NCBI GenBank assembly: GCA_905250025.1 | Contig: CAJNOJ010000320.1 | Coordinates: 37,657-101,656, forward strand | Direction: 5' to 3' | DNA: 64,000 bases | Origin: Adineta ricciae | Lineage: Eukaryota; Rotifera; Eurotatoria; Adinetida; Adinetidae | In this document: in pieces, positions 1-64,000 of the stretch | Numbering within the stretch: the first letter of the stretch is position 1 | How the letters are laid out: every line of letters starts with the position of its first letter | Position numbers and translations under genes: made by a program | Notes under the pieces: model-generated | What the model was told of the DNA's origin: nothing | The model's input: only the letters and a program-made list of their open reading frames with translations | Databases searched by the model: none

Positions 1-1474
1 CTATTGGTTATTGACAACTAGTTATTATAAACAACTGATGACGAAACAGTAAATAAAGCGAAATCCACCTAAACTTTGGCAAGTTCATCACTATTCCTTC
101 TAACTACTATAAGTATTTAGCTGTTTGTACGAAAACCATGGATCTGTATGTGCTTGACACGTTTCGAGTTGATACAGTGTTGACTACATGATTCAACGAG
201 AAAATGTAGTTGTAATAAGTGAGAACCAGCTGTAGTACAAGCAATCATTAGATCATCTTCATTGCATGGATGAGCGTAAGTCTTTTTCAAATCATCACGT
301 CTTCATCGTTTTATAATTGCAAATGAATAAGTCCATTATTCTTTTATCTGTAACAAAAGACGGCGCTACCGATAATTCACTGCTCACCATTATTTCTTAT
401 CTGATGATATATAACTCATCGAATAATTAATTTAGTACCAATTCAGAATACGCGTTGTTTTTTCTATTCTCCAGACACGCACACATATTTTCTTTTACCT
501 GTTCACTATATAGAGGTTGCACACTAATAAAGTCCCTTCTGCATTTCATAATATTCGATACATATACTTCGCTTATCGTCTTTAAAATGACTACAACATT
601 ATTCTTCAATCCAGTTGCGAAGTGTAAGATCTACTGGTGTAGATTCTACATTCGAAGAAAAAGAGATCGATAGTACATTTCTGCATATATTCATATTTCA
701 ATTTTCCAAAGAGGCAAAAGTAAAAGATGAATAAGGAATAGTTTTCGTTTATATAAAAGCGATGACCATTTCAATCGAATAAACTGGGTATATCTTATTG
801 CAGATCGTTTCCTCTTTATGTCTTATTGTAGAGACAAAATCAACCGTAATCAATAGAAAACGTGTTCACATAAAAGTAGTGAATGAAACGAAACTTGATA
901 TGCTCCAATTGCATCTATCGTACTGTTGCGTACCATCAATTTAATCTTGACAATACCTTGCGCAGAGGCGCAGGAAGGAGAGAGAACATCGGTGCCATCT
1001 AATGATCATCTATGCATCATATTATTCAAAACTTGCACTTCTTGTGAAAGAAAAATCTCTTCTTACATTATTCTTTTTCATTTATATATCGAAAAATCTG
1101 ATAATAACGCGAATATTTGTTATTTCGAACATGTGATGCAAAACCGCGTGATTTTTCCTTTCCTTTCTTGTCATTATTAGACACCAGTTTAGCGTCTCGA
1201 TCACGGATAAGATTGCACTTTGGAATTACATTTCCTATGGAATATATTTTCATTTACTAGTGATATCAAATGAAAAATACACCGAGAAAATCAATACAAA
1301 TTCATTGGTCCTGTACATGGAGCGAGATTAAAATACACAAAGTAAAAAAATCATGACATTGCTTGAATAAATACGACTAGTTGTTACGATCGAAAGTGAG
1401 TATCACGAGAAAACAAAATGAATATGAGTTGCTAGGCTAGATAGTTGCGAGAAAACAAAGAGAGTTTTGTTGAC
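1..1474. other. Intergenic, no gene recognised
   Basis: AT-rich sequence with only short ORFs that lack any family resemblance or paired splice sites. I see no gene, repeat or RNA here. The right end is the 3' flank of the LEA gene. Confidence 0.5.
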
Positions 1475-2606
1475 TTAGAGATCAGCATTTCTTTTAGCTT
1501 TTTGTGCTTTTTCACTAGTTTCTTCGGCGGTTTCTTTCGCTTTCTTTGATGCTTGTTTTCTTGATTCTTGAACGTATTCGGTGGCGGAATCAACTGCATC
1601 AGCTCCTACAAGACATTTTCGAGAAAAATTCAATGAAAAAGAATTATTATTTGGTTAGACGTACCAGCATGTCGAGCAGCTTTCAAGGCTTCGTTAGCTA
1701 AAATAAACATTTTGATGAGGAAAAGATGGGAACAGAGTGAACAAACCTTTATCACGAGTTAATTCAACGGTTTGTTCAGCTAAAATTCCATATAAACAAT
1801 CGATAATCAACATAGCAGAAAAGTTATTTATTTACGTAATTTTTTAGCTCGTTGAACTCCATCAGCACCATATTCAAGCGCAGCTTCATAGGCATCAGCA
1901 CCTAAATAGAACAAGAATTGAGAAAAAGCAAACGGACCAGTTGACTTCTTCCCTACCTGATTTCTGAGCTGCTTTGAGTGCTTCATTAGCTGAAAATGAG
2001 AAAAAAGAAAATAAATATTTTCTCACTTTGAAAATCTCACCTTTATCTTTTCCAACTTCGAATGCTTGTTCACCTAATTTTTGACCTTGTTTCATACCTT
2101 CTTGCGCATATTCTTGACCAGTTTTAGCAGCATCATTCGCAAATTGTTGTGCTAAATGAAATTTCATAGAAAAAATCGAATCCAAACATTTGTCCGATTA
2201 TTACCGGAAGCTTTGACATCATCAGCTACTTTTCCTAATTTTTCTTTTGCTAGAATACGAAACTTATCAGTAGACATATCAATACATCTTAAATTACTCA
2301 CCAACATCAGCATATTCACCGGCGAGTTTACTTCCAGCTTCATAGGCTTGTCCAGCTTTATCTTTCACGTATTCAGCACCTTCAGCAACTTTTGGTGACG
2401 CAGCATCATATGCTGCACTGGCTGCATCTTTAACCTACAACAATATTTATATGCCATAAAGACTGAAATGAATAGTATTGTACCTTTTCAACAACTTTGT
2501 CCTTTAAATCAGCAGCAGCATCAACAGCTTGTTCAGTTGCCGATTTTTTTGCGAATGTTGCCGAGATAAAGAGAGCAATACAAATAAGCGAGAAGAATTT
2601 GTTCAT
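1475..2606 (-). CDS. Secreted group 3 LEA (late embryogenesis abundant) protein with ER-retention-like tail
   Basis: Nine exons on the minus strand give a continuous frame of 235 residues. On the plus strand they are 2484-2606, 2302-2434, 2205-2249, 2041-2151, 1957-1989, 1836-1901, 1747-1779, 1665-1697 and 1475-1605. Residues 1-19 (MNKFFSLICIALFISATFA) form a signal peptide. The rest is strongly hydrophilic and rich in Ala, Lys, Glu, Asp and Gln, with 11-residue-like repeats such as VKDKAGQAYEAGSK and ANEALKAAQKSG. This is typical of group 3 LEA proteins, which are disordered in water and become helical on drying, protecting membranes and proteins. Bdelloid LEA proteins with signal peptides and an ATEL-type ER-retention tail are known; here the protein ends NADL, which may play the same role. 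Several 33-nt exons carry one repeat each. The family call is firm; ER residence is inference. Confidence 0.9.
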
Positions 2607-3460
2607 GATTAAGTTTTAAAATGAATAAATCTGAATGAAAGAAGCAAACAAATGTAGTAACGCGGTGAAAACACGTCACCAAGTGTCCGAGTAAATTGTA
2701 TTAAAAAAAGCGTAAAGAAAATAATGTCGCCGTGTTGATCACGTGTTGCCAACTAACTGAATAGATCGTGATGTTTCAGCTCGGTTTATTGAGTGCAATT
2801 GAATTGATAAAGGCTAAGTGATGTGCTGAACCAATCATCAATATTTGTCTATAGATGTCGCGTTTCGTAATAAACTGATTTTACTTGGATCGCTTTTAGT
2901 ATTTTCAAATAAGTCATTTTGCTACCATAATATGTTGTGCTTTTCGAAAATGCTAACCATTTTCACCTATCAAGCCGAAAAACTTCGCCCAACGGTCAGT
3001 AAGTTGAACTGTGTGCATTACGAAAATGGAAAACTTGGAAGAACGAAGAAGGGTAAGGATGTGGGTATGAATTCAATTATTAATCCCTAGGCGATGTATC
3101 GGATTCGATTGTGCACTAATATTCGTTCACATAAAAATTAAATGAATACATTATCAACTCTGAAAATGTTGTACGCAGGATCATAGCTCTATCATTCAGG
3201 AAGTGATCATAAAGCCATAAATTATGTATTGAATTTATTTTGTGAAAATATAAACAATACCGAATAGTAGCATTATCAAAGTATCGCGTCCTTTTGAAAT
3301 GGGAAGTGATACAATACGATTGAAGGAAGAAAATATAATGACTTCCTCAGTTGAAAAGATTAGAACTGTGCCATAAGTGAAATCACATGGGTATAAATAA
3401 GACAGTAGCATCGTCTCTATATTCATTTTCGTCCTGGTCATATTATAGAACAAAAAAACG
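2607..3460. promoter_or_regulatory. Divergent intergenic region between LEA and small secreted-protein genes
   Basis: The two genes are transcribed away from each other, so both promoters must lie here. No specific motif could be assigned. The ORF at 2845-3090 shows no protein features and is not believed. Confidence 0.35.
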
Positions 3461-4005
3461 ATGACTAATTCATTGTATATTCTAACAATTACTATCATGC
3501 TGCTTCAAATTAGCTACAATCTAAGTTTACCAGTTGAATTTGGTAGTAGAAATAGTCCTTGGTTACAAAATCAGCAGCAAACATTGGGTTGGTCTCGGTA
3601 GGTGTACATAAGTTGATGACTTTTATACATTGGGTTTTTATTGTTTTATATATAGGAATTTACCAGAACCCCAGTGGACATTTAGTGGATCATACATAAA
3701 CAATGATGGTTTTCGTTTCAATCCGGAATATTACGATACTAGTCGCTTTTCCGTAGCTCCTCGTATCGATTATGATTGGGATCGAGGAGTGACAGGAGGT
3801 GGTATTCGACTTGGATATCGATTTCGAAGAAGTGCTGATGAACAAAACGAGTTAGCTCAACAAGTAAGTTTATTAAATTAGTGAATGGGCCATCGAGCAT
3901 GCTTTGTGGACTATGATTGTGCTATAATCATAAATTATTTTTGCATTGTAGAATGTTGATTTAATTTACGATGGAAATGATGGTGATGCACCGGTTGTCA
4001 ATTGA
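3461..4005 (+). CDS. Small secreted protein, Gly/Tyr/Arg-rich, unknown family
   Basis: Three exons (3461-3597, 3656-3863, 3952-4005) with GT-AG introns give 132 residues. The N-terminus (MTNSLYILTITMLLQIS...) is a plausible signal peptide, so the protein is probably exported. The mature part has alternating aromatic and basic residues (FRFNPEYYDTSRF, IDYDWDRG, TGGGIRLGYRFRR) and ends acidic. The block IRLGYRFRR after a glycine run resembles the beta-strand style of glycine-rich secreted peptides, but I cannot place it in a named family. An antimicrobial or matrix role is speculation. Codon use and clean splice sites make the gene itself credible. Confidence 0.7.
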
Positions 4006-5120
4006 AAAAATCAAATAGTAATGCGCTTAATCCCGAATCCTTCCACCGTAGCCCGCGATTTCTATTGTACCCTGCATCGAATTATTGCCTGTAGCAGATG
4101 ATATTCTAACAAAATTTTCTTTAAAATAAAATTTGCAGTGCGTCAATGTTACCACAGAACAACAACAGAGTCAATTTTTTCTTACATTTCTTCGTGCAAT
4201 TGAAAAACCGTGATAGATTTCTGTGTCTTTTGAATAGAATTTGACTGCATGAATACGATAGTTATTTGATAGTAAGAATAACAGACGATCGTCATCGGCA
4301 AGGAAGCTGCTATCACATTCTTGCATAGTTGTTCAATTCATTGCATTGATGTTAGTGTCACTACTTCTCACAACTGTTGCTATAGATTTTCCGATGAATT
4401 ATGCCAGAACTAATGCTAACAACGGACCTGCTGGTGCTATGTTTTCTGTCGTATATAACACGATGAGTTTATTTGTTCAAATATGTTTCTCTGTCCTCCG
4501 ACAACATCTGTGATCTATTTTCTGCCAGTGCTATAGGTGATATATTACGTCGTACTCATTCGCACAACCGTACTCCAACAATCAATACTTGACGATCGTA
4601 AATTGATCACTTGTAGAGAAAAAGACAATATGGGAAGTATTAGGTTACGAATTGCAGATATTCTGTTAATAGTTCATATTTTCTATGAAAATATTTTCAA
4701 GAATTTACTTTGTTATCATTCGATGAACTAAAACCTCTGAATGTAGAATACTCATCTAACTGGAGGCGAGGAGCGTGACGGTATGAGTTTATGCAGGAAT
4801 ACGATCACTTATTCTACCTATTGACAATCTCGATCAGATCTTTTCAACAAAGATTTGGTACATAATGAAAATACTTCCACGTCGTCGTTTTGAATTTATA
4901 GACTATGATAATTCATGAATTATTGTAACGAAAGACTGATGGAAAAATACACAAGATTTTCTACATATAAATAGAAAGAGAAGTTGGTTTTTGTATTTTT
5001 GAATATAGAACTACTGAAATCGTATCAACGAGATTTGTATTATGTAGTCTATTAAAGACTTTTGAGCTTAAACGCCGTCTATTGATATACGCATAGGAAA
5101 GTATAATTCATACATAATAT
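4006..5120. other. Intergenic, no gene recognised
   Basis: Convergent gap between the small secreted-protein gene and the MYND gene. It holds only short ORFs with no protein character. Confidence 0.45.
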
Positions 5121-8100
5121 TTATTTGCTTTTACATATAAGCTTGTGCTTATATAATTTCCAGTCATTAATTTGACATTCTTTCGAACAATAACGAGCTC
5201 GTTGACATTTGCCACAAAGCTTTGATGCATCCGCTTCGCAACAATATCGACACATATTCACTATCCGTTCAGAGTCACTTTGCATGACAATAGAAGCCAC
5301 ATCATCAACACGAATTGATGGTTTCATGTCGCCAGTTCCTATTCGTAAGTATGGATTGATAATGTGCATTTTACTTCCAATAGTATACAATTTGCGTGTT
5401 AAATATTCACCTTGTTCTTTGGGAAAATTATATATGAGCATTCGCTCACAATCGAAATTTTCATCTTCAATTACCAGATGAACTGATGGTTCCCATGAGT
5501 ATGTTTCATCAATGATGGTGCCTGAAAGTACGTATCCTTTATAAACTCGATCTTTCGTTGGATCTAATTCTCTTAATGTAATTGGTTTTAATCCGATTAA
5601 TGATTTTGATGTTTGCTGTTTAACTCGAGGTCCAATAGAAGTGGAAGCAACTATTTGACCTAACGTATGTTTTTCGTCCAATGCTTGGCCTTCCCACATA
5701 CGATGCTTTGTAATAACTTCAACTCTATGAGAATCAGTAAGATGTTGTTTACGATTATTTTCGGAATCTGGTTCTATATTTGAGAAGAATTCACTATCAA
5801 ACATAGGTTTCAAGTAGTCCAGATTGCCTGATTGATAAGGCAAGAAGCATGGTAATTGTGATTTCTCTGCCTCTTTACCTTTTGCATATAGTTTTCTTAC
5901 CTGAGGCACCGCAGCTTCAATCGTATCACGTAGTATATAACAGATAGCCGTTTCGTAATATGCATCGGGAATTTTGCGATGATCGTTTGGAGCAATATTG
6001 ATGAATGTTTGATAAGCGTTGATTGCCTCGTCGTAATCGATATACAGGTGCCGCAACAAAACAGCTTTGTGGTATAAAAGTTCGTAATTGTTTGGCTCGA
6101 TCTCAAGTCCTTTATTAATATCATACAAACCGACGTGATATCGACGCAAGAATCCATTCAGCGCTCCGCTCATCAAATAGAAACAGACTGATTTCGGATA
6201 CTTTTCTTTGCACAAAGCAAGAAATTCATTAACTAATTCATATGAATTGAAATTTAGTGCTATGTAGCATATACGGACATCTTCATCGAGCTGTGAGACA
6301 TCAGAATTTGATTTTTCAGTACACAGACAAAGTGTTCGATTAACTAATTGAAGAACTCTCTGTTGCATTTGACATGGAATTTGCGCGACAATAGTTTCAA
6401 TACGATAACATTGTGAAAGTTCATGAATAAACGTCTGTTCTTCTTTTTGTGATAAATTATCAAACGATAAGAGTATATTTAGCGCCTGCATGAAATGTTC
6501 CAGAGCATTACAAAGGTGTTTAGCGGTTTTGGAACCACGTTTCGCATATTCACATAGCATTTCATAATCTTGCAAGTATGAATGTTCAGAGGTTGTCGAG
6601 GCAACATATTCAGTTTTGTACAAACGCCAGAAATAGTCAAATGAACTAGATATCATCAGATCATTCAGTGAAGATTGACTTATAGATCGTTGTTTATCTT
6701 CTATTTGTTTTGCGAACTGATCACGATTGTTTTGAGCCTCAAGATTACCTGCTTCACATGCACGATCATGCCAAATCTTTGCCATTTGAAAATTGTTTTT
6801 ATACAAGAAAAGTCCTGCTAAACTCTCCATACCAACAGGGTCTCCCCTTTTTGCTGCCAACTCGATTAGTTGCATACCTTTGTCAAGATCTCTCTCGACT
6901 ACATAACCTCTCAAATACATTGTACCTAAATTGTTGGCAGCCATAGCACTTCCGTGGTCAGATGCACGTTGATACCAATACAAAGCTACTCCTGGATCTT
7001 TGCGAACACTGATACCTTCGAAGTATCTGACACCTAACGCATGTTCAGATTCGGCTACACCAACATTTGGAAGCTGTGGATAAAGAGGATGTTTTGGTGG
7101 TTGAGATGCTGCTTGTTCAAGCAGCTTGAGAGCTATTTGATGGTCTTTCTTCACACCTAAGCCACGATCTCTCAACTTAGCCAAATTGTACATTCCTTCG
7201 GCATTACCCTGATCTGCTGCTTTGCCAAAATACTCAGCAGCTTTTTCATAGTTCTGTTGAACACCTATGTCTCCACACTCATATTGATGTCCCTTAAATA
7301 CGTCCGCTTTTGATGGATCTATTTCCATTAAAAATTCATCATATTTTCGTAACTTTTCTGCATCAAGACCAGATTTTTCTTGTCGTTCCTTCAAAACTTC
7401 AGGAATTGACTTTATATTCTGTCTTGGGTCGACATAGTCGTTTCGTGACTGTCTATGTAATGTGATACGACTTTCATCCAATGGTTCCTGAATCTCTTTT
7501 CTTGTAGGATCAAGTGCAAATGCTCGTTCAAACGAATTGATTGCTTTTTCATGTTCATCCAAAGCGGCATGAACTTTTCCAACACGAACATGTGCTTTCC
7601 ACCATGTTGGCCATAGTTTCCTTGCCTGTTTAGCATCTTGCAATGCCAGATATCGTTCATCTTTGGCGTCAAGCGATTCTGATATATTGTAAAACTTTTC
7701 CTGTTGTTCATGCAATAATAAACGACTTGCTGCCATATTCGAAAAAAGCATGGCACGATCATGACTCGATACACCTGGTAAAACTGTTGCTTTGGTAAAG
7801 AATCCAATGGCTTCAGAATACTTTCCATCTGTATGAGCTTGTACACCCAGAGACTTTAAACGTAATGCTTCATTTCTATTTTCTTCATTTATTGACTCTG
7901 TAGACGAGTCAAACACACTATCATCTTTTAGTTTATCTAATTCGACATCAATATCACCGAATTCAATCAGAATAGCTGCTAAATTATTCCACACTTGATT
8001 GAATTCTACATTATGAACAGACTTTGCGTTATGAGCTAATTCATTTCGATATTCCCTTATTTTTTGTATGGATTTATCTTCTTGATCAAGTTGTTGTATT

Positions 8101-8411
8101 TCATTTGTGGTTAATGTTTTTGGGCGTTCAATAAATAACAGCAGAGAAGTTAGAACTGATATATCCCATTGCTCTGAATCTCCGTTAGAAACAGCTGTCT
8201 TCTGTACGGGCGTTAAACTAATGCTTTTCTTATTTTTCAGGACGACGTTAGTCAGATAATTGCTTCCAGATGTTGGCGAATCATCCCACACCTGTCCATT
8301 GTTGTATAATGAATAACGATTTTTAAATAAATTACGAAGTGAAACACGTGACCGCCCAATTAATAAATCTATTTTAAAATAGTTACGAACTTCAGATGAT
8401 GTATTGGCCAT
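5121..8411 (-). CDS. HEPN-TPR-Sel1-TPR-MYND multidomain protein
   Basis: A single uninterrupted ORF of 1096 residues, unusual here because neighbouring genes are split. Residues about 20-165 look like a DZIP3-type HEPN domain, with the RxxxxH signature RNELAH at 122-127. Residues about 185-320 contain TPR helices (EAIGFFTKAT, AINSFERAFALDP). Residues about 375-570 carry Sel1-like repeats (NYEKAAEYFGKAADQGNAEG, LGTMYLRGYVVERDLDKG). A second TPR-like stretch lies at about 690-830. The C-terminus (about 1053-1092) is a complete MYND zinc finger: CRYCCEADASKLCGKC, then YCSKEC, then the closing H and C ligands. MYND fingers bind proline-rich partners; TPR and Sel1 arrays are protein scaffolds; HEPN domains are often RNA-cleaving or RNA-binding, or inactive adaptors. 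The combination suggests a scaffold in RNA or ubiquitin-linked signalling, which is inference. Confidence 0.85.
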   Translation of the reverse strand: MANTSSEVRNYFKIDLLIGRSRVSLRNLFKNRYSLYNNGQVWDDSPTSGSNYLTNVVLKNKKSISLTPVQKTAVSNGDSEQWDISVLTSLLLFIERPKTLTTNEIQQLDQEDKSIQKIREYRNELAHNAKSVHNVEFNQVWNNLAAILIEFGDIDVELDKLKDDSVFDSSTESINEENRNEALRLKSLGVQAHTDGKYSEAIGFFTKATVLPGVSSHDRAMLFSNMAASRLLLHEQQEKFYNISESLDAKDERYLALQDAKQARKLWPTWWKAHVRVGKVHAALDEHEKAINSFERAFALDPTRKEIQEPLDESRITLHRQSRNDYVDPRQNIKSIPEVLKERQEKSGLDAEKLRKYDEFLMEIDPSKADVFKGHQYECGDIGVQQNYEKAAEYFGKAADQGNAEGMYNLAKLRDRGLGVKKDHQIALKLLEQAASQPPKHPLYPQLPNVGVAESEHALGVRYFEGISVRKDPGVALYWYQRASDHGSAMAANNLGTMYLRGYVVERDLDKGMQLIELAAKRGDPVGMESLAGLFLYKNNFQMAKIWHDRACEAGNLEAQNNRDQFAKQIEDKQRSISQSSLNDLMISSSFDYFWRLYKTEYVASTTSEHSYLQDYEMLCEYAKRGSKTAKHLCNALEHFMQALNILLSFDNLSQKEEQTFIHELSQCYRIETIVAQIPCQMQQRVLQLVNRTLCLCTEKSNSDVSQLDEDVRICYIALNFNSYELVNEFLALCKEKYPKSVCFYLMSGALNGFLRRYHVGLYDINKGLEIEPNNYELLYHKAVLLRHLYIDYDEAINAYQTFINIAPNDHRKIPDAYYETAICYILRDTIEAAVPQVRKLYAKGKEAEKSQLPCFLPYQSGNLDYLKPMFDSEFFSNIEPDSENNRKQHLTDSHRVEVITKHRMWEGQALDEKHTLGQIVASTSIGPRVKQQTSKSLIGLKPITLRELDPTKDRVYKGYVLSGTIIDETYSWEPSVHLVIEDENFDCERMLIYNFPKEQGEYLTRKLYTIGSKMHIINPYLRIGTGDMKPSIRVDDVASIVMQSDSERIVNMCRYCCEADASKLCGKCQRARYCSKECQINDWKLYKHKLICKSK

Positions 8412-9493
8412 ATTAGAACTACTTGAATAGCAACGCAGTTTTTTCTAATGAAATAACAATGCTTGTTGAATAATTTACAGACGTTGATTTATTTGATGTG
8501 ATAATCGAAAGTGTTTTCATATATTTCTCTATGTATTGTGGTAAAAAGAATTGTTGATAAAGTTTCACCCACTATGGGCACAGCATATATTTACTTTCTT
8601 CTTATTCTTCTGCTTCTCAAAAGAACATAACGAAACAAAAAAAACATTACTACGTTGAGTATCCTAGGCATATATGAAGAGAATTTCTTTTTGTTTTCGT
8701 TTCTTTTTACAGATGAAATCTGCAGCAACGGCAAACCGTCAGAAACCCTATGATTCACATCGTCCTTGAAAAGTACCTATATTGTCTATAGCCTTGCATT
8801 CGTGAGAGACTCGTTTTTTAACCATCTAATGTGAAACTTGTAACATTTATTGTTAAAGAGTGTGTGGACTTGGGTAACTCGTCTTTGTCCACATTTCACT
8901 TTCATGTATAACTTCTCTAATGTTATTGATGTCTTCACTTTATATTAATATTAACTAGTATAAACAATGAAGAGATTTTTGTATAGAAAACATACATGAT
9001 CATAGACCTTCCACTTCGCAAATAATCCAAGAATCGAAAAGTATGGAAAAGAGGGTGTGAGGTGAAGAATTTTATGATTGGAATCGATAGAGCATATTGA
9101 GTTCTACTTGAAACCAGCATGATAAGAGTTGGAACGCATATCTGTACGAATGAATCCTTAAAAAGCTCGAATCAGGCGCTAGGATATCTCACGCCTCGAA
9201 GACTTATATATTTGGTAAAAGAACTAAATTTATATTAATAAAAGTATGCAATAAGACACCATGTTAGTTTATCTCAATTACTGTTTTGTTTTATTTTTCT
9301 TGTATAAGTCACTAAAATTTGTGTTTTTTGATAACGTGAATGGACACAATCATTTTGAAAAAGAAATGAGTGAGAACAAAAAAGGAACGAAAAAGAATGT
9401 CAAATAAAAACGAAAAAGAAGAATAAGTTAAAAGTAGCACCGACAACAACGAAAAAGAAAAGGAAGAAATACTTGCGAATAGATATGCGATTA
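8412..9493. other. Intergenic, no gene recognised; purine-rich right end
   Basis: No coding signal. From about 9355 to 9480 the plus strand is strongly A/G-rich (runs such as aaaaggaacgaaaaagaa), which is low complexity just past the 3' end of the myosin gene. Confidence 0.45.
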
Positions 9494-12400
9494 TTAAACA
9501 AGTGAAAGAAAGTCAAGGTGAAGTTCATGAGGAATGTCAATTTGATCAAGTGAAACAGTCGATGGAACATACGGATAGACCAGTGGAAATGTGTAGCCTA
9601 AATCAAAATTCTCTTGTTGCTCATATTCAATTCGTGTTCGATCAGTTGTTGAACCNAAATAGATACCAAGAACAACTGCATCGGTAATCCGTTCCGTTTC
9701 CTGAGGATTACATTTTATCATTCCACTAAAGTGTCTGATGCTTTGACGACGTAGATCAACATTTCCTGGAACATTCGCTGGCCCTGTTGTGGTTGTTAAT
9801 GACATAGAATTGGAAATATCATTGTGACCATTGAGTTGACCCATTCCGTTCATTGATCCATTTTGAAGAACTTGCTCCCAAGAGACATTTCCCGCAGAAA
9901 AGCTCTTATTAACAAGTTTGATAACGCGTCGTAATTTTCGGATCTCGGCGTGATTCGTTTGAATTTGTTGATGAAGTTCCTAAACATTTGCATAGAAATC
10001 AGTTGTTGAGCAAATTAACTTACCAGATTTTCGTTAATAACATTGGCGATTTGTTGTTTCATTGCATCGTCCACCGTATTTTCGTCAATTGATTTACATA
10101 GCTCTAGATTTTCTGCTTCGACTTGTGCCAAACGTTCGTGTGTTCGTTCGTATTCTCGCTGATATGATGCTCGACATTGTTCCAGTTCAAGTTCCAACAT
10201 TCTGAATAAAATTCTCTTTTTCAAAGAAAAATGTCTTTTTAAGTCAATTTTACTTATTGATTTGTTTTTGACTTTGATATGCTTGTTCAATGGCGTCACT
10301 TGCAATCACATCATCGGATTCATTCTCATGTTGCATAACTCGTTCTTGTAATTTCGATTTCATTTCAATTTGCTCACGACGACGATGTTCTAATTCCGCA
10401 TTTAATGCATCGAATTGTGCTAAAAAGAAAACAATTAAGCAGATGATTTGAATAAAAAATGAAACTTACCAAGTAATTGTTCTTTCGCTGCTATTTCATC
10501 GCCCTTCAAAACTTCTTCTCTCAACGCTTTCAAATCAGTTCTTAATTTATCCATTTCTAATTCATCTAAATGCCACGATGAATTCTTTTTCATTGTGCTT
10601 AGTTTCGATGAATTTGTCACTCCTTTATCCAATTCTTCATTCATTGTTTTGTTTTCTTGTTCAAGTTGTCTTAAACGTCGTTGAAGGCGAAGGAGAAGTC
10701 CACCACCAGGAGCAGTACCGGCTTCGACAAGTTCATCGAGTGGTTCATTCGTATGCGTTGTTGTTAAATGACGTTGATGAGTATTGATCGTCGACGAAAG
10801 AAGAGGAGGAGGACGACGAGGAGTTAAACCATCACTCGTCAACGGTGCTTGATCCTAATACAAAAGTCAATACATTCATTCTCATCATCAATTAATCGAT
10901 TAACCCACATAACTTAAATTACGACATACATCGCAAAAAAACCACATGATCACTCGAATGTCGTTTTACATGAACAAAGAAAACATTTTTTTATTCCCTC
11001 TGGTTCTGATTGCCTGCTAGGAAATATTAATCTTAAATCCCGATGGTTGAAAGTTTCCGAAACGACTAATCTTCTTTTGTTGAAAATGAGAATATTTACC
11101 GGTAAATCATCAAGATCAAGTGTGTCCATAAATTTCGAATCCCAAGTCATATTCGAGTCCGATGGTGCTGATTTGACTTTGTGAAGATTTTCATTCTGTA
11201 ATTCACTTTGTAGATTGTCGCATTTTTGTTCCAATCGATGCATTTCAATCACTAAGCGTTGTCTTTGTTGTCGTTCAGCTGTTAATTCTTCTTCTAATTG
11301 TTTCATACGAATGGCGGATGAATCTTGTGTGGACAAATCTCCGCGTAATTGTTCTTCTAATTTTTTAATTTCGTTGTCTTTTTGTTCAACGTCATTTTCT
11401 AATTGAGCAATTAGATCGGTGTTTTTAGAAATGATTTCATCTTTTGATTGTTTGGTTTGAAGTAGATCTGCACGTATCGATGCATTTTCGGTTTTTAATC
11501 GTTCGTTTTCTAATCGAAGTCTAAGAAGAAACGAATTGTTTTAGGAGGTAAAAAGAAAATTTATCGTCTTACTGTTGAAGTTCTTCTTCAAGAATGGCTT
11601 GTTTCTTCAGATTTTGTTTCAATTCTTTATTATTGACTTTTAATTGGTCAAAATCTTTTTTGAAATTTTCTAATTCTTGTTCTTTATTAACCAACCGTTC
11701 ATTATCTCGTTTTTGTTCGTCAATTTTATGTTGAAGTGAAATAATTTTATTTTCTAAACCTTTATTCAATTGTCGTTGATGTTCGATCGAACGTTGTTCA
11801 ACTCGAAGTTTTTTGACTTCGAGACAAGCTTCACGTCGACGTTGATGAGATTGTAAAAGAACAATTCCGCGTTGAAATGTGATAAATCTTCTTCGAGCAA
11901 TCCACATACGTACAGATGATTGAAGAGCCAGAACACTTCGTTCCAACATTCGTTGCTGAAGATTTTTTCGAACTAAATAACCTCGACAATAAGATTGAAT
12001 GTCAATAAGAACTGTTCGGAGATTTTCAAAACGACGATGAACTAATTGTCGACGCCATAACGATTGAAATAATATTACAGCATGTGTACGACGAATATTT
12101 TCTGCATGTTTTTGTGCTAAATACCGTCTCGCTAAACATTGCAATGCCAGAGTCGTACGTCGGATTTTCAAGTAGCGTTTTCGTGCATAATAAGCTCTGT
12201 AAGTAGTTTGAATTTTGATGATACAAGCACGAAGTTTTTCGGAACGTAATTTTTCGAGATAAGCAACTTGTCCTGCACGGAAGAAGATCTTTGTATTTCC
12301 AAATTGATATTTATCCGGATCGGAAATTAAGTTTTTTAGAATATTTTCACATGTTCGACGATGATTCGTTCGATCGATCAACGCTGAACGTGTTAATAAC

Positions 12401-13856
12401 CGATAACGCACAAAAAAATCGTGATAACTCCAACGTGATGGATAACCAGCAGCGCTGATACGAACCGTTTCCAAAACACCACAAGCACGCAATTGTTGCA
12501 CTGCACGACGAGGTTCAAATCTGTAAAGAAAAGTTATTAAAAGAATTTCGAAATCCGATGAGCAAACTTGATCAGGTTTTGAAGGACAAACGACTTACGT
12601 GAATGAAGCTTTGGCGTCATTGGGTTTGATGCAACGAACGTAATGAGGTTCGGTCGAATTCAATGCTAACATTAAACTTGTTAAAGATTCACGAAACTAT
12701 TAGAAAAGAAAAAGATTTTGTTTAGTTGAATCTTTCCAAGAATAACAAAAGGATAAGTGTGCTTAGAACACCAAACAAAAGATATGCTTTTCAAGGAATG
12801 ACAAAGAGAGTAGAAATATCACAAAAACCAACCTGTGAACCAAGTGAATAGCGCTGCAAAGATTATTTCTATTGATAAAAATCTCGTTCCTACAAAAACC
12901 GTTATTTACCTGCGATCCAACGGTTTTCTTTCTTTGTGCTTGAACTTTGGAAGCTGCTTGTAATGTTCCGGTTTTCTGTACTTGATACGATTTCACTGAT
13001 GTCGAACCTTTTACTCCATCATCTTCTTCCAAGAATAATTGAACAACAAACTCCAACTAAAAACATCTTTCTTCGAATAAACACTTCTTTCCAAACGAGA
13101 AACTTACTTCACTTTCTTTCAACATTTTCAATTGATCTTCCAAAACTGTGTCTCGATTTTTCTCTAAAAATCCATCGATTGAATATTCCACTTTCTCGGC
13201 AAAATGATTGATGATAAATGTCGAATTTGCTGCTAGTTTTTTCGTTAAAAAATCCGGATGTTTGCCATGTTGACTCACTAATTTCCTATGCCAGTTTTCG
13301 TCTGAACCTTTGGGCATCTACGAAGAGAAAATCTTTTCTTTCTTTCAAACAAAAATTCTCAAACAAACTTTGCATTCTTCATCTAGCAAGTCTAAAATTC
13401 CTAGTTTATTTTCAATCAGATCAATACACGGTTGATTATCATAAAATTGAATAAATGACCAAGTAATTTCTTCTTTCATATATTCTTCTTGTTCAAGTTT
13501 AAAAACGTGCTAAAATCAGTAAGGAAATTCATGTTTTTCAACCGAAATAAGTTTTCTTACTTGACAAAACTGCTGTTGTAGTTTTTCATTCGCGTAATTT
13601 ATACAAAATTGTTCAAAGCTATTGATTTCAAATGTTTCGAAGCTAAACGACAGCAGAAACTTTTGAAGAGAAGCTCCAAACAAAGGCTAAACTTACCCGT
13701 AAATGTCTAAAACTCCAATAAAGGACTGTCGTTGTCCCACATATTCTAAAGATTTATTTATTTCATTCACAATCCATCCGAACAACTGCGAATAGATATG
13801 TTTCGCCAGCGCATCTCGAGCAAACAGTGCCTTTCAAAAAGAAATTCATGAAAATC
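9494..13856 (-). CDS. Class V myosin, partial copy A (late motor, neck, coiled coil, last tail exon)
   Basis: Read from right to left this multi-exon gene begins inside the motor ([44 protein letters not shown]). It continues through the converter ([20 protein letters not shown]) and six IQ motifs (around 11900-12250) that bind calmodulin-like light chains, then a long coiled coil ([15 protein letters not shown] is typical of myosin V). It reaches the start of the globular tail ([23 protein letters not shown]). After a donor at about 9665 comes N at 9656, then only the final tail exon ([20 protein letters not shown]...), which matches the myosin V C-terminus. The P-loop half of the motor and most of the dilute/cargo-binding domain are absent. 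Myosin V walks on actin carrying organelles. The losses coincide with N bases, so assembly gaps are as likely as true deletion. Confidence 0.85.
9656..9656. other. Single N: junction inside myosin copy A
   Basis: The base is undetermined. It sits a few bases into an intron of the myosin gene, and the sequence beyond it is the last exon of the same gene, so a large piece of the tail is missing across this point. Confidence 0.8.
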
Positions 13857-13857
13857 N
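13857..13857. other. Single N: junction between the two myosin copies
   Basis: Copy A matches copy B base for base up to this N (gaaaatc) and then stops. The next base already belongs to an intron of copy B. Confidence 0.8.
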
Positions 13858-16800
13858 TTAATTCTACATACAATAAAACTCATTCTATAGCAATCAAAAC
13901 AAAGCAAAAAATAGATACCAAGAACAACTGCATCGGTAATCCGTTCCGTTTCCTGAGGATTACATTTTATCATTCCACTAAAGTGTCTGATGCTTTGACG
14001 ACGTAGATCAACATTTCCTGGAACATTCGTTGGCCCAGTTGTGGTTGTTAGTAACATAGAATTGGAAATATCATTGTGACCATTGAGTTGACCCATTCCG
14101 TTCATTGATCCATTTTGAAGAACTTGCTCCCAGGAGACATTTCCTGCAGAAAAGCTCTTATTGACAAGTTTGATAACGCGTCGTAATTTTCGGATCTCGG
14201 CGTGATTCGTTTGAATTTGTTGGTGAAGTTCCTAAACATTTGCATAGAAATCAGCTGTTGAGCAAAGTAACTTACCAGATTTTCGTTAATAACATTGGCG
14301 ATCTGTTGTTTCATCGCATCATCCACCGTATTTTCGTCAATTGATTTACATAACTCTAGATTTTCTGCTTCGACTTGTGCCAGACGTTCGTGTGTTCGTT
14401 CGTATTCTCGCTGATATGATGCTCGACATTGTTCAAGTTCAAGTTCCAACATTCTGAATAAAATTCTCTTTTCCAAAGAAAATTTTCTTTTTAAGTCAAT
14501 TTTACTTATTGATTTGTTTTTGACTTTGATACGCTTGTTCAATGGCGTCACTTGCAATCACATCGTCGGATTCATTCTCATGTTGCATAACTCGTTCTTG
14601 TAATTTCGATTTCATTTCAATTTGCTCACGACGACGATGTTCTAATTCCGCATTTAATGCATCGAATTGTGCTAAAAAGAAAGCAATTAAGCAGAGGATT
14701 TGAATAAAAAAATGAAATTTACCAAGTAATTGTTCTTTCGCTGCTATTTCATCGCCTTTCAAAACTTCTTCTCTCAACGCTTTCAAATCAGTTCTTAATT
14801 TATCCACTTCTAATTCATCTAAATGCCACGATGAATTCTTTTTCATTGTGCTTAGTTTCGATGAATTTGTCACTCCTTTATCCAATTCTTCATTCATCGT
14901 TTTGTTTTCTTGTTCAAGTTGTCTTAAACGCCGTTGAAGGCGAAGGAGAAGACCACCACCAGGAACAGTACCGGCTTCGACAAGTTCATCGAGTGGTTCA
15001 TTCGTATGTGTTGTTGTTAAATGACGTTGATGAGTATTGATCGTCGACGAAAGAAGAGGAGGAGGACGACGAGGAGTTAAACCATCAGTCGTCAACGGTG
15101 CTTGATCCTAATACAAAAGTCAATACATTCATTCTCATCATCAATTAATCGATTAACCCACATAACTTAAATTACGACATACATCACAAAAAAACCACAT
15201 GATCACTCGAATGTCGTTTTACATGAGCAAAGAAAGCATTTTTTTTATTCCCTCTGGTTCTGATTGCCTGCTAGGAAATATTAATCTTAAATCCCGATGG
15301 TTGAAAGTTTCCGAAACGACTAATCTTCTTTTGTTGAAAATGAGAATATTTACCGGTAAATCATCAAGATCAAGTGTGTCCATAAATTTCGAATCCCAAG
15401 TCATATTCGAGTCCGACGGTCCTGATTTGACTTTGTGAAGATTTTCATTCTGTAATTCACTTTGTAGATTATCGCACTTTTGTTCCAATCGATGCATTTC
15501 AATGACTAAGCGTTGTCTTTGTTGTCGTTCAGCTGTTAATTCTTCTTCTAATTGTTTCATACGAATGGCGGATGAATCTTGTGTGGACAAATCTCCGCGT
15601 AATTGTTCTTCTAATTTTTTTATTTCTTTTGTTTTTTGTTCAACGTCGTTTTCTAATTGGGCGATTAGATCGGTGTTTTTAGAAATGATTTCATCTTTTG
15701 ATTGTTTAGTTTGAAGTAGATCTGCACGTATCGACGCATTTTCGGTTTTTAATCGTTCGTTTTCTAATCGAAGTCTAAGAAGAAACGAATTGTTTTAGGA
15801 AGTAAAAAGAAAATCTCTCGTCCTACTGTTGAAGTTCTTCTTCAAGAATGGTTTGTTTCTTCAGATTTTGTTTCAATTCTTTATTATTGACTTTTAATTG
15901 GTCAAAATCTTTTTTAAAATTTTCTAATTCTTGTTCTTTATTAACCAGCCGTTCATTGTCTCGTTTTTGCTCGTCAATTTTATGTTGAAGTGAAATAATT
16001 TTATTTTCTAAACCTTTATTCAATTGTCGTTGATGTTCGATCGAACGTTGTTCGACTCGAAGTTTTTTTACTTCGAGACAAGCTTCACGTCGACGTTGAT
16101 GAGATTGTAAAAGAACAATACCGCGTTGAAATGTGATAAATCTTCTTCGAGCAATCCACATACGTACAGATGATTGAAGAGCCAGAACACTTCGTTCCAA
16201 CATTCGTTGCTGAAGATTTTTTCGAACTAAATAACCTCGACAATATGATTGAATGTCAATAAGAACTGTTCGGAGATTTTCAAAACGACGATGAGCTAAT
16301 TGTCGACGCCATAACGATTGAAATAATATTACAGCATGTGTACGACGAATATTTTCTGCATGTTTTTGAGCTAAATACCGTCTCGCTAAACATTGTAATG
16401 CCAGAGTCGTACGTCGGATTTTCAAGTAGCGTTTTCGTGCATAATAAGCTCGGTAAGTAGTTTGAATTTTGATGATACAAGCACGAAGTTTTTCGGAACG
16501 TAATTTTTCGAGATAAGCAACTTGTCCTGCACGAAAGAAAATCTTCGTATTTCCAAATTGATATTTATCCGGATCGGAAATTAAGTTTTTCAGAATATTT
16601 TCACATGTTCGACGATGATTCGTTCGATCGATCAACGCTGAACGTGTTAATAACCGATAACGCACAAAAAAATCGTGATAACTCCAACGTGATGGATAAC
16701 CGGCAGCGCTGATTCGAACCGTTTCCAAAACACCACAAGCACGCAATTGTTGCACTGCACGACGAGGTTCAAATCTGTAAGAAAAAATTATTAGAAGAAT

Positions 16801-18137
16801 TTCGAAATCCGATGGATAAACGACTTACGTGAATGAAGCTTTGGCGTCATTGGGTTTGATGCAACGAACGTAATGAGGTTCGGTCGAATTCAATGCTGAC
16901 ATTAAACTTGTTAAAGATTCACGAAACTATTAGAAAAGAAAAAGATTTTGTTTAGTTGAATTTTTCCAAGAAAAACAAAAGGATAAGTGTGCTTAGAACA
17001 CCAAACAAAAGATATGCTTTTCAAGGAATGACAAAGAGAGTAGAAATATCACAAAAACCAACCTGTGAACCAAGTGAATAGCGCTGCAAAGATTATTTCT
17101 ATCGATAAAAATCTCGTTCCTACAAAAACCGTTATTTACCTGCGATCCAACGGTTTTCTTTCTTTGTGCTTGAACTTTGGAAGCTGCTTGTAACGTTCCG
17201 GTTTTCTGCACTTGATACGATTTCGCTGATGTCGAACCTTTTACTCCATCATCTTCTTCCAAGAATAATTGAACAACAAACTCCAACTAAAAACATCTTT
17301 CTTCGAATAAACACTTCTTCCCAAACGAGAAACTTACTTCACTTTCTTTCAACATTTTCAATTGATCTTCCAAAACTGTGTCTCGATTTTTCTCTAAAAA
17401 TCCATCGATTGAATATTCCACTTTCTCAGCAAAATGATTGATGATAAACGTCGAATTTGCTGCTAGTTTTTTCGTTAAAAAATCCGGATGTTTGCCATGT
17501 TGACTCACTAATTTCCTATGCCAGTTTTCGTCTGATCCTTTGGGCATCTGCGAAGAAAAAATCTTTTCTTTCTTTCAAACAAAAATTCTCAAACAAACTT
17601 TGCATTCTTCATCCAACAAGTCTAAAATTCCTAGTTTATTTTCGATCAGATCAATGCACGGTTGATTATCATAAAATTGAATAAATGACCAAGTAATTTC
17701 TTCTTTCATATATTCTTCTTGTTCAAGTTTAAAAACGTGCTAAAACCAGTAACGAAATTCATGTTTTTCAACCGAAATAAGTTTTCTTACTTGACAAAAC
17801 TGCTGTTGTAGCTTTTCATTCGCGTAATTTATACAAAATTGTTCAAAGCTATTGATTTCAAATGTTTCGAAACTAAACGACAGCAGAAACTTTTGAAGAG
17901 AAGTTCCAAACAAAGACTAAACTTACCCGTAAATGTCTAAAACTCCAATAAAGGACTGTCGTTGTCCCACATATTCTAAAGATTTATTTATTTCATTCAC
18001 AATCCATCCGAACAACTGCGAATAGATATGTTTCGCCAGTGCATCTCGAGCAAACAGTGCCTTTCAAAAAGAAATTCATGAAAATCATTCATTCTTCGAA
18101 CAATCTTTACTTGATTTAGATTTAATGTTGTATTAAC
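13858..18137 (-). CDS. Class V myosin, partial copy B
   Basis: This is a near-identical repeat of copy A, shifted by about 4.23-4.25 kb and in the same orientation: same exons, same introns, same six IQ motifs. In the 310-residue converter/IQ/coil exon (15823-16755 against 11569-12501) I count two residue differences (V/A in the fourth IQ, A/T near the end); introns differ more. It starts inside the motor after N at 18138 and ends in the intron after DAVVLG, at N 13857. Like copy A it lacks the nucleotide-binding half of the motor, and it also lacks all of the globular tail. It could be the second allele placed in tandem by assembly, or a recent tandem duplication. Neither copy as written encodes a full myosin. 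Confidence 0.85.
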
Positions 18138-18138
18138 N
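18138..18138. other. Single N: junction between myosin copy B and a NOM1 scrap
   Basis: Left of the N is a myosin intron; right of it a 135-bp match to the NOM1 gene begins at once. Confidence 0.8.
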
Positions 18139-18273
18139 TTCAACTAGAAAGGTTCGTGCGGATGGTGTTAATTCGACGAAGTTGAAGTTCTTGAAAAGAA
18201 AGTATCATCATTTCATATGTTCTGACAAGAAATTCAAACATACTTTAAATATGTTCAACATAATCGATTTTGA
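18139..18273 (-). pseudogene. 135-bp fragment duplicated from NOM1
   Basis: The segment matches 24086-24220 (same orientation) with about one mismatch. That interval holds the end of one NOM1 exon, a 50-odd-nt intron and the start of the last exon. The match starts immediately after N 18138 and stops abruptly at 18273, so only a scrap of the gene is present and it cannot encode anything useful. Confidence 0.85.
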
Positions 18274-18405
18274 CATTGCATCGTTGACATATTTTGAGAT
18301 AAATCAATAGTTGAATGCACAGTGAAATAGCAAAGATCAAGTGAAAACAATAAACGAATAAAATTTAAGGAAAATTGTAGAAGATCATTCCGTATTGGTT
18401 ATGCT

Positions 18406-21289
18406 TCATTCTGATCGTCTGTGGAAATTGTGTTCATCGTCATCTTCTTCACCGGTGTCATCTTCGACAAGCATTAACCAATCAAAAAATTCCTTTACCG
18501 ATTGGCATATCTGATTGTAATCATTTGATTCTTCTCCATTCACATTTTGAAACCATTCCAAAAACGCCCTATCGCTTACGCAATCTTCGTCATAGAACAA
18601 ATCAAATAATGAACGAGCCATTTCTACAAATAGAAGAAAACGACAAATATGCAACATTTCAATTAAACTAATCTGATAGCAACTCACTTGGTGGGTGCTT
18701 TAATTTGATAACAAACGTTTGTATACCATTAATAGCTTGAACTTCTTTTTCTTTATCGTGATCAATAACAGATTTTAAAATATGGGCTCTTTGTTGTGCA
18801 GCTGATTGGTCTATTATTGGATTATTTGACTCATGAACAGCGATGCACGACTCCAAATATGATAATACAATGTTGTGAATGTAATATTTATCCGATGGAT
18901 TCATTTTCTAAAAGAAACAAAGCCGTATGTTTTATTTCAGAGTCATTGCTCTGGAATTGAGCGCAAAGTTGAAACATTTTTCTTGATCTGATTCGTATGA
19001 CTGATTCAAACTACATCTTCAACCATCAAAAAAAAGGAAAACTGATCAAAGTTCAGTGAAATAGTTTGAGGATCAACTCGAGAAGATTATTTTCTGTAGT
19101 ATACAATTATTTGTGAAAACATAGAAGTAACGCTAAACGAAGCGAGTTTATTAACTATAATCCGAAAGGAAATTATCTTGAAGTTTCGAATGACGATATA
19201 TCGACCTCTACTAACGCTCTTGACTGTCTCAATTGGTCTAATGAAATCTGTATTGATATCGGCTCATCTGTCTATTTCAATAGTCAACTTGAGTTAGAAC
19301 ACAATGCACATACTTCTTGAATATATCGATGAATGTCTTTCGTCTGTGCAGTCGAATCCACATGTTGTTCAGTAATCGTACGAAATAAATTAATCAAATT
19401 AACATCTGCGGAAGCTGAGTTTGTTGCGAAGGAAAATGTTGATGAGTGTGATACAGCAAGAAGTTGTGTAGCCGATGCTAAGGATTGGACTGTTTCATTG
19501 TCTTCGGATGTTGTTGGATTCAATAACCAATCATAACTGGATAAAAATGGTTAATCAATCATGGCAGGTTTCAACAAGTCGTCGAATGTTAAGCCAGAAG
19601 ATTTCCATAAACAAATAACTTTTGATTTTGACTAAAGATAGAAACAAAAGAGATTTCATTACATATGAATTTTCAATCAATGTACAAATTAATCTCTCTC
19701 TTATTTTTTGACATAACTTTACTTCTGTATAGAGTACTTACTGAAACATTTCGAGCACTTCTAATGATGCAGCCTATTATTTCTTTGGAATCTTCCGGAG
19801 ATACTTTCTTCATAAGCTTCTTTAGTATCAGGATGTTTGTTGCTAAAGGTGCTTCGTCGATGACAATGAACATGCCAAGTAGTTCGCCCATATGCTGCCA
19901 AACAGGCCCCGAAAAACGATCGAGTATTTCAAATAGGGATGATATTCTAAACAAAAAACAGCTATCAGAGGATGAAGCAAATGAGACGAACGACGTACCC
20001 ATCAGCAATATGATCAATGCTTAAGATCTGCTCTTTCCGAGCTAAATCTAATAAATGTCCCACAATAACCGCTATTTGTGGTTTCAATTGTAAAACATGC
20101 GTTATCAATTCACCGACGAGTATTGTTCGATTGAGAAGAATAACACTTGATAAATCTTCAACAGCTACCTAAACAATCGAAAGGAAATTCAAAAATGTTG
20201 CAATAGGATATGCTCATACTAACTTGGAGGCGATCACTGTTGTTTCCATGTGTCGAACTTTCACCATAGTGTTTAACGAATGTATAGATAAATTGGGTTG
20301 CTGTCAGTGAACGTACGGATGGTGTTTCAGGTGCGACTGGATTAATTTCTAACCAGTTTTTTATCTTTTCACGATTATATGCATCCAATAAAATATCTAA
20401 CAAACTGTTGACATATAATCGACAATTATTTACGGCTTCGTCATTCAATCCAAATTCTTGCTGCCCAGGTCGAAGAATCCGGCCCGGAACTGACTAGTTC
20501 CAGGACCTTCCGGGGATTTCATGGAAGCAGTATTCCGGCTACCGAATCCTTTCATCGCATTTAAAAGGTTTTATCGGCAACTAGGGAGAACCCGCCATAA
20601 CCATTAGTCGGATACGGTTACCGGTTCCTTCAGTGGGATTCCGAGTATTTTCTCGTGGTTTCCAGCGCGGATACTATAAATATCCTGCGGGTTTTCACGG
20701 GAAATAAGCGGAATACTGCTTCCAGGAACGATCGTCCTGGGTGTTTCGATCTGGCATAGTTGAACGAGCTAAAGCAGTGTAAAGCCAAAATTCGATGGAA
20801 CGGCCTTTTTTCATTATTAAACTTTAATAATGACCCGTGGATACCCAAGTCGATCATTCCGGCGACTGGATCCGTTGAAATCTGAGTCGGTTCCGGTACA
20901 GCTCTTCTCGATTCCAGCAAGTTCCTTGCCACCGGATTCCGGCGGTAAGGAAATGGTCGGAAAACGAACCTAACCGGCCGGAACCGACCGTGTCATAATA
21001 ACCTGGGCTGGATACTACCAAATGTACGACCACATGCTGATGAGATGGCTCGTGACATAATTTTCTTGTTTATAAAAAAAATTCGTAACTGACCACGTTT
21101 TTCAATGATAGTTAAATCTCGTCTGTCGAAAGCCAGTTCAATTTCCTTGACCAGTCGTAAGCTATTTCTGGGATTGCCAATATCCGATGGATTCAAACCA
21201 AAGCTTTTTAAACCATTAGGTTGATGTTTCGGGTAGATATGAGCTGTGGCGATTTGGATCGTTTGCTTGTCGGTTAAACCTAATACCAT
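18406..21289 (-). CDS. eIF4G-family translation initiation factor, C-terminal half (MA3 + W2), interrupted by an insertion
   Basis: Minus-strand exons around 20993-21289, 20158-20463, 20025-20160, 19673-19960, 19284-19530, 18668-18905 and 18406-18622 read as one protein. The middle part (LTATQFIYTFVKHYGESS; SSLFEILDRFSGPVWQHMGELLGMF) resembles the MA3 domain of eIF4G. The end is a W2 domain (SLFDLFYDEDCVSDRAFLEW, then KEFFDWLMLVEDD, followed by an acidic tail), as at the C-terminus of eIF4G1/3. eIF4G scaffolds cap recognition, eIF4A and the 40S subunit; W2 usually recruits Mnk kinase. The frame before the insertion (GRTFGSIQ) and after it (QEFGLNDEAV) joins cleanly if the 544-bp element at 20464-21007 and one 3-bp duplicate are removed. 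The element therefore appears to break the gene. No MIF4G domain is visible upstream, so the 5' part is missing or elsewhere. Confidence 0.75.
20464..21007. mobile_element. GC-rich non-autonomous inverted-repeat element in an eIF4G exon
   Basis: The element starts cccaggt and ends acctggg (7-bp terminal inverted repeats) and is flanked by a 3-bp direct repeat, ctg (20461-20463 and 21008-21010). Its base composition is clearly more G+C-rich than the surroundings, and it is full of ccgg/ttcc words. A near-perfect hairpin lies at about 20922-20952 (ttccttgccaccgg pairing with ccggcggtaaggaa). There is no convincing coding region, so it would need a transposase in trans. Its right-hand 57 bp are shared, with about four differences, by the element at 21336-21567. 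Three-base target duplications occur in several cut-and-paste families; I cannot name this one. Confidence 0.7.
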
Positions 21290-21335
21290 ACATCGATTTC
21301 ATTTGAGATCATAAAAGTTCATCACCGATTCCCTA

Positions 21336-21567
21336 CCCAGGTCGATCATTCCGGCACAGTTTTCGCCGATTCCAGCAAGTTCCGGCAGATTCCTTGCCGC
21401 CAGAATTGGACAGGAAATATCCGATCAGTTCCTGACCGTTTCCAGCTCGAAGTTTGCAGGAAACGGCCGGGAAATGACTGGAACCTACGTTTGAACTTCC
21501 GGCGGCAAGGAAATGGTCGGAAAACCAACCTAACCAGCCGGAACCGACCGTGCCATAATAACCTGAG
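21336..21567. mobile_element. Second, shorter copy of the GC-rich element
   Basis: It begins cccaggtcgatcattccgg and ends ccataataacctgag. The right end closely matches the 544-bp element. The left end matches an internal part of that element (about 20848 onward: cccaagtcgatcattccggc), suggesting that the longer element is itself composite or that this one is an internal-deletion form. The two ends are inverted repeats with one mismatch. No target duplication is visible. Confidence 0.6.
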
Positions 21568-22202
21568 TCATTATTTGCCCGAACAAGATTTAAATAAACT
21601 AAATCTAGAAAGAACACGAATCATGCCTTCTAAGAACGATCAAATGAATCATAAAAAGTTTCAGGAAAATATTTTTGAGGTGCAAATAACAACAATTACA
21701 TAACAAGATGATAATGAAAGAAAAGAATTGCCGTAGTATGTTTACGAAAGTCAGCACGCATGTAACTAATCTTCTTCGTAGCAGAGAGTAATGGGAAATG
21801 GAAGCCATATCATATGATAAAAAGAACGATTGATTTTGTCGTTTTCATGTCATCATAAAGATTTATTACGACTCTCCAATTCACATGCAGATGCATTTGA
21901 CCACACCAATAATTTGCTGTTTGTTTCATAATTGATACAGCATCGGTAGTACTTTCATTGATATAAGCCACTGTTTAAAATCCTCTTGATGTTTAATCTA
22001 GTCTTAAGGGTTGCAATAATGATAATGGATTTTGCGCATAAATTGATTTTTAATCATTTAATTTGTGTCCTTTCTCAGAAAAAGATTTCGGCACAGACGT
22101 GTTCTTTTTCATGTACCAACGATTGCTCTCCGCTCTGGTTTGATGGGCACCGTCTACACTAAACAAAAAAAAACGTTTATCTCATTGTTTTTATTGAAGT
22201 AA
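21568..22202. other. Intergenic, no gene recognised
   Basis: AT-rich, with no exon that continues eIF4G upstream of the second element. No RNA gene or repeat is evident. Confidence 0.4.
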
Positions 22203-23154
22203 CTAACAAAACAATGAGAACCAAGTAAATGGTGGAACTAGTATTGTTGCGCCATCAATACGATTTTCACTTGGAGCAGTCACTACAAAATGAAACTCAT
22301 GCTGACCTCGCTCTATGACAAAAGTTAGATGAACCTTTAACAACTTCTCATCAAATCGACCAGAATAACCAACACTTAGAACAGAAAAACTCCATGAAAG
22401 TATTACTTATCTAAAAAAATCCTACTTTCACAGGTAGACTTGGTGCTAACACTTTCCGTTCACTTTGCGTTTCCTCGGATAAATTATCAATACTTCGTAC
22501 TCGTAGGATCACATACAACTGAGTCAACAAAGTCTTACTTCAGAAAAGAAATTTGCTTCTCTAATCCTTTACCTTGGTTCCATCGTTCAGCAAACACGTA
22601 CATTCTAGGATAAAAAGAAATCTTTGTTTATTAAATAAATCCCTACAATCAAACTTTTAAACAGCTTGTCTTATTGCATTATCCTCCATCCACTATCGAT
22701 GCTATCAAATCATGCGATATCAACAAAACCTAGTACAGTGTTCATTATGTATTCCACAGAATATACAAATTTCGCGACGAAAATGTACAATACCGAATGC
22801 ATACACTCAAACCATCACTTTCTTTTCTCTTTGGAGAAAAAAAGGGAAACCTTAAGCATTAGATTAATCTATCTTTCACCGAATGCTCAGAGATGGAAAT
22901 AAGCTATCAACACCACCACGACAACAACATAAATCAGCACACTATTGTCAAACATACCTTTGTATACAATTCTCGAACAGACATTCTTCACTCCACGACT
23001 TTAAGCACAATCCGATTGACAAATCAGTACCATCAAACACGAATGGATATTCTAATCTAGAAAAGAATTTACTATTTTTTCTTCCTGAATACAAAATCCT
23101 ATTCATATAAACACTATCTGACAATTGTTTATTCGAAGAATATATCACACACAT
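22203..23154 (-). CDS. Unidentified protein, third gene of the NOM1-GINS3 string
   Basis: The first exon (about 22962-23154) starts at an ATG directly after an acceptor-like CAG and encodes a Cys-containing stretch (DGTDLSIGLCLKSWSEECLF). Further exons are suggested by protein-like frames: LLNDGTK at about 22570-22605, QLYVILRVRSIDNLSEETQS around 22430-22525, and the C-terminal exon RFDEKLLKVHLTFVIERGQH ending SENRIDGATILVPPFTWF with the stop at 22203. Exon joins in the middle could not be made unambiguous. I do not recognise the family; no signal peptide or membrane span is obvious in what can be read. The conserved look of the exons and the 21-nt spacing to GINS3 support a real gene. Confidence 0.5.
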
Positions 23155-23175
23155 CTGGAGAGATGCACAGTTAGT
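23155..23175 (-). promoter_or_regulatory. Trans-splice-like acceptor between GINS3 and gene X
   Basis: Only 21 nt separate the GINS3 stop (TAG) from the next ATG. On the minus strand they read ACTAACTGTGCATCTCTCCAG, with a branch-site-like CTAAC, a pyrimidine tract and a CAG touching the ATG. No cis-intron can use this acceptor without reading through the stop codon. Confidence 0.55.
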
Positions 23176-23862
23176 CTATCGCTTTCGCTTTCTGTTCATT
23201 CCACCATTGAGAACATTCGTTAGATCAGTTGTCATTCCTTGAATTTTCGGTGGTAACATTTGTTTGGTTTCATTGTTCACCAGTCGATCATAGTCTCGAA
23301 ATGCTGCTTGTCCCAACATCAGCAAGATCTTCTCTTGTCTTTCGAATTTTCCAGTTTGTTGTTTCATACTTTCGTGATGATGATGATCACTCAACAAGAT
23401 CAAATGAAAAGAAGCATCCATGATCGAACGAAAGCGTTGTTGATATGTTTGTAACAATGTCATCGCAACTTGTCGTTTCTCATCAAAGTTCAGCTCGAGT
23501 AAATGACGTCCTTGTCGATAGAAATGAGATGCTTGCTTGGCTAGATCAACGACCGATGCATCAGCTGCAAAAATCTGCCGTTGAATTCGTGAATAGATCA
23601 ACGGAAGTTCAGGTAACGATGCGAATCGTGTTTTGCAATTGCAGATCGAATAGATCATCCAGTAGGGAAGTTCGAGTTTGGTGTTGGCTGTCAATGATGA
23701 GAAGTTCTGTTCATCAGCATGATCTTTTTTCTCATCGTTCAACGTTGCTGTTGCTGATGAAGATTCGAGAAAGCCCAATTTTGGAATATCGACGAGTAGT
23801 TGACAGCGAATCCGTTCTTGCGTTGACAGAATATCGTCGATGGAAAAGTAATCTTCGTACAT
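23176..23862 (-). CDS. GINS3: GINS complex subunit 3 (Psf3)
   Basis: Intronless ORF of 228 residues (human about 216). Family landmarks are in order: N-terminal YFSIDDILSTQERIRC, a lead into the B-domain (KLELPYWM), the A-domain signature ADASVVDLAKQASHFYRQG, and LLQTYQQRFRSIMDAS. The C-terminus is basic (NRKRKR). GINS3 is one of four subunits of the GINS ring, which with CDC45 and MCM2-7 forms the replicative CMG helicase in the nucleus. The gene follows NOM1 on the same strand after only 25 nt and is followed by another gene after 21 nt, suggesting a shared primary transcript. The start is the ATG immediately after the acceptor-like TTTTAG. Confidence 0.92.
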   Translation of the reverse strand: MYEDYFSIDDILSTQERIRCQLLVDIPKLGFLESSSATATLNDEKKDHADEQNFSSLTANTKLELPYWMIYSICNCKTRFASLPELPLIYSRIQRQIFAADASVVDLAKQASHFYRQGRHLLELNFDEKRQVAMTLLQTYQQRFRSIMDASFHLILLSDHHHHESMKQQTGKFERQEKILLMLGQAAFRDYDRLVNNETKQMLPPKIQGMTTDLTNVLNGGMNRKRKR

Positions 23863-23887
23863 CTAAAACACAGTAACAAAACAAGTT
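23863..23887 (-). promoter_or_regulatory. Trans-splice-like acceptor between NOM1 and GINS3
   Basis: The 25-nt gap reads, on the minus strand, as a T-rich tract (TTGTTTTGTTACTGTGTTTTAG) ending exactly at the GINS3 ATG. The NOM1 stop is embedded in GAATAAAA, so a poly(A)-like AATAAA overlaps the stop codon. Together these look like an internal operon boundary processed by spliced-leader addition. Confidence 0.6.
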
Positions 23888-26800
23888 TTATTCATCGGAC
23901 AACTGATTGATGGCAATCTGACAACGACGATGAACTAAATCGGAGAAGTTGGACTTTTTCAAGATGAAATGAGAGAGAAACAATCGAAAGGCTTCTTTAA
24001 CAAATTTATAATTTTGTGTTGATGAAAACTGAAAAATGTTCTTCAACGATGCATCGTCGGTGTTTTCGAAGAGTTTGACAAACAATTCAACTAGAAAGGT
24101 TCGTGCGGATGGTGTTAATTCGACGAAGTTGAAGTTCTTGAAAAGAAAGTATCATCATTTCATATGTTCTGACAAGAAATTCAAACATACTTTAAATATG
24201 TTCAACGTAATCGATTTTGATACTAATAATTGTGATAATGCTGTGCCAAAGTTTGCTAACTGTTGATCACTCAGTAATGAAAGGTCTTTAAATCGATCCC
24301 ATGTATGATATTGCAAGGAAATCTAAAGAATTCCATTAAGAAAAAAGTACGCAAAACGTAATGTTTACTTGAAATCGACGATCATACGCGCAAAATCGTT
24401 GGAGAATTAATGTATAATATGGATTATACGTTTTTTCATGTAAACAACAATGAACCGTCACCTGAATTGAAAGTGAAAATTCATGAAATACTTCTGAAAG
24501 CAAAAAATTCTACTTACATGAATGATTTCTCGTTCTTGTACTTTATTCAAATTCAGTTTATGAAGTTTTTCGACAGCATCATCACAATCCTATGAAAATG
24601 AAAAAAAATCTCAACATCATGTTCTTTAGTATTCTCACTGGAGCAAAAATCTCTTCTCTAGTTTCATAGGAATAGAATCAAGGACAAATTCCACACACTC
24701 GCTTTTAATAGAAAAAGAAGTAAATCCCGAATACTTATTTCTCTCTGTGGATGTATAATCACAAGGAAAAAAACAAAAAAGACCGTTGTTTCCTTTCCCT
24801 ATTTCATATTTCTACTTATTATCTACTTTGTGTTTATTTGATCATTAGTTTATGTGTTCTCCTTCCTTTATCAATATAACAAGCGCATTAGTTTTTAACG
24901 CTTATTCACTCTCTTTCCATCTTCCGTTTCACATATCGAGTATTCTGTCAGCATGACAAACTAACTCATATTTTCTTTTTCAAAACTACCACGCCCAATA
25001 ACATATTGTTTTCTAAATGACGTATATCGAATGTTTGTGAAGTGCACAATCATCGATGAATCATATTTTCTCTTGTTGTAATAAAGATTGTCGGTTTACC
25101 TCACTGGTTAATAAAGTTCCAAAGATGAATCGTCTAATATCGGTGTTCATATGTTGTTGTTTAGCTAGTTTACGAATTTTCTCGTTAAACAATTCTTCTC
25201 CTTTATTCTTCTTCCTCTTTTCATTGTCTGGAATATTTTGTTTTTGCCACGCTGAACCGACAATCCACCATCGTCCTTGTTCTTTTGCATTTAGAAAATC
25301 CTCCAAACCAACATTTAACATATTTGCTTGTTGTACAGTTTTATCTTTGACTAAATTTCGATAAACTTTTCTTAATCGATCAATTCGATCAGGTTCGAAA
25401 CCACCGGGTAGTTTTCTCACATCGTTGTTTTTCAAACTTTTTATCGTATCCATCATAAATTCTAATCGTTTCGATGATGAGGAAATCAACGTTGACGACG
25501 AACACTTCGTTCGTAATTCTTGAAGAAAATTTTTCAATTGTAATGGATCATCCTTACGTAAAACGAATCCAGTTGTTTTTAATAGAAGAAGAATTAATTC
25601 TAAACGTTTTTCATTGATTTGTTCAACATTTAATAAATACCGAGCAAGATCAAAGAGAATTTTTCCATTTGTCATGTAAAATGCGTAAGTATATGAAAAG
25701 AATCGGATTAAATTATCAGTGATTTTAATTGATACATCATCATTGATATGTTCGATGAAAAGTTGGACGAAATTTTCGAGTAAATACGATCCGATTTCTA
25801 AACCAACATTTGCATGAAGAAGACAGGCAAATAACGCATATTCAGCAAGGAAATTTTCACCAGTCAGGGACTGAGATGATACGAGACTGTCGTGATATAA
25901 TTGATATAAAGATGTATTCATCGATGCACGAGATTGAGAACGATAAAGTGTTTCGATTTCAATTAAAATTGAAGATAAATTCTTTTCACTTAAACGATTT
26001 AATTGACCTTGAAGACGACGTTTTAATTCTATCAATGAATTCTCTTCAGATGAATTTAATTTTTGACGCAGAGCAGGAGGAATATACGTTGAACCTAAAA
26101 TATATTCCAAAAGAAAATTATTCACTGAATTTATAATGAAATTTCAAGTACCACAATGATTATATACAAAAAATGACGAGAGGAGAATCAATAATGTTTA
26201 CTATTGCGGAAAGAATTCAATGTGTGGTTCTATTCTCAAATTTAATGCATTCTTATATCTGCGTTTTGACTTACTTGAATTACTTTTAACAACATTGCCC
26301 TTCGCATCAACTGTTCGTCCATAAATATCTTCTTTTAAGGTGAATGTCTCCTCCTCCTTATTGGAATCATCATCATCATCTTCTTCTTCTTCATCGAAAC
26401 CATTATCTTGTCCTTCGTCGTCAGAATCTTCTTCTTCTTCTTCTTCATCGTAGTCCATTGAATCTTCATCATCAATCATTTCTCTTTGAACATCTTCGTT
26501 AAACTTGACTAATGATGTTTTTTTCTTCTTAGTTTTCTCTTCTAATTTTTCTTTTTCATTGGCCAATTTCACTCTTTCTTTTTGTTTTTTCGCCAACCAT
26601 TGTTGATCTTCATCTTCTTCATCATACCACGCGTTTCCTTCTCCATCTCCTGCAAATCGAATAATAAAAAACGATTATTTTAATGAAAACGACTTACCTT
26701 CAGTTTGCATAATTTCCTTTCTTTTATCTCTATCACAGAAGTCCAGAAGGAAATCGAGTCCATCATCGATAAAACCACGTAAATAAGTTTTCCGATCGGA

Positions 26801-26948
26801 TTTAATTCCTAGAAGTTTTTCTAATTTTTTTATATTTCCATCTTCAACTTCGTTATCTTCGATTAAATTTCTTCGATGATGCTCTTTCGCTGCCTAAATA
26901 AAGTCATAAACAAAAGACTTCAAATGAATTGTCGATTTCACCTCTTCA
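23888..26948 (-). CDS. NOM1: NOM1-like nucleolar MIF4G/MA3 protein, 5' end missing
   Basis: Minus-strand exons carry the whole NOM1/Sgd1 order. First is an acidic/basic N-terminal region (LEKLLGIKSDRKTYLRGFID, FIDDGLDFLLDF, then a long Asp/Glu run at about 26370-26500 between Lys-rich stretches). The MIF4G domain (STYIPPALRQKL to about 25100) follows. After an intron of about 500 nt comes the MA3 domain (DCDDAVEKLHKLNLNKVQER; QYHTWDRFKDLSLLSDQQL), with the last exon ending AINQLSDE at 23888. NOM1 is a nucleolar factor for small-subunit ribosome assembly and targets PP1 to the nucleolus. The 5' side stops a few bases inside an exon at N 26949, so the start codon is not in this stretch. A 135-bp piece is duplicated at 18139. 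Confidence 0.88.
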
Positions 26949-26949
26949 N
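26949..26949. other. Single N: truncates NOM1 at its 5' side
   Basis: The undetermined base lies within a NOM1 exon, and the sequence to its right shows no continuation of the gene. Confidence 0.8.
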
Positions 26950-29900
26950 ATCAATGATAGGATAGTTTTAATATCAAATGATACGTTGTGATTAAGAATA
27001 ATACAATAATTCTGCAAATTAGATAAGAACTATTGAGCAATTTGACATATGTTAATAACAAAAATCATTTCTGCCAGTTTCTAAACGAGAACATCGAATG
27101 CGATTTGCTGTACCTTAAGAAATTAGCGCCCTCTGTCATTGTCGTCAGTGTATATTATCAATGTGAAATCCAAGTAGGAGACAAAAAAGAAATAATCATC
27201 AAAACGAAGTTTGATTAAATACTTGGCTTTTTCTTTTGAGGTATTCGTAGATAGTACTATGATAGGAGTATTATGCAAAACATATTTTGTGAAGTAAAAA
27301 TTACTACATCAGTGTTCAGTATTTCTTGTTTTGGGAATATAGACATCTGCGTGCATCATTTTATTTGCAGTTGGGGATGAATACGTACCGTTCATTTGAT
27401 TTATTTTGTCGTTTAGCAAAGCAAATTTGACAAGAAAAAGGCAACTGTGTGATATTAATAAGACTGAAAGATGGTGTGAACTTCATTTGAAACTTCGTTT
27501 TTTTTCTCATAAAACAAATCCAATCTTAGCCGATGCAGATCAATTTCGATTTTATTACGACGACGAAGAAGAAAAGCGTCCAGGGAAAGAAAATGACGAC
27601 CTATATATGTATTAAACATACGTGTATGCGTAATAGTCGCCGGTACATCGATCACGCACCTAGACAGAAAACAGAAAGACAAAAAGAAGACATAAGAAGA
27701 TAGTCACGAACAAATGCTGTATGTGCTAGTGTTGGTATGACGAACTTCTCGCATAATCATGACGAAACCTTATAAATCCAAGACCACAAGGGTCACAAAG
27801 ATCACTACTATATCTATACTATACATTATTGAAATCGTCAACAAAAAATGTTGATTATATGATTTGATATGCAATCTTTTACAAAATAATTCAGATTTAA
27901 AATAAATGATTTTGTTACAAAATCATCTTCCCCATTATATGATTCTAGACTCATTCATCGCAGATTTCAAATTCGACATGTAAATCGTAAAAGTTGTTCT
28001 GTACTTTGCCTCAAGGATAGAGCTGACCATTGTATGATGGAATGGTGGCATAATTCAAATCTACGAGTACAGCATAAGTGTTTTTTTCGGCTATACTGCA
28101 AACGCGTTTATACTAAAAAAGAAGTCACATGGGAAAGATTTGCTCCAAATAACATTGCCATTTGAAGAGGAAACATATTTGCGAATGTTCATGTCCAACA
28201 GCAATAGATAAACAAATTGCTAAAAATATTCCGACAACTTTTGAATTAATGTCACGTGTACATGTACATAAACAATATGCACCAATACTACCTGAAAACA
28301 ATTCATATTACTCAGCATTACCTTTTATTCCGGTACATTTTATTGAATATGAACGAGATGAATCAGATTTCAGAAGACAATTGTAAATGAGTATGATGAA
28401 ATGAGCAGTTTTTCTGCTCATACATCGGCCTTTACAAATGTGACGCGATGACGTTTTGTCCACAATCTTTTTTATATTCCTCAAAAGATAGAGCATTGAG
28501 AGTTTCGGTTCTTTTATCAAATGATGCTTCTCTGGGCCCTTTGACTATCCCTGAAAACTTCAGTTCATTTGGCTTAGTTGTTCGAAAACTATGGTAATTA
28601 TACAGCGCGAAACGCGATGATGGAATTGAGACAACAAATTGAGGGTGATCTGTTCACTGTTCATTTTTCTGCAAAAGATTAATTTATTGAGAGAAATGTT
28701 TCAGAGACATTTGGTAGTCGACAGTTTGTACTATCCAAAGAAAAGAGAAAAAAATTCAAATTCACGTACAGTTTGTATTAGAGACCTGTTTTATCAATGT
28801 AACGCGGTGATGCTCTCGCAGCACGATGACGTTTTCATACCTTCTTACACAGATTTCTCCATCAAAGTAAGTTCCAATCACAAAACCAAGTTCATATTCA
28901 ATATCAGCCTCCAAAGCTACATCAACTCCGTAGAGTTATAGGGCAAAATATAAAACTCGAGCTTTTGGTCAATTTTTGACCAACAATTATGCTGAAATTT
29001 CGAAAAAACTTAATTCTCATATTCTCCAATATAATACAATGAATTCGACGTGGTTTCTTTAGCTGATCTCGAATCTGGACTTCATTTTATGATATGAACA
29101 TTCTTTTGTCAAGAAAATCGCGGAATACCTATATGAGAAATGAAGAATAGACGTAAAGGTGTCATCGTGTTACATAAAGCCACCATAAGAAGAATTTTTT
29201 TCGGACAAAAGCACATGAATTAGATAGCACATGAAAATCTAACTTTAGGTATCCTGTTTTTATCATACGTTGTTAGCGCCAACGGGTTGGAAAAAAAAAG
29301 ATATCCATTTTTTCGTTACACGATGACGTTATAAATTTCACAGCTTTGGCTAAGCTCGCTATCAAAAAGTATAGCACATAGAAAAGTTGTTCTCCTACTA
29401 AAAGCTACTCCTGGTATCATAGACTTAATTAGTCTTTATCAGTCCTGTATATATCAAACTGGTGGAATACACGAGTGGATGGTTACAAGGCTTAAAATAG
29501 AAGAATTTTCACTGTCTTCCATTGACATCTTTGTTACCAATAATCGTATCTTATTTAAAGCATTTGTTTATAGAACAAAATATGATTTCATACACATTCG
29601 ACTATGCTCTGTAGGATGACGAACGCCAAATTTCAAAGTGACGATTTTGAACTCCTGGTCATTGAGTTGTCACGTTACATGGAAAGGCCGACATGTCATC
29701 TTTATTTATCGAAATGATAACAATTAAAAAAGTATCAAATTCAGCTGATGTGTTGAAATTAATATATCTTCTTGTATGTTTATGAATTGTTTCGATGAAC
29801 ATTTTTCTCTCTTATGATCATCACAATCCCAGTTCACCGCAAATTTGAAACAAGCGTGATCGTAATTTGGAATTGAATACAGATAACTTTTCCTTTACTA

Positions 29901-30200
29901 CATTGATCCTATCAATGGGACATTTATCAGTAACGAAGAGGAATGAAAAGTCTCAACTTACTTTTGTTCATCCATGAAATCATTGTAGTTGATAGCAAAT
30001 ATTCTTGAATCCGTATCTGTACTAGACTATATATATTACAAAAAAAGAAGATTTATAATGATACAAATCAAATAGACTTACTTCAAATACGACTTTGATC
30101 ATTCCGTCTTCAAAAAAAGCGCTGTATTGATATCAACACCTTTGTAGATGTAATTTATTTTGACGACATTCTTTATGTCACGAAAAAATCAGTAGTGTCA
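26950..30200. other. Gene-poor stretch with at most broken gene fragments
   Basis: No intact gene was found in 3.2 kb. A Cys-rich broken frame at 27878-28386 and a possible pair of exons at about 29960-30135 (minus: FEDGMIKVVFE then SSTDTDSRIFAINYNDFMDE) are the only protein-like pieces. The remainder is AT-rich and featureless by eye. Confidence 0.4.
27878..28386 (+). pseudogene. Broken Cys-rich ORF, unknown family
   Basis: One frame reads RKSCSVLCLKDRADHCMMEW... to WERFAPNNIAI and a stop at about 28164. The next frame takes over at once with KRKHICECSCPTAIDKQIAK and runs to a stop at 28386. The two halves look like one protein split by a +1 or -1 frameshift, with spaced Cys and Trp as in a zinc-binding fold. 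There is no good initiator ATG and no splice pair repairs the break. The family is unknown, so this may be chance. Confidence 0.25.
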
Positions 30201-30282
30201 AACTCGAAACTTGAATTCAAGTATTCAACTTTCTCTTCGAGTATTCAATTATTGGAGTGACCCAGCATTCGATTTTTGGGTA

Positions 30283-30413
30283 CGAGCGCTCAGAAGGCCT
30301 TTGGCCCTCTTCGCTACCGATCTGTTTAGCCGAGCGCTCAGAAGGCCTTTGGCCCTCTTCGCTACCGATCTGTTTAGCCGAGCGCTCAGAAGGCCTCCGG
30401 CCGCCTTCGCTAT
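30283..30413 (+). repeat. 48-bp tandem repeat, nearly three units, each an imperfect hairpin
   Basis: Units begin at 30283, 30331 and 30379 (cgagcgctcagaaggcc...). The first two are essentially identical; the third diverges and is cut short. Each unit can fold on itself because agcgctcagaaggcc pairs imperfectly with ggccctcttcgct around a short loop. It is more GC-rich than its surroundings. Confidence 0.85.
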
Positions 30414-30461
30414 CTACTTCCTCCATCTACGGGATCACCTCTCCTGTTGCTCAATTACACA

Positions 30462-30973
30462 CACTCTAAAAAAAATTAGTGCTTTGCTGAACCCTCAAAA
30501 AAAGTTCCGTGGTTACGAAAAAGTCTTCAGACAGGTTCACGATTACAAAAACGCAATAAAAATTTCTAGGGAACCATTAAAGGATCTTCCCGTGTATCGG
30601 AGGGAAGAACCTTCTACTGCTAAACCTTGTTTTAAGTTCAGCATACCAAAAGCAGGTTCCGTAGCAAAATGCAAAACTTAAGGGGTTTCATATCAAACTA
30701 TACAAGGACATTCAGGTTCGGTACGAAACTATTATATTTTCCTAAAGAACTCTGAAAGTTTGGTATTATGCTACGGAACCTGTTTTCGGTATGCTGAACT
30801 TAAAAAAAGGTTTAGCAGTAGAAGGTTCTTCCCTCCGATACACGGGAAGATCCTTTAATGGTTCCCTAGAAATTTTTATTGCGTTTTTGTAATCGTGAAC
30901 CTGTCTGAAGACTTTTTCGTAACCACGGAACTTTTTTTGAGGGTTCAGCAAAGCACTAATTTTTTTTAGAGTG
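30462..30973. mobile_element. Fold-back element with 205-bp inverted arms
   Basis: Arm 30462-30666 is the near-perfect reverse complement of 30769-30973, with a 102-bp spacer. The tips read cactctaaaaaa. Only a handful of mismatches are seen, so the element is young or kept homogeneous. ORFs in it are by-products of the palindrome. No target duplication is recognised. It resembles a fold-back or MITE-type non-autonomous DNA element. Confidence 0.8.
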
Positions 30974-31647
30974 CAGCATGCAGCCAGGCAGCGCGTGGCA
31001 TAGTGTTCGGCGAGAAAGTAGATCTCAACTTTGCTTGAGTCACAGGACATGGCGTCGAACACGTGCCGACGTCAGCTATTACAAGTAGTAAAGGCACAGC
31101 GACCAGAGAAGCGTTTTTCTCCACACATACATATAGACGAAGAACACAGCGAAATGCAGCATCCCTATCCATCGGACATTAGGGTTTCTGTCACAAAACC
31201 TTCTTGTATTCTATTTAACACTAACCCAACTTTTCATGCAAATGAGTCAGAGAGCTCCGCTAAATATTTTTACCTACGCTTTCTGGCAAATACCATCTAA
31301 CTTACCCCTATGTACACCATACCTACTCAACACCCTCCCCCACACCCTCACTCAGATTATACCCCCTATCACCCTCCCCATCCAACATCCACACCCCCAA
31401 GAATACTCGAATTCAAGTTTCGAGTTATACATGTATGCTGAATTCACGAACAGAATCGTTCAATGTTAGCGATTCTATTCGTTAACTCTTTTTTATTTTT
31501 TCAGTCTGGGTGGGCTATAATCACATCCGACCATAGAAAAAAGCGATCATTGTTTTCATTGACGACTAAGGTCATATACAAACAATTGATATGCACACAA
31601 TATAAATGATCTCAATTCAGAATAAATCAATAGTGGTGAGTATAGTA

Positions 31648-33344
31648 ATGACACATTCAATGGCTCATTTGAACAATTTACCTGATGAAATTCTCGCGAT
31701 CATTTTCAAAAATTTGTCTAATGATGAAGTACTTTTTTCTTTGATAAATGTTAATAAAAGGCTCAATACATTTGTACATGATTCAACTTTTACAAGTCGT
31801 TTAAAATTGATGAGACGTTCCTTCGATAATTCTATTCAATCATTATCTATTACAATACTTGATCGTTTCATTTCACAAATTTTACCATCGATTCATCATA
31901 AAATCCAATGGCTCGACATTGAATCATCAAGTATAGAACGTGTTCTTTCTCGAAATTATCCTAATCTTTATGGCCGGACTTGGCTTATTTAATCTTGAAA
32001 AAGAAAAAGCGAAACATTTGTTTACTAGTATGAGATTTTAGTTGGATTCTCATTATTCCGTATTTGTATATTTAGATGAAACTAATCTGACAGATTTATT
32101 TCGAAATCAAATTACATCACTTACTATTCATATTCGTAGAATTAAGAAAGAACCTACAACAACAAAGGAAATCACGATTATATTTACAGACATCTTTACT
32201 ATGTTTACCAATCTGAAGTATTTAAACTTCAAGCCATTTTCAAATTTTACTCAATACTTATCATTTGAGACTTTATCTCCCATTATTAATTGTCCAACTA
32301 TCGTCGAATTACATGTTAATGTGAAATCTTTCTTCGATTGTCTTTATCTACTTGACGGACGTTTACCTCAACTTCGAGTATTTCATGTTGATATTTCTTG
32401 GTTTGGTCATTCTCAACATGAAATAGTCAATAACATGGTAGGTCATTGTTATTTATATCTTATTGATTTGAATAGAATTATTCTTCTAGGAAAACTTACC
32501 TAATTTAGAATGTTTTTCATTAAATTGTAATCAAGATTCAAGTGCATATGATGAATTAGTTATTCCATTGTTGCATCGAATGTTAAATTTAAAAAGACTT
32601 CATTTATATCTTGTAATTAATTATAAAAATATGTTTATTGATGGAGATAATTTGAAAACAAATATTCTTAATCGAATGGTACAACTAAATCAATTTACAT
32701 TTAGCATTCGATCAAGTCTTTGGCTTACGAATCAAACCAAGTTCATATCCAATGAAGATATTCAACATACATTCGAATATTTTTCAACCAATCAAATTAT
32801 TTCTTATGTTGATTATTTTCACAAGTTGGGACGAGGCGAATGTCATATTTATTCTTATCCTTATAAAGAAAACGAATATCATAGAATAACGAATAATTTT
32901 CCAGGTGGAATATTCAAATACGTTCGTGAAATATCCTTATTTGATGAACGGCCTTTTGAACATGAGTTTTTCTTTCAAATTTCTCAATCGTTTCCATTGA
33001 TAGAAAAATTAACTGTGAATAATGAAAAAGTACAAAACAATAAAAGTGACAATTTATCAATTATTGAATATCCACGTCTTTCTTATCTTGATCTTCTTGA
33101 AGTTCATGAAGATTACGTCAAGCAGTTTCTTATAGATACAAACAGCTGTTTACCAAACAATGTTGCTCTTATTGTCGATTATGAAATACTGAAGAAAGCA
33201 ACAGAAAATTTCACACGGCAAACAACTCGAAATTGTTCAAAACTATGTCGTTTAGCTATACTTTGTGAATATGAAGTTACTGACGATCTTAGTCAATACT
33301 TTCCCCAGGCAAAAATCACATATAGTTATGAATATTTTAAATAA
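31648..33344 (+). pseudogene. F-box protein gene, probably decayed
   Basis: The first frame (start ATG 31648) opens with an F-box: LNNLPDEILAIIFKNLSNDE followed by VLFSLINVNKRLN. The rest resembles the leucine-rich tail of expanded rotifer F-box proteins, which would recruit substrates to SCF ubiquitin ligases. The frame is lost near 31980. The next frame (MAGLGLFNLEKEKAKHLFT) hits a TAG at about 32039, after which protein-like sequence resumes (DSHYSVFVYLDETNLTDLF). A normal intron follows at about 32437-32490 and the gene ends FPQAKITYSYEYFK at 33344. No credible intron repairs the first break, so I read a frameshift plus a stop. An unannotated tiny intron remains possible. Confidence 0.6.
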
Positions 33345-35442
33345 AACATGTTTAATAGCAGATCAGATGGCATTGCTTACAAAGGATTTTTGAGATGTAT
33401 TTTTTCATCTTCGTGCTAACTGTACTCAATTTTTCAGTATTCTACTAAAATCGATTTCTCATCAAGTCGTTTCCGACAAAATGTAAAAGAACGACTGTTC
33501 GGAGAACAATGGATGAATACAATCCTTCTAAATACTAAGATCCGATGACTTGATTTTTAAAATCTTCTTGTATTCCAGTCTTCTTTATGTTGTCGCGCGA
33601 GAAAATCTCTTTGAATAATCCTGAGTGATGAGTTTTCACATGTTTGACAACTAAGTGGCAATTTCATCGCAATCGATAATATCGAGTCGCATATCCATAC
33701 CGAATGTGTCATGAAGATCAGTAGTGAAGCAGTGGATGATTCTCAGACATCTTCTGTAAAAACCATCTATTCGTTGCTTAGCAGTACAAGACAGTTGGGG
33801 GTTGAAAATATTTCTGTCCTTCTTGTTGAAATGGCATACGCGTGAGCTATGACATACGTAACAAAATTTAAAATATGTACTTTTTTTGTTTCAAAACAAA
33901 CTAAAGTTTAAGGATAGAGCTGTTTGTTGTCCAAATTTCGAATTCATCACAAATATACGGAATATTCTCTACTCTTCATCAAATTATGTTATTCACTCAA
34001 AGTCTATTACTCCGTAATAATCTTATATTAATTATCGGCATTGTGTTTATCTGAGCGATAAAAATACTCAAACGAGTAATTGTTAAGCTATAAAAAAAAG
34101 TCCTATTCGAGTAAGTTTTTCATATGAAATATGTGACAAATTATTCATTAGGTAGTAATATTAATTTAACAGTTTAGCAATAAGAAGTAGAAGGACTCCC
34201 GTTTTTATTTCTGCTGCTGGACACAAGAAAACTGATGGCAATGAGCAGATAATATACTATTGTACAAACAACGCTTTTCTTACTGTCGATGATCTGCATC
34301 TTTTCCTTTTTGATCCGATTTCCACGTTTTTTTGCTTTTGGTGAAGATTTGGTATATTTCAGTCGGATAGACAAGTGCGCGTTGCTGTTCTTTATTCTTT
34401 GGATGAGGGTGAAAAAATCGATTATAAAGAGAGAATTCCGTCTTATCGATCACTATTCAATGTATCTCTTTCTCTAAGTGAACAAAGTTTATATATACAC
34501 ATCAACAGAATAGAAATTTTCAAAGATGATAAGGAAAAAACTCAGTGATAAAAGGGTTTGAGCGAGTCAATACCCTAAGATGCGAAAAAGGGCGAAAAGA
34601 AGATATATCTAAACACACCTAGATATACGATATGAAGTATACACCATTCTAATTAATTTATATACCAATGAATCTTCTTTATTCATCCGCCCAAAAGGCA
34701 TCGGTTCCAATGTGCGAGAACGAGCTGATTGCCTTAAAAGAATTCGAGCTCAGAAGTGTTCGAATCAATAAAAGAACGTAATAAATATATTCTAAAGTCA
34801 ATTGACGTTGACATGTATATTTTCATCGCAATATATCTCACTTTGCCATTAATGTTGTATTACAGAAATATATGTTTTGAAAGATCTTCTTAATGTGATT
34901 AAAGAAAATAATAAAAGAACAGGTTATTTCGTCTCTCATTCTGATTAACGATCAACCGACATTAGCTCATTTTCTTCCTATATATAGATTGTCTGTGAAA
35001 TACTTCTACACCAGCATTTGATTTGATCAGTAAAACAAAACGAGTATGTTTTTGTTAGACACTCGACTTTAATTCTTGTGCTCCTAAATTGTTTCTTTGA
35101 AAACAATTTTCGTTTTGATCTTCAGTGTGAGGATGATTGTAATGGTATTCGAAATACTTTTGAAATCTCGTACGTTTGATCCAACAGAGTGATCAAGCAA
35201 ACCATGTAATTTCTTTGATTTGCTATCGCTAACCTTGATGGTAAAAAATATACTGTTGATATCTAATTTCCATCAAGCTCATCTATTGAAAATAATAGCA
35301 ATGAATGAATGAATGCGAAATGATTTTATTATGACATTTACATAGTTCAGAACGATTACAAAAGAACGTTAACTATCGTAAAATGCTTATCGAGTAACAT
35401 GTAGTTGAGCAATATCTCATTACCATCGGATTCATCAACTTC
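33345..35442. other. Intergenic, about 2.1 kb, no gene recognised
   Basis: AT-rich, with short ORFs only. No repeats, RNA genes or gene fragments were recognised. Confidence 0.4.
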
Positions 35443-36163
35443 TCAATGTGAACCACCATATCCTGGATAGCCACCGTACGGATTAGCAGCGAACGCAACT
35501 GGTGCACCATAGGGTGTCGGCATGCGTGCACCGTAAGGCATAGCTCCAGGTATACCATATGGACTAGGCATAGGCGCACCATATGGCATGCCTCCGGCTC
35601 CAACATATGGCCCAGGCATAGGAACACCGAACGGAGATCCAGCAGGTACGCTATACGGACCAGGCATGGGTGCACCGTATGGACCTGGTCTTGGTGCACC
35701 ATATAGAGCACCAGTGGGTGGACCATACGAACCAGGTCCATATGGACCACCGAATCCTTGAGGTGCACCGTATGGCATATTTCCTGGTCCGCCATAAGGA
35801 CCAGGAGCATGTTCTACTGGTTCAACTGGTTTTGTTTCTTGACTGCCATATACTCCTGGTCCGTTATGATGTGCATGACTATTGCTATGTCCAGCATGCT
35901 TCGCATGATCACCGTGTGAACCAGCAGAGCCGCTTGATCCATGACTACCATGCGATCCAGCTATATATAAAAGAATAGAACAGAATACAAGTTGATTTTT
36001 TCATTTGTTGACGCCATTTTGCGTGAAAATTAAGTAATAACCTCTCTAGTAGATTACCTGAATGTTGGTGCTGATGACTGTGTTGTCCATGACCATGTCC
36101 ATGACCATGACCATGACCGTGCCCATGTTGTCCATGGCTGTGTTGTGGTTGTTGACTAGACAT
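35443..36163 (-). CDS. Low-complexity His-rich / Gly-Pro-Tyr-rich protein
   Basis: Two exons (36058-36163 and 35443-35960) encode 207 residues. Residues 1-36 are a His-Gly/Gln tract (HGHGHGHGHGHGHG), a likely metal-binding or pH-sensitive region. Residues about 37-90 are Gly/Ser/His-rich. The C-terminal 110 residues are tandem PYGAPMPGPYG-like repeats with Met, Pro, Gly and Tyr. There is no signal peptide, so it is cytosolic unless trafficked otherwise. Gly/Tyr/Pro repeats of this kind are common in proteins that phase-separate or form gels. I know no named family for the combination. The ORF, donor and acceptor are clean and the repeat is maintained in one frame only, which argues for selection on protein. 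Confidence 0.75.
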
Positions 36164-36705
36164 TTTTTTAGACGTTCTAGTGTTTCAATATGTCTGTCCC
36201 GATAATCGATTTGCTGATTGACGATCGACGTGTATTTAAATGTTGTTACTTAAACGAATTATTCACATTCACAATAACATGGGAACAAATACATTCTTCT
36301 TTTCTAATCGAGCATGGAACGAAAATTTAACAACACTGATTGCTCCGTCTTTCTGTATCCTGATTCTTTTTCTCCGATTGGCAGTGAAACTCAATGTTTT
36401 CTTTAGTTTTAAATTATTGCGACGTACTTTGCATCTCATTTGTTCACATTGGCATCGAAATCAGCAGTATTTGTCTACTTTCAAGATTATTTTTGCAACA
36501 TGTTTTACTCTCTAGAAGAAAACATGACAACGTCAAAATACGTTCGTTCACATGATAAAAATTTTTATTCTTTCAAAGAAAAATACTTTTAACGACAAAC
36601 ATGTCAAACAAAAACTGTTTCAACCACGAAAAGAACAGTCTGTTTACGCAAATAGATCTAGAAAAACGAAGACACGCAGTACACTCCTATGTTAAATATT
36701 TTATT
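36164..36705. other. Intergenic, no gene recognised
   Basis: This is the upstream flank of the low-complexity gene and the downstream flank of the coiled-coil gene. Nothing is recognised. Confidence 0.4.
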
Positions 36706-38706
36706 TTATTCTGAATGATTTGTGTTTTGCCACCAATGCAATTTTGGAAGATCTTGTGGCTCACCATCGATCATTCGAATCATTATTGCACAACAGATGA
36801 TATTCTCCTGAATACATTCTTGTGAAGCTTGATTCAATGGTAGAATCCATTCGAGTTGATCATTCGAAAAGTTTTCATCGATTTGTTTCGTTTTTGCACT
36901 TGGTTGAAGTAAGATTTCCGATGTTGGTTTGTTGAAGACATCCGGATTCACTCGACATTGAAAAACTAATTGATAATATTGATTTGCCATGTTTCTCCAC
37001 ATATGAGTGTATTTCGGATGAGCACAATATTCGATACTTGGTGAAAAATGAATATTTTGTCGATTTCGTGAAATATTCGATCGTTGAGTTGACACACGCA
37101 TTGCGGTCGTTAAGATAAATGGAGCATAGAAACCTCGACAACCATGGTAAACAATCGGCCATTTCGTTTCGACCTGAGAATTGGAGTGAACTGATTGAAT
37201 AGAAAAACGTTTCCAACCTAAATGATCGAATAGAGTTGCGTTTTTCGAAGAAAAAGAAAGCGTGTAAACAACCTTCCGGACAAAGAGAATCGTTATCACT
37301 CAGAGCAATCAGGTCAAGCAAAATATTTTCAACAGATTTATTTATAAATGGTGCGTCCGATTTGTAATTGATGAGACGTTTTTCAATAGATAAACAATAT
37401 TGCCCAAAGCTAATGGACTGTACTTGACAATCCAATCTCTGGGTAGAGTTTTCAACAGCTTGAACAATCCTTAATGATTCTCTGGAATTGTTCAATTGTT
37501 GACTAATCATTTGATGATAAGTTGGATGAATAGCGATGTAAAGAATAGTACTTCCTTGTTCGACACGTTCGATTGTGAATGTTTCATCAGGTAAATTGAG
37601 GAATTGAGAAAGATTTAAACAAAATTGTTGTTGAATTGAATGTTTGTTTAGAGTCCATCTTGTGTAATTATCTTCGAGGCGAATAATCAATGAATTATCT
37701 AGAAGAATTATTGAAAATTATGAAAGGAAAATTTTTGAATTTTACTTTCTGCTTCATTGTTTCTGTCCATTAGAATTGGCAAAACGCGATTTTGATGAAA
37801 TATTTTTCTAAATTTTTTATTCAATTGAAATTCATTTGTTGTATTTACACATAATTGACCAAGAGCATTGATTAATTCAAAAATTCTTCTTTGTTGTTCA
37901 GCCAGTTGTTCTTCGAACTCTTCTTCTATTCGGCGGATTAAATATTCTTCTCGATTAAATCTCCTTACACATCGATTTTCCACGTACGACTGAACAAACT
38001 GCAAAGAAGTTGTTGAATCAGTCATTCGATAAAGTGAATCCAGAATTTGTTTGCTCAAGATCGAATCTTCATCCATTTGATGGATAAATTGACTAATAAG
38101 TTTGTAACGTGCGTTCCAAAGACTCACACATTCGTTGATTGTTTGCATAAGAAAAGTTTGAGCAGAGAAAACGCTTAAATCTCCTAATTCATTAAATTTT
38201 CCGACCATTCGATTGAGCTCATTAGCATATCCGTAATGTTGTCTCAGCCATTGAACAATTCGATTGCGATGGTCGTGATAGTTGTTGGAATCGATGATGT
38301 TAAATAAATGAGTTAATTCACTGTCGATTTGTGCGATTTGTTGACGAATTTTTGTGATTGCAGCACGTATTTCTTCGCTATCTTCTCGATTTTCGTTTCG
38401 TGTCGATGATACTTGAACGATAGTTTCGACGTCATTACGAATAAGTTGAAGCGCATGAAAGAATTCTTCTTCGATTATCTGACGTGTTTTGTTGATTTTC
38501 GAGTTATTTTCGTCAAGATCTTGAGAAAATTGTTTGGCCAACAACGTTTCTTGTTGATGTTTAAGATCATTGTCATGCTGCGAAGTTTCCGCATCGTATG
38601 TTCGTTTCCTTTCAAGATTTCGTTCGATTTGAGTAAGTTTTTTCAGACTATCCGATAATTGATCATCTGCAAAGCGTTTTAGACAAAAATCTAAATTTCC
38701 ATCCAT
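36706..38706 (-). CDS. Coiled-coil protein with C-terminal ART/PARP-fold-like domain
   Basis: Three exons (37746-38706, 37273-37698, 36706-37217) with clean junctions give 632 residues. Residues 1-320 are charged and helical (ERNLERKRTYDAETSQHDND; LIRRIEEEFEEQLAEQQRR), predicting coiled coil. The C-terminal part contains WPIVYHGCRGFYAPFI, then NIHFSPSIEYCAHPKYT, then YYQLVFQCRVNPDVF. This order (His-Gly, then a FSPS..Y block, then a beta-strand with a carboxyl-side partner) recalls the H-Y-E layout of ADP-ribosyltransferase folds and of WPV.YHGT domains fused to ubiquitin-ligase-like proteins. Catalysis is uncertain, because the third key residue cannot be fixed by eye. It may modify or sense proteins in the cytosol. 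Confidence 0.7.
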
Positions 38707-39109
38707 GAATAACAGAACAATTCTCCGCGAAAGACGGTTATTTGCACAACGACAGAGTTTGAAGAAGTGTCTGTTAAATGAAGTAATTCACTCGTATCTG
38801 TCGGGGGTGTTTTTGTTTTATCTTTATATGAAAGAATGTAAAAAATGTTTGGATTTAAGTAAATAAATATGCTTTATAGGTAACGCAAAAAAATTAGGAC
38901 ACTAATTTATTAAGTCAAAATGATATGCGCCGTTTTTGTTCGTTCGATGGATTAATTTGAAGAAAACTTCGTTTGTTTCAAAAGAAGATGTTGAAAAACA
39001 ATGTAGTCTCGTTTGCTGAGTTATAAAACATCATAAACCACGTCAAAGATTGTTAAGATATAAATCATATGTAACGATAACGATGATGGTTGTTTTGAAT
39101 GTTTGATAC

Positions 39110-40057
39110 TCACGATGCAATTTGAAGTGTATTTCTTTTAGTTGGAAAAAGAAATTGTGGGAAAATTCTTCGAAAATTTCTTTCCCAGCAGATCATTATC
39201 ATAAATTCTTGTCGAAATTCATCGAATGTAATGAGAAAAAGTGGAAACGACAAAATATGATAAGTAAAAAGCATTGCGTCCAATGCGAGAAGGACATTTT
39301 CATCGATTGAATTAACGAAAAATGCAAAACCGATCGTTGCCGGAATTGTCATTATCATAAAAAGAAACGTCGTTATTATTGATGTGATCGACACAGTTCG
39401 ATGATGAATACGTGAATTCTGAAGTGTAGTTTGTTGTCGTATACGAATCAATCGATAAATCACTCCACTATTCAAAGTAATCATTAAAACAAACGGAACG
39501 CAATTATACATAACTAAATTCACCCAATCCCATATCGGAGTGATTTGATATGATCTAGCGTTGACATTAATCAATCCATCTACTTCGTAATAACATGCCA
39601 ATACTGGAAGATGAATATTAAGTAAAACAAAAAAACTGATAACACACGAAATCATAATCAGAGCATTTCTCGATCGGCTGAACCAAGTTCGATGTAGACG
39701 AGTTAATGATACATATCGATCAAGGGATATTAAAACTCTTAACCAAGCTGATGTTTGAGGAGTGAAGTAATTAAGAAACCAAGCGAATTTACATGAAGCA
39801 GTTGTGACTGTGTAAAGAGTGAAACCGTAGATTGGTTTGGTATAATGATCGAAATTCCATCCGAATAACATAAAAACGTCAATGATAACAAATGTTCGTA
39901 TGTAGATCAAGGCCGGTCGTTCTTTTAGATTAAGAAATTTTGGACGACAAAGAATAAAAAATGTTAAAACATTTAAAAGAGTACCGATGAACATTAAACT
40001 TAGAGAATAGTACGCAATTAGAAGTGAAGATATATTTGCTTTCGTGCTATTTGTCAT
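39110..40057 (-). CDS. Rhodopsin-like (class A) orphan G-protein-coupled receptor
   Basis: Intronless ORF of 315 residues from the ATG at 40057 (MTNSTKANISS, with N-glycosylation sites NST and NIS). Seven hydrophobic segments are visible, beginning with LIAYYSLSLMFIGTLLNVLTFFILC. TM3 ends in SLDRYVSL, the DRY motif used for G-protein coupling. The loop before TM6 is basic (RLIRIRQQTTLQNSRIHHR). TM7 (SFPLFLITFDEFRQEF) lacks a canonical NPxxY. The short C-tail is basic. This style matches the large family of small peptide-type 7TM receptors expanded in lophotrochozoans. The ligand is unknown. An in-frame TTG lies upstream, but the ATG before the glycosylation sites is the better start. Confidence 0.85.
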   Translation of the reverse strand: MTNSTKANISSLLIAYYSLSLMFIGTLLNVLTFFILCRPKFLNLKERPALIYIRTFVIIDVFMLFGWNFDHYTKPIYGFTLYTVTTASCKFAWFLNYFTPQTSAWLRVLISLDRYVSLTRLHRTWFSRSRNALIMISCVISFFVLLNIHLPVLACYYEVDGLINVNARSYQITPIWDWVNLVMYNCVPFVLMITLNSGVIYRLIRIRQQTTLQNSRIHHRTVSITSIITTFLFMIMTIPATIGFAFFVNSIDENVLLALDAMLFTYHILSFPLFLITFDEFRQEFMIMICWERNFRRIFPQFLFPTKRNTLQIAS

Positions 40058-40717
40058 GATGACTTGAAGCAACTAGCAAATGTTGAAAGATTTCTAAAAA
40101 AAACCATGTGGGCGAGAAACAACCTGATTAATTATTACGAGAAGGAAAGTCGTGCTGTAATCAGATCGGGAATCTACCGAATTAATAGATTAATCAGTGC
40201 TCTTTTCCAAGAAGGGAATGCTTTGTCGTTGAAATGTGTATTCTTTCTTCCTATTGAATTACAATTTACTTCTCTTATAGGTAAATATATCGTATGAACG
40301 TAATCCAAGGACATAGGGACAAGAAGAATTTTACTAGTAAATTATCAACAGATATTCCAATAGTACTCCATGTACGTAACAAAAATCTGCTGTTTTTTCT
40401 CATAATGCTTATGAAAAACATACAACGATTCATTGAACTATGATCGATTTTGTTCTCATTCAATGTAATCTTACTATTTAAAGTTATGACATGTGGTTCA
40501 TCGTTTGGTTATCTTTTTCAAGGATGACGTGTTACCATGATGAAACAACACGTATGACTAGTTCCACGACTTTTAAACCCTTTCCAATACCTTTGCGGAC
40601 AGAAATTCTTTCCGTTCGTACTCTTATCATTATTGACATCCGTATAAATATGGAGAACACAGCGGTAGAAGCAATTTTCGTTCTTTTTTTCTTTGCTTTC
40701 TATTGTCAATACACACC
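40058..40717. promoter_or_regulatory. Divergent region between the GPCR and P450 genes
   Basis: The genes are transcribed apart from here. No specific motif was found; the ORFs within it look random. Confidence 0.35.
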
Positions 40718-42426
40718 ATGTGGTCTATTCTATTGACGTCTGCCATATTATTGTACTTCATATACCGTTTACTGAAATTTTGGATTTTCGATCCCAAACG
40801 AATCCATGATGATTTAGCATCCCAGGGTATTCCAGGTCAATATATTCCAATTTTTGGAGAAATTCTTAGTATTCGTCGTGCTGCGGAAAGAGGCGACCCA
40901 CTTTCTCATTTACGATTATTACGAGAAAAATACGGTCCATATTATCGGTCTTCATTCGGTCCAATTGCTCGTTTATCAACGAGTGATCCCGGATTAATCC
41001 AAGGTATATTGAAAAGCAATGCGCGTTGTTATCACAAATCAAACCTGATGCAAATGATCTTGGGCACATTGCTAGGCCACGATAGTCTTTTAATGGCAGA
41101 AGATAATGTTCACAGTCAACATCGCCGTTTGATCGCGCCTGTTTTTCAACATCAAAATATCAATTCAATGATTTCGTTAATGATCGAAAAAACATCGAAC
41201 TATATCGAAAAATGGCAGAATAATCTACGAGAAACTGCTCCGAAAGATTTTGTAGTGGACATGCACGCTGAAATGGCACGCTTAACATTGGATATTGTCA
41301 CGGGATGTGTATTCGGTGATGGATTAATGGGAAATAATCACGCACGAAAGATCATCTATGACAATGTCACAACAACACTAGCAGATGTTGAAAAACGAAT
41401 ACATAACATGATTGCGATCATACCGATTGTTAATCGCTTACCTTTACCAAGTAAACAGCGGATTGATAAGTCGAAACGCGATGTTCGAATTGTTATTCAA
41501 CAAATTATTGATGACAGAAAACAAGGTTTAACCAAATCTTCTTGTAAAGGTTGAAGTTCCACATTTTCTTATCGAAATATGCGAATTATTGTTTCATTTA
41601 GGACCTGATCTTCTTGATTTGATCTTAGCAGCACGTGATGACGATAAAATAAGTAAATTTACCGACAAAGAAATCTACGAAGAAACTCTCACCTTCAGTA
41701 AATCATTCACATTTGAAGAAAACTTTCGATCAAAATATCTTTAGTCATTGCTGGCCATGAGACAACATCGAATCTGATGGTTTGGACATTTTACAACTTA
41801 GCGAACAATCCCGATGTGTATCAACGATTAGAAAGTGAAATCGATTCAGTATTGGATGAAAATGAAGAGATCTCGATTTCTACACTTTCACTGTTGACGT
41901 ACACAGAAGCTGTTTTGAAAGAATCTCTTCGATTACATCAACCTGTGCCGACACTTGTTCGAAAAGTAGTAGAAGATAACACATTGACTGCCAGTGATGG
42001 AAAGCAAATTCATATCAAGAAGGGTACCGATATTCTTATCGATATATACGGTCTTCATCAGTAAGAATAGAAAGGCGGAGATTTCATTTTCATATCTGTC
42101 GCTTTCTGTAAAAAGCTCGGAATTGTATTGGTCGGAGCCAATGAAATTCGATCCATCAAGATTCACTGGACGTCATGCGGATACACTTCTACCGTTTTCT
42201 GCTGGGCCTCGTTCATGTATTGGCCAAAATTTCGCCATGTTAGAAGCAAAAGTAATGTTGGCGATGCTCGTAAAACATTTTCATTTCGAACTCGTACCGG
42301 GACAAAAGCACGTTCCGGAAATTGTAATTACAATGAGGTAAATTCATCATTTGACTCATTAGTAAATGATTCATTGATTTTTATAGGCCGAAATATGGTA
42401 TGTGGACAAAATTATCATTACGATGA
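40718..42426 (+). CDS. Microsomal cytochrome P450 (CYP)
   Basis: Five exons are joined by short introns: 40718 to about 41550, about 41602-41697, about 41744-42059, about 42115-42338 and about 42388-42426. The start ATG opens a hydrophobic anchor (MWSILLTSAILLYFIYRLLKF) that places it in the ER membrane. P450 landmarks are all present: the helix C WxxxR counterpart (HSQHRRLIAPVF), I-helix oxygen-binding AGHETTS, K-helix ExxR (KESLRLHQPVP), the PERF-region equivalent FDPSRF, and the haem loop FSAGPRSCIG with its Cys ligand. It catalyses haem-dependent mono-oxygenation with NADPH-P450 reductase. The style is close to CYP4/CYP46-type enzymes, but clan and substrate cannot be set from sequence alone. 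Confidence 0.9.
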
Positions 42427-42641
42427 TAACGATCAACTATAAACATTGAATTTTCTATGCCAAAGTTTTTGAAACGTGTTAACTAATAAATCTTTTTCAT
42501 TGAAACGCTTGAAGGCAGGGTGGGCGTTCGCATTGACTTCGAGCGATATCTAGTGAATATAGATGTGGATAGTTCAACCGATGAAGAAAGACATTTGAGA
42601 AAACGAACGAAACATTTCGCGTTTTACATTGTGGAGGAAAT

Positions 42642-45600
42642 ATGAGCAAATCTTCATCAGATGAAACTCCTGACTTGTCACTCGAAGAAGAAACATTAGA
42701 TTCTTATTCATTAGTTTTCGATAAAGTCAAACAGAACTTCTCCACCAGTTCAGAAGTTTCATTCGCGAAACATATTTTGTCGCCGATTGATCAGAACCAA
42801 ACGATCATCAAAGAAACAGCACCAAAATTCAATCCATTTCTCTTATTATTCGTACAAGATGACGAAGTCTTAAATTCAGTAAGGCTGACATTCTTCCAAA
42901 CGAGATCAATCTTATCTTTACTAATTCAGAATGAAATCAATCATATTCCATCATTGAATATCAAATCAAACGGTAAACACACAAAACACATTCGCTCATG
43001 ATTGGATTGCTATTTCGTTTTTCAGAACACGTGAGTATTGGACAAGGTCTATTAGTCGAAGAATCAATAGCTGTTTTTGATCAAGATCAAATAAAAAGGT
43101 AAAGCAGAAATGACGTCCTAAGCATTTCTCTTCCGCGAATAATTTTGTATTTTTTTCCTTTCTGTCGATCGATTGGACATCATCTGTACTTGCTTTTCTC
43201 GTTGTAAATTGCTTCGCTATGCCCTCGCGCTCCCATTCGCATGATATAATTTCCCTTCTCTTTTTTCTTCTCGTCATTTTTCTCTCTCGGTTTGTCGTCG
43301 TTGTACATCCATTCATATAGACGCGAACATTTATATATATATATATATACGCGCAGACACAAACATTCAAAACATTCATACTAACTGTATGTGTGTGAAC
43401 TCGCCTCGTCAGTATATCTTGTGATTATTTCTTCTTATCGTCGAACGAGAATATTTCTTTCGTATGAGAATGATTATTTGAATTTGAAGAAATGTTGAAA
43501 CATATTGGTCATTCCCAACACGCTAAGCTTCATACATTCGAAGATTTTTATCGCGATAGTTCGAAACCTATTAAAACACGTTTGCCAACAAATGAGTCAA
43601 CATCAACAAATAATTGTTCTCCAACATCTCCATGTTCACCCAACAGCAATTCATATACATTTTACAATATTTTCTCAGATTTCAAGACAACAATGACACC
43701 GGATGTCGTACCTGAAGAAGATGAAGAAACAGAAGAAGAAGAAAATAAAAGCTCTCCTCCACCATCAACTCCTCCATCAGCTGTTTTCTATCTCGAAGAT
43801 GATCATCCCCATCATTCTCAACCCTCCTCCTCATCGTCTCCACATTGGCCATCGTTAATTCTCAATCGTTTTCGTCATGCCAATCATCATCATGGAATAA
43901 TCAAGCAAAATTCAGTTAACGAAAATCAAATGAGCGTAACCAAATTACGCAAAACAGATTCAATCGATTCTTCATTTCCTAAGCATCGTTTTCTCAAACG
44001 TTCACAAACTATCAATCATACGGATAGTTTAGCCGATAAAAAATGCACAAACGATGATTTCCCTGAACTGTCTTTACCAACGCAGAACAATATCGTGAAA
44101 AAACATCGCTCATTTGTTTCTATGTTGCATCTCTTTCACCATCAACATCAAACATCAGCATCGAAAAAACACCCCGATCGATCGAATTCAACTGGAACGC
44201 TTGATATAGAAAAAGTGGCTGTTAATTCCAATGATTTTTCACAATCAAAAGTCGTTAAACAAAAAACTCTCCTATCAACAAGTTTTGACGAACACAATTC
44301 TCCAGTGAAAAAGTCGCCTTCGACACCAATTTTACCCAAGTTAGCCTCGTTCTTTCACCGCCATCATCTCTCTGAACAACATAAATATCGCGTGGGAAAT
44401 CTGAAAGCACGTCTTCATCATCGACGAAATTCTCCTCCATTGACAAATACAGCACCGAAATTTCAATGTCAAATATCCAATGAATTGATAGAAGAAATCA
44501 AGAAATTAGAAGATGAACAATGCATCGATCAAGATTACATGCAGTATCCACGTCCTGCGAAACCGGTGGTTATGAAACGTGTTCATACATGGCATAATTC
44601 ATTTGACTTACGACCAGTCGATCAGTGCCTTGAATATTAATTTTCTTTTCTCTTTTTTTTGTGCCTTTCTCGTGCATGTGTTTAAATTTAATAATATAAA
44701 AATACGAATCTTTTCTCTATGTAGAAACTCGTTAAAATCTCAACGAACGATTCGCAAAAGTGACGAGGAAAATGATGAAGCGTTTGAGAAATGTAACTGA
44801 TCTGGTTTTTTTTTTCAAGGAATTGCTTGGATTTTGATTTGATTATTGAATAGTTTTACAAGAACATCGAACATCGAAGAAGGAAGAAAAATCACCGGTT
44901 GCAGAGAAACGAAGAAAACGAAATAGGTGTTGTTTGATTACAAGATTTTCTATAGGCTTATTGACAAATTTGTTTTTAGTTTGAAAAATTTTATTTGTGA
45001 TTCATCATCTTCATCGGAAGAAGAAGAAGAAGATCCAACTGGGTTTTATCGGAAAGTAAATCGAATCATCGACAAAGATTTATCATGGAGACAGTGAGAT
45101 TCATTATAAAAGGATTAATATCATTCAAAGATTTGTCTTTTGTTAGAGAGGATGATTACGAAACTTCAGACGGATCATCAGCTTCTTCATCCTCTTCCTC
45201 CTCCTCCTCCTACGACGACGAAGAAGATGATGAAGAAGAAAATGAAATTCGATCACGAAAAACCAAGAAAATTGCGGTAACTTTTCTTGAATCACTTTCA
45301 AATTATGTTCCATTTGAAGACAAACATACCGATGCGAAACAGTACGTTCTGCTCTCTCTTTTCCTACAAAGATTTGTTTTCTCTTCTGTAGATATTTTAC
45401 TAAAACAGGTTTTAAAAACAAAAACAAACGTCAAGAATTAGCTGATAAATTGTTTTCCATGTTCGACCGAGATGTTTTCTCGTCCAAAGTAAAGAAAAAG
45501 CAACTCTTCTATCAAAACTCAATCCAACAAATCCGATTTAGTTGTCAGAGAACGTAACGACTGTCTGGAGTGGTCGTTTGACAGCAACAGCTGGTCACTG

Positions 45601-46261
45601 TACAACTCGACGCACATCTCAAACAGCGATTATTACACTTTCAAACAAAGTTTGTGATTCGCCTGGTATGTTAATCAAGTGGAAAATTCTCTCGTAATGA
45701 TTTTATTTAGAACGTTGTCGCGATACACTTTTGCATGAAATGTGCCATGCAGCAGTTTCTCTCATCGATGGGAAAATGAACGAAGGGCACGGACCGTTAT
45801 GGCGAAAATGGACTCGCAAAGCTGAACAACATTATCCTTATTTACCAGCGATATCAGTGAAACATACATACGATATCGCTTATAAGTTTGTCTATCGATG
45901 TACCAAATGCCAATATGAGTGAGAAAATTGAAAATGGAACAATCGTTTTGATGGATGTCTTTCTTTCTTCAGAGTTCAACGTCATTCGAAATCACTTGAT
46001 ATCGAAATGGATTTTTGTGGAAAATGTATGGGAAAATTTGAATTATTGGTCAATAATACAAAGACGAACGAAGTGCAAACACCAAAGAAAACTTTAACTC
46101 GATATAATTTGTTTATTAAAGAACATTTTCAAACAATGAAACAAGCACAGCCACATTTATCTACCCCACAATTAATGAAACATCTAAGTCAAGAATATAA
46201 AAAATCTTTACAACAACAACCTGAAATTGATTTACCAGACTTTGAAAAATTGAAAATCTAA
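42642..46261 (+). CDS. GCNA: GCNA/ACRC-like SprT metalloprotease with acidic N-terminus and HMG-like tail
   Basis: Eleven exons (42642-42878, 42930-42972, 43026-43098, 44725-44792, 44854-44926, 44980-45055, 45091-45341, 45392-45488, 45542-45665, 45711-45918, 45973-46261) give an open frame of 433 residues. The first half is disordered and acidic, with Ser/Glu/Asp runs. The SprT domain follows (ELADKLFSMFDRDVF; LSNKVCDSPERCRDTL), with the zinc site HEMCH at residues 277-281 and a third His at 295. Next is a zinc ribbon (RCTKC ... CGKC) and an HMG-box-like end (LTRYNLFIKEHFQTMKQ). GCNA clears DNA-protein crosslinks in germ cells and early embryos. The 1.6-kb intron 43099-44724 holds another gene on the same strand. 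The intron at 45056-45090 is only 35 nt and is the least certain junction. Confidence 0.85.
43332..43350. repeat. (TA)n microsatellite
   Basis: A short perfect TA dinucleotide run lies within the large GCNA intron, upstream of the nested gene. Confidence 0.8.
43492..44640 (+). CDS. Intronless Ser/His-rich disordered protein nested in a GCNA intron
   Basis: ORF of 382 residues with an ATG start and its own upstream AT-rich region, wholly inside the GCNA intron and on the same strand. Composition is Ser, His, Pro and Lys-rich with low-complexity blocks (EEDEETEEEENKSSPPPSTP, HPHHSQPSSSSSPHWPS). There are recurring basic-Ser motifs (RKTDSIDSS, KRSQTINHTDS, KKSPSTPILP) that look like phosphorylation or 14-3-3 sites. 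A better-structured C-terminus reads SNELIEEIKKLEDEQ, then VVMKRVHTWHNSF. There is no signal peptide, membrane segment or recognised domain. Function is unknown; an adaptor in kinase signalling would fit the composition. It has no introns while its host gene has ten, which suggests retroposition or recent origin. Confidence 0.65.
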   Translation: MLKHIGHSQHAKLHTFEDFYRDSSKPIKTRLPTNESTSTNNCSPTSPCSPNSNSYTFYNIFSDFKTTMTPDVVPEEDEETEEEENKSSPPPSTPPSAVFYLEDDHPHHSQPSSSSSPHWPSLILNRFRHANHHHGIIKQNSVNENQMSVTKLRKTDSIDSSFPKHRFLKRSQTINHTDSLADKKCTNDDFPELSLPTQNNIVKKHRSFVSMLHLFHHQHQTSASKKHPDRSNSTGTLDIEKVAVNSNDFSQSKVVKQKTLLSTSFDEHNSPVKKSPSTPILPKLASFFHRHHLSEQHKYRVGNLKARLHHRRNSPPLTNTAPKFQCQISNELIEEIKKLEDEQCIDQDYMQYPRPAKPVVMKRVHTWHNSFDLRPVDQCLEY

Positions 46262-46459
46262 TTTGTCTCTTAGAATGTAATAATTCTTCTTATGAAATTC
46301 AATAAAAGATCAAATTCAAACTCATACGATAGATGTCAGATGTCGAAGAAAAAGACAACGCATATAAAAAGTCTCATTGTCTTGACAACATGTGCAAGAA
46401 TGTCTTTTGTTTTCTTTTCAATATCGATTGCACATTCTCGATTGTTTTTGTTTTTCAAC

Positions 46460-47392
46460 ATGTCTTTAGCAAGGAACAGACAGAGTCCACCGCCTGAGCA
46501 ATTATGGAAATCTTGGGATCGGAAAGCGCGCAAACAAGGCCTCCATGCAACGGTCTATTCAGCTGATGGATCACAATATAAAGGAGATTGGCAGAAAGAT
46601 AAAAGACACGGTGAGATTAGCGAGAAACGCCGAGAAATTCGTACTAAGTTTTCATTTCGCATAGAATAGGTAAAGGTGTTTATGTGTGGAAATCAACAGG
46701 AGACTTTTACGAGGGAGATTTTGCTAACGGAACGCGAACTGGTTTTGGAACACTAACTGTTAAAGATGCGAATGGAAAATTTCAACGACAATATGCAGGT
46801 GGATGGAAAAATGATAAGAAACATGTAAGACAAATTTGTCCAACAGAGAACTTTCAGATCGATCTGATGTGAGTAGGGCTATGGAAATCTATTCTTTTCG
46901 GACAATGAACATTATGAAGGTGAATTCTATGCTGATAAACGAAATGGTTGGGGAAGAATGTTTTATGCTGATGGATCAACTTATGAAGGACAATGGCTTA
47001 ATGATAAGCGACACGGAACTGGAATGTTACGTTTACGTAATACGAACAATGAGATACGAGGAGAAAATTTTGATTGATTTCTGTTTTTTAGCGAATGATA
47101 ATCGTTATGAAGGCGAATGGCGTGACAATAAGAAACATGGACAAGGTAAATTCTTTTATGTTACTCGTGGACAACTTATGGAAGGTTTATGGGTTGATGA
47201 TATCTGTAAAGCAAGTGAAATGAAAGACTTTGGACGCGATCAAGCCATTATACCAACTCCGTATCCGATTCCTGATGTAAGAATCTTGTTTTTTTCTTGA
47301 ATTTATCCATTCGTATATTTTAGTTATCATTGGCTAATCCAGATGAAGTTTTGACTGAAGCAAAAGAATCATTTACAGAGACAGATGGATAA
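46460..47392 (+). CDS. MORN3: MORN repeat-containing protein 3
   Basis: Exons spliced at about 46609, 46671, 46824, 46872, 47036, 47092, 47275 and 47324 give about 235 residues. The order matches vertebrate MORN3: an N-terminal block (PEQLWKSWDRKARKQGLHA), then seven MORN repeats of the form YxGxWxxxKxHGxG (YKGDWQKDKRHGKGVY, YEGEFYADKRNGWGRMFY, YEGQWLNDKRHGTGMLRL, YEGEWRDNKKHGQGKFF). The tail is characteristic (MKDFGRDQAIIPTPYPIPD). MORN3 is a cilium/sperm-associated scaffold, in mammals linked to the acrosome and manchette. In a bdelloid it more likely serves motile cilia. It starts 198 bp after GCNA on the same strand; nothing shows co-transcription. Confidence 0.92.
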
Positions 47393-47757
47393 AGAATCTA
47401 TACATATTTGATTGTATTTTGTATTTTCCGAGACTTTTATATATTAAAGAGAGTCATTTATTTTATTGATTAAGTCTTCTCACAGCGAATAAATGAGAGG
47501 GTATTCGTTTCAAATGTCATTACAAAGAGAACTGTCCAATTCTCTTGTGCATTGTAGCTTTGTCATGGTATTTTACAAACAATCTTGAATAATAATTGAT
47601 GTTTTGTTTAAATGATCGATTGGAACTTTTAGTTCTTTGTAGAATGAATCATGTAATATAAGACAAACAAATAAACGATGAAAAGAATTACTTCAAACAG
47701 GCAAAGATTTTCATCATATTTCTTTGCATTGCAAACATTGTATGGACGTTTTATGAC
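47393..47757. other. Intergenic, no gene recognised
   Basis: This is the 3' flank of MORN3, with attaaa-type poly(A)-like words shortly after the stop. Nothing else is seen. Confidence 0.4.
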
Positions 47758-48630
47758 GAGAGGAAAACTCGGGCTTCGTGAGTTACCGGATGGTATTGTA
47801 TATTCTTGAAGAATGGGCAAATCATCAACCTCGATATTCTTTATTTCTTTGATGTGACAATCGAATCGAGATAAATATTGAAGCCGAGAGAGAATTCGTT
47901 CCGCTAAGGTTGTAAATGTCTGTCGTACTGTTGTTTGCAAGTATAAATGTTGAACATCAGGTGTGTGAATCAGAATTGTCTCAATTTCATCGAACGTTAA
48001 TTCAACTTCATCATTCCATAATGTTTATCGTCAAAATGAATGATCGATCAATGAAGGTGAACATGTGTTATCCATACTGTCATTCAGAATGTGTATTTTT
48101 AGATGGCAAAGATTTGGATAAACAGCAAGAATAATTGGAACAACGATTACTTGAATTGAACGAATGGAAACAAAGCGAAGACAAGGCGATTGACGTCATT
48201 TGTACAGCGTTCAACTATTGATACAACCGAGATCGACATGACGAAGTGATGGAAATGCGCCGGAAAACACATCATGCGCTAAGTATTGCGGTGTAGTAAA
48301 TTTTGATTTATATAGAAATGACAAATGTGTTAGACGATGAACTACTTTTGGATCATTTTGTGAAATATACTGTGAATTCTTATCACATAGAACCAATTGC
48401 CGGAGATTTGTAAATTCTTTGAGATCAATTACTAATCGATTTACAGAAGACATAAAAGGTTTTACTGACATCCAATCTATAGTTTTATCGAAAACTAAAG
48501 ATAAATTTCGACTGGACTGTAAAAGATCGTTGAATCGTGAGTTGAGTCTTGCGAAAGCCCGATATAAATCAGGAGTTTGAATAAATGTGAACAGATGGAA
48601 CACTAACTCATTTGGTCAATGTTCGAATGT
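47758..48630 (-). pseudogene. Remnant of an F-box gene
   Basis: The minus strand reads FEH*PNELVFHLFTFIQTPD then LYRAFARLNSRFNDLL. This is an F-box start in which the leucine expected in FEHLPNEL is replaced by a TGA, and no ATG precedes it. A later piece (FDEIETILIHTPDVQHLYLQ, then TFTTLAERILSRLQYLSRF) is the C-terminal part of the same family. Between the pieces, at about 48010-48200, lies unrelated plus-strand protein-like sequence (MCYPYCHSECVFLDGKDLDK). The gene is therefore broken by at least one stop and probably an insertion. Confidence 0.6.
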
Positions 48631-48640
48631 CGTATGTGAT

Positions 48641-49613
48641 TCACTTAGAAGATATTTTCAACAAATTCGAACATTTCATATCCAGCTGTCGCTTACATTG
48701 ATGACATTCCAGAGAACCTTTTTCACGCATTAAAATAGAGAAATCAATTGGTCTATGTTTTGCATACTCGAGACGATCGTTTGCGAGATAAATAATCGGC
48801 CGTTGCTGTGAAATTAATGTTTTTTTCCTATGAACACATTGAAACAAACCTCACATTATTTTTTAGTTCTTCACAGTCTTCGTAATGACCTATGAAGAGA
48901 ATCTTTCCCTTTCGGTATTGTTCATCTATTTCCATGAAAGAAACATCATTCACCTGAGTGTATTCAGGTGATTTACAAATTGATGATTGATATACAATGG
49001 GGACGTTATTATCGTCTTCCAATCGAATGACACAATAAAGTTGTTGATCAAAATGAATCGTTGGTATATCTTTGTCAGAATCAGATACTACAAATAATGG
49101 AATGCTATGCGATTATTTCACTAAGCACTCTTACTCGTCGTAGCATAAACTGGGTACCAACTGTTGAACAGTCGGAAGGTCGTTGTGTAAAGCTTCACTA
49201 TTTGATTTGTAGCGCTTGTAGGTAGCTGGATTACAAACAAGTAATTGAACTGAATGATTTTCATCGAGACAAAATCGGCGTTTAAATTCGTCTGGTGCGT
49301 CGTTTTCAGTAATGATTTCATTCAAAGAAACGATACGATCGTAATCTTTGAGACAAGCACGATACACTAAACTGGACAGTGATCTGTCGGTTAATCGTAA
49401 ATAATGAACTCGTCGTTGTTTATGATATGCAAGTGTGATACCTAATCGTTGTTTTGGAATTGCGCGTTGCATTGTACATAATCGGATGTCATCGTTTTCA
49501 TACATAAGATCAGAATTTTTATCATAACTGACCTCATCTAAAGTAGAAATCAGCATACATAAAACACATCTCGACTCCGAGTGATTCTCAAATGTTTGAA
49601 GTCTTCGAGGCAT
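48641..49613 (-). CDS. PDZ-like domain protein, unknown role
   Basis: The ATG at 49613 opens MPRRLQTFENHSESRCVLCM. Residues about 45-140 fit a PDZ-type fold: QRLGITLAYHKQRRVHYLRL, then SLVYRACLKDYDRIVSLNEI, where the glycine-rich carboxylate loop and the 'GD.I..VNG' segment have diverged. Further exons (LEDDNNVPIVYQSSICKSPE; KILFIGHYEDCEELKNNVR; AKHRPIDFSILMREKGSLEC) end at 48641. The join after the first exon does not keep frame with the obvious donor, so an exon limit is wrong or the gene is damaged. PDZ domains bind C-terminal peptides at membranes; this style resembles divergent nematode/rotifer PDZ proteins. It starts 20 nt after the stop of the upstream gene. Confidence 0.5.
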
Positions 49614-49633
49614 TTATTTACTGTAATAATCAT

Positions 49634-50330
49634 TTAGCTATATCTCAAACATTTTTTATGGATTTTATCCAAATCTGCTGCTGCTTCTGTGACCGTTCCA
49701 TCACAATCATAATATTCAATTACCCGACCGAATCTGTTAGTATCAGTATTCTCATCGATTAAACAAGATCTTATATTATTGCATTTGCTCACTGGTACCA
49801 TAACGTAGTATCGAAATGATTCTCCATTGTCACACCCGCGAAGTAAATACACGCAATCGTCAATGTGTTGTTCTGCAATAAATCTCAGCCTGTCAGCATA
49901 GCATTCAAATTGTCTCTGAAAAGCACAACTTAAAATGATCTTTCTAATTAGAACAGAATACCTGTAGATTTTTGTACTGAGTGATCATCGAATGAAAATA
50001 CGTTTTGCTTGTCTAAAATATTTCTCGTATTGAATAGTTAAATGATCTACCAAAAGCATCTTTATTTAAACACGAAATTGCCTATATTTTGTTCCGAGTT
50101 ACTAACATCGCTTTATCTTTTATTCATTCTGTTGATAACGTCAACAAAGAGTGAAACATTTGTTACAATTGTGCAATTTTCCTTTTCTCATTGCATTTCT
50201 ACCATCAATTGTTGATAAAGTATCTGCCAGTGATCCAAATTCGTACTTCAGTAGAAATTCTAAAAATAGATGACACTTGTCAGAAGAAAACAAGATATTT
50301 CTGCTGTAAATAACCCCGCACAATTCATCT
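49634..50330 (-). CDS. Unidentified gene just upstream of the PDZ-like gene
   Basis: Three protein-like exons can be read leftward: about 50155-50260 (EFLLKYEFGSLADTLSTIDG, ending NCNKCFTL), about 49974-50020 (TSKTYFHSMITQYKNLQ), and 49634 to about 49920 (RQFECYADRLRFIAEQHIDD, then CVYLLRGCDNGESFRYYVMV, ending KIHKKCLRYS). The last two join in frame. It contains many Cys and mixed charge, no membrane segment and no recognised domain. The true start was not found. Confidence 0.4.
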
Positions 50331-50494
50331 CTGTTCTTGACAAATCTTGTCCTCCTTCTATTCTATGTGCGTTGGCCAACTCGATTAATTATCTCAGATA
50401 ACAGATCTCCATATATTAGTCGAAGTGTTTCTTCTGTATGTCTCTCATATCATTTGTATTCTTTTTTCAATAACTTCTATTGATCTCGTGGAAA

Positions 50495-50686
50495 ATGCGT
50501 CCAGCTTATGCAGGTCCAGCTTCATCTTCGTCACGTTGGCGTGCGACACAGGATCCAGGTAAAACCTCAGCTACATCAAATGCTGCGGGTTATCGTTCAG
50601 TTGGTCTTGATGTCAATCCTGCGTCATTAACAGCATCGAATCTTCCACAAGAACAACAACCGGAAAATGAAGAGAAAAAACAATAA
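50495..50686 (+). CDS. Small disordered protein (63 aa), unknown
   Basis: A single exon from ATG 50495 encodes MRPAYAGPASSSSRWRATQD and ends NLPQEQQPENEEKKQ. It is Ser/Ala/Thr/Pro-rich with an acidic-basic tail and is predicted disordered. Codon use resembles the neighbouring genes, and an attaaa-like signal follows within about 80 nt. It may be a complete micro-protein or the last exon of something longer; nothing upstream supports the latter. Confidence 0.4.
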   Translation: MRPAYAGPASSSSRWRATQDPGKTSATSNAAGYRSVGLDVNPASLTASNLPQEQQPENEEKKQ

Positions 50687-50939
50687 ATTCTTTTTTTGTA
50701 AGACGAATTTCTCATAGAATTTTATTTATCTCAGCTAATAAAATCGAATTTGAATTCTTATTTATCTTCTCTGACAGAATTAAGACTCAACGAACTCTGT
50801 ATTTTCTCTTCCGCCTCGTTTGTTGTCTTATCTTCCGATTTAGAAGATGACAGATGCAACCATAACCTTGACCTTATTTAAGTTTTACTCAATCATATTC
50901 TGTTCATTTACAATCAATAACCAAATGAAATCGTCTGTG

Positions 50940-52301
50940 TTAAGATTTATGCCAACTAGTTGAATTTGTTGTTAATTTTTCCGTATGTTTATTATGATGT
51001 ACAATGGGCCAATTGTGCATCCAAGGTCCTGAAATGGTTGTATCGAATGGATCATCTTGTTGAAGTTCTTTTATTTGTTCTTTGATCGAATCATGAACAG
51101 CAGCTTCTTGTAATTTAGTTCGATTGATTTTGGACCATTGTTCCCAATCCGGTTTGAAGTTTTCATCGTTTTTCTTCGCCATTAAAATATTTTCTTTCAA
51201 ACCATAGAATCCATTTGGTTCATCAGGTTTTTGCCTTTGACAAATTCATTCAAAAACTTAATCTTCTGGGAGAAAAAAAAACTTTCATCTTACCAGCGTA
51301 AATCCAAACTCCATCGTATTTTCTCACTGAAATTTTCCGTCGATCGATGTGGAACTAAATTATTTAGAAATAAAACTGAACCCAACGGAACTTCGCATGT
51401 GACAACTGTTTGATCATTTATTGGAATTTGTAAAGTTTTCATCATTTCTTCCTCAGGTAATTCGATGTACCATGTACCACCGGCACAACAATTATGTTGA
51501 CAAGTTTTACCCGGACGATGACCACCACGTAAAACTTGCAAACAACCTTAAAAAGAAAACAATGCTGTCGATTATACCTGAATTCATTTGATGGAAACCG
51601 TTTTCTCTATTCGCGTCTAACAGTGGAATCCATGCAGTCACTTGAAGGACATTCCAACATTCTTTATCCAAATCTAGATGAATTTCATCGAATGACAAAG
51701 ATTAATAGGCGACGATCAATTACACGCAGTGTCTTGATGCCAAGGAACCGTGGCTTGTTCTTGATTTGGAACCTAATGCAGAGGAAAATGATCTGGAAAT
51801 TGACGAGATTGTAGAAATTTCTTCACTTTTGTTCGTAAATTCCAAACGGGATGTCCAGCAATGTCCGGACCGAGTAATTGTTTCGCAACATCAAGTAGCG
51901 CATCGCTCGCCCATAATGATGCAACTTCGGGAGGCAAAACACCACGTTTGTGCAGAAGAACAGAAGCATTTGGAAATTGAGCATCGATCGCAGTTAGCCG
52001 TTGGTAAAAACCGACATTTTCATATAAATTTTCAATTTTACCCTAAAAGTCCCAGAAAAATGCCAAATTGATCAATAAGATTTCCTACTGCTCTGTACAA
52101 ATCTTGAGCTAATTCATCAACAGCTCGTTCTATCCCGTGAATGACTGATTTCAATTGATCTCGTTTTAACAAATCATGTTTGATAACAAAGCCATCTTCG
52201 AAAAGTTGTTTAAACTCATTTTCCGTTAGTGGACCTGGTTCGTAATCGCGTTCCCATGCTGCAATCTCTTTCGACAACGGTGGATAACACGAACGATCCA
52301 T
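50940..52301 (-). CDS. Phytanoyl-CoA dioxygenase (PhyH) family 2-oxoglutarate/Fe(II) enzyme
   Basis: About six exons join in frame once short introns are removed: 52060-52107, 51764-51821, 51674-51726, 51547-51577 (31 nt) and one near 51230-51290. The sequence begins MDRSCYPPLSKEIAAWERDY. It contains the Fe(II)-binding HxD in EQATVPWHQDTAYLD, the strand QVTAWIPLLDANRENG, the family's CLQVLRGGHRPG segment, and the distal His of LFLNNLVPHRSTENFSEKIR followed by the 2OG-binding Arg. The C-terminus is a Trp-rich tail (GPWMHNWPIVHHNKHTEK). Members oxidise small molecules such as lipids or osmolytes; the substrate here is unknown. All three metal ligands are present, so it should be active. Confidence 0.85.
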
Positions 52302-52570
52302 ATAAAACGCTTTTCAATTTACCACAATTTCAAATCTCACTGTTACTTTCGATACAAGACAAAGATATTTATATCTACAAGATAAGAAAGAAAAAGTCTT
52401 TTGTTTGACCTATTTATCTTTAACTGTTTTTGGATGTTGTTTAATATTTTTCATGTATAACAAAACGAATGTAATCGGGTAAAAGGGCGAACATTTATTT
52501 TTTTTAACTTTAAAATGAATGTATTACAAGTACTATTTATGAGAAAAGAACAGAAAATGTATATGAAGTT

Positions 52571-55051
52571 TCACATATACATGTACACTGATGATAGGAC
52601 GGATATATGCGACCTATCAGCACGTGTATCGACAGAATAATGATTGGAAGTTAAATTGTTCATATTATTTGAATTACTATTTAAACAATCATTGAATAAA
52701 CCATCGTCACCACGAGCTGTATTATCAATTGTGGATCGATTCGGTGAGAGATAAACTGGATCATAATTACTATTTAATATTGATGTCATATTTGTTATAC
52801 TTGGTAAGTAAATACGATAAAAATATGAAGGAACATTTTGTATATATGGCCAAGGAAGATTCATTAAACATCCACCAATTCGACGATTTAGATTACGAAT
52901 TTGAGAAACTAAAAAGATTATGTCGTAAAATTCAATTGGAATTTCTCCGGGAACATTCGATCGACGTGCTAAAATAAATAAACAACTCTTTTTTTATCAA
53001 AGAATTGATCGTGTGTTTACCTTGAGCGTATTCCGAGAAAGCTTGAACACATTCGTATTGACATTGTGGCCAGAATTTTGTCTCTTCGTTCATCACATTG
53101 ATGTCTAAATTGAAAGCAATTATTATTTTCTTGACAAAGAACAATTTTGTCTGACTTGTTCGAGTGATGATCATCAGTAGAAGAAGAGCAAATTCTTTTT
53201 CATCCAAATGTAAATCACGAATTTTTGTTTCGAATGATCGAAATGAATTTTCCGCTTCGGTTAATTGTGGAACATGTGCATTTAATTCTATGGACAATGT
53301 CGATTCTGCCTGCCAATAATTCCATGTGTATTGATGGTTATTGTACAATGTTTTTATAGAAATTATTCGTGGTAACAATGCCAACATAGCAACAGAATGA
53401 ATGCATGATGAAACGACGTCGTATTTCTCATACATGTTATCAAATCCTTCAAGAAAAGAAAGATTGGATTTGAAGAAAACGCAAAAGAAATAAATATAGA
53501 TATCTTCACTCTCACTGTGTAGATCGTGAGAAGGAAGAAATCGTGTGTCAAAGAGAAAAGTCACATCAGTGAGCAGCGCAAACGAAAGGTAAAGATGATG
53601 GAATATGTTACCAGGAATGGTTTTTTGACAGAAATTTATTACTGATTCAGCATAAGCTGTTAACTGTGATGCCATTGTCCACCAAATCGTTTCGTGAGGG
53701 ACACATCGAGGTAAATCCTGTATTGATAAAAGAAAAGAAACACATCGATGAAGCAAAAATAAAACGAAGCTGTTCAATGTTGTCGAATTATCTTTGCTTG
53801 GCTTTAACAAGAAAAAGAAGCGCATTCATCTTTACCTTTAAATGCATCGTATATGCATTATGTACTTTCTCTATGAACGTTTTTGTTTCCGATGATAATT
53901 TAAGATCAATATCACTGCTTGCAGTAAATACTAAACATGAAAAGTTATCTAACTGAAGAGTAAAAAACGTTAATTGATCTACTTTGTGTTGATTTGGATT
54001 TGATTTTTCGTCGTTTTGCCATTGACGTAATTCGTGCCGAATCAGTTGCTGTTGCCATTGATGTCGAACCATTTTGTAATTGTCGAATACTATTCAGATT
54101 TACACTTTCAAATCATTTACTTTTCTTTGATAAATTTACCTTTCTTTGAAAAGATTCGATTGTCGACCAATACGAGAAGCTAAAATCATTCTGATATGAA
54201 AAGAAAAGAAGATGAACTTTACGTACCATCCATTGACATTCCTTTCTGAACACATTTTCTGAATCGACATGCACGACATGTGACTTTAGATCCGGAACGT
54301 ATTTCACAATTGTTGTTTTCCGCACAACGATACCTCTCCACTGCATTTTCTCGCATCGATCGACGAAAGAAACCCTATTGAAACTCAGTTTGATATTTTT
54401 TGCTAAAATATTTCATTGTTTCTCTCTTACTTTACACGCTTCACATGTTACCGCACCAAAATGAATGCCTGAAGATGGATCACCGCAGACTAAACACGGC
54501 AGTTTCTTGTACAAATCTTCAGTTTTTGGTCCCATCGACTCTATGAACCGAAGTCAAAATAGAAAGATCAAGAAGAAAATGAAATACCGTGAGGTTTCAT
54601 TCCAACTGCTAAACATTTCTGAAATCGACAATATTGACATTGAGTTCTCGATCGTTTCGTGATTGCACAGGAAAAATCTCGTTGACATTTATACTTTTTA
54701 TTTCCATCACCAGTCGAAATTGAACGAAGGAAAAATTTCTAAAAGAAAATCAACTTTTCATTTGCTGATTATTTGATTGTGAAAACTTACTTTGCATGCT
54801 TCACATGTTATTGCTCTAAAGATGAAAGAAACTCAATGAAAGATCAAGAAAAAACGAAGTTGAACTGACCCGCAATGCCAACCTGATGACAAATCACCAC
54901 AGATTTGACAAAATTCATCTTCATTGAAACTCTGTGAACGCCCATACGAAGAAGAATGTTGATTATTACCATAAGACTGTCGCTGATCCAATGTGTAAAT
55001 TTGTTCGTTAAACGGAACAGCCGAATGATCAACGCAAACAACCGTCGACAT
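52571..55051 (-). CDS. Nuclear receptor with two DNA-binding domains (2DBD-NR)
   Basis: Exons right to left encode a short N-terminal region, then a first C4 zinc-finger pair. This runs [14 protein letters not shown] / AITCEACK / KFFLRSI, then [29 protein letters not shown], with P-box CEACKK. After a linker ([15 protein letters not shown]) a second complete domain follows: [60 protein letters not shown], with P-box CEACKG. A divergent ligand-binding domain comes next ([57 protein letters not shown]), and the protein ends in an Asn/Ser-rich tail. This P-box pair is the hallmark of 2DBD nuclear receptors known from flatworms, molluscs, rotifers and crustaceans. It is a DNA-binding transcription factor; the ligand is unknown. 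Confidence 0.9.
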
Positions 55052-56178
55052 TTCCCTGTTTGTGATCAATCTAAAAAAAGAGAAAAATGCGAGTCAATGT
55101 TATCGTAAGTTCATAACAATCTGTTTCTTGTCAGATCATTAAAATAACATTTATCTCTTTCAGTCATGACTGATTCGAATGACAAAAAACGTTTTACCCC
55201 ATCGGCAAAGTCAAACTCGAAGAAAAAAAGATAAAACAATTGTGTAATCGTATTAAATGTTATGTTTTAACAAGCAATATCGCGATTCGATCGTCATTTT
55301 TTGTCATTGATATACATCTTTTCAAGCCACAAGAAACTTATTCGAGAAAAGCAAAACACTGTTTTTAATTTACTTTGAATGAAGAAAGAAAAGTAGGCAA
55401 ATACGAAGTATTGATCAAGATTTTATGATTTGATTTGATTGTTTTCTTTCTGGCAATAAAGCAATATAAAAATTCATGCGAAAAGGCGAAGAGAGTGTTC
55501 AAGAGAAACATGATTGCTAGCGAGTGAAAAACACCTCACAAAAACTTTCCTTCGCTTTGCTTGATCATAAATTTTTCGTTAAAATGATAAGATTAGATTA
55601 CCTGATTGAGTTATATGTAAGTACAGTTCGTGCACAAATGTCTGAGGGTATGTTTGATGACTCGTTGGTTATGACTATGAGAGTGTTATGTTTTTAGCTT
55701 GTCTATAACTTGCTCTGCATACCCGTCGTATGCTTCATTCTTTTTTCTTTCTATTCGCTTCTCTATTCGAAGTCGTCCGTCAACGTCATCATTTACACGT
55801 GAGTTTCATCTTCTTCTCTCTTTCTCGTCGATGATAAAAATCTTCTATTTTTATGTTTCATAGTTAGCCGATTAATTCAAATATTATGCCCCATTCTCTC
55901 TATAAATCATTTCGAACAATACGACCAATAGATATGTGTAATATGTCAACGACTTCTTGTTGATCTGTTATGTTTTCTCTCTCTCTGTCTCTCTTGCTAA
56001 GAAAGAAAAGAAATCTATTGTTGAAACTAGAAATGATTTATTTATAAAATATGCGATTAGTTCACGTGCTAAAAACATCAAAGTATGAAAGTGAAAGAAT
56101 TACACATGAAATAGGTGAAGAAATGCTCAAAAGAAGAAGTCAACTGTATTGATTATGCAATTCTCTAATGGATTCTAT
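55052..56178. other. Intergenic, about 1.1 kb; short CT-rich tracts
   Basis: Likely 5' region of the nuclear receptor gene. It contains CT-rich runs (about 55730-55830 and 55975-56000) but no gene or conserved site that I can name. Confidence 0.4.
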
Positions 56179-57348
56179 TCACAATTGAACCATATTTTTG
56201 AAGAAATAATCTTTATTAAAAGATGAAATAGCTTCTTCTGTTTTCTGCACGTAATATTGAATATGTTCAGTTACTTCTTCTTCATTTTTGAACCAAGTGC
56301 AACTGTAGAAAGTGACGTAAACGGCTGAAAACATAATTTCTAAATACCAGTTCAACTCTTTTAAATGAACCTTATCTTCCATCAATGTCGTATAACTCTT
56401 TTCTTGTTCAAGTAAATCTTGCAATCGTTTTTCTCGTCCATCATTATTATCACCATCATCATCGTCAAACCAAGCTGAAGTAAATTGAAGATCATTATTA
56501 CTAAAAGTCATTGCTGCTTTTTCCCAATCAAGAATTCCTAACACGTGTCCATCGTGTTCATTCACTAAGATATTAGACGAATTTAAATCAGTATGAGTAA
56601 AACGAAATGGAATATTTTCATTGAATACATTCGGATCTCTTTGAATACATTCAACTACTGTTTCCAAAGGTGACAATAAATGTTTGGTCAATTCAAATAA
56701 GAATTCATCGGTTTGAATTCGTTTTATTGCCCAATGTAAATTCCCGATGATATATTCCTTAACTGTGGAAAATGGACCGAGCATTGGACTATCTTCAACG
56801 ATTCCACCAAGTGACATTTCTTCATCTGAAAACGAACCAATTTGATTTTCACCGGAAAGTTTAATTCGACGTAACTGTTTGACATAGTCGATCATTTCTA
56901 AAGTAATTTTGAAAAGAGTCTCCTCGGACATGTTCTTCATGGAGACTTCTAAAGTATTTCCTGGAAGCTTTTCCATCAGAATATACTCAGCAGAGAGAAT
57001 ACTCGTTGTTGAATCATCGGAATAATCGAGTATTTTAGGCACGGGAATAGTTGTATGTTGAAGAACATATTTCATAGTGAAAACTTCGTTTCTTGTTCGA
57101 AATCTTCTCCAATAACGATGTGGATTGGAAACTTTCAAGATCAACTCTTGGGATTTGAATGATTTTGATTGTGTTTCGAGATGAAAAATGAAATTAATTC
57201 GTCCAGATGTTTTCAAATGTTCAAACAAAACACAATGAAGATCAAGTCTTTGCAAAAGTTTATCCAAATTTTCTTTCGTTACCTTCGATAAGATCAAGTT
57301 CACCTCTTCACATTGTTCGCCGTAAGTTGGATGCATAAGAAATTCCAT
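56179..57348 (-). CDS. APH-family small-molecule kinase (aminoglycoside-phosphotransferase fold)
   Basis: Intronless ORF of 389 residues. The N-lobe has LILKVSNPHRYWRRFRTRNE (ATP-anchoring Lys, and Glu of helix C) and a hinge YILMEKLPGNTLE. The catalytic loop is FTHTDLNSSNILV (Brenner motif HxDxxxxN) and the metal-binding segment is VLGILDWEKA (DxD/DFG equivalent). All key residues are intact, so ATP-dependent phosphotransfer to a small molecule is expected; the substrate cannot be told. Such APH proteins are abundant in fungi and bacteria. The lack of introns, against intron-rich neighbours, makes horizontal acquisition possible. A drug-resistance role should not be assumed; many eukaryotic members have metabolic substrates. 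Confidence 0.85.
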   Translation of the reverse strand: MEFLMHPTYGEQCEEVNLILSKVTKENLDKLLQRLDLHCVLFEHLKTSGRINFIFHLETQSKSFKSQELILKVSNPHRYWRRFRTRNEVFTMKYVLQHTTIPVPKILDYSDDSTTSILSAEYILMEKLPGNTLEVSMKNMSEETLFKITLEMIDYVKQLRRIKLSGENQIGSFSDEEMSLGGIVEDSPMLGPFSTVKEYIIGNLHWAIKRIQTDEFLFELTKHLLSPLETVVECIQRDPNVFNENIPFRFTHTDLNSSNILVNEHDGHVLGILDWEKAAMTFSNNDLQFTSAWFDDDDGDNNDGREKRLQDLLEQEKSYTTLMEDKVHLKELNWYLEIMFSAVYVTFYSCTWFKNEEEVTEHIQYYVQKTEEAISSFNKDYFFKNMVQL

Positions 57349-57630
57349 TGTAGAATGGATCTAACAAACACTGTCATGATGATTTTATTCATGGTGATTG
57401 CGCAATGCATGAGTCAATATAAATTTTGACTAAAAAACGGTTTTCATATGTGCTTTTATTTTGAGATTCTTCATCACATTGCGTTGACGTTCTTTGTTCG
57501 ATTCTCTTGCTATTGATAGGACTATTTCTCGACCTATGTGTGTTTTCTTTCGTTCTTTGTTTCCACTCTTTCACTCATTCGTCCAGTGTGCACGTGAGTA
57601 GTGATACAATCAATCATCGGAGTATTTTAG
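57349..57630. promoter_or_regulatory. Divergent region between the kinase and nuclease-helicase genes
   Basis: The genes point away from each other. The right end reads gagtattttag, directly abutting the ATG at 57631, which looks like a splice acceptor and suits spliced-leader addition. Confidence 0.4.
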
Positions 57631-60600
57631 ATGAATTTGAATTGTGCTCCGGACGTTGAAAGTTTATGTTTGACATTTGATAAACATGTTGATATATCAT
57701 CGAAGACCGAAGATTCAGAGTAAAGCAGACGATTGATGAAATTTTCTAGTCAACCGATAATTTTTAGTCTCGTTCGCAGGAATTTATCCACCCAACATCG
57801 ACCCCTAACTATCTCAACACTTGCCCATTATTTTGGCCTGCAATGCGATGAATATCTTCGTTTGACATTAAATCCGTCGTCCGAGTCGACGAAATCGGAA
57901 ACATTAACGAGTTTTTTGACAAAACAACGCGGAATCTCTTTCGAGGAAAAGCTCAAAGCTTACTATTCAGCATCGATTTTATCAAACGTAACAACTTCGC
58001 AGGACTTTTTATCTTATCTTCGTTCAGCTCTATTAAATCCCGTCAAAGACCTTCGAATTGGATATAATGTTAAATTTCCATGGACTTATGATCAGAGTCT
58101 GCAAAGTAATTACAAACCTGATTTTTTGCTAATGCGTCATTCATGGAAAGATGGTCATCGAATTGAAATTACCATCGCCGACGCAAAGTCGTCAGCGCGC
58201 ATGCGAGTTGAACATTGTGTTCAAGTTGCACTTTATGGAATTGATTTACGAGTATGGATCGAACGGAATCAACTCGATCAACGGGTGTATATCAATAGTT
58301 TCGGGGAAATTTGGTTACCAAATGAGAATTCCACAATACCGTATGAGAAGAAAACCTTTCCAATGATGAAACTACAAGACAAACTTCGATACTTTCTTCG
58401 ACATGATCTCCAAGAAGTCCTTTCAGGTAAATTTTTCCTCATAAAATCTTGCCTTTCTTTTGTTATTGGGAATTCTAGGATCCAAATGGATTATGTTACC
58501 ACGTTGTTCACTTTGTCCGTATGTATCTCGCTGTCGCCAACGTGCGCTTCATGACAAACCGGAATCGTTAAATAATTTATCATACTTAACTCGAACGGAC
58601 CATTCGTTGATTCATTCATTTTTCCGATCGACATCTGCTTCCTCCATCGACTTAAACCTCATTCTTGATGAATTGAATACCAATGAGATTTATTCGAGCG
58701 AAAAAGCAAGACTTCAGCAGATTCTGGCGATCGATCCGAAAGAGAAAAAAAGTGCACTGATCGAAGCACTTCAAACTCGTGAACCACAGCTAAAAAGTCG
58801 AACTTCATTCTTAATTCCAAAAATCAATCAAGATTTGATTCTACTTTTTCTCTTTCTAATACCCAATCCATCTCAATTACATTCGGTTGCTCTTTTCGCT
58901 TATAATATCTATGATATGTTCAATCAAACATGGTTTTCTTCTCAGCCAATCGTTCAAACGTATCCATCACCTTCGCAAGTAGTATGTCTCATTGCTGAAG
59001 CCTTTGATCAATTACGAAGAACATCGTCACGTCCATGCCAAATTGTTCTTTTTGACGAACAAGAAAGAACTGCATTATTCGAACAATTAACTCTTGCATC
59101 CGATTGCGATTTAATTGGTGACTGCCTTGTTCTATTGAGCTCATCCGAAAATGCAATTTTACTTGATTATCCACCCGATGTTATTCAACAAGATCGATTA
59201 TTTCGCTCACATCCACTATCCAACGTAAAGAAAGATGATATTGAACAGGAATTGAATGATCGTTACGGTTTAATCGTTGATAAAACTAAAACTACCAGCA
59301 AACTTGAATTAGCACAACAATTAAGACAATTAAATAATCAAGAACAAGAAGACGCAAGACGAAATCTCGTTGGTTTGCCATGTCTTATTTCATTACATAC
59401 AGGTAAATAAAAGTTGAATTGAAAAAGTGTTATTACTTGAATTTTCTCATAGCCATTCGCCAATCTTTCGTCGTTCCCACGCCTGGATATTTCGATCTCG
59501 AAGATTTGAAATCTTCTTTTCAAATCTCTTTACCGTCATCGAAACCAACGGCAATCTTCGAAGCGATAACCAACGAAAGTGCTGTTGATGATCTTGTAAA
59601 ACAATATTTTGACGTTCTCACTAGGCTCTATTCAATCATTCAAACTCGTCTGTCCGAGTCCAATCGTTTACAATTAGAAGCAATTCCACTACCAATCATA
59701 AACTCAATCCGAAGTTCGCATTCGCATATTCGTCGTCTAATATTCCTTCGTCAATATGAAATGTTATATTCGCTTCGTTCAATTCAACAAGCCCGTTTTG
59801 ATATGAATGAACCGCCGATTCTCATTCGTATCCTTAAGAAAATCCCAGTTGACAGATATAATAATTCATGGGAGTGTCAAATCGAACGTGGTCAAGAAAT
59901 TATTTCGAAGAATTTTCTGGAAGATGTCACGAATAATAGTGAATTTCGAACATATTCATACTTAATCTCAAAAGATAACTATTCAATACAAACATTTCCC
60001 GACGCTGTTTATATGGACTCAGCTATCGAAGGTCTTCGTTCTCGTACAAAATTGAATCAATACGGTTTAGCTCACGTTGAACTAAATGGAGAAAACGGAA
60101 CGATACTTCTTCGAATGAAGCTCGGTGGTCTTTCGTTGGGAATCAACCAAGAATATTATTTAAGTGAGCGATATGTCGATTTTACTACTAAAAAAGCAAT
60201 TCAAGCATTGGAACAAGTAACACCGTTGACTATTCAGATTTTTGATGATCCAAGACGATTAGAAAGGCCAGAAGCAATTCAAAAATCGAGTCGCGACTTT
60301 CAGCAAGAAATTACTAATATATTTTCGAAACGAGAACCCTCGATTAAACCAGATGGATTACATATGCTCAATAAAGCACAACAGGTCGCCTGCGAAAAAG
60401 TGAAAAATGAACGTGTCACCCTGATTTGGGGACCACCAGGTAACAGAGTATTAAAAAGCACAATTTGCAACACAGCAATTCTATTCGTTTAGGTACTGGT
60501 AAAACTTATTGGTCGAGTGTTACTGTATTTCAGATGTTGATGTTTTCGAAATCTCCGTTGCATATATTAATCACTGCGTGTACTCACACAGCAATTGATA

Positions 60601-61766
60601 ATCTTCTCAATTCGATCAAATATGTGAAACATCTCTTTTCTTCCTCATCGCAATTTCCTCGATGGTGCGAATTAGCGAAGGAATTACAAGTTATGAAAAT
60701 TGATTCGAAGAACTACCGTGATCTTTTGAATGTAAACAAAAAGAGTTCTTGGATTATTGGATCGACTGGTTGGACACTACAGAAACTTGATCGTTCGATT
60801 ATATTCGATATTATTTTCGTTGATGAAGCAACACAACTGTTAACAAGTGATGCTGTTTTAGCATTAAACCGTTTAGCTGATCACAGAGAATCACGATTGA
60901 TCGTAGCTGGTGATCCTTTACAATTATCTCCTGTGAAACGTTGTACTTATCCAACGTTGCCTCATCCGACTCCGGATTTGTTTTCGTCTCTCTTCCATTG
61001 TTTATTACGCGATGAAAACAATAGTCCAATTTGCTTGCAAACAGAAAAGCCTTTCGAGCAAATCTCACGTTGTCCATACTTATCGATTTTCGATGAAAAT
61101 CACCGCATGAATGAACAATTGTCAGATTTTACACGTCTTCTGTATGGTGAAAATTATCGTCAAGGCCGTTCGAAGCCATTGCTCTCAGTTTGTCCGATTG
61201 ATGAAACGCACGAATATCTTTTAGGATCACTTCTTGAGCCGTACAGTTCGCTTTATACCATTCTTGTCGATTCCTTTCCGTCATCTTCTTTGTCAACTCG
61301 TCTTGACGATATTTTTCTCGAATCGAACCTTGTTTGTTCGCTTGTCGAAGAACTTGTTTTACGTATATCACCCTCATCCATCTTTATCATCACTCCGCAT
61401 CGAATGCAACGTTCTGTTATTCGACAAAAACTTCCTCAACATCGATTTTCTACTGTTTCCATTACTTGTGATACGGTAGAACGAATGCAAGGCAAAGAAG
61501 CACAGTGTGTTATATTATGTATGCTCTATCGTCAAAGTGAAATACTCGAAAATGAATTAGATTTTCTGTATAATCGGCAACGTATTAACGTTAGTATAAC
61601 ACGTGCTCAACAACTATGTATTTTATTAACATCACAACTAATGTTCAATCAACCACCATTAGACTTATTTATCAATGAAAATACGAGAAATGCCTATACA
61701 CTTCTGAGTAATTATATAAATAAGTCCATAATACGATATTTGGACAACGAAGGAAATGTCAAATAA
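57631..61766 (+). CDS. Fe-S Cas4/Dna2-like nuclease fused to an SF1 helicase
   Basis: Five exons (57631-57719, 57750-58426, 58479-59402, 59453-60439, 60493-61766) give 1316 residues with phase-consistent joins. An alternative start is ATG 57736 if the 30-nt first intron is not real. The N-terminal third is a RecB/Cas4-type PD-(D/E)XK nuclease: Asp154 (YKPDF), D174-A-K176 (TIADAKSS) and the Q188..Y192 motif (QVALY). Cysteines at 62 and 265/268/274 (CSLCPYVSRC) match the Dna2/Cas4/AddB iron-sulphur layout. The C-terminal half is an SF1B helicase: GPPGTGKT, FVDEATQ, GDPLQLSP, FDENHRMN, ITPHRMQ, ERMQGKEAQCVI, RINVSITRAQ. It resembles bacterial TM0106-type nuclease-helicases more than eukaryotic DNA2. 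Expected role is ATP-driven resection or unwinding of DNA or RNA ends. Confidence 0.88.
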
Positions 61767-62090
61767 TTGTTCTTATTGTTTATGTAAAAAATATTCTTAC
61801 AAATTACATTATTAAATATTTCTTATCTATATTCTTGAAATAAAACTTCTAATCTTGGAATGTTTCTTTTGATTTGAAACTATTTTCTCGTTGAATGAGA
61901 CTAAATATTCGTATAAATATGATGCATATTAATTTATTTATTTCGAACCAAAAATAAGATGTACTGGTAAATAGACTTTCAAAATGACAATATTAATGAA
62001 AAATATTTTTCCGGTTTCCCAAAAATGTCTAGTACATCGTCTAGCTAAATAGTCTTTCTTCTTTCGTTGATAATAGTCAATTTTCATTCT
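61767..62090. other. Convergent 3' intergenic region
   Basis: AT-rich, with poly(A)-like attaaa/aataaa words (about 61810-61845) for the helicase gene. No gene is seen. Confidence 0.45.
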
Positions 62091-64000
62091 TCAGTTACCA
62101 TTTGAACATACATTACAATTACATGATTGAATACGGCGAATTTCCACAGTTCTTGGTTCAGTTACTGTTCGTGAGCCATCAATATAACAATCGAAAACGA
62201 TCGGTTGCAAATACGTTTCACCAACTGAGCAGCAGGTACATTGATCGTCATTAGATTCACATTGTCCACTGCAACGTTCTCGAGGAACATTTTCGCGTGA
62301 AACACATTGATCGTTATTGATTCGTAACGGTGCACTATCATATTGACGTACCGAACATTTGTCATGGCATACATTACAGCTACATGATTGAATACGTCGG
62401 ATTTGTATGGTCTTCTCTACTGTTTTTGTTGTTGAACCATCGACGAAACAATCAAAAAGAACTGACTGTACGTAGGTTGTTCCAACTCCGCAACATTTAC
62501 ATTGATCACTACTATCTGATTCACAATAGCCTCCACATCGCTCTCGTGGAAAGCTACTTCGGGACACACATTGACCGTTATTAACTTTGATCGGTGCATT
62601 ATCAAATTGTTGCATGGTACACTGAGTAGTATTCGTTATTGGTGTTGTCGATAGCACTCGGGTCGTTGTTTGAATGGTCGTTGTTGTTACCAGACATTGA
62701 TTATCAGACAATTTCAATCCATCGGCTGTGCAATACACAATGTAGCAACGATCTCGAGTGCGGATTATTATGCCTTGCTCAACAGTATCATTGATGTAAA
62801 CGATATTTCGTGCTTGAGTCGTGGCATTGACGTATGTATCGATATAGCCGATTTCCTCTGCAAGAATATATTTTCAGTCTTTTCTTTTAAAATCGTCTTC
62901 GAACTTACTGTCCTCAGTCGGCTCCTTTTTGAATACACGGGTATAGAATGCTTCGTCAAGCGTGCATGTGCAACGACGTTCTGTGCAAGATTGATGCTCC
63001 ACAAGTTGTTCTTTGCTGCAGCCCTTCGATACTGTTGTATTCCGCGAACGCGTCTTATACCCGATACCGCAAGTACGACTACAAGGTGTCCACTGCGACC
63101 AATCCGTCAGAACACATGGAATACCCGTTGTCGTTGTTTCTGTACCTAGAACAAACAAAACCATTCTGAAACGACACTTCCTTCGTCTTGCATACCGAAA
63201 GCAGAACAGGCATAAACCTCCACACGTATATTTTTCGCGTCACCATTTGGCGCAATACGTATCTTCGTAGCGTTCAACGTATCAGGCAGGACAATCTCAA
63301 TTCCATTCAAAACAGATCCCTAACAACAATCATGAAACTTCACATGTTAATCCTCTCTCAAGTCGTACATACATTATTAAATGCCGCCCACACTGGGAAG
63401 ACATCGGAAGATGTTTGATAATATAATCGCCACTCTTTCAAATTATCACCATTCAAACGAATACGTCCGATCTTAATACGCAACAAGAAGACAGCTACAC
63501 AAAATACACAAAAGCCCACCACATACCTCAACTGGATGACGAAAATCGATATTCAGCGACGAATATGCTGATGAAGGTGTCCAACCAGTTCCATTCGATC
63601 GAATCACATACCCAACAAACTTCGTTTCTCCTTTTGTAATTTCCGTTATAGAATCAGCACCAACCAAACCAAATTCTTCATCTAGGGTGTTTTCATTCTG
63701 ACAGCGGCCAACCAACACACCAATAGTTGTCGTTCCATTTACCACATGGTCTGTAGAACCAGAGCTGCCCATAGCTGTTGTGCTACCCTGACTACCAGCT
63801 GGTCCTGTTAATCCTTGACTACCGCCTGGTGCAGTTGATCCTTGACTACCCCCTGGTCCTGTGGTTCCTTCACTATCGATTGGTCCAGTTGATCCTTGAC
63901 TACCCGTTGGTCCTGTTGAGCCTTGACCGCCAGCTGGTCCTGTGGTTCCTTCACTACCGATTGGTCCAGTTGATCCTTGACTACCCGCGGGTCGTGTTGG
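62091..64000 (-). CDS. Secreted mosaic protein: collagen-like, discoidin, TSP1, two cystine-knot domains (5' end outside window)
   Basis: Reading leftward from the window edge, the first block is a Gly-X-X stretch (GSQGSTGPIGSEGTTGPAGG, about 63773-64000). An F5/8-type discoidin-like domain follows in several exons (FGLVGADSITEITKGETKFV; IGRIRLNGDN..EWRLYY; LPDTLNATKIRIAPNGD). Next is a thrombospondin type 1 repeat (DWSQWTPCSRTCGIGYKTRS, with WxxW and CSRTCG) and a short VWF-like stretch. Two tandem CTCK-like cystine-knot domains end the protein (NGQCVSRSSFPRERCGGYC; NDQCVSRENVPRERCSGQC), each closing with SC.CNVC. All Cys point to an extracellular matrix or mucus glycoprotein resembling SCO-spondin/mucin-type mosaics. 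The signal peptide must lie beyond 64000. The CTCK tails suggest disulphide-linked dimers. Confidence 0.8.
63773..64000 (-). repeat. Tandem Gly-X-X (collagen-like) coding repeat
   Basis: Repeated units of about 27 and 72 nt (ggtcctgttgatccttgac variants) encode GSQGSTGPIGSEGTTGP-type triplets. The array runs off the window's right edge, so its length is unknown. Confidence 0.8.

Follow-up and report, generated by a model that had tools for sequence, protein, structure and literature searches.

The bdelloid rotifer Adineta ricciae carries, in the 64,000-nucleotide stretch of DNA analysed here (hereafter the window), a gene for what by its sequence is a well-supported, unusual animal nuclease-helicase. 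We favour, with moderate confidence, the view that the protein joins an iron-sulphur nuclease to a UPF1/DNA2-like SF1B helicase, that it is a member, or the nearest eukaryotic kin, of a prokaryotic family adjacent to TM0106 and is not DNA2, and that it would act in the manner of DNA2 and Bad with a probably dead middle domain and perhaps in mitochondria. The gene is intact when spliced and present in single copy, has kept its catalytic residues and cysteines, and is recognisably similar to the prokaryotic family. A preliminary description had reported a nuclease fused to a helicase. This observation was confirmed, as were two parts of its interpretation, that the protein is not a standard DNA2 and that the cysteines are kept; its likening of the protein to TM0106 is refined here to a neighbouring family.

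The gene occupies positions 57631-61766 of the plus strand. Splice reading from the DNA yielded a single protein in a frame free of internal stops. Three introns, each 50-53 bases long, are obligatory, and a further one of 48 bases is needed only with the upstream ATG. Translation from the ATG at 57736 (model B) gives 1291 amino acids and from the ATG at 57631 (model A) 1310, so that the 1316 residues previously given have to be corrected. Residues are numbered throughout according to the 1291-residue model B, unless exon numbering is indicated. Searches of the 130-Mb assembly with individual exons revealed a single copy of the gene: the nuclease exon matched itself alone, and the helicase exon matched itself and, weakly, two other places at 33%. 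The latter are UPF1-like genes (L002 and L003), a similar pair located on two contigs. Such pairs are expected in a degenerate tetraploid.

Table 1. Features of the nuclease-helicase gene and its surroundings; positions are those of the window.
Feature	Positions	Strand	Basis or remark
Phosphotransferase (APH)-like gene	56179-57348	-	PF01636; ORF positions; head-to-head with nuclease-helicase gene
Intergenic gap	57349-57630		282 bases between head-to-head genes; a shared promoter is conceivable
Optional exon 1 of model A, acidic N-terminus	57631-57719	+	predicted from DNA reading
Optional intron, model A only	57720-57767	+	GTAAAG...TTTTTAG
Coding exon 2, starts at model B ATG	57736-58426	+	presequence-like N-terminus and most of nuclease
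Residues 1-21, presequence-like extension	57736-57798	+	precedes part alignable to bacteria
Four-cysteine PD-(D/E)XK nuclease domain, residues 19-255	57790-58552	+	intron inside; HMM match
C37, first cluster cysteine	57844-57846	+	Cys in 23/23 relatives
D149-A-K151, nuclease motif III	58180-58188	+	alignment with relatives
Intron	58427-58478	+	splice reading
Exon 3	58479-59402	+	cysteine cluster and degenerate RNase H-like region
Cysteine cluster C240-x2-C243-x5-C249	58505-58534	+	within exon 3; alignment
Degenerate RNase H-like blocks, ~residues 341-450	58808-59137	+	forced alignment; second block high posterior, first 0.3-0.6
Intron	59403-59452	+	splice reading
Exon 4	59453-60439	+	remaining middle region and helicase start
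SF1B helicase core, residues 842-1280	60361-61730	+	intron inside; HMM 197 bits, AAA_11/AAA_12, trees
Intron within Walker A	60440-60492	+	splice reading
Exon 5	60493-61766	+	helicase motifs past first half of Walker A; stop codon

Prokaryotic relatives were found through a plasmid search, which returned a 1326-residue Chlorohelix protein (L008) matching both halves of the rotifer protein (101 bits for the helicase; for the N-terminus 24% and E 9e-5 when four sequences were compared). Split relatives are present on plasmids of Caulobacter, Skermanella, Azospirillum and Methylobacterium. One genome scan, from which the best 80 of 315 loci were used, supplied further members; 27 long ORFs were aligned and 23 kept as the family, namely L008 and 22 from these 80 loci. 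Left out of the 23-row profile were L039, with its nuclease in a different frame, L045 and L052, which scored only weakly for the nuclease (36 and 46 bits), and L086, with no such score. Some members on haloarchaeal plasmids are labelled 'bifunctional RecB family nuclease/DEAD/DEAH box helicase' by NCBI. None of 63 pattern matches in viral contigs was a relative, and a search of 50,697 phage records with a bacterial member (L030) returned one. No curated model for the family was found in the libraries scanned. The accessible parts of the literature searched held no function for the prokaryotic family and no account of the rotifer gene, and nothing in it paired the name TM0106 with nuclease and helicase. 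In the collections searched, in which A. ricciae was the one eukaryote, this kind of enzyme was otherwise met in bacteria and archaea only.

The preliminary description had seen a PD-(D/E)XK nuclease, a four-cysteine layout and a complete SF1B helicase, and all of these are indeed present in one spliced protein. A Pfam scan recognised ATPase/helicase families only (AAA_12, 1.3e-21; AAA_11, 1.2e-15), an NCBIfam scan gave nothing above cut-off, and the protein stayed below the cut-off for PLuB (NF040671). HMMs built from the 23 relatives, with the rotifer protein left out, recognised both of its halves, the nuclease with 66.5 bits (E 4.5e-18) and the helicase with 197 bits (E 5.9e-58). With the same nuclease profile two TM0106 nucleases reached 18.6 and 24.1 bits, and the best of 400 shuffled sequences 8.4 bits. 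The helicase score is less telling, since on that profile the rotifer protein comes 79th among 94 rows, under many helicases from outside the family. Cysteine occupies the positions of C37, C240, C243 and C249 in every full-length relative (23/23), which settles in the affirmative the earlier question of their conservation; the C...C-x2-C-x5-C layout itself is seen in 20 of the 23. G66, E70, D129, K151 and Y167 are identical in all 23, D149 is shared by 21 (Glu in two) and Q163 by 20 (Glu in three), and at one position the rotifer protein has E39 where all 23 relatives carry Arg. All 20 helicase rows compared agree on GK, DE, GD..Q, QG and, by exon numbering, R370. From the cysteines we infer that the protein carries an iron-sulphur cluster.

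The interval between nuclease and helicase of the relatives opens with a domain matching the RNase H-like domain of TM0106 (hhalign 85%, E 5.9e-6; one TM0106 protein), a type placed among presumed 3'-5' exonucleases in the pertinent passages of PMC3985635. The corresponding region of the rotifer protein was missed both by the family middle profile and by hhalign (probability 0.6%). Profiles A2 and A3 found nothing significant among solved structures. When the protein was forced onto a whole-protein profile, PCQIVLFDEQERTALFEQL came to lie, at high posterior, over the second of the RNase H-like blocks. In the first, where the posterior is only 0.3-0.6, F356, I358 and N360 fall opposite D, E and D of L030; the last of these, the Asp opposite N360, is invariant in 22 of 22 relatives. 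If this alignment is right, the RNase H-like domain is catalytically dead, and the rotifer middle domain is probably a diverged, dead version. What had been called a long linker does separate nuclease and helicase; it sits, however, where the relatives hold the RNase H-like domain.

In a helicase tree of 94 rows the rotifer protein fell inside a 34-row clade (support 99/96) comprising the family, the split relatives and rows truncated at the ends of contigs. A 37-row tree of nuclease and helicase placed it inside a 32-row clade (98/96) with an end branch of 2.63, and in a 51-row tree that included mouse DNA2 and human UPF1 it stood with the family (96/90), DNA2 sitting with UPF1. The rotifer branch is very long in all three trees (2.0 to 2.6 changes per column), so the exact sister is unsure. 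The phylogeny proposed as a check leaned towards the family and kept the protein apart from DNA2; the AU test did not, however, reject a grouping with TM0106 (two TM0106 rows), giving p=0.106 once the nuclease was included and p=0.30 with the helicase only.

These AU values, the identical domain order and the scores of the relatives on TIGR03491 favour a divergent member of the TM0106 family proper: four of six relatives scanned gave 18.9 to 40.1 bits, with none listed for the other two, and both Dpd-type nuclease proteins scored (38.2 and 46.8 bits), against a cut-off of 97.45 bits. We nevertheless judge this reading unlikely by a good measure. Even with E raised to 10, TIGR03491 does not hit the rotifer protein, and neither does PF13482 (RNase_H_2) in Pfam at E up to 1; HMMs of two family sequences (12 random draws, 11 distinct pairs) scored its nuclease at 9.4-20.0 bits, compared to -0.2 bits for the control HMM of the TM0106 pair; and the three trees, with two TM0106 rows, placed it in the neighbouring family. 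That family is the better home because TIGR03491 does not match the rotifer protein and the relatives lie below its cut-off. The resemblance to TM0106 noted earlier is real, and the protein fits best, on sequence, in the bacterial and archaeal family next to it. The earlier statement that the protein is not obviously DNA2 was borne out: PF08696 (Dna2) had no Pfam match at E up to 1, and the AU test rejected a grouping of its helicase with mouse DNA2 (p=0.00017, one DNA2 row). On these two results DNA2 orthology was rejected. The helicase exon alone did have mouse DNA2 as its best match among solved structures (E 1.5e-9), and PF08696 and PF21123 found no DNA2 elsewhere in the genome in a search that is blind across introns and in which PF21123 was silent in controls. 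A strongly diverged DNA2 ortholog of the rotifer is still hardly credible, given the missing Dna2 match, the AU result and the central ~560 residues with no known counterpart in DNA2, whose layout the relevant part of PMC7430649 outlines. Among other candidates, the Cas4 model PF01930 matched neither the rotifer protein (Pfam, E up to 1) nor the genome; weak Cas4 likeness was seen solely in a distant relative, L046 (PADLOC, E 6e-4). A Dpd system was rejected, the rotifer protein ending after the SF1 helicase with no DpdJ SF2 part; the DpdJ stretch listed by PADLOC falls in the SF1 part. The GRF zinc finger of ZGRF1 is absent among the Pfam matches.

The N-terminus of the rotifer protein looks like a mitochondrial presequence. 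Its first 36 residues include four Lys or Arg but lack Asp and Glu altogether, a composition shared by 4 of 1215 (overlapping) inner windows. The window has 41 ORFs that begin with ATG and reach 100 aa or more, and of these only the gene's own has a presequence-like start (0 of the 40 others). Similarity to bacteria begins after residue ~21, and the junction between RRNL and STQ has the look of a putative presequence cleavage site. By these features the protein may work in mitochondria. In the upstream start model (model A) the presequence-like start is exchanged, as an acidic stretch takes the place of the first 11 residues; the gene may thus give two forms that are sorted differently.

By analogy with DNA2 and with Bad of Geobacillus, whose mechanism is presented as that of a DNA2-like helicase-nuclease in the relevant part of PMC7430649, the enzyme would most likely load on single-stranded tails, track along them and cut. 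Loading would take place at junctions of single- and double-stranded DNA, ATP would drive movement 5' to 3' on single-stranded DNA, and the nuclease at the front would cut the single-stranded track. The putative iron-sulphur cluster would hold the nuclease together, while the RNase H-like middle domain of the relatives would have turned into a non-catalytic spacer. More tentatively, the protein would enter mitochondria and there trim flaps or break down broken mitochondrial DNA, and the alternative first exon could yield a second, non-mitochondrial form.

The gene neighbourhoods of the relatives bear on another reading, a domesticated defence enzyme acting against mobile DNA in the nucleus or cytosol. 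Four relatives abut a DNA methyltransferase gene. Two of them, from Marinicaulis (L023) and Hydrocarboniphaga (L050), have an open frame that overlaps the frame of a methyltransferase downstream; the other two, the annotated genes of Rhizobium (L100) and Bradyrhizobium (L101), are convergent with the methyltransferase gene, and the ends overlap by 4 bases. A related methyltransferase lies ~3 kb from L056, a Hachiman HamB-like helicase is encoded upstream of L023, and a protein named DpdJ by PADLOC is joined to the split relative. Against this, neighbours of the other scanned relatives are mostly non-defence or match no family: a NurA gene precedes L021, and the neighbours scanned at other loci, eight on the upstream and two on the downstream side, included no obvious defence gene (one was UvrD-like, four had no match). 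No operon conserved across the whole family was found among the loci scanned. Since methyltransferase neighbours are few and the others mostly lack defence genes, a restriction-like role is plausible in one branch of the prokaryotic family only. Beside the rotifer gene no partner gene was recognised, and its presequence-like N-terminus points to another compartment. The link to defence suggested earlier therefore stands for some bacterial relatives, through their methyltransferase neighbours, and extends to the rotifer by analogy only; as an account of the rotifer gene we regard it as unlikely. That the gene is decaying and no longer encodes an enzyme is very improbable. Such a fate would suit the very long branch, the acidic residues apparently lost from the middle domain and the presence of one copy, whereas the UPF1-like gene has a similar pair (L002/L003). 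The frame is nonetheless open through all exons, and the invariant residues of the nuclease motifs, cysteines and helicase motifs are kept; decay is disfavoured because drift would not preserve them.

The A. ricciae genome contains two N6_N4_Mtase matches, one of which, L102, carries an SPPY motif and what looks by eye like a chromodomain. This is the make-up of N4CMT, the chromodomain-fused methyltransferase. According to the relevant passages of PMC8885841, N4CMT is reported from bdelloid rotifers and Didymodactylos lacks it, which accords with a bdelloid host that is probably not Didymodactylos; LigE (PMC10665377, in the part concerned) is, with N4CMT (PMC8885841), another bacterial DNA enzyme adopted by bdelloids. 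It is a long shot that bdelloids took both halves of a restriction-like machinery from prokaryotes, N4CMT as the amino-methyltransferase marking mobile DNA and the nuclease-helicase, which in some of its proteobacterial relatives has an amino-methyltransferase gene next to it, and that the nuclease-helicase was re-used to destroy or trim broken or foreign DNA after drying, in mitochondria and perhaps, via the second splice form, in the nucleus. Drying and radiation break bdelloid genomes, yet the animals survive both. Here a bacterial-type, DNA2-like nuclease-helicase would be a direct candidate for processing breaks or for clearing mitochondrial DNA, and would add an animal member to a prokaryotic family for which we found neither a curated model nor a function in print.

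The closest known counterparts are the members of the bacterial and archaeal family, annotated 'AAA domain-containing protein' and the like (for example Chlorohelix L008:2496-6476 and Salinirubellus L099:3914-8545). They have the same order of nuclease, middle region and SF1B helicase in a single chain of ~1.3 to 1.5 thousand residues, with the four cysteines and catalytic motifs of the rotifer protein. The latter differs by its introns, its N-terminal extension, an identity of ~25% at best, E39 in place of Arg and a middle domain missed by the profiles. TM0106 (TIGR03491, COG2251) also consists of a PD-(D/E)XK nuclease, an RNase H-like middle (PF13482) and an SF1B helicase; the rotifer protein matches neither TIGR03491 nor PF13482, and in profile tests the nuclease of the TM0106 pair was unlike its own. 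The Dpd-type loci on plasmids of Caulobacter (L004) and Skermanella (L005) have a gene for nuclease and RNase H-like domain immediately ahead of one for an SF1B helicase of this kind, but two genes are involved, and the SF1B part is joined there to a DpdJ-like SF2 helicase missing from the rotifer protein. DNA2 likewise places an iron-sulphur PD-(D/E)XK nuclease ahead of an SF1B helicase, and provides the best solved-structure match for the latter; to our knowledge it has no middle region such as that of the rotifer protein. Bad, as portrayed in the relevant part of PMC7430649, combines an iron-sulphur nuclease with a central domain of unknown fold, and its published positions D150 (nuclease) and K815 (Walker) may be set beside D149 and K871 of the rotifer protein, a likeness that is a lead to a possible kinship.

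Genes for DNA methyltransferases directly abut the gene of the bacterial nuclease-helicase at four loci, and each such couple is a candidate restriction-like pair. Two split relatives found in alphaproteobacterial plasmids, L004 and L005, are each arranged as a two-gene unit, with one gene coding for the four-cysteine nuclease protein and the other for a protein of ~2100 residues that combines an SF1B helicase with an SF2 helicase resembling DpdJ. The faecal phage contig MT835580.1 (38658-41938) also codes for a protein related to the bacterial family, with 28% identity to the bacterial member used as query (L030) across 56% of its length.

Coordinates of neighbouring and related genes
Feature	Location	Strand	Basis
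Two-gene unit, alphaproteobacterial plasmid (Caulobacter)	L004:3686-12279		
Two-gene unit, alphaproteobacterial plasmid (Skermanella)	L005:3659-12312		
DNA methyltransferase gene abutting bacterial nuclease-helicase gene (Marinicaulis)	L023:7428-9527		
Same (Hydrocarboniphaga)	L050:4607-6667		
Same (Rhizobium)	L100:10191-11300		
Same (Bradyrhizobium)	L101:10194-11306		
APH-family phosphotransferase gene, single ORF	window 56179-57348	-	PF01636 match, 1.3e-15
Window end: cysteine-rich and collagen-like (GxT) repeats plus a thrombospondin-like stretch	window 62091-64000	-	by eye

The APH-family gene lies head-to-head with the rotifer nuclease-helicase gene; a genome search revealed only distant copies (≤36%) elsewhere in the rotifer genome. 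At the window end, the one protein piece searched (62094-62738; E up to 1e-10) is single-copy in this genome. Two nearly identical myosin-like ORFs of 310 aa each (11569-12501 and 15823-16755) were also observed. Sequence comparison within the window placed them in a tandemly repeated 2.87-kb stretch, the copies being 4.25 kb apart and 96.8% identical, which reflects either recent duplication or an assembly artefact.

The rotifer genome itself contains two N6_N4 methyltransferase matches, L102 (contig C2) and L103 (contig C5), the latter with a single in-frame TGA inside the match. L102, the one of the two that was read, carries a chromodomain, recognized by eye, alongside the match, a make-up shared with the bdelloid methyltransferase N4CMT.
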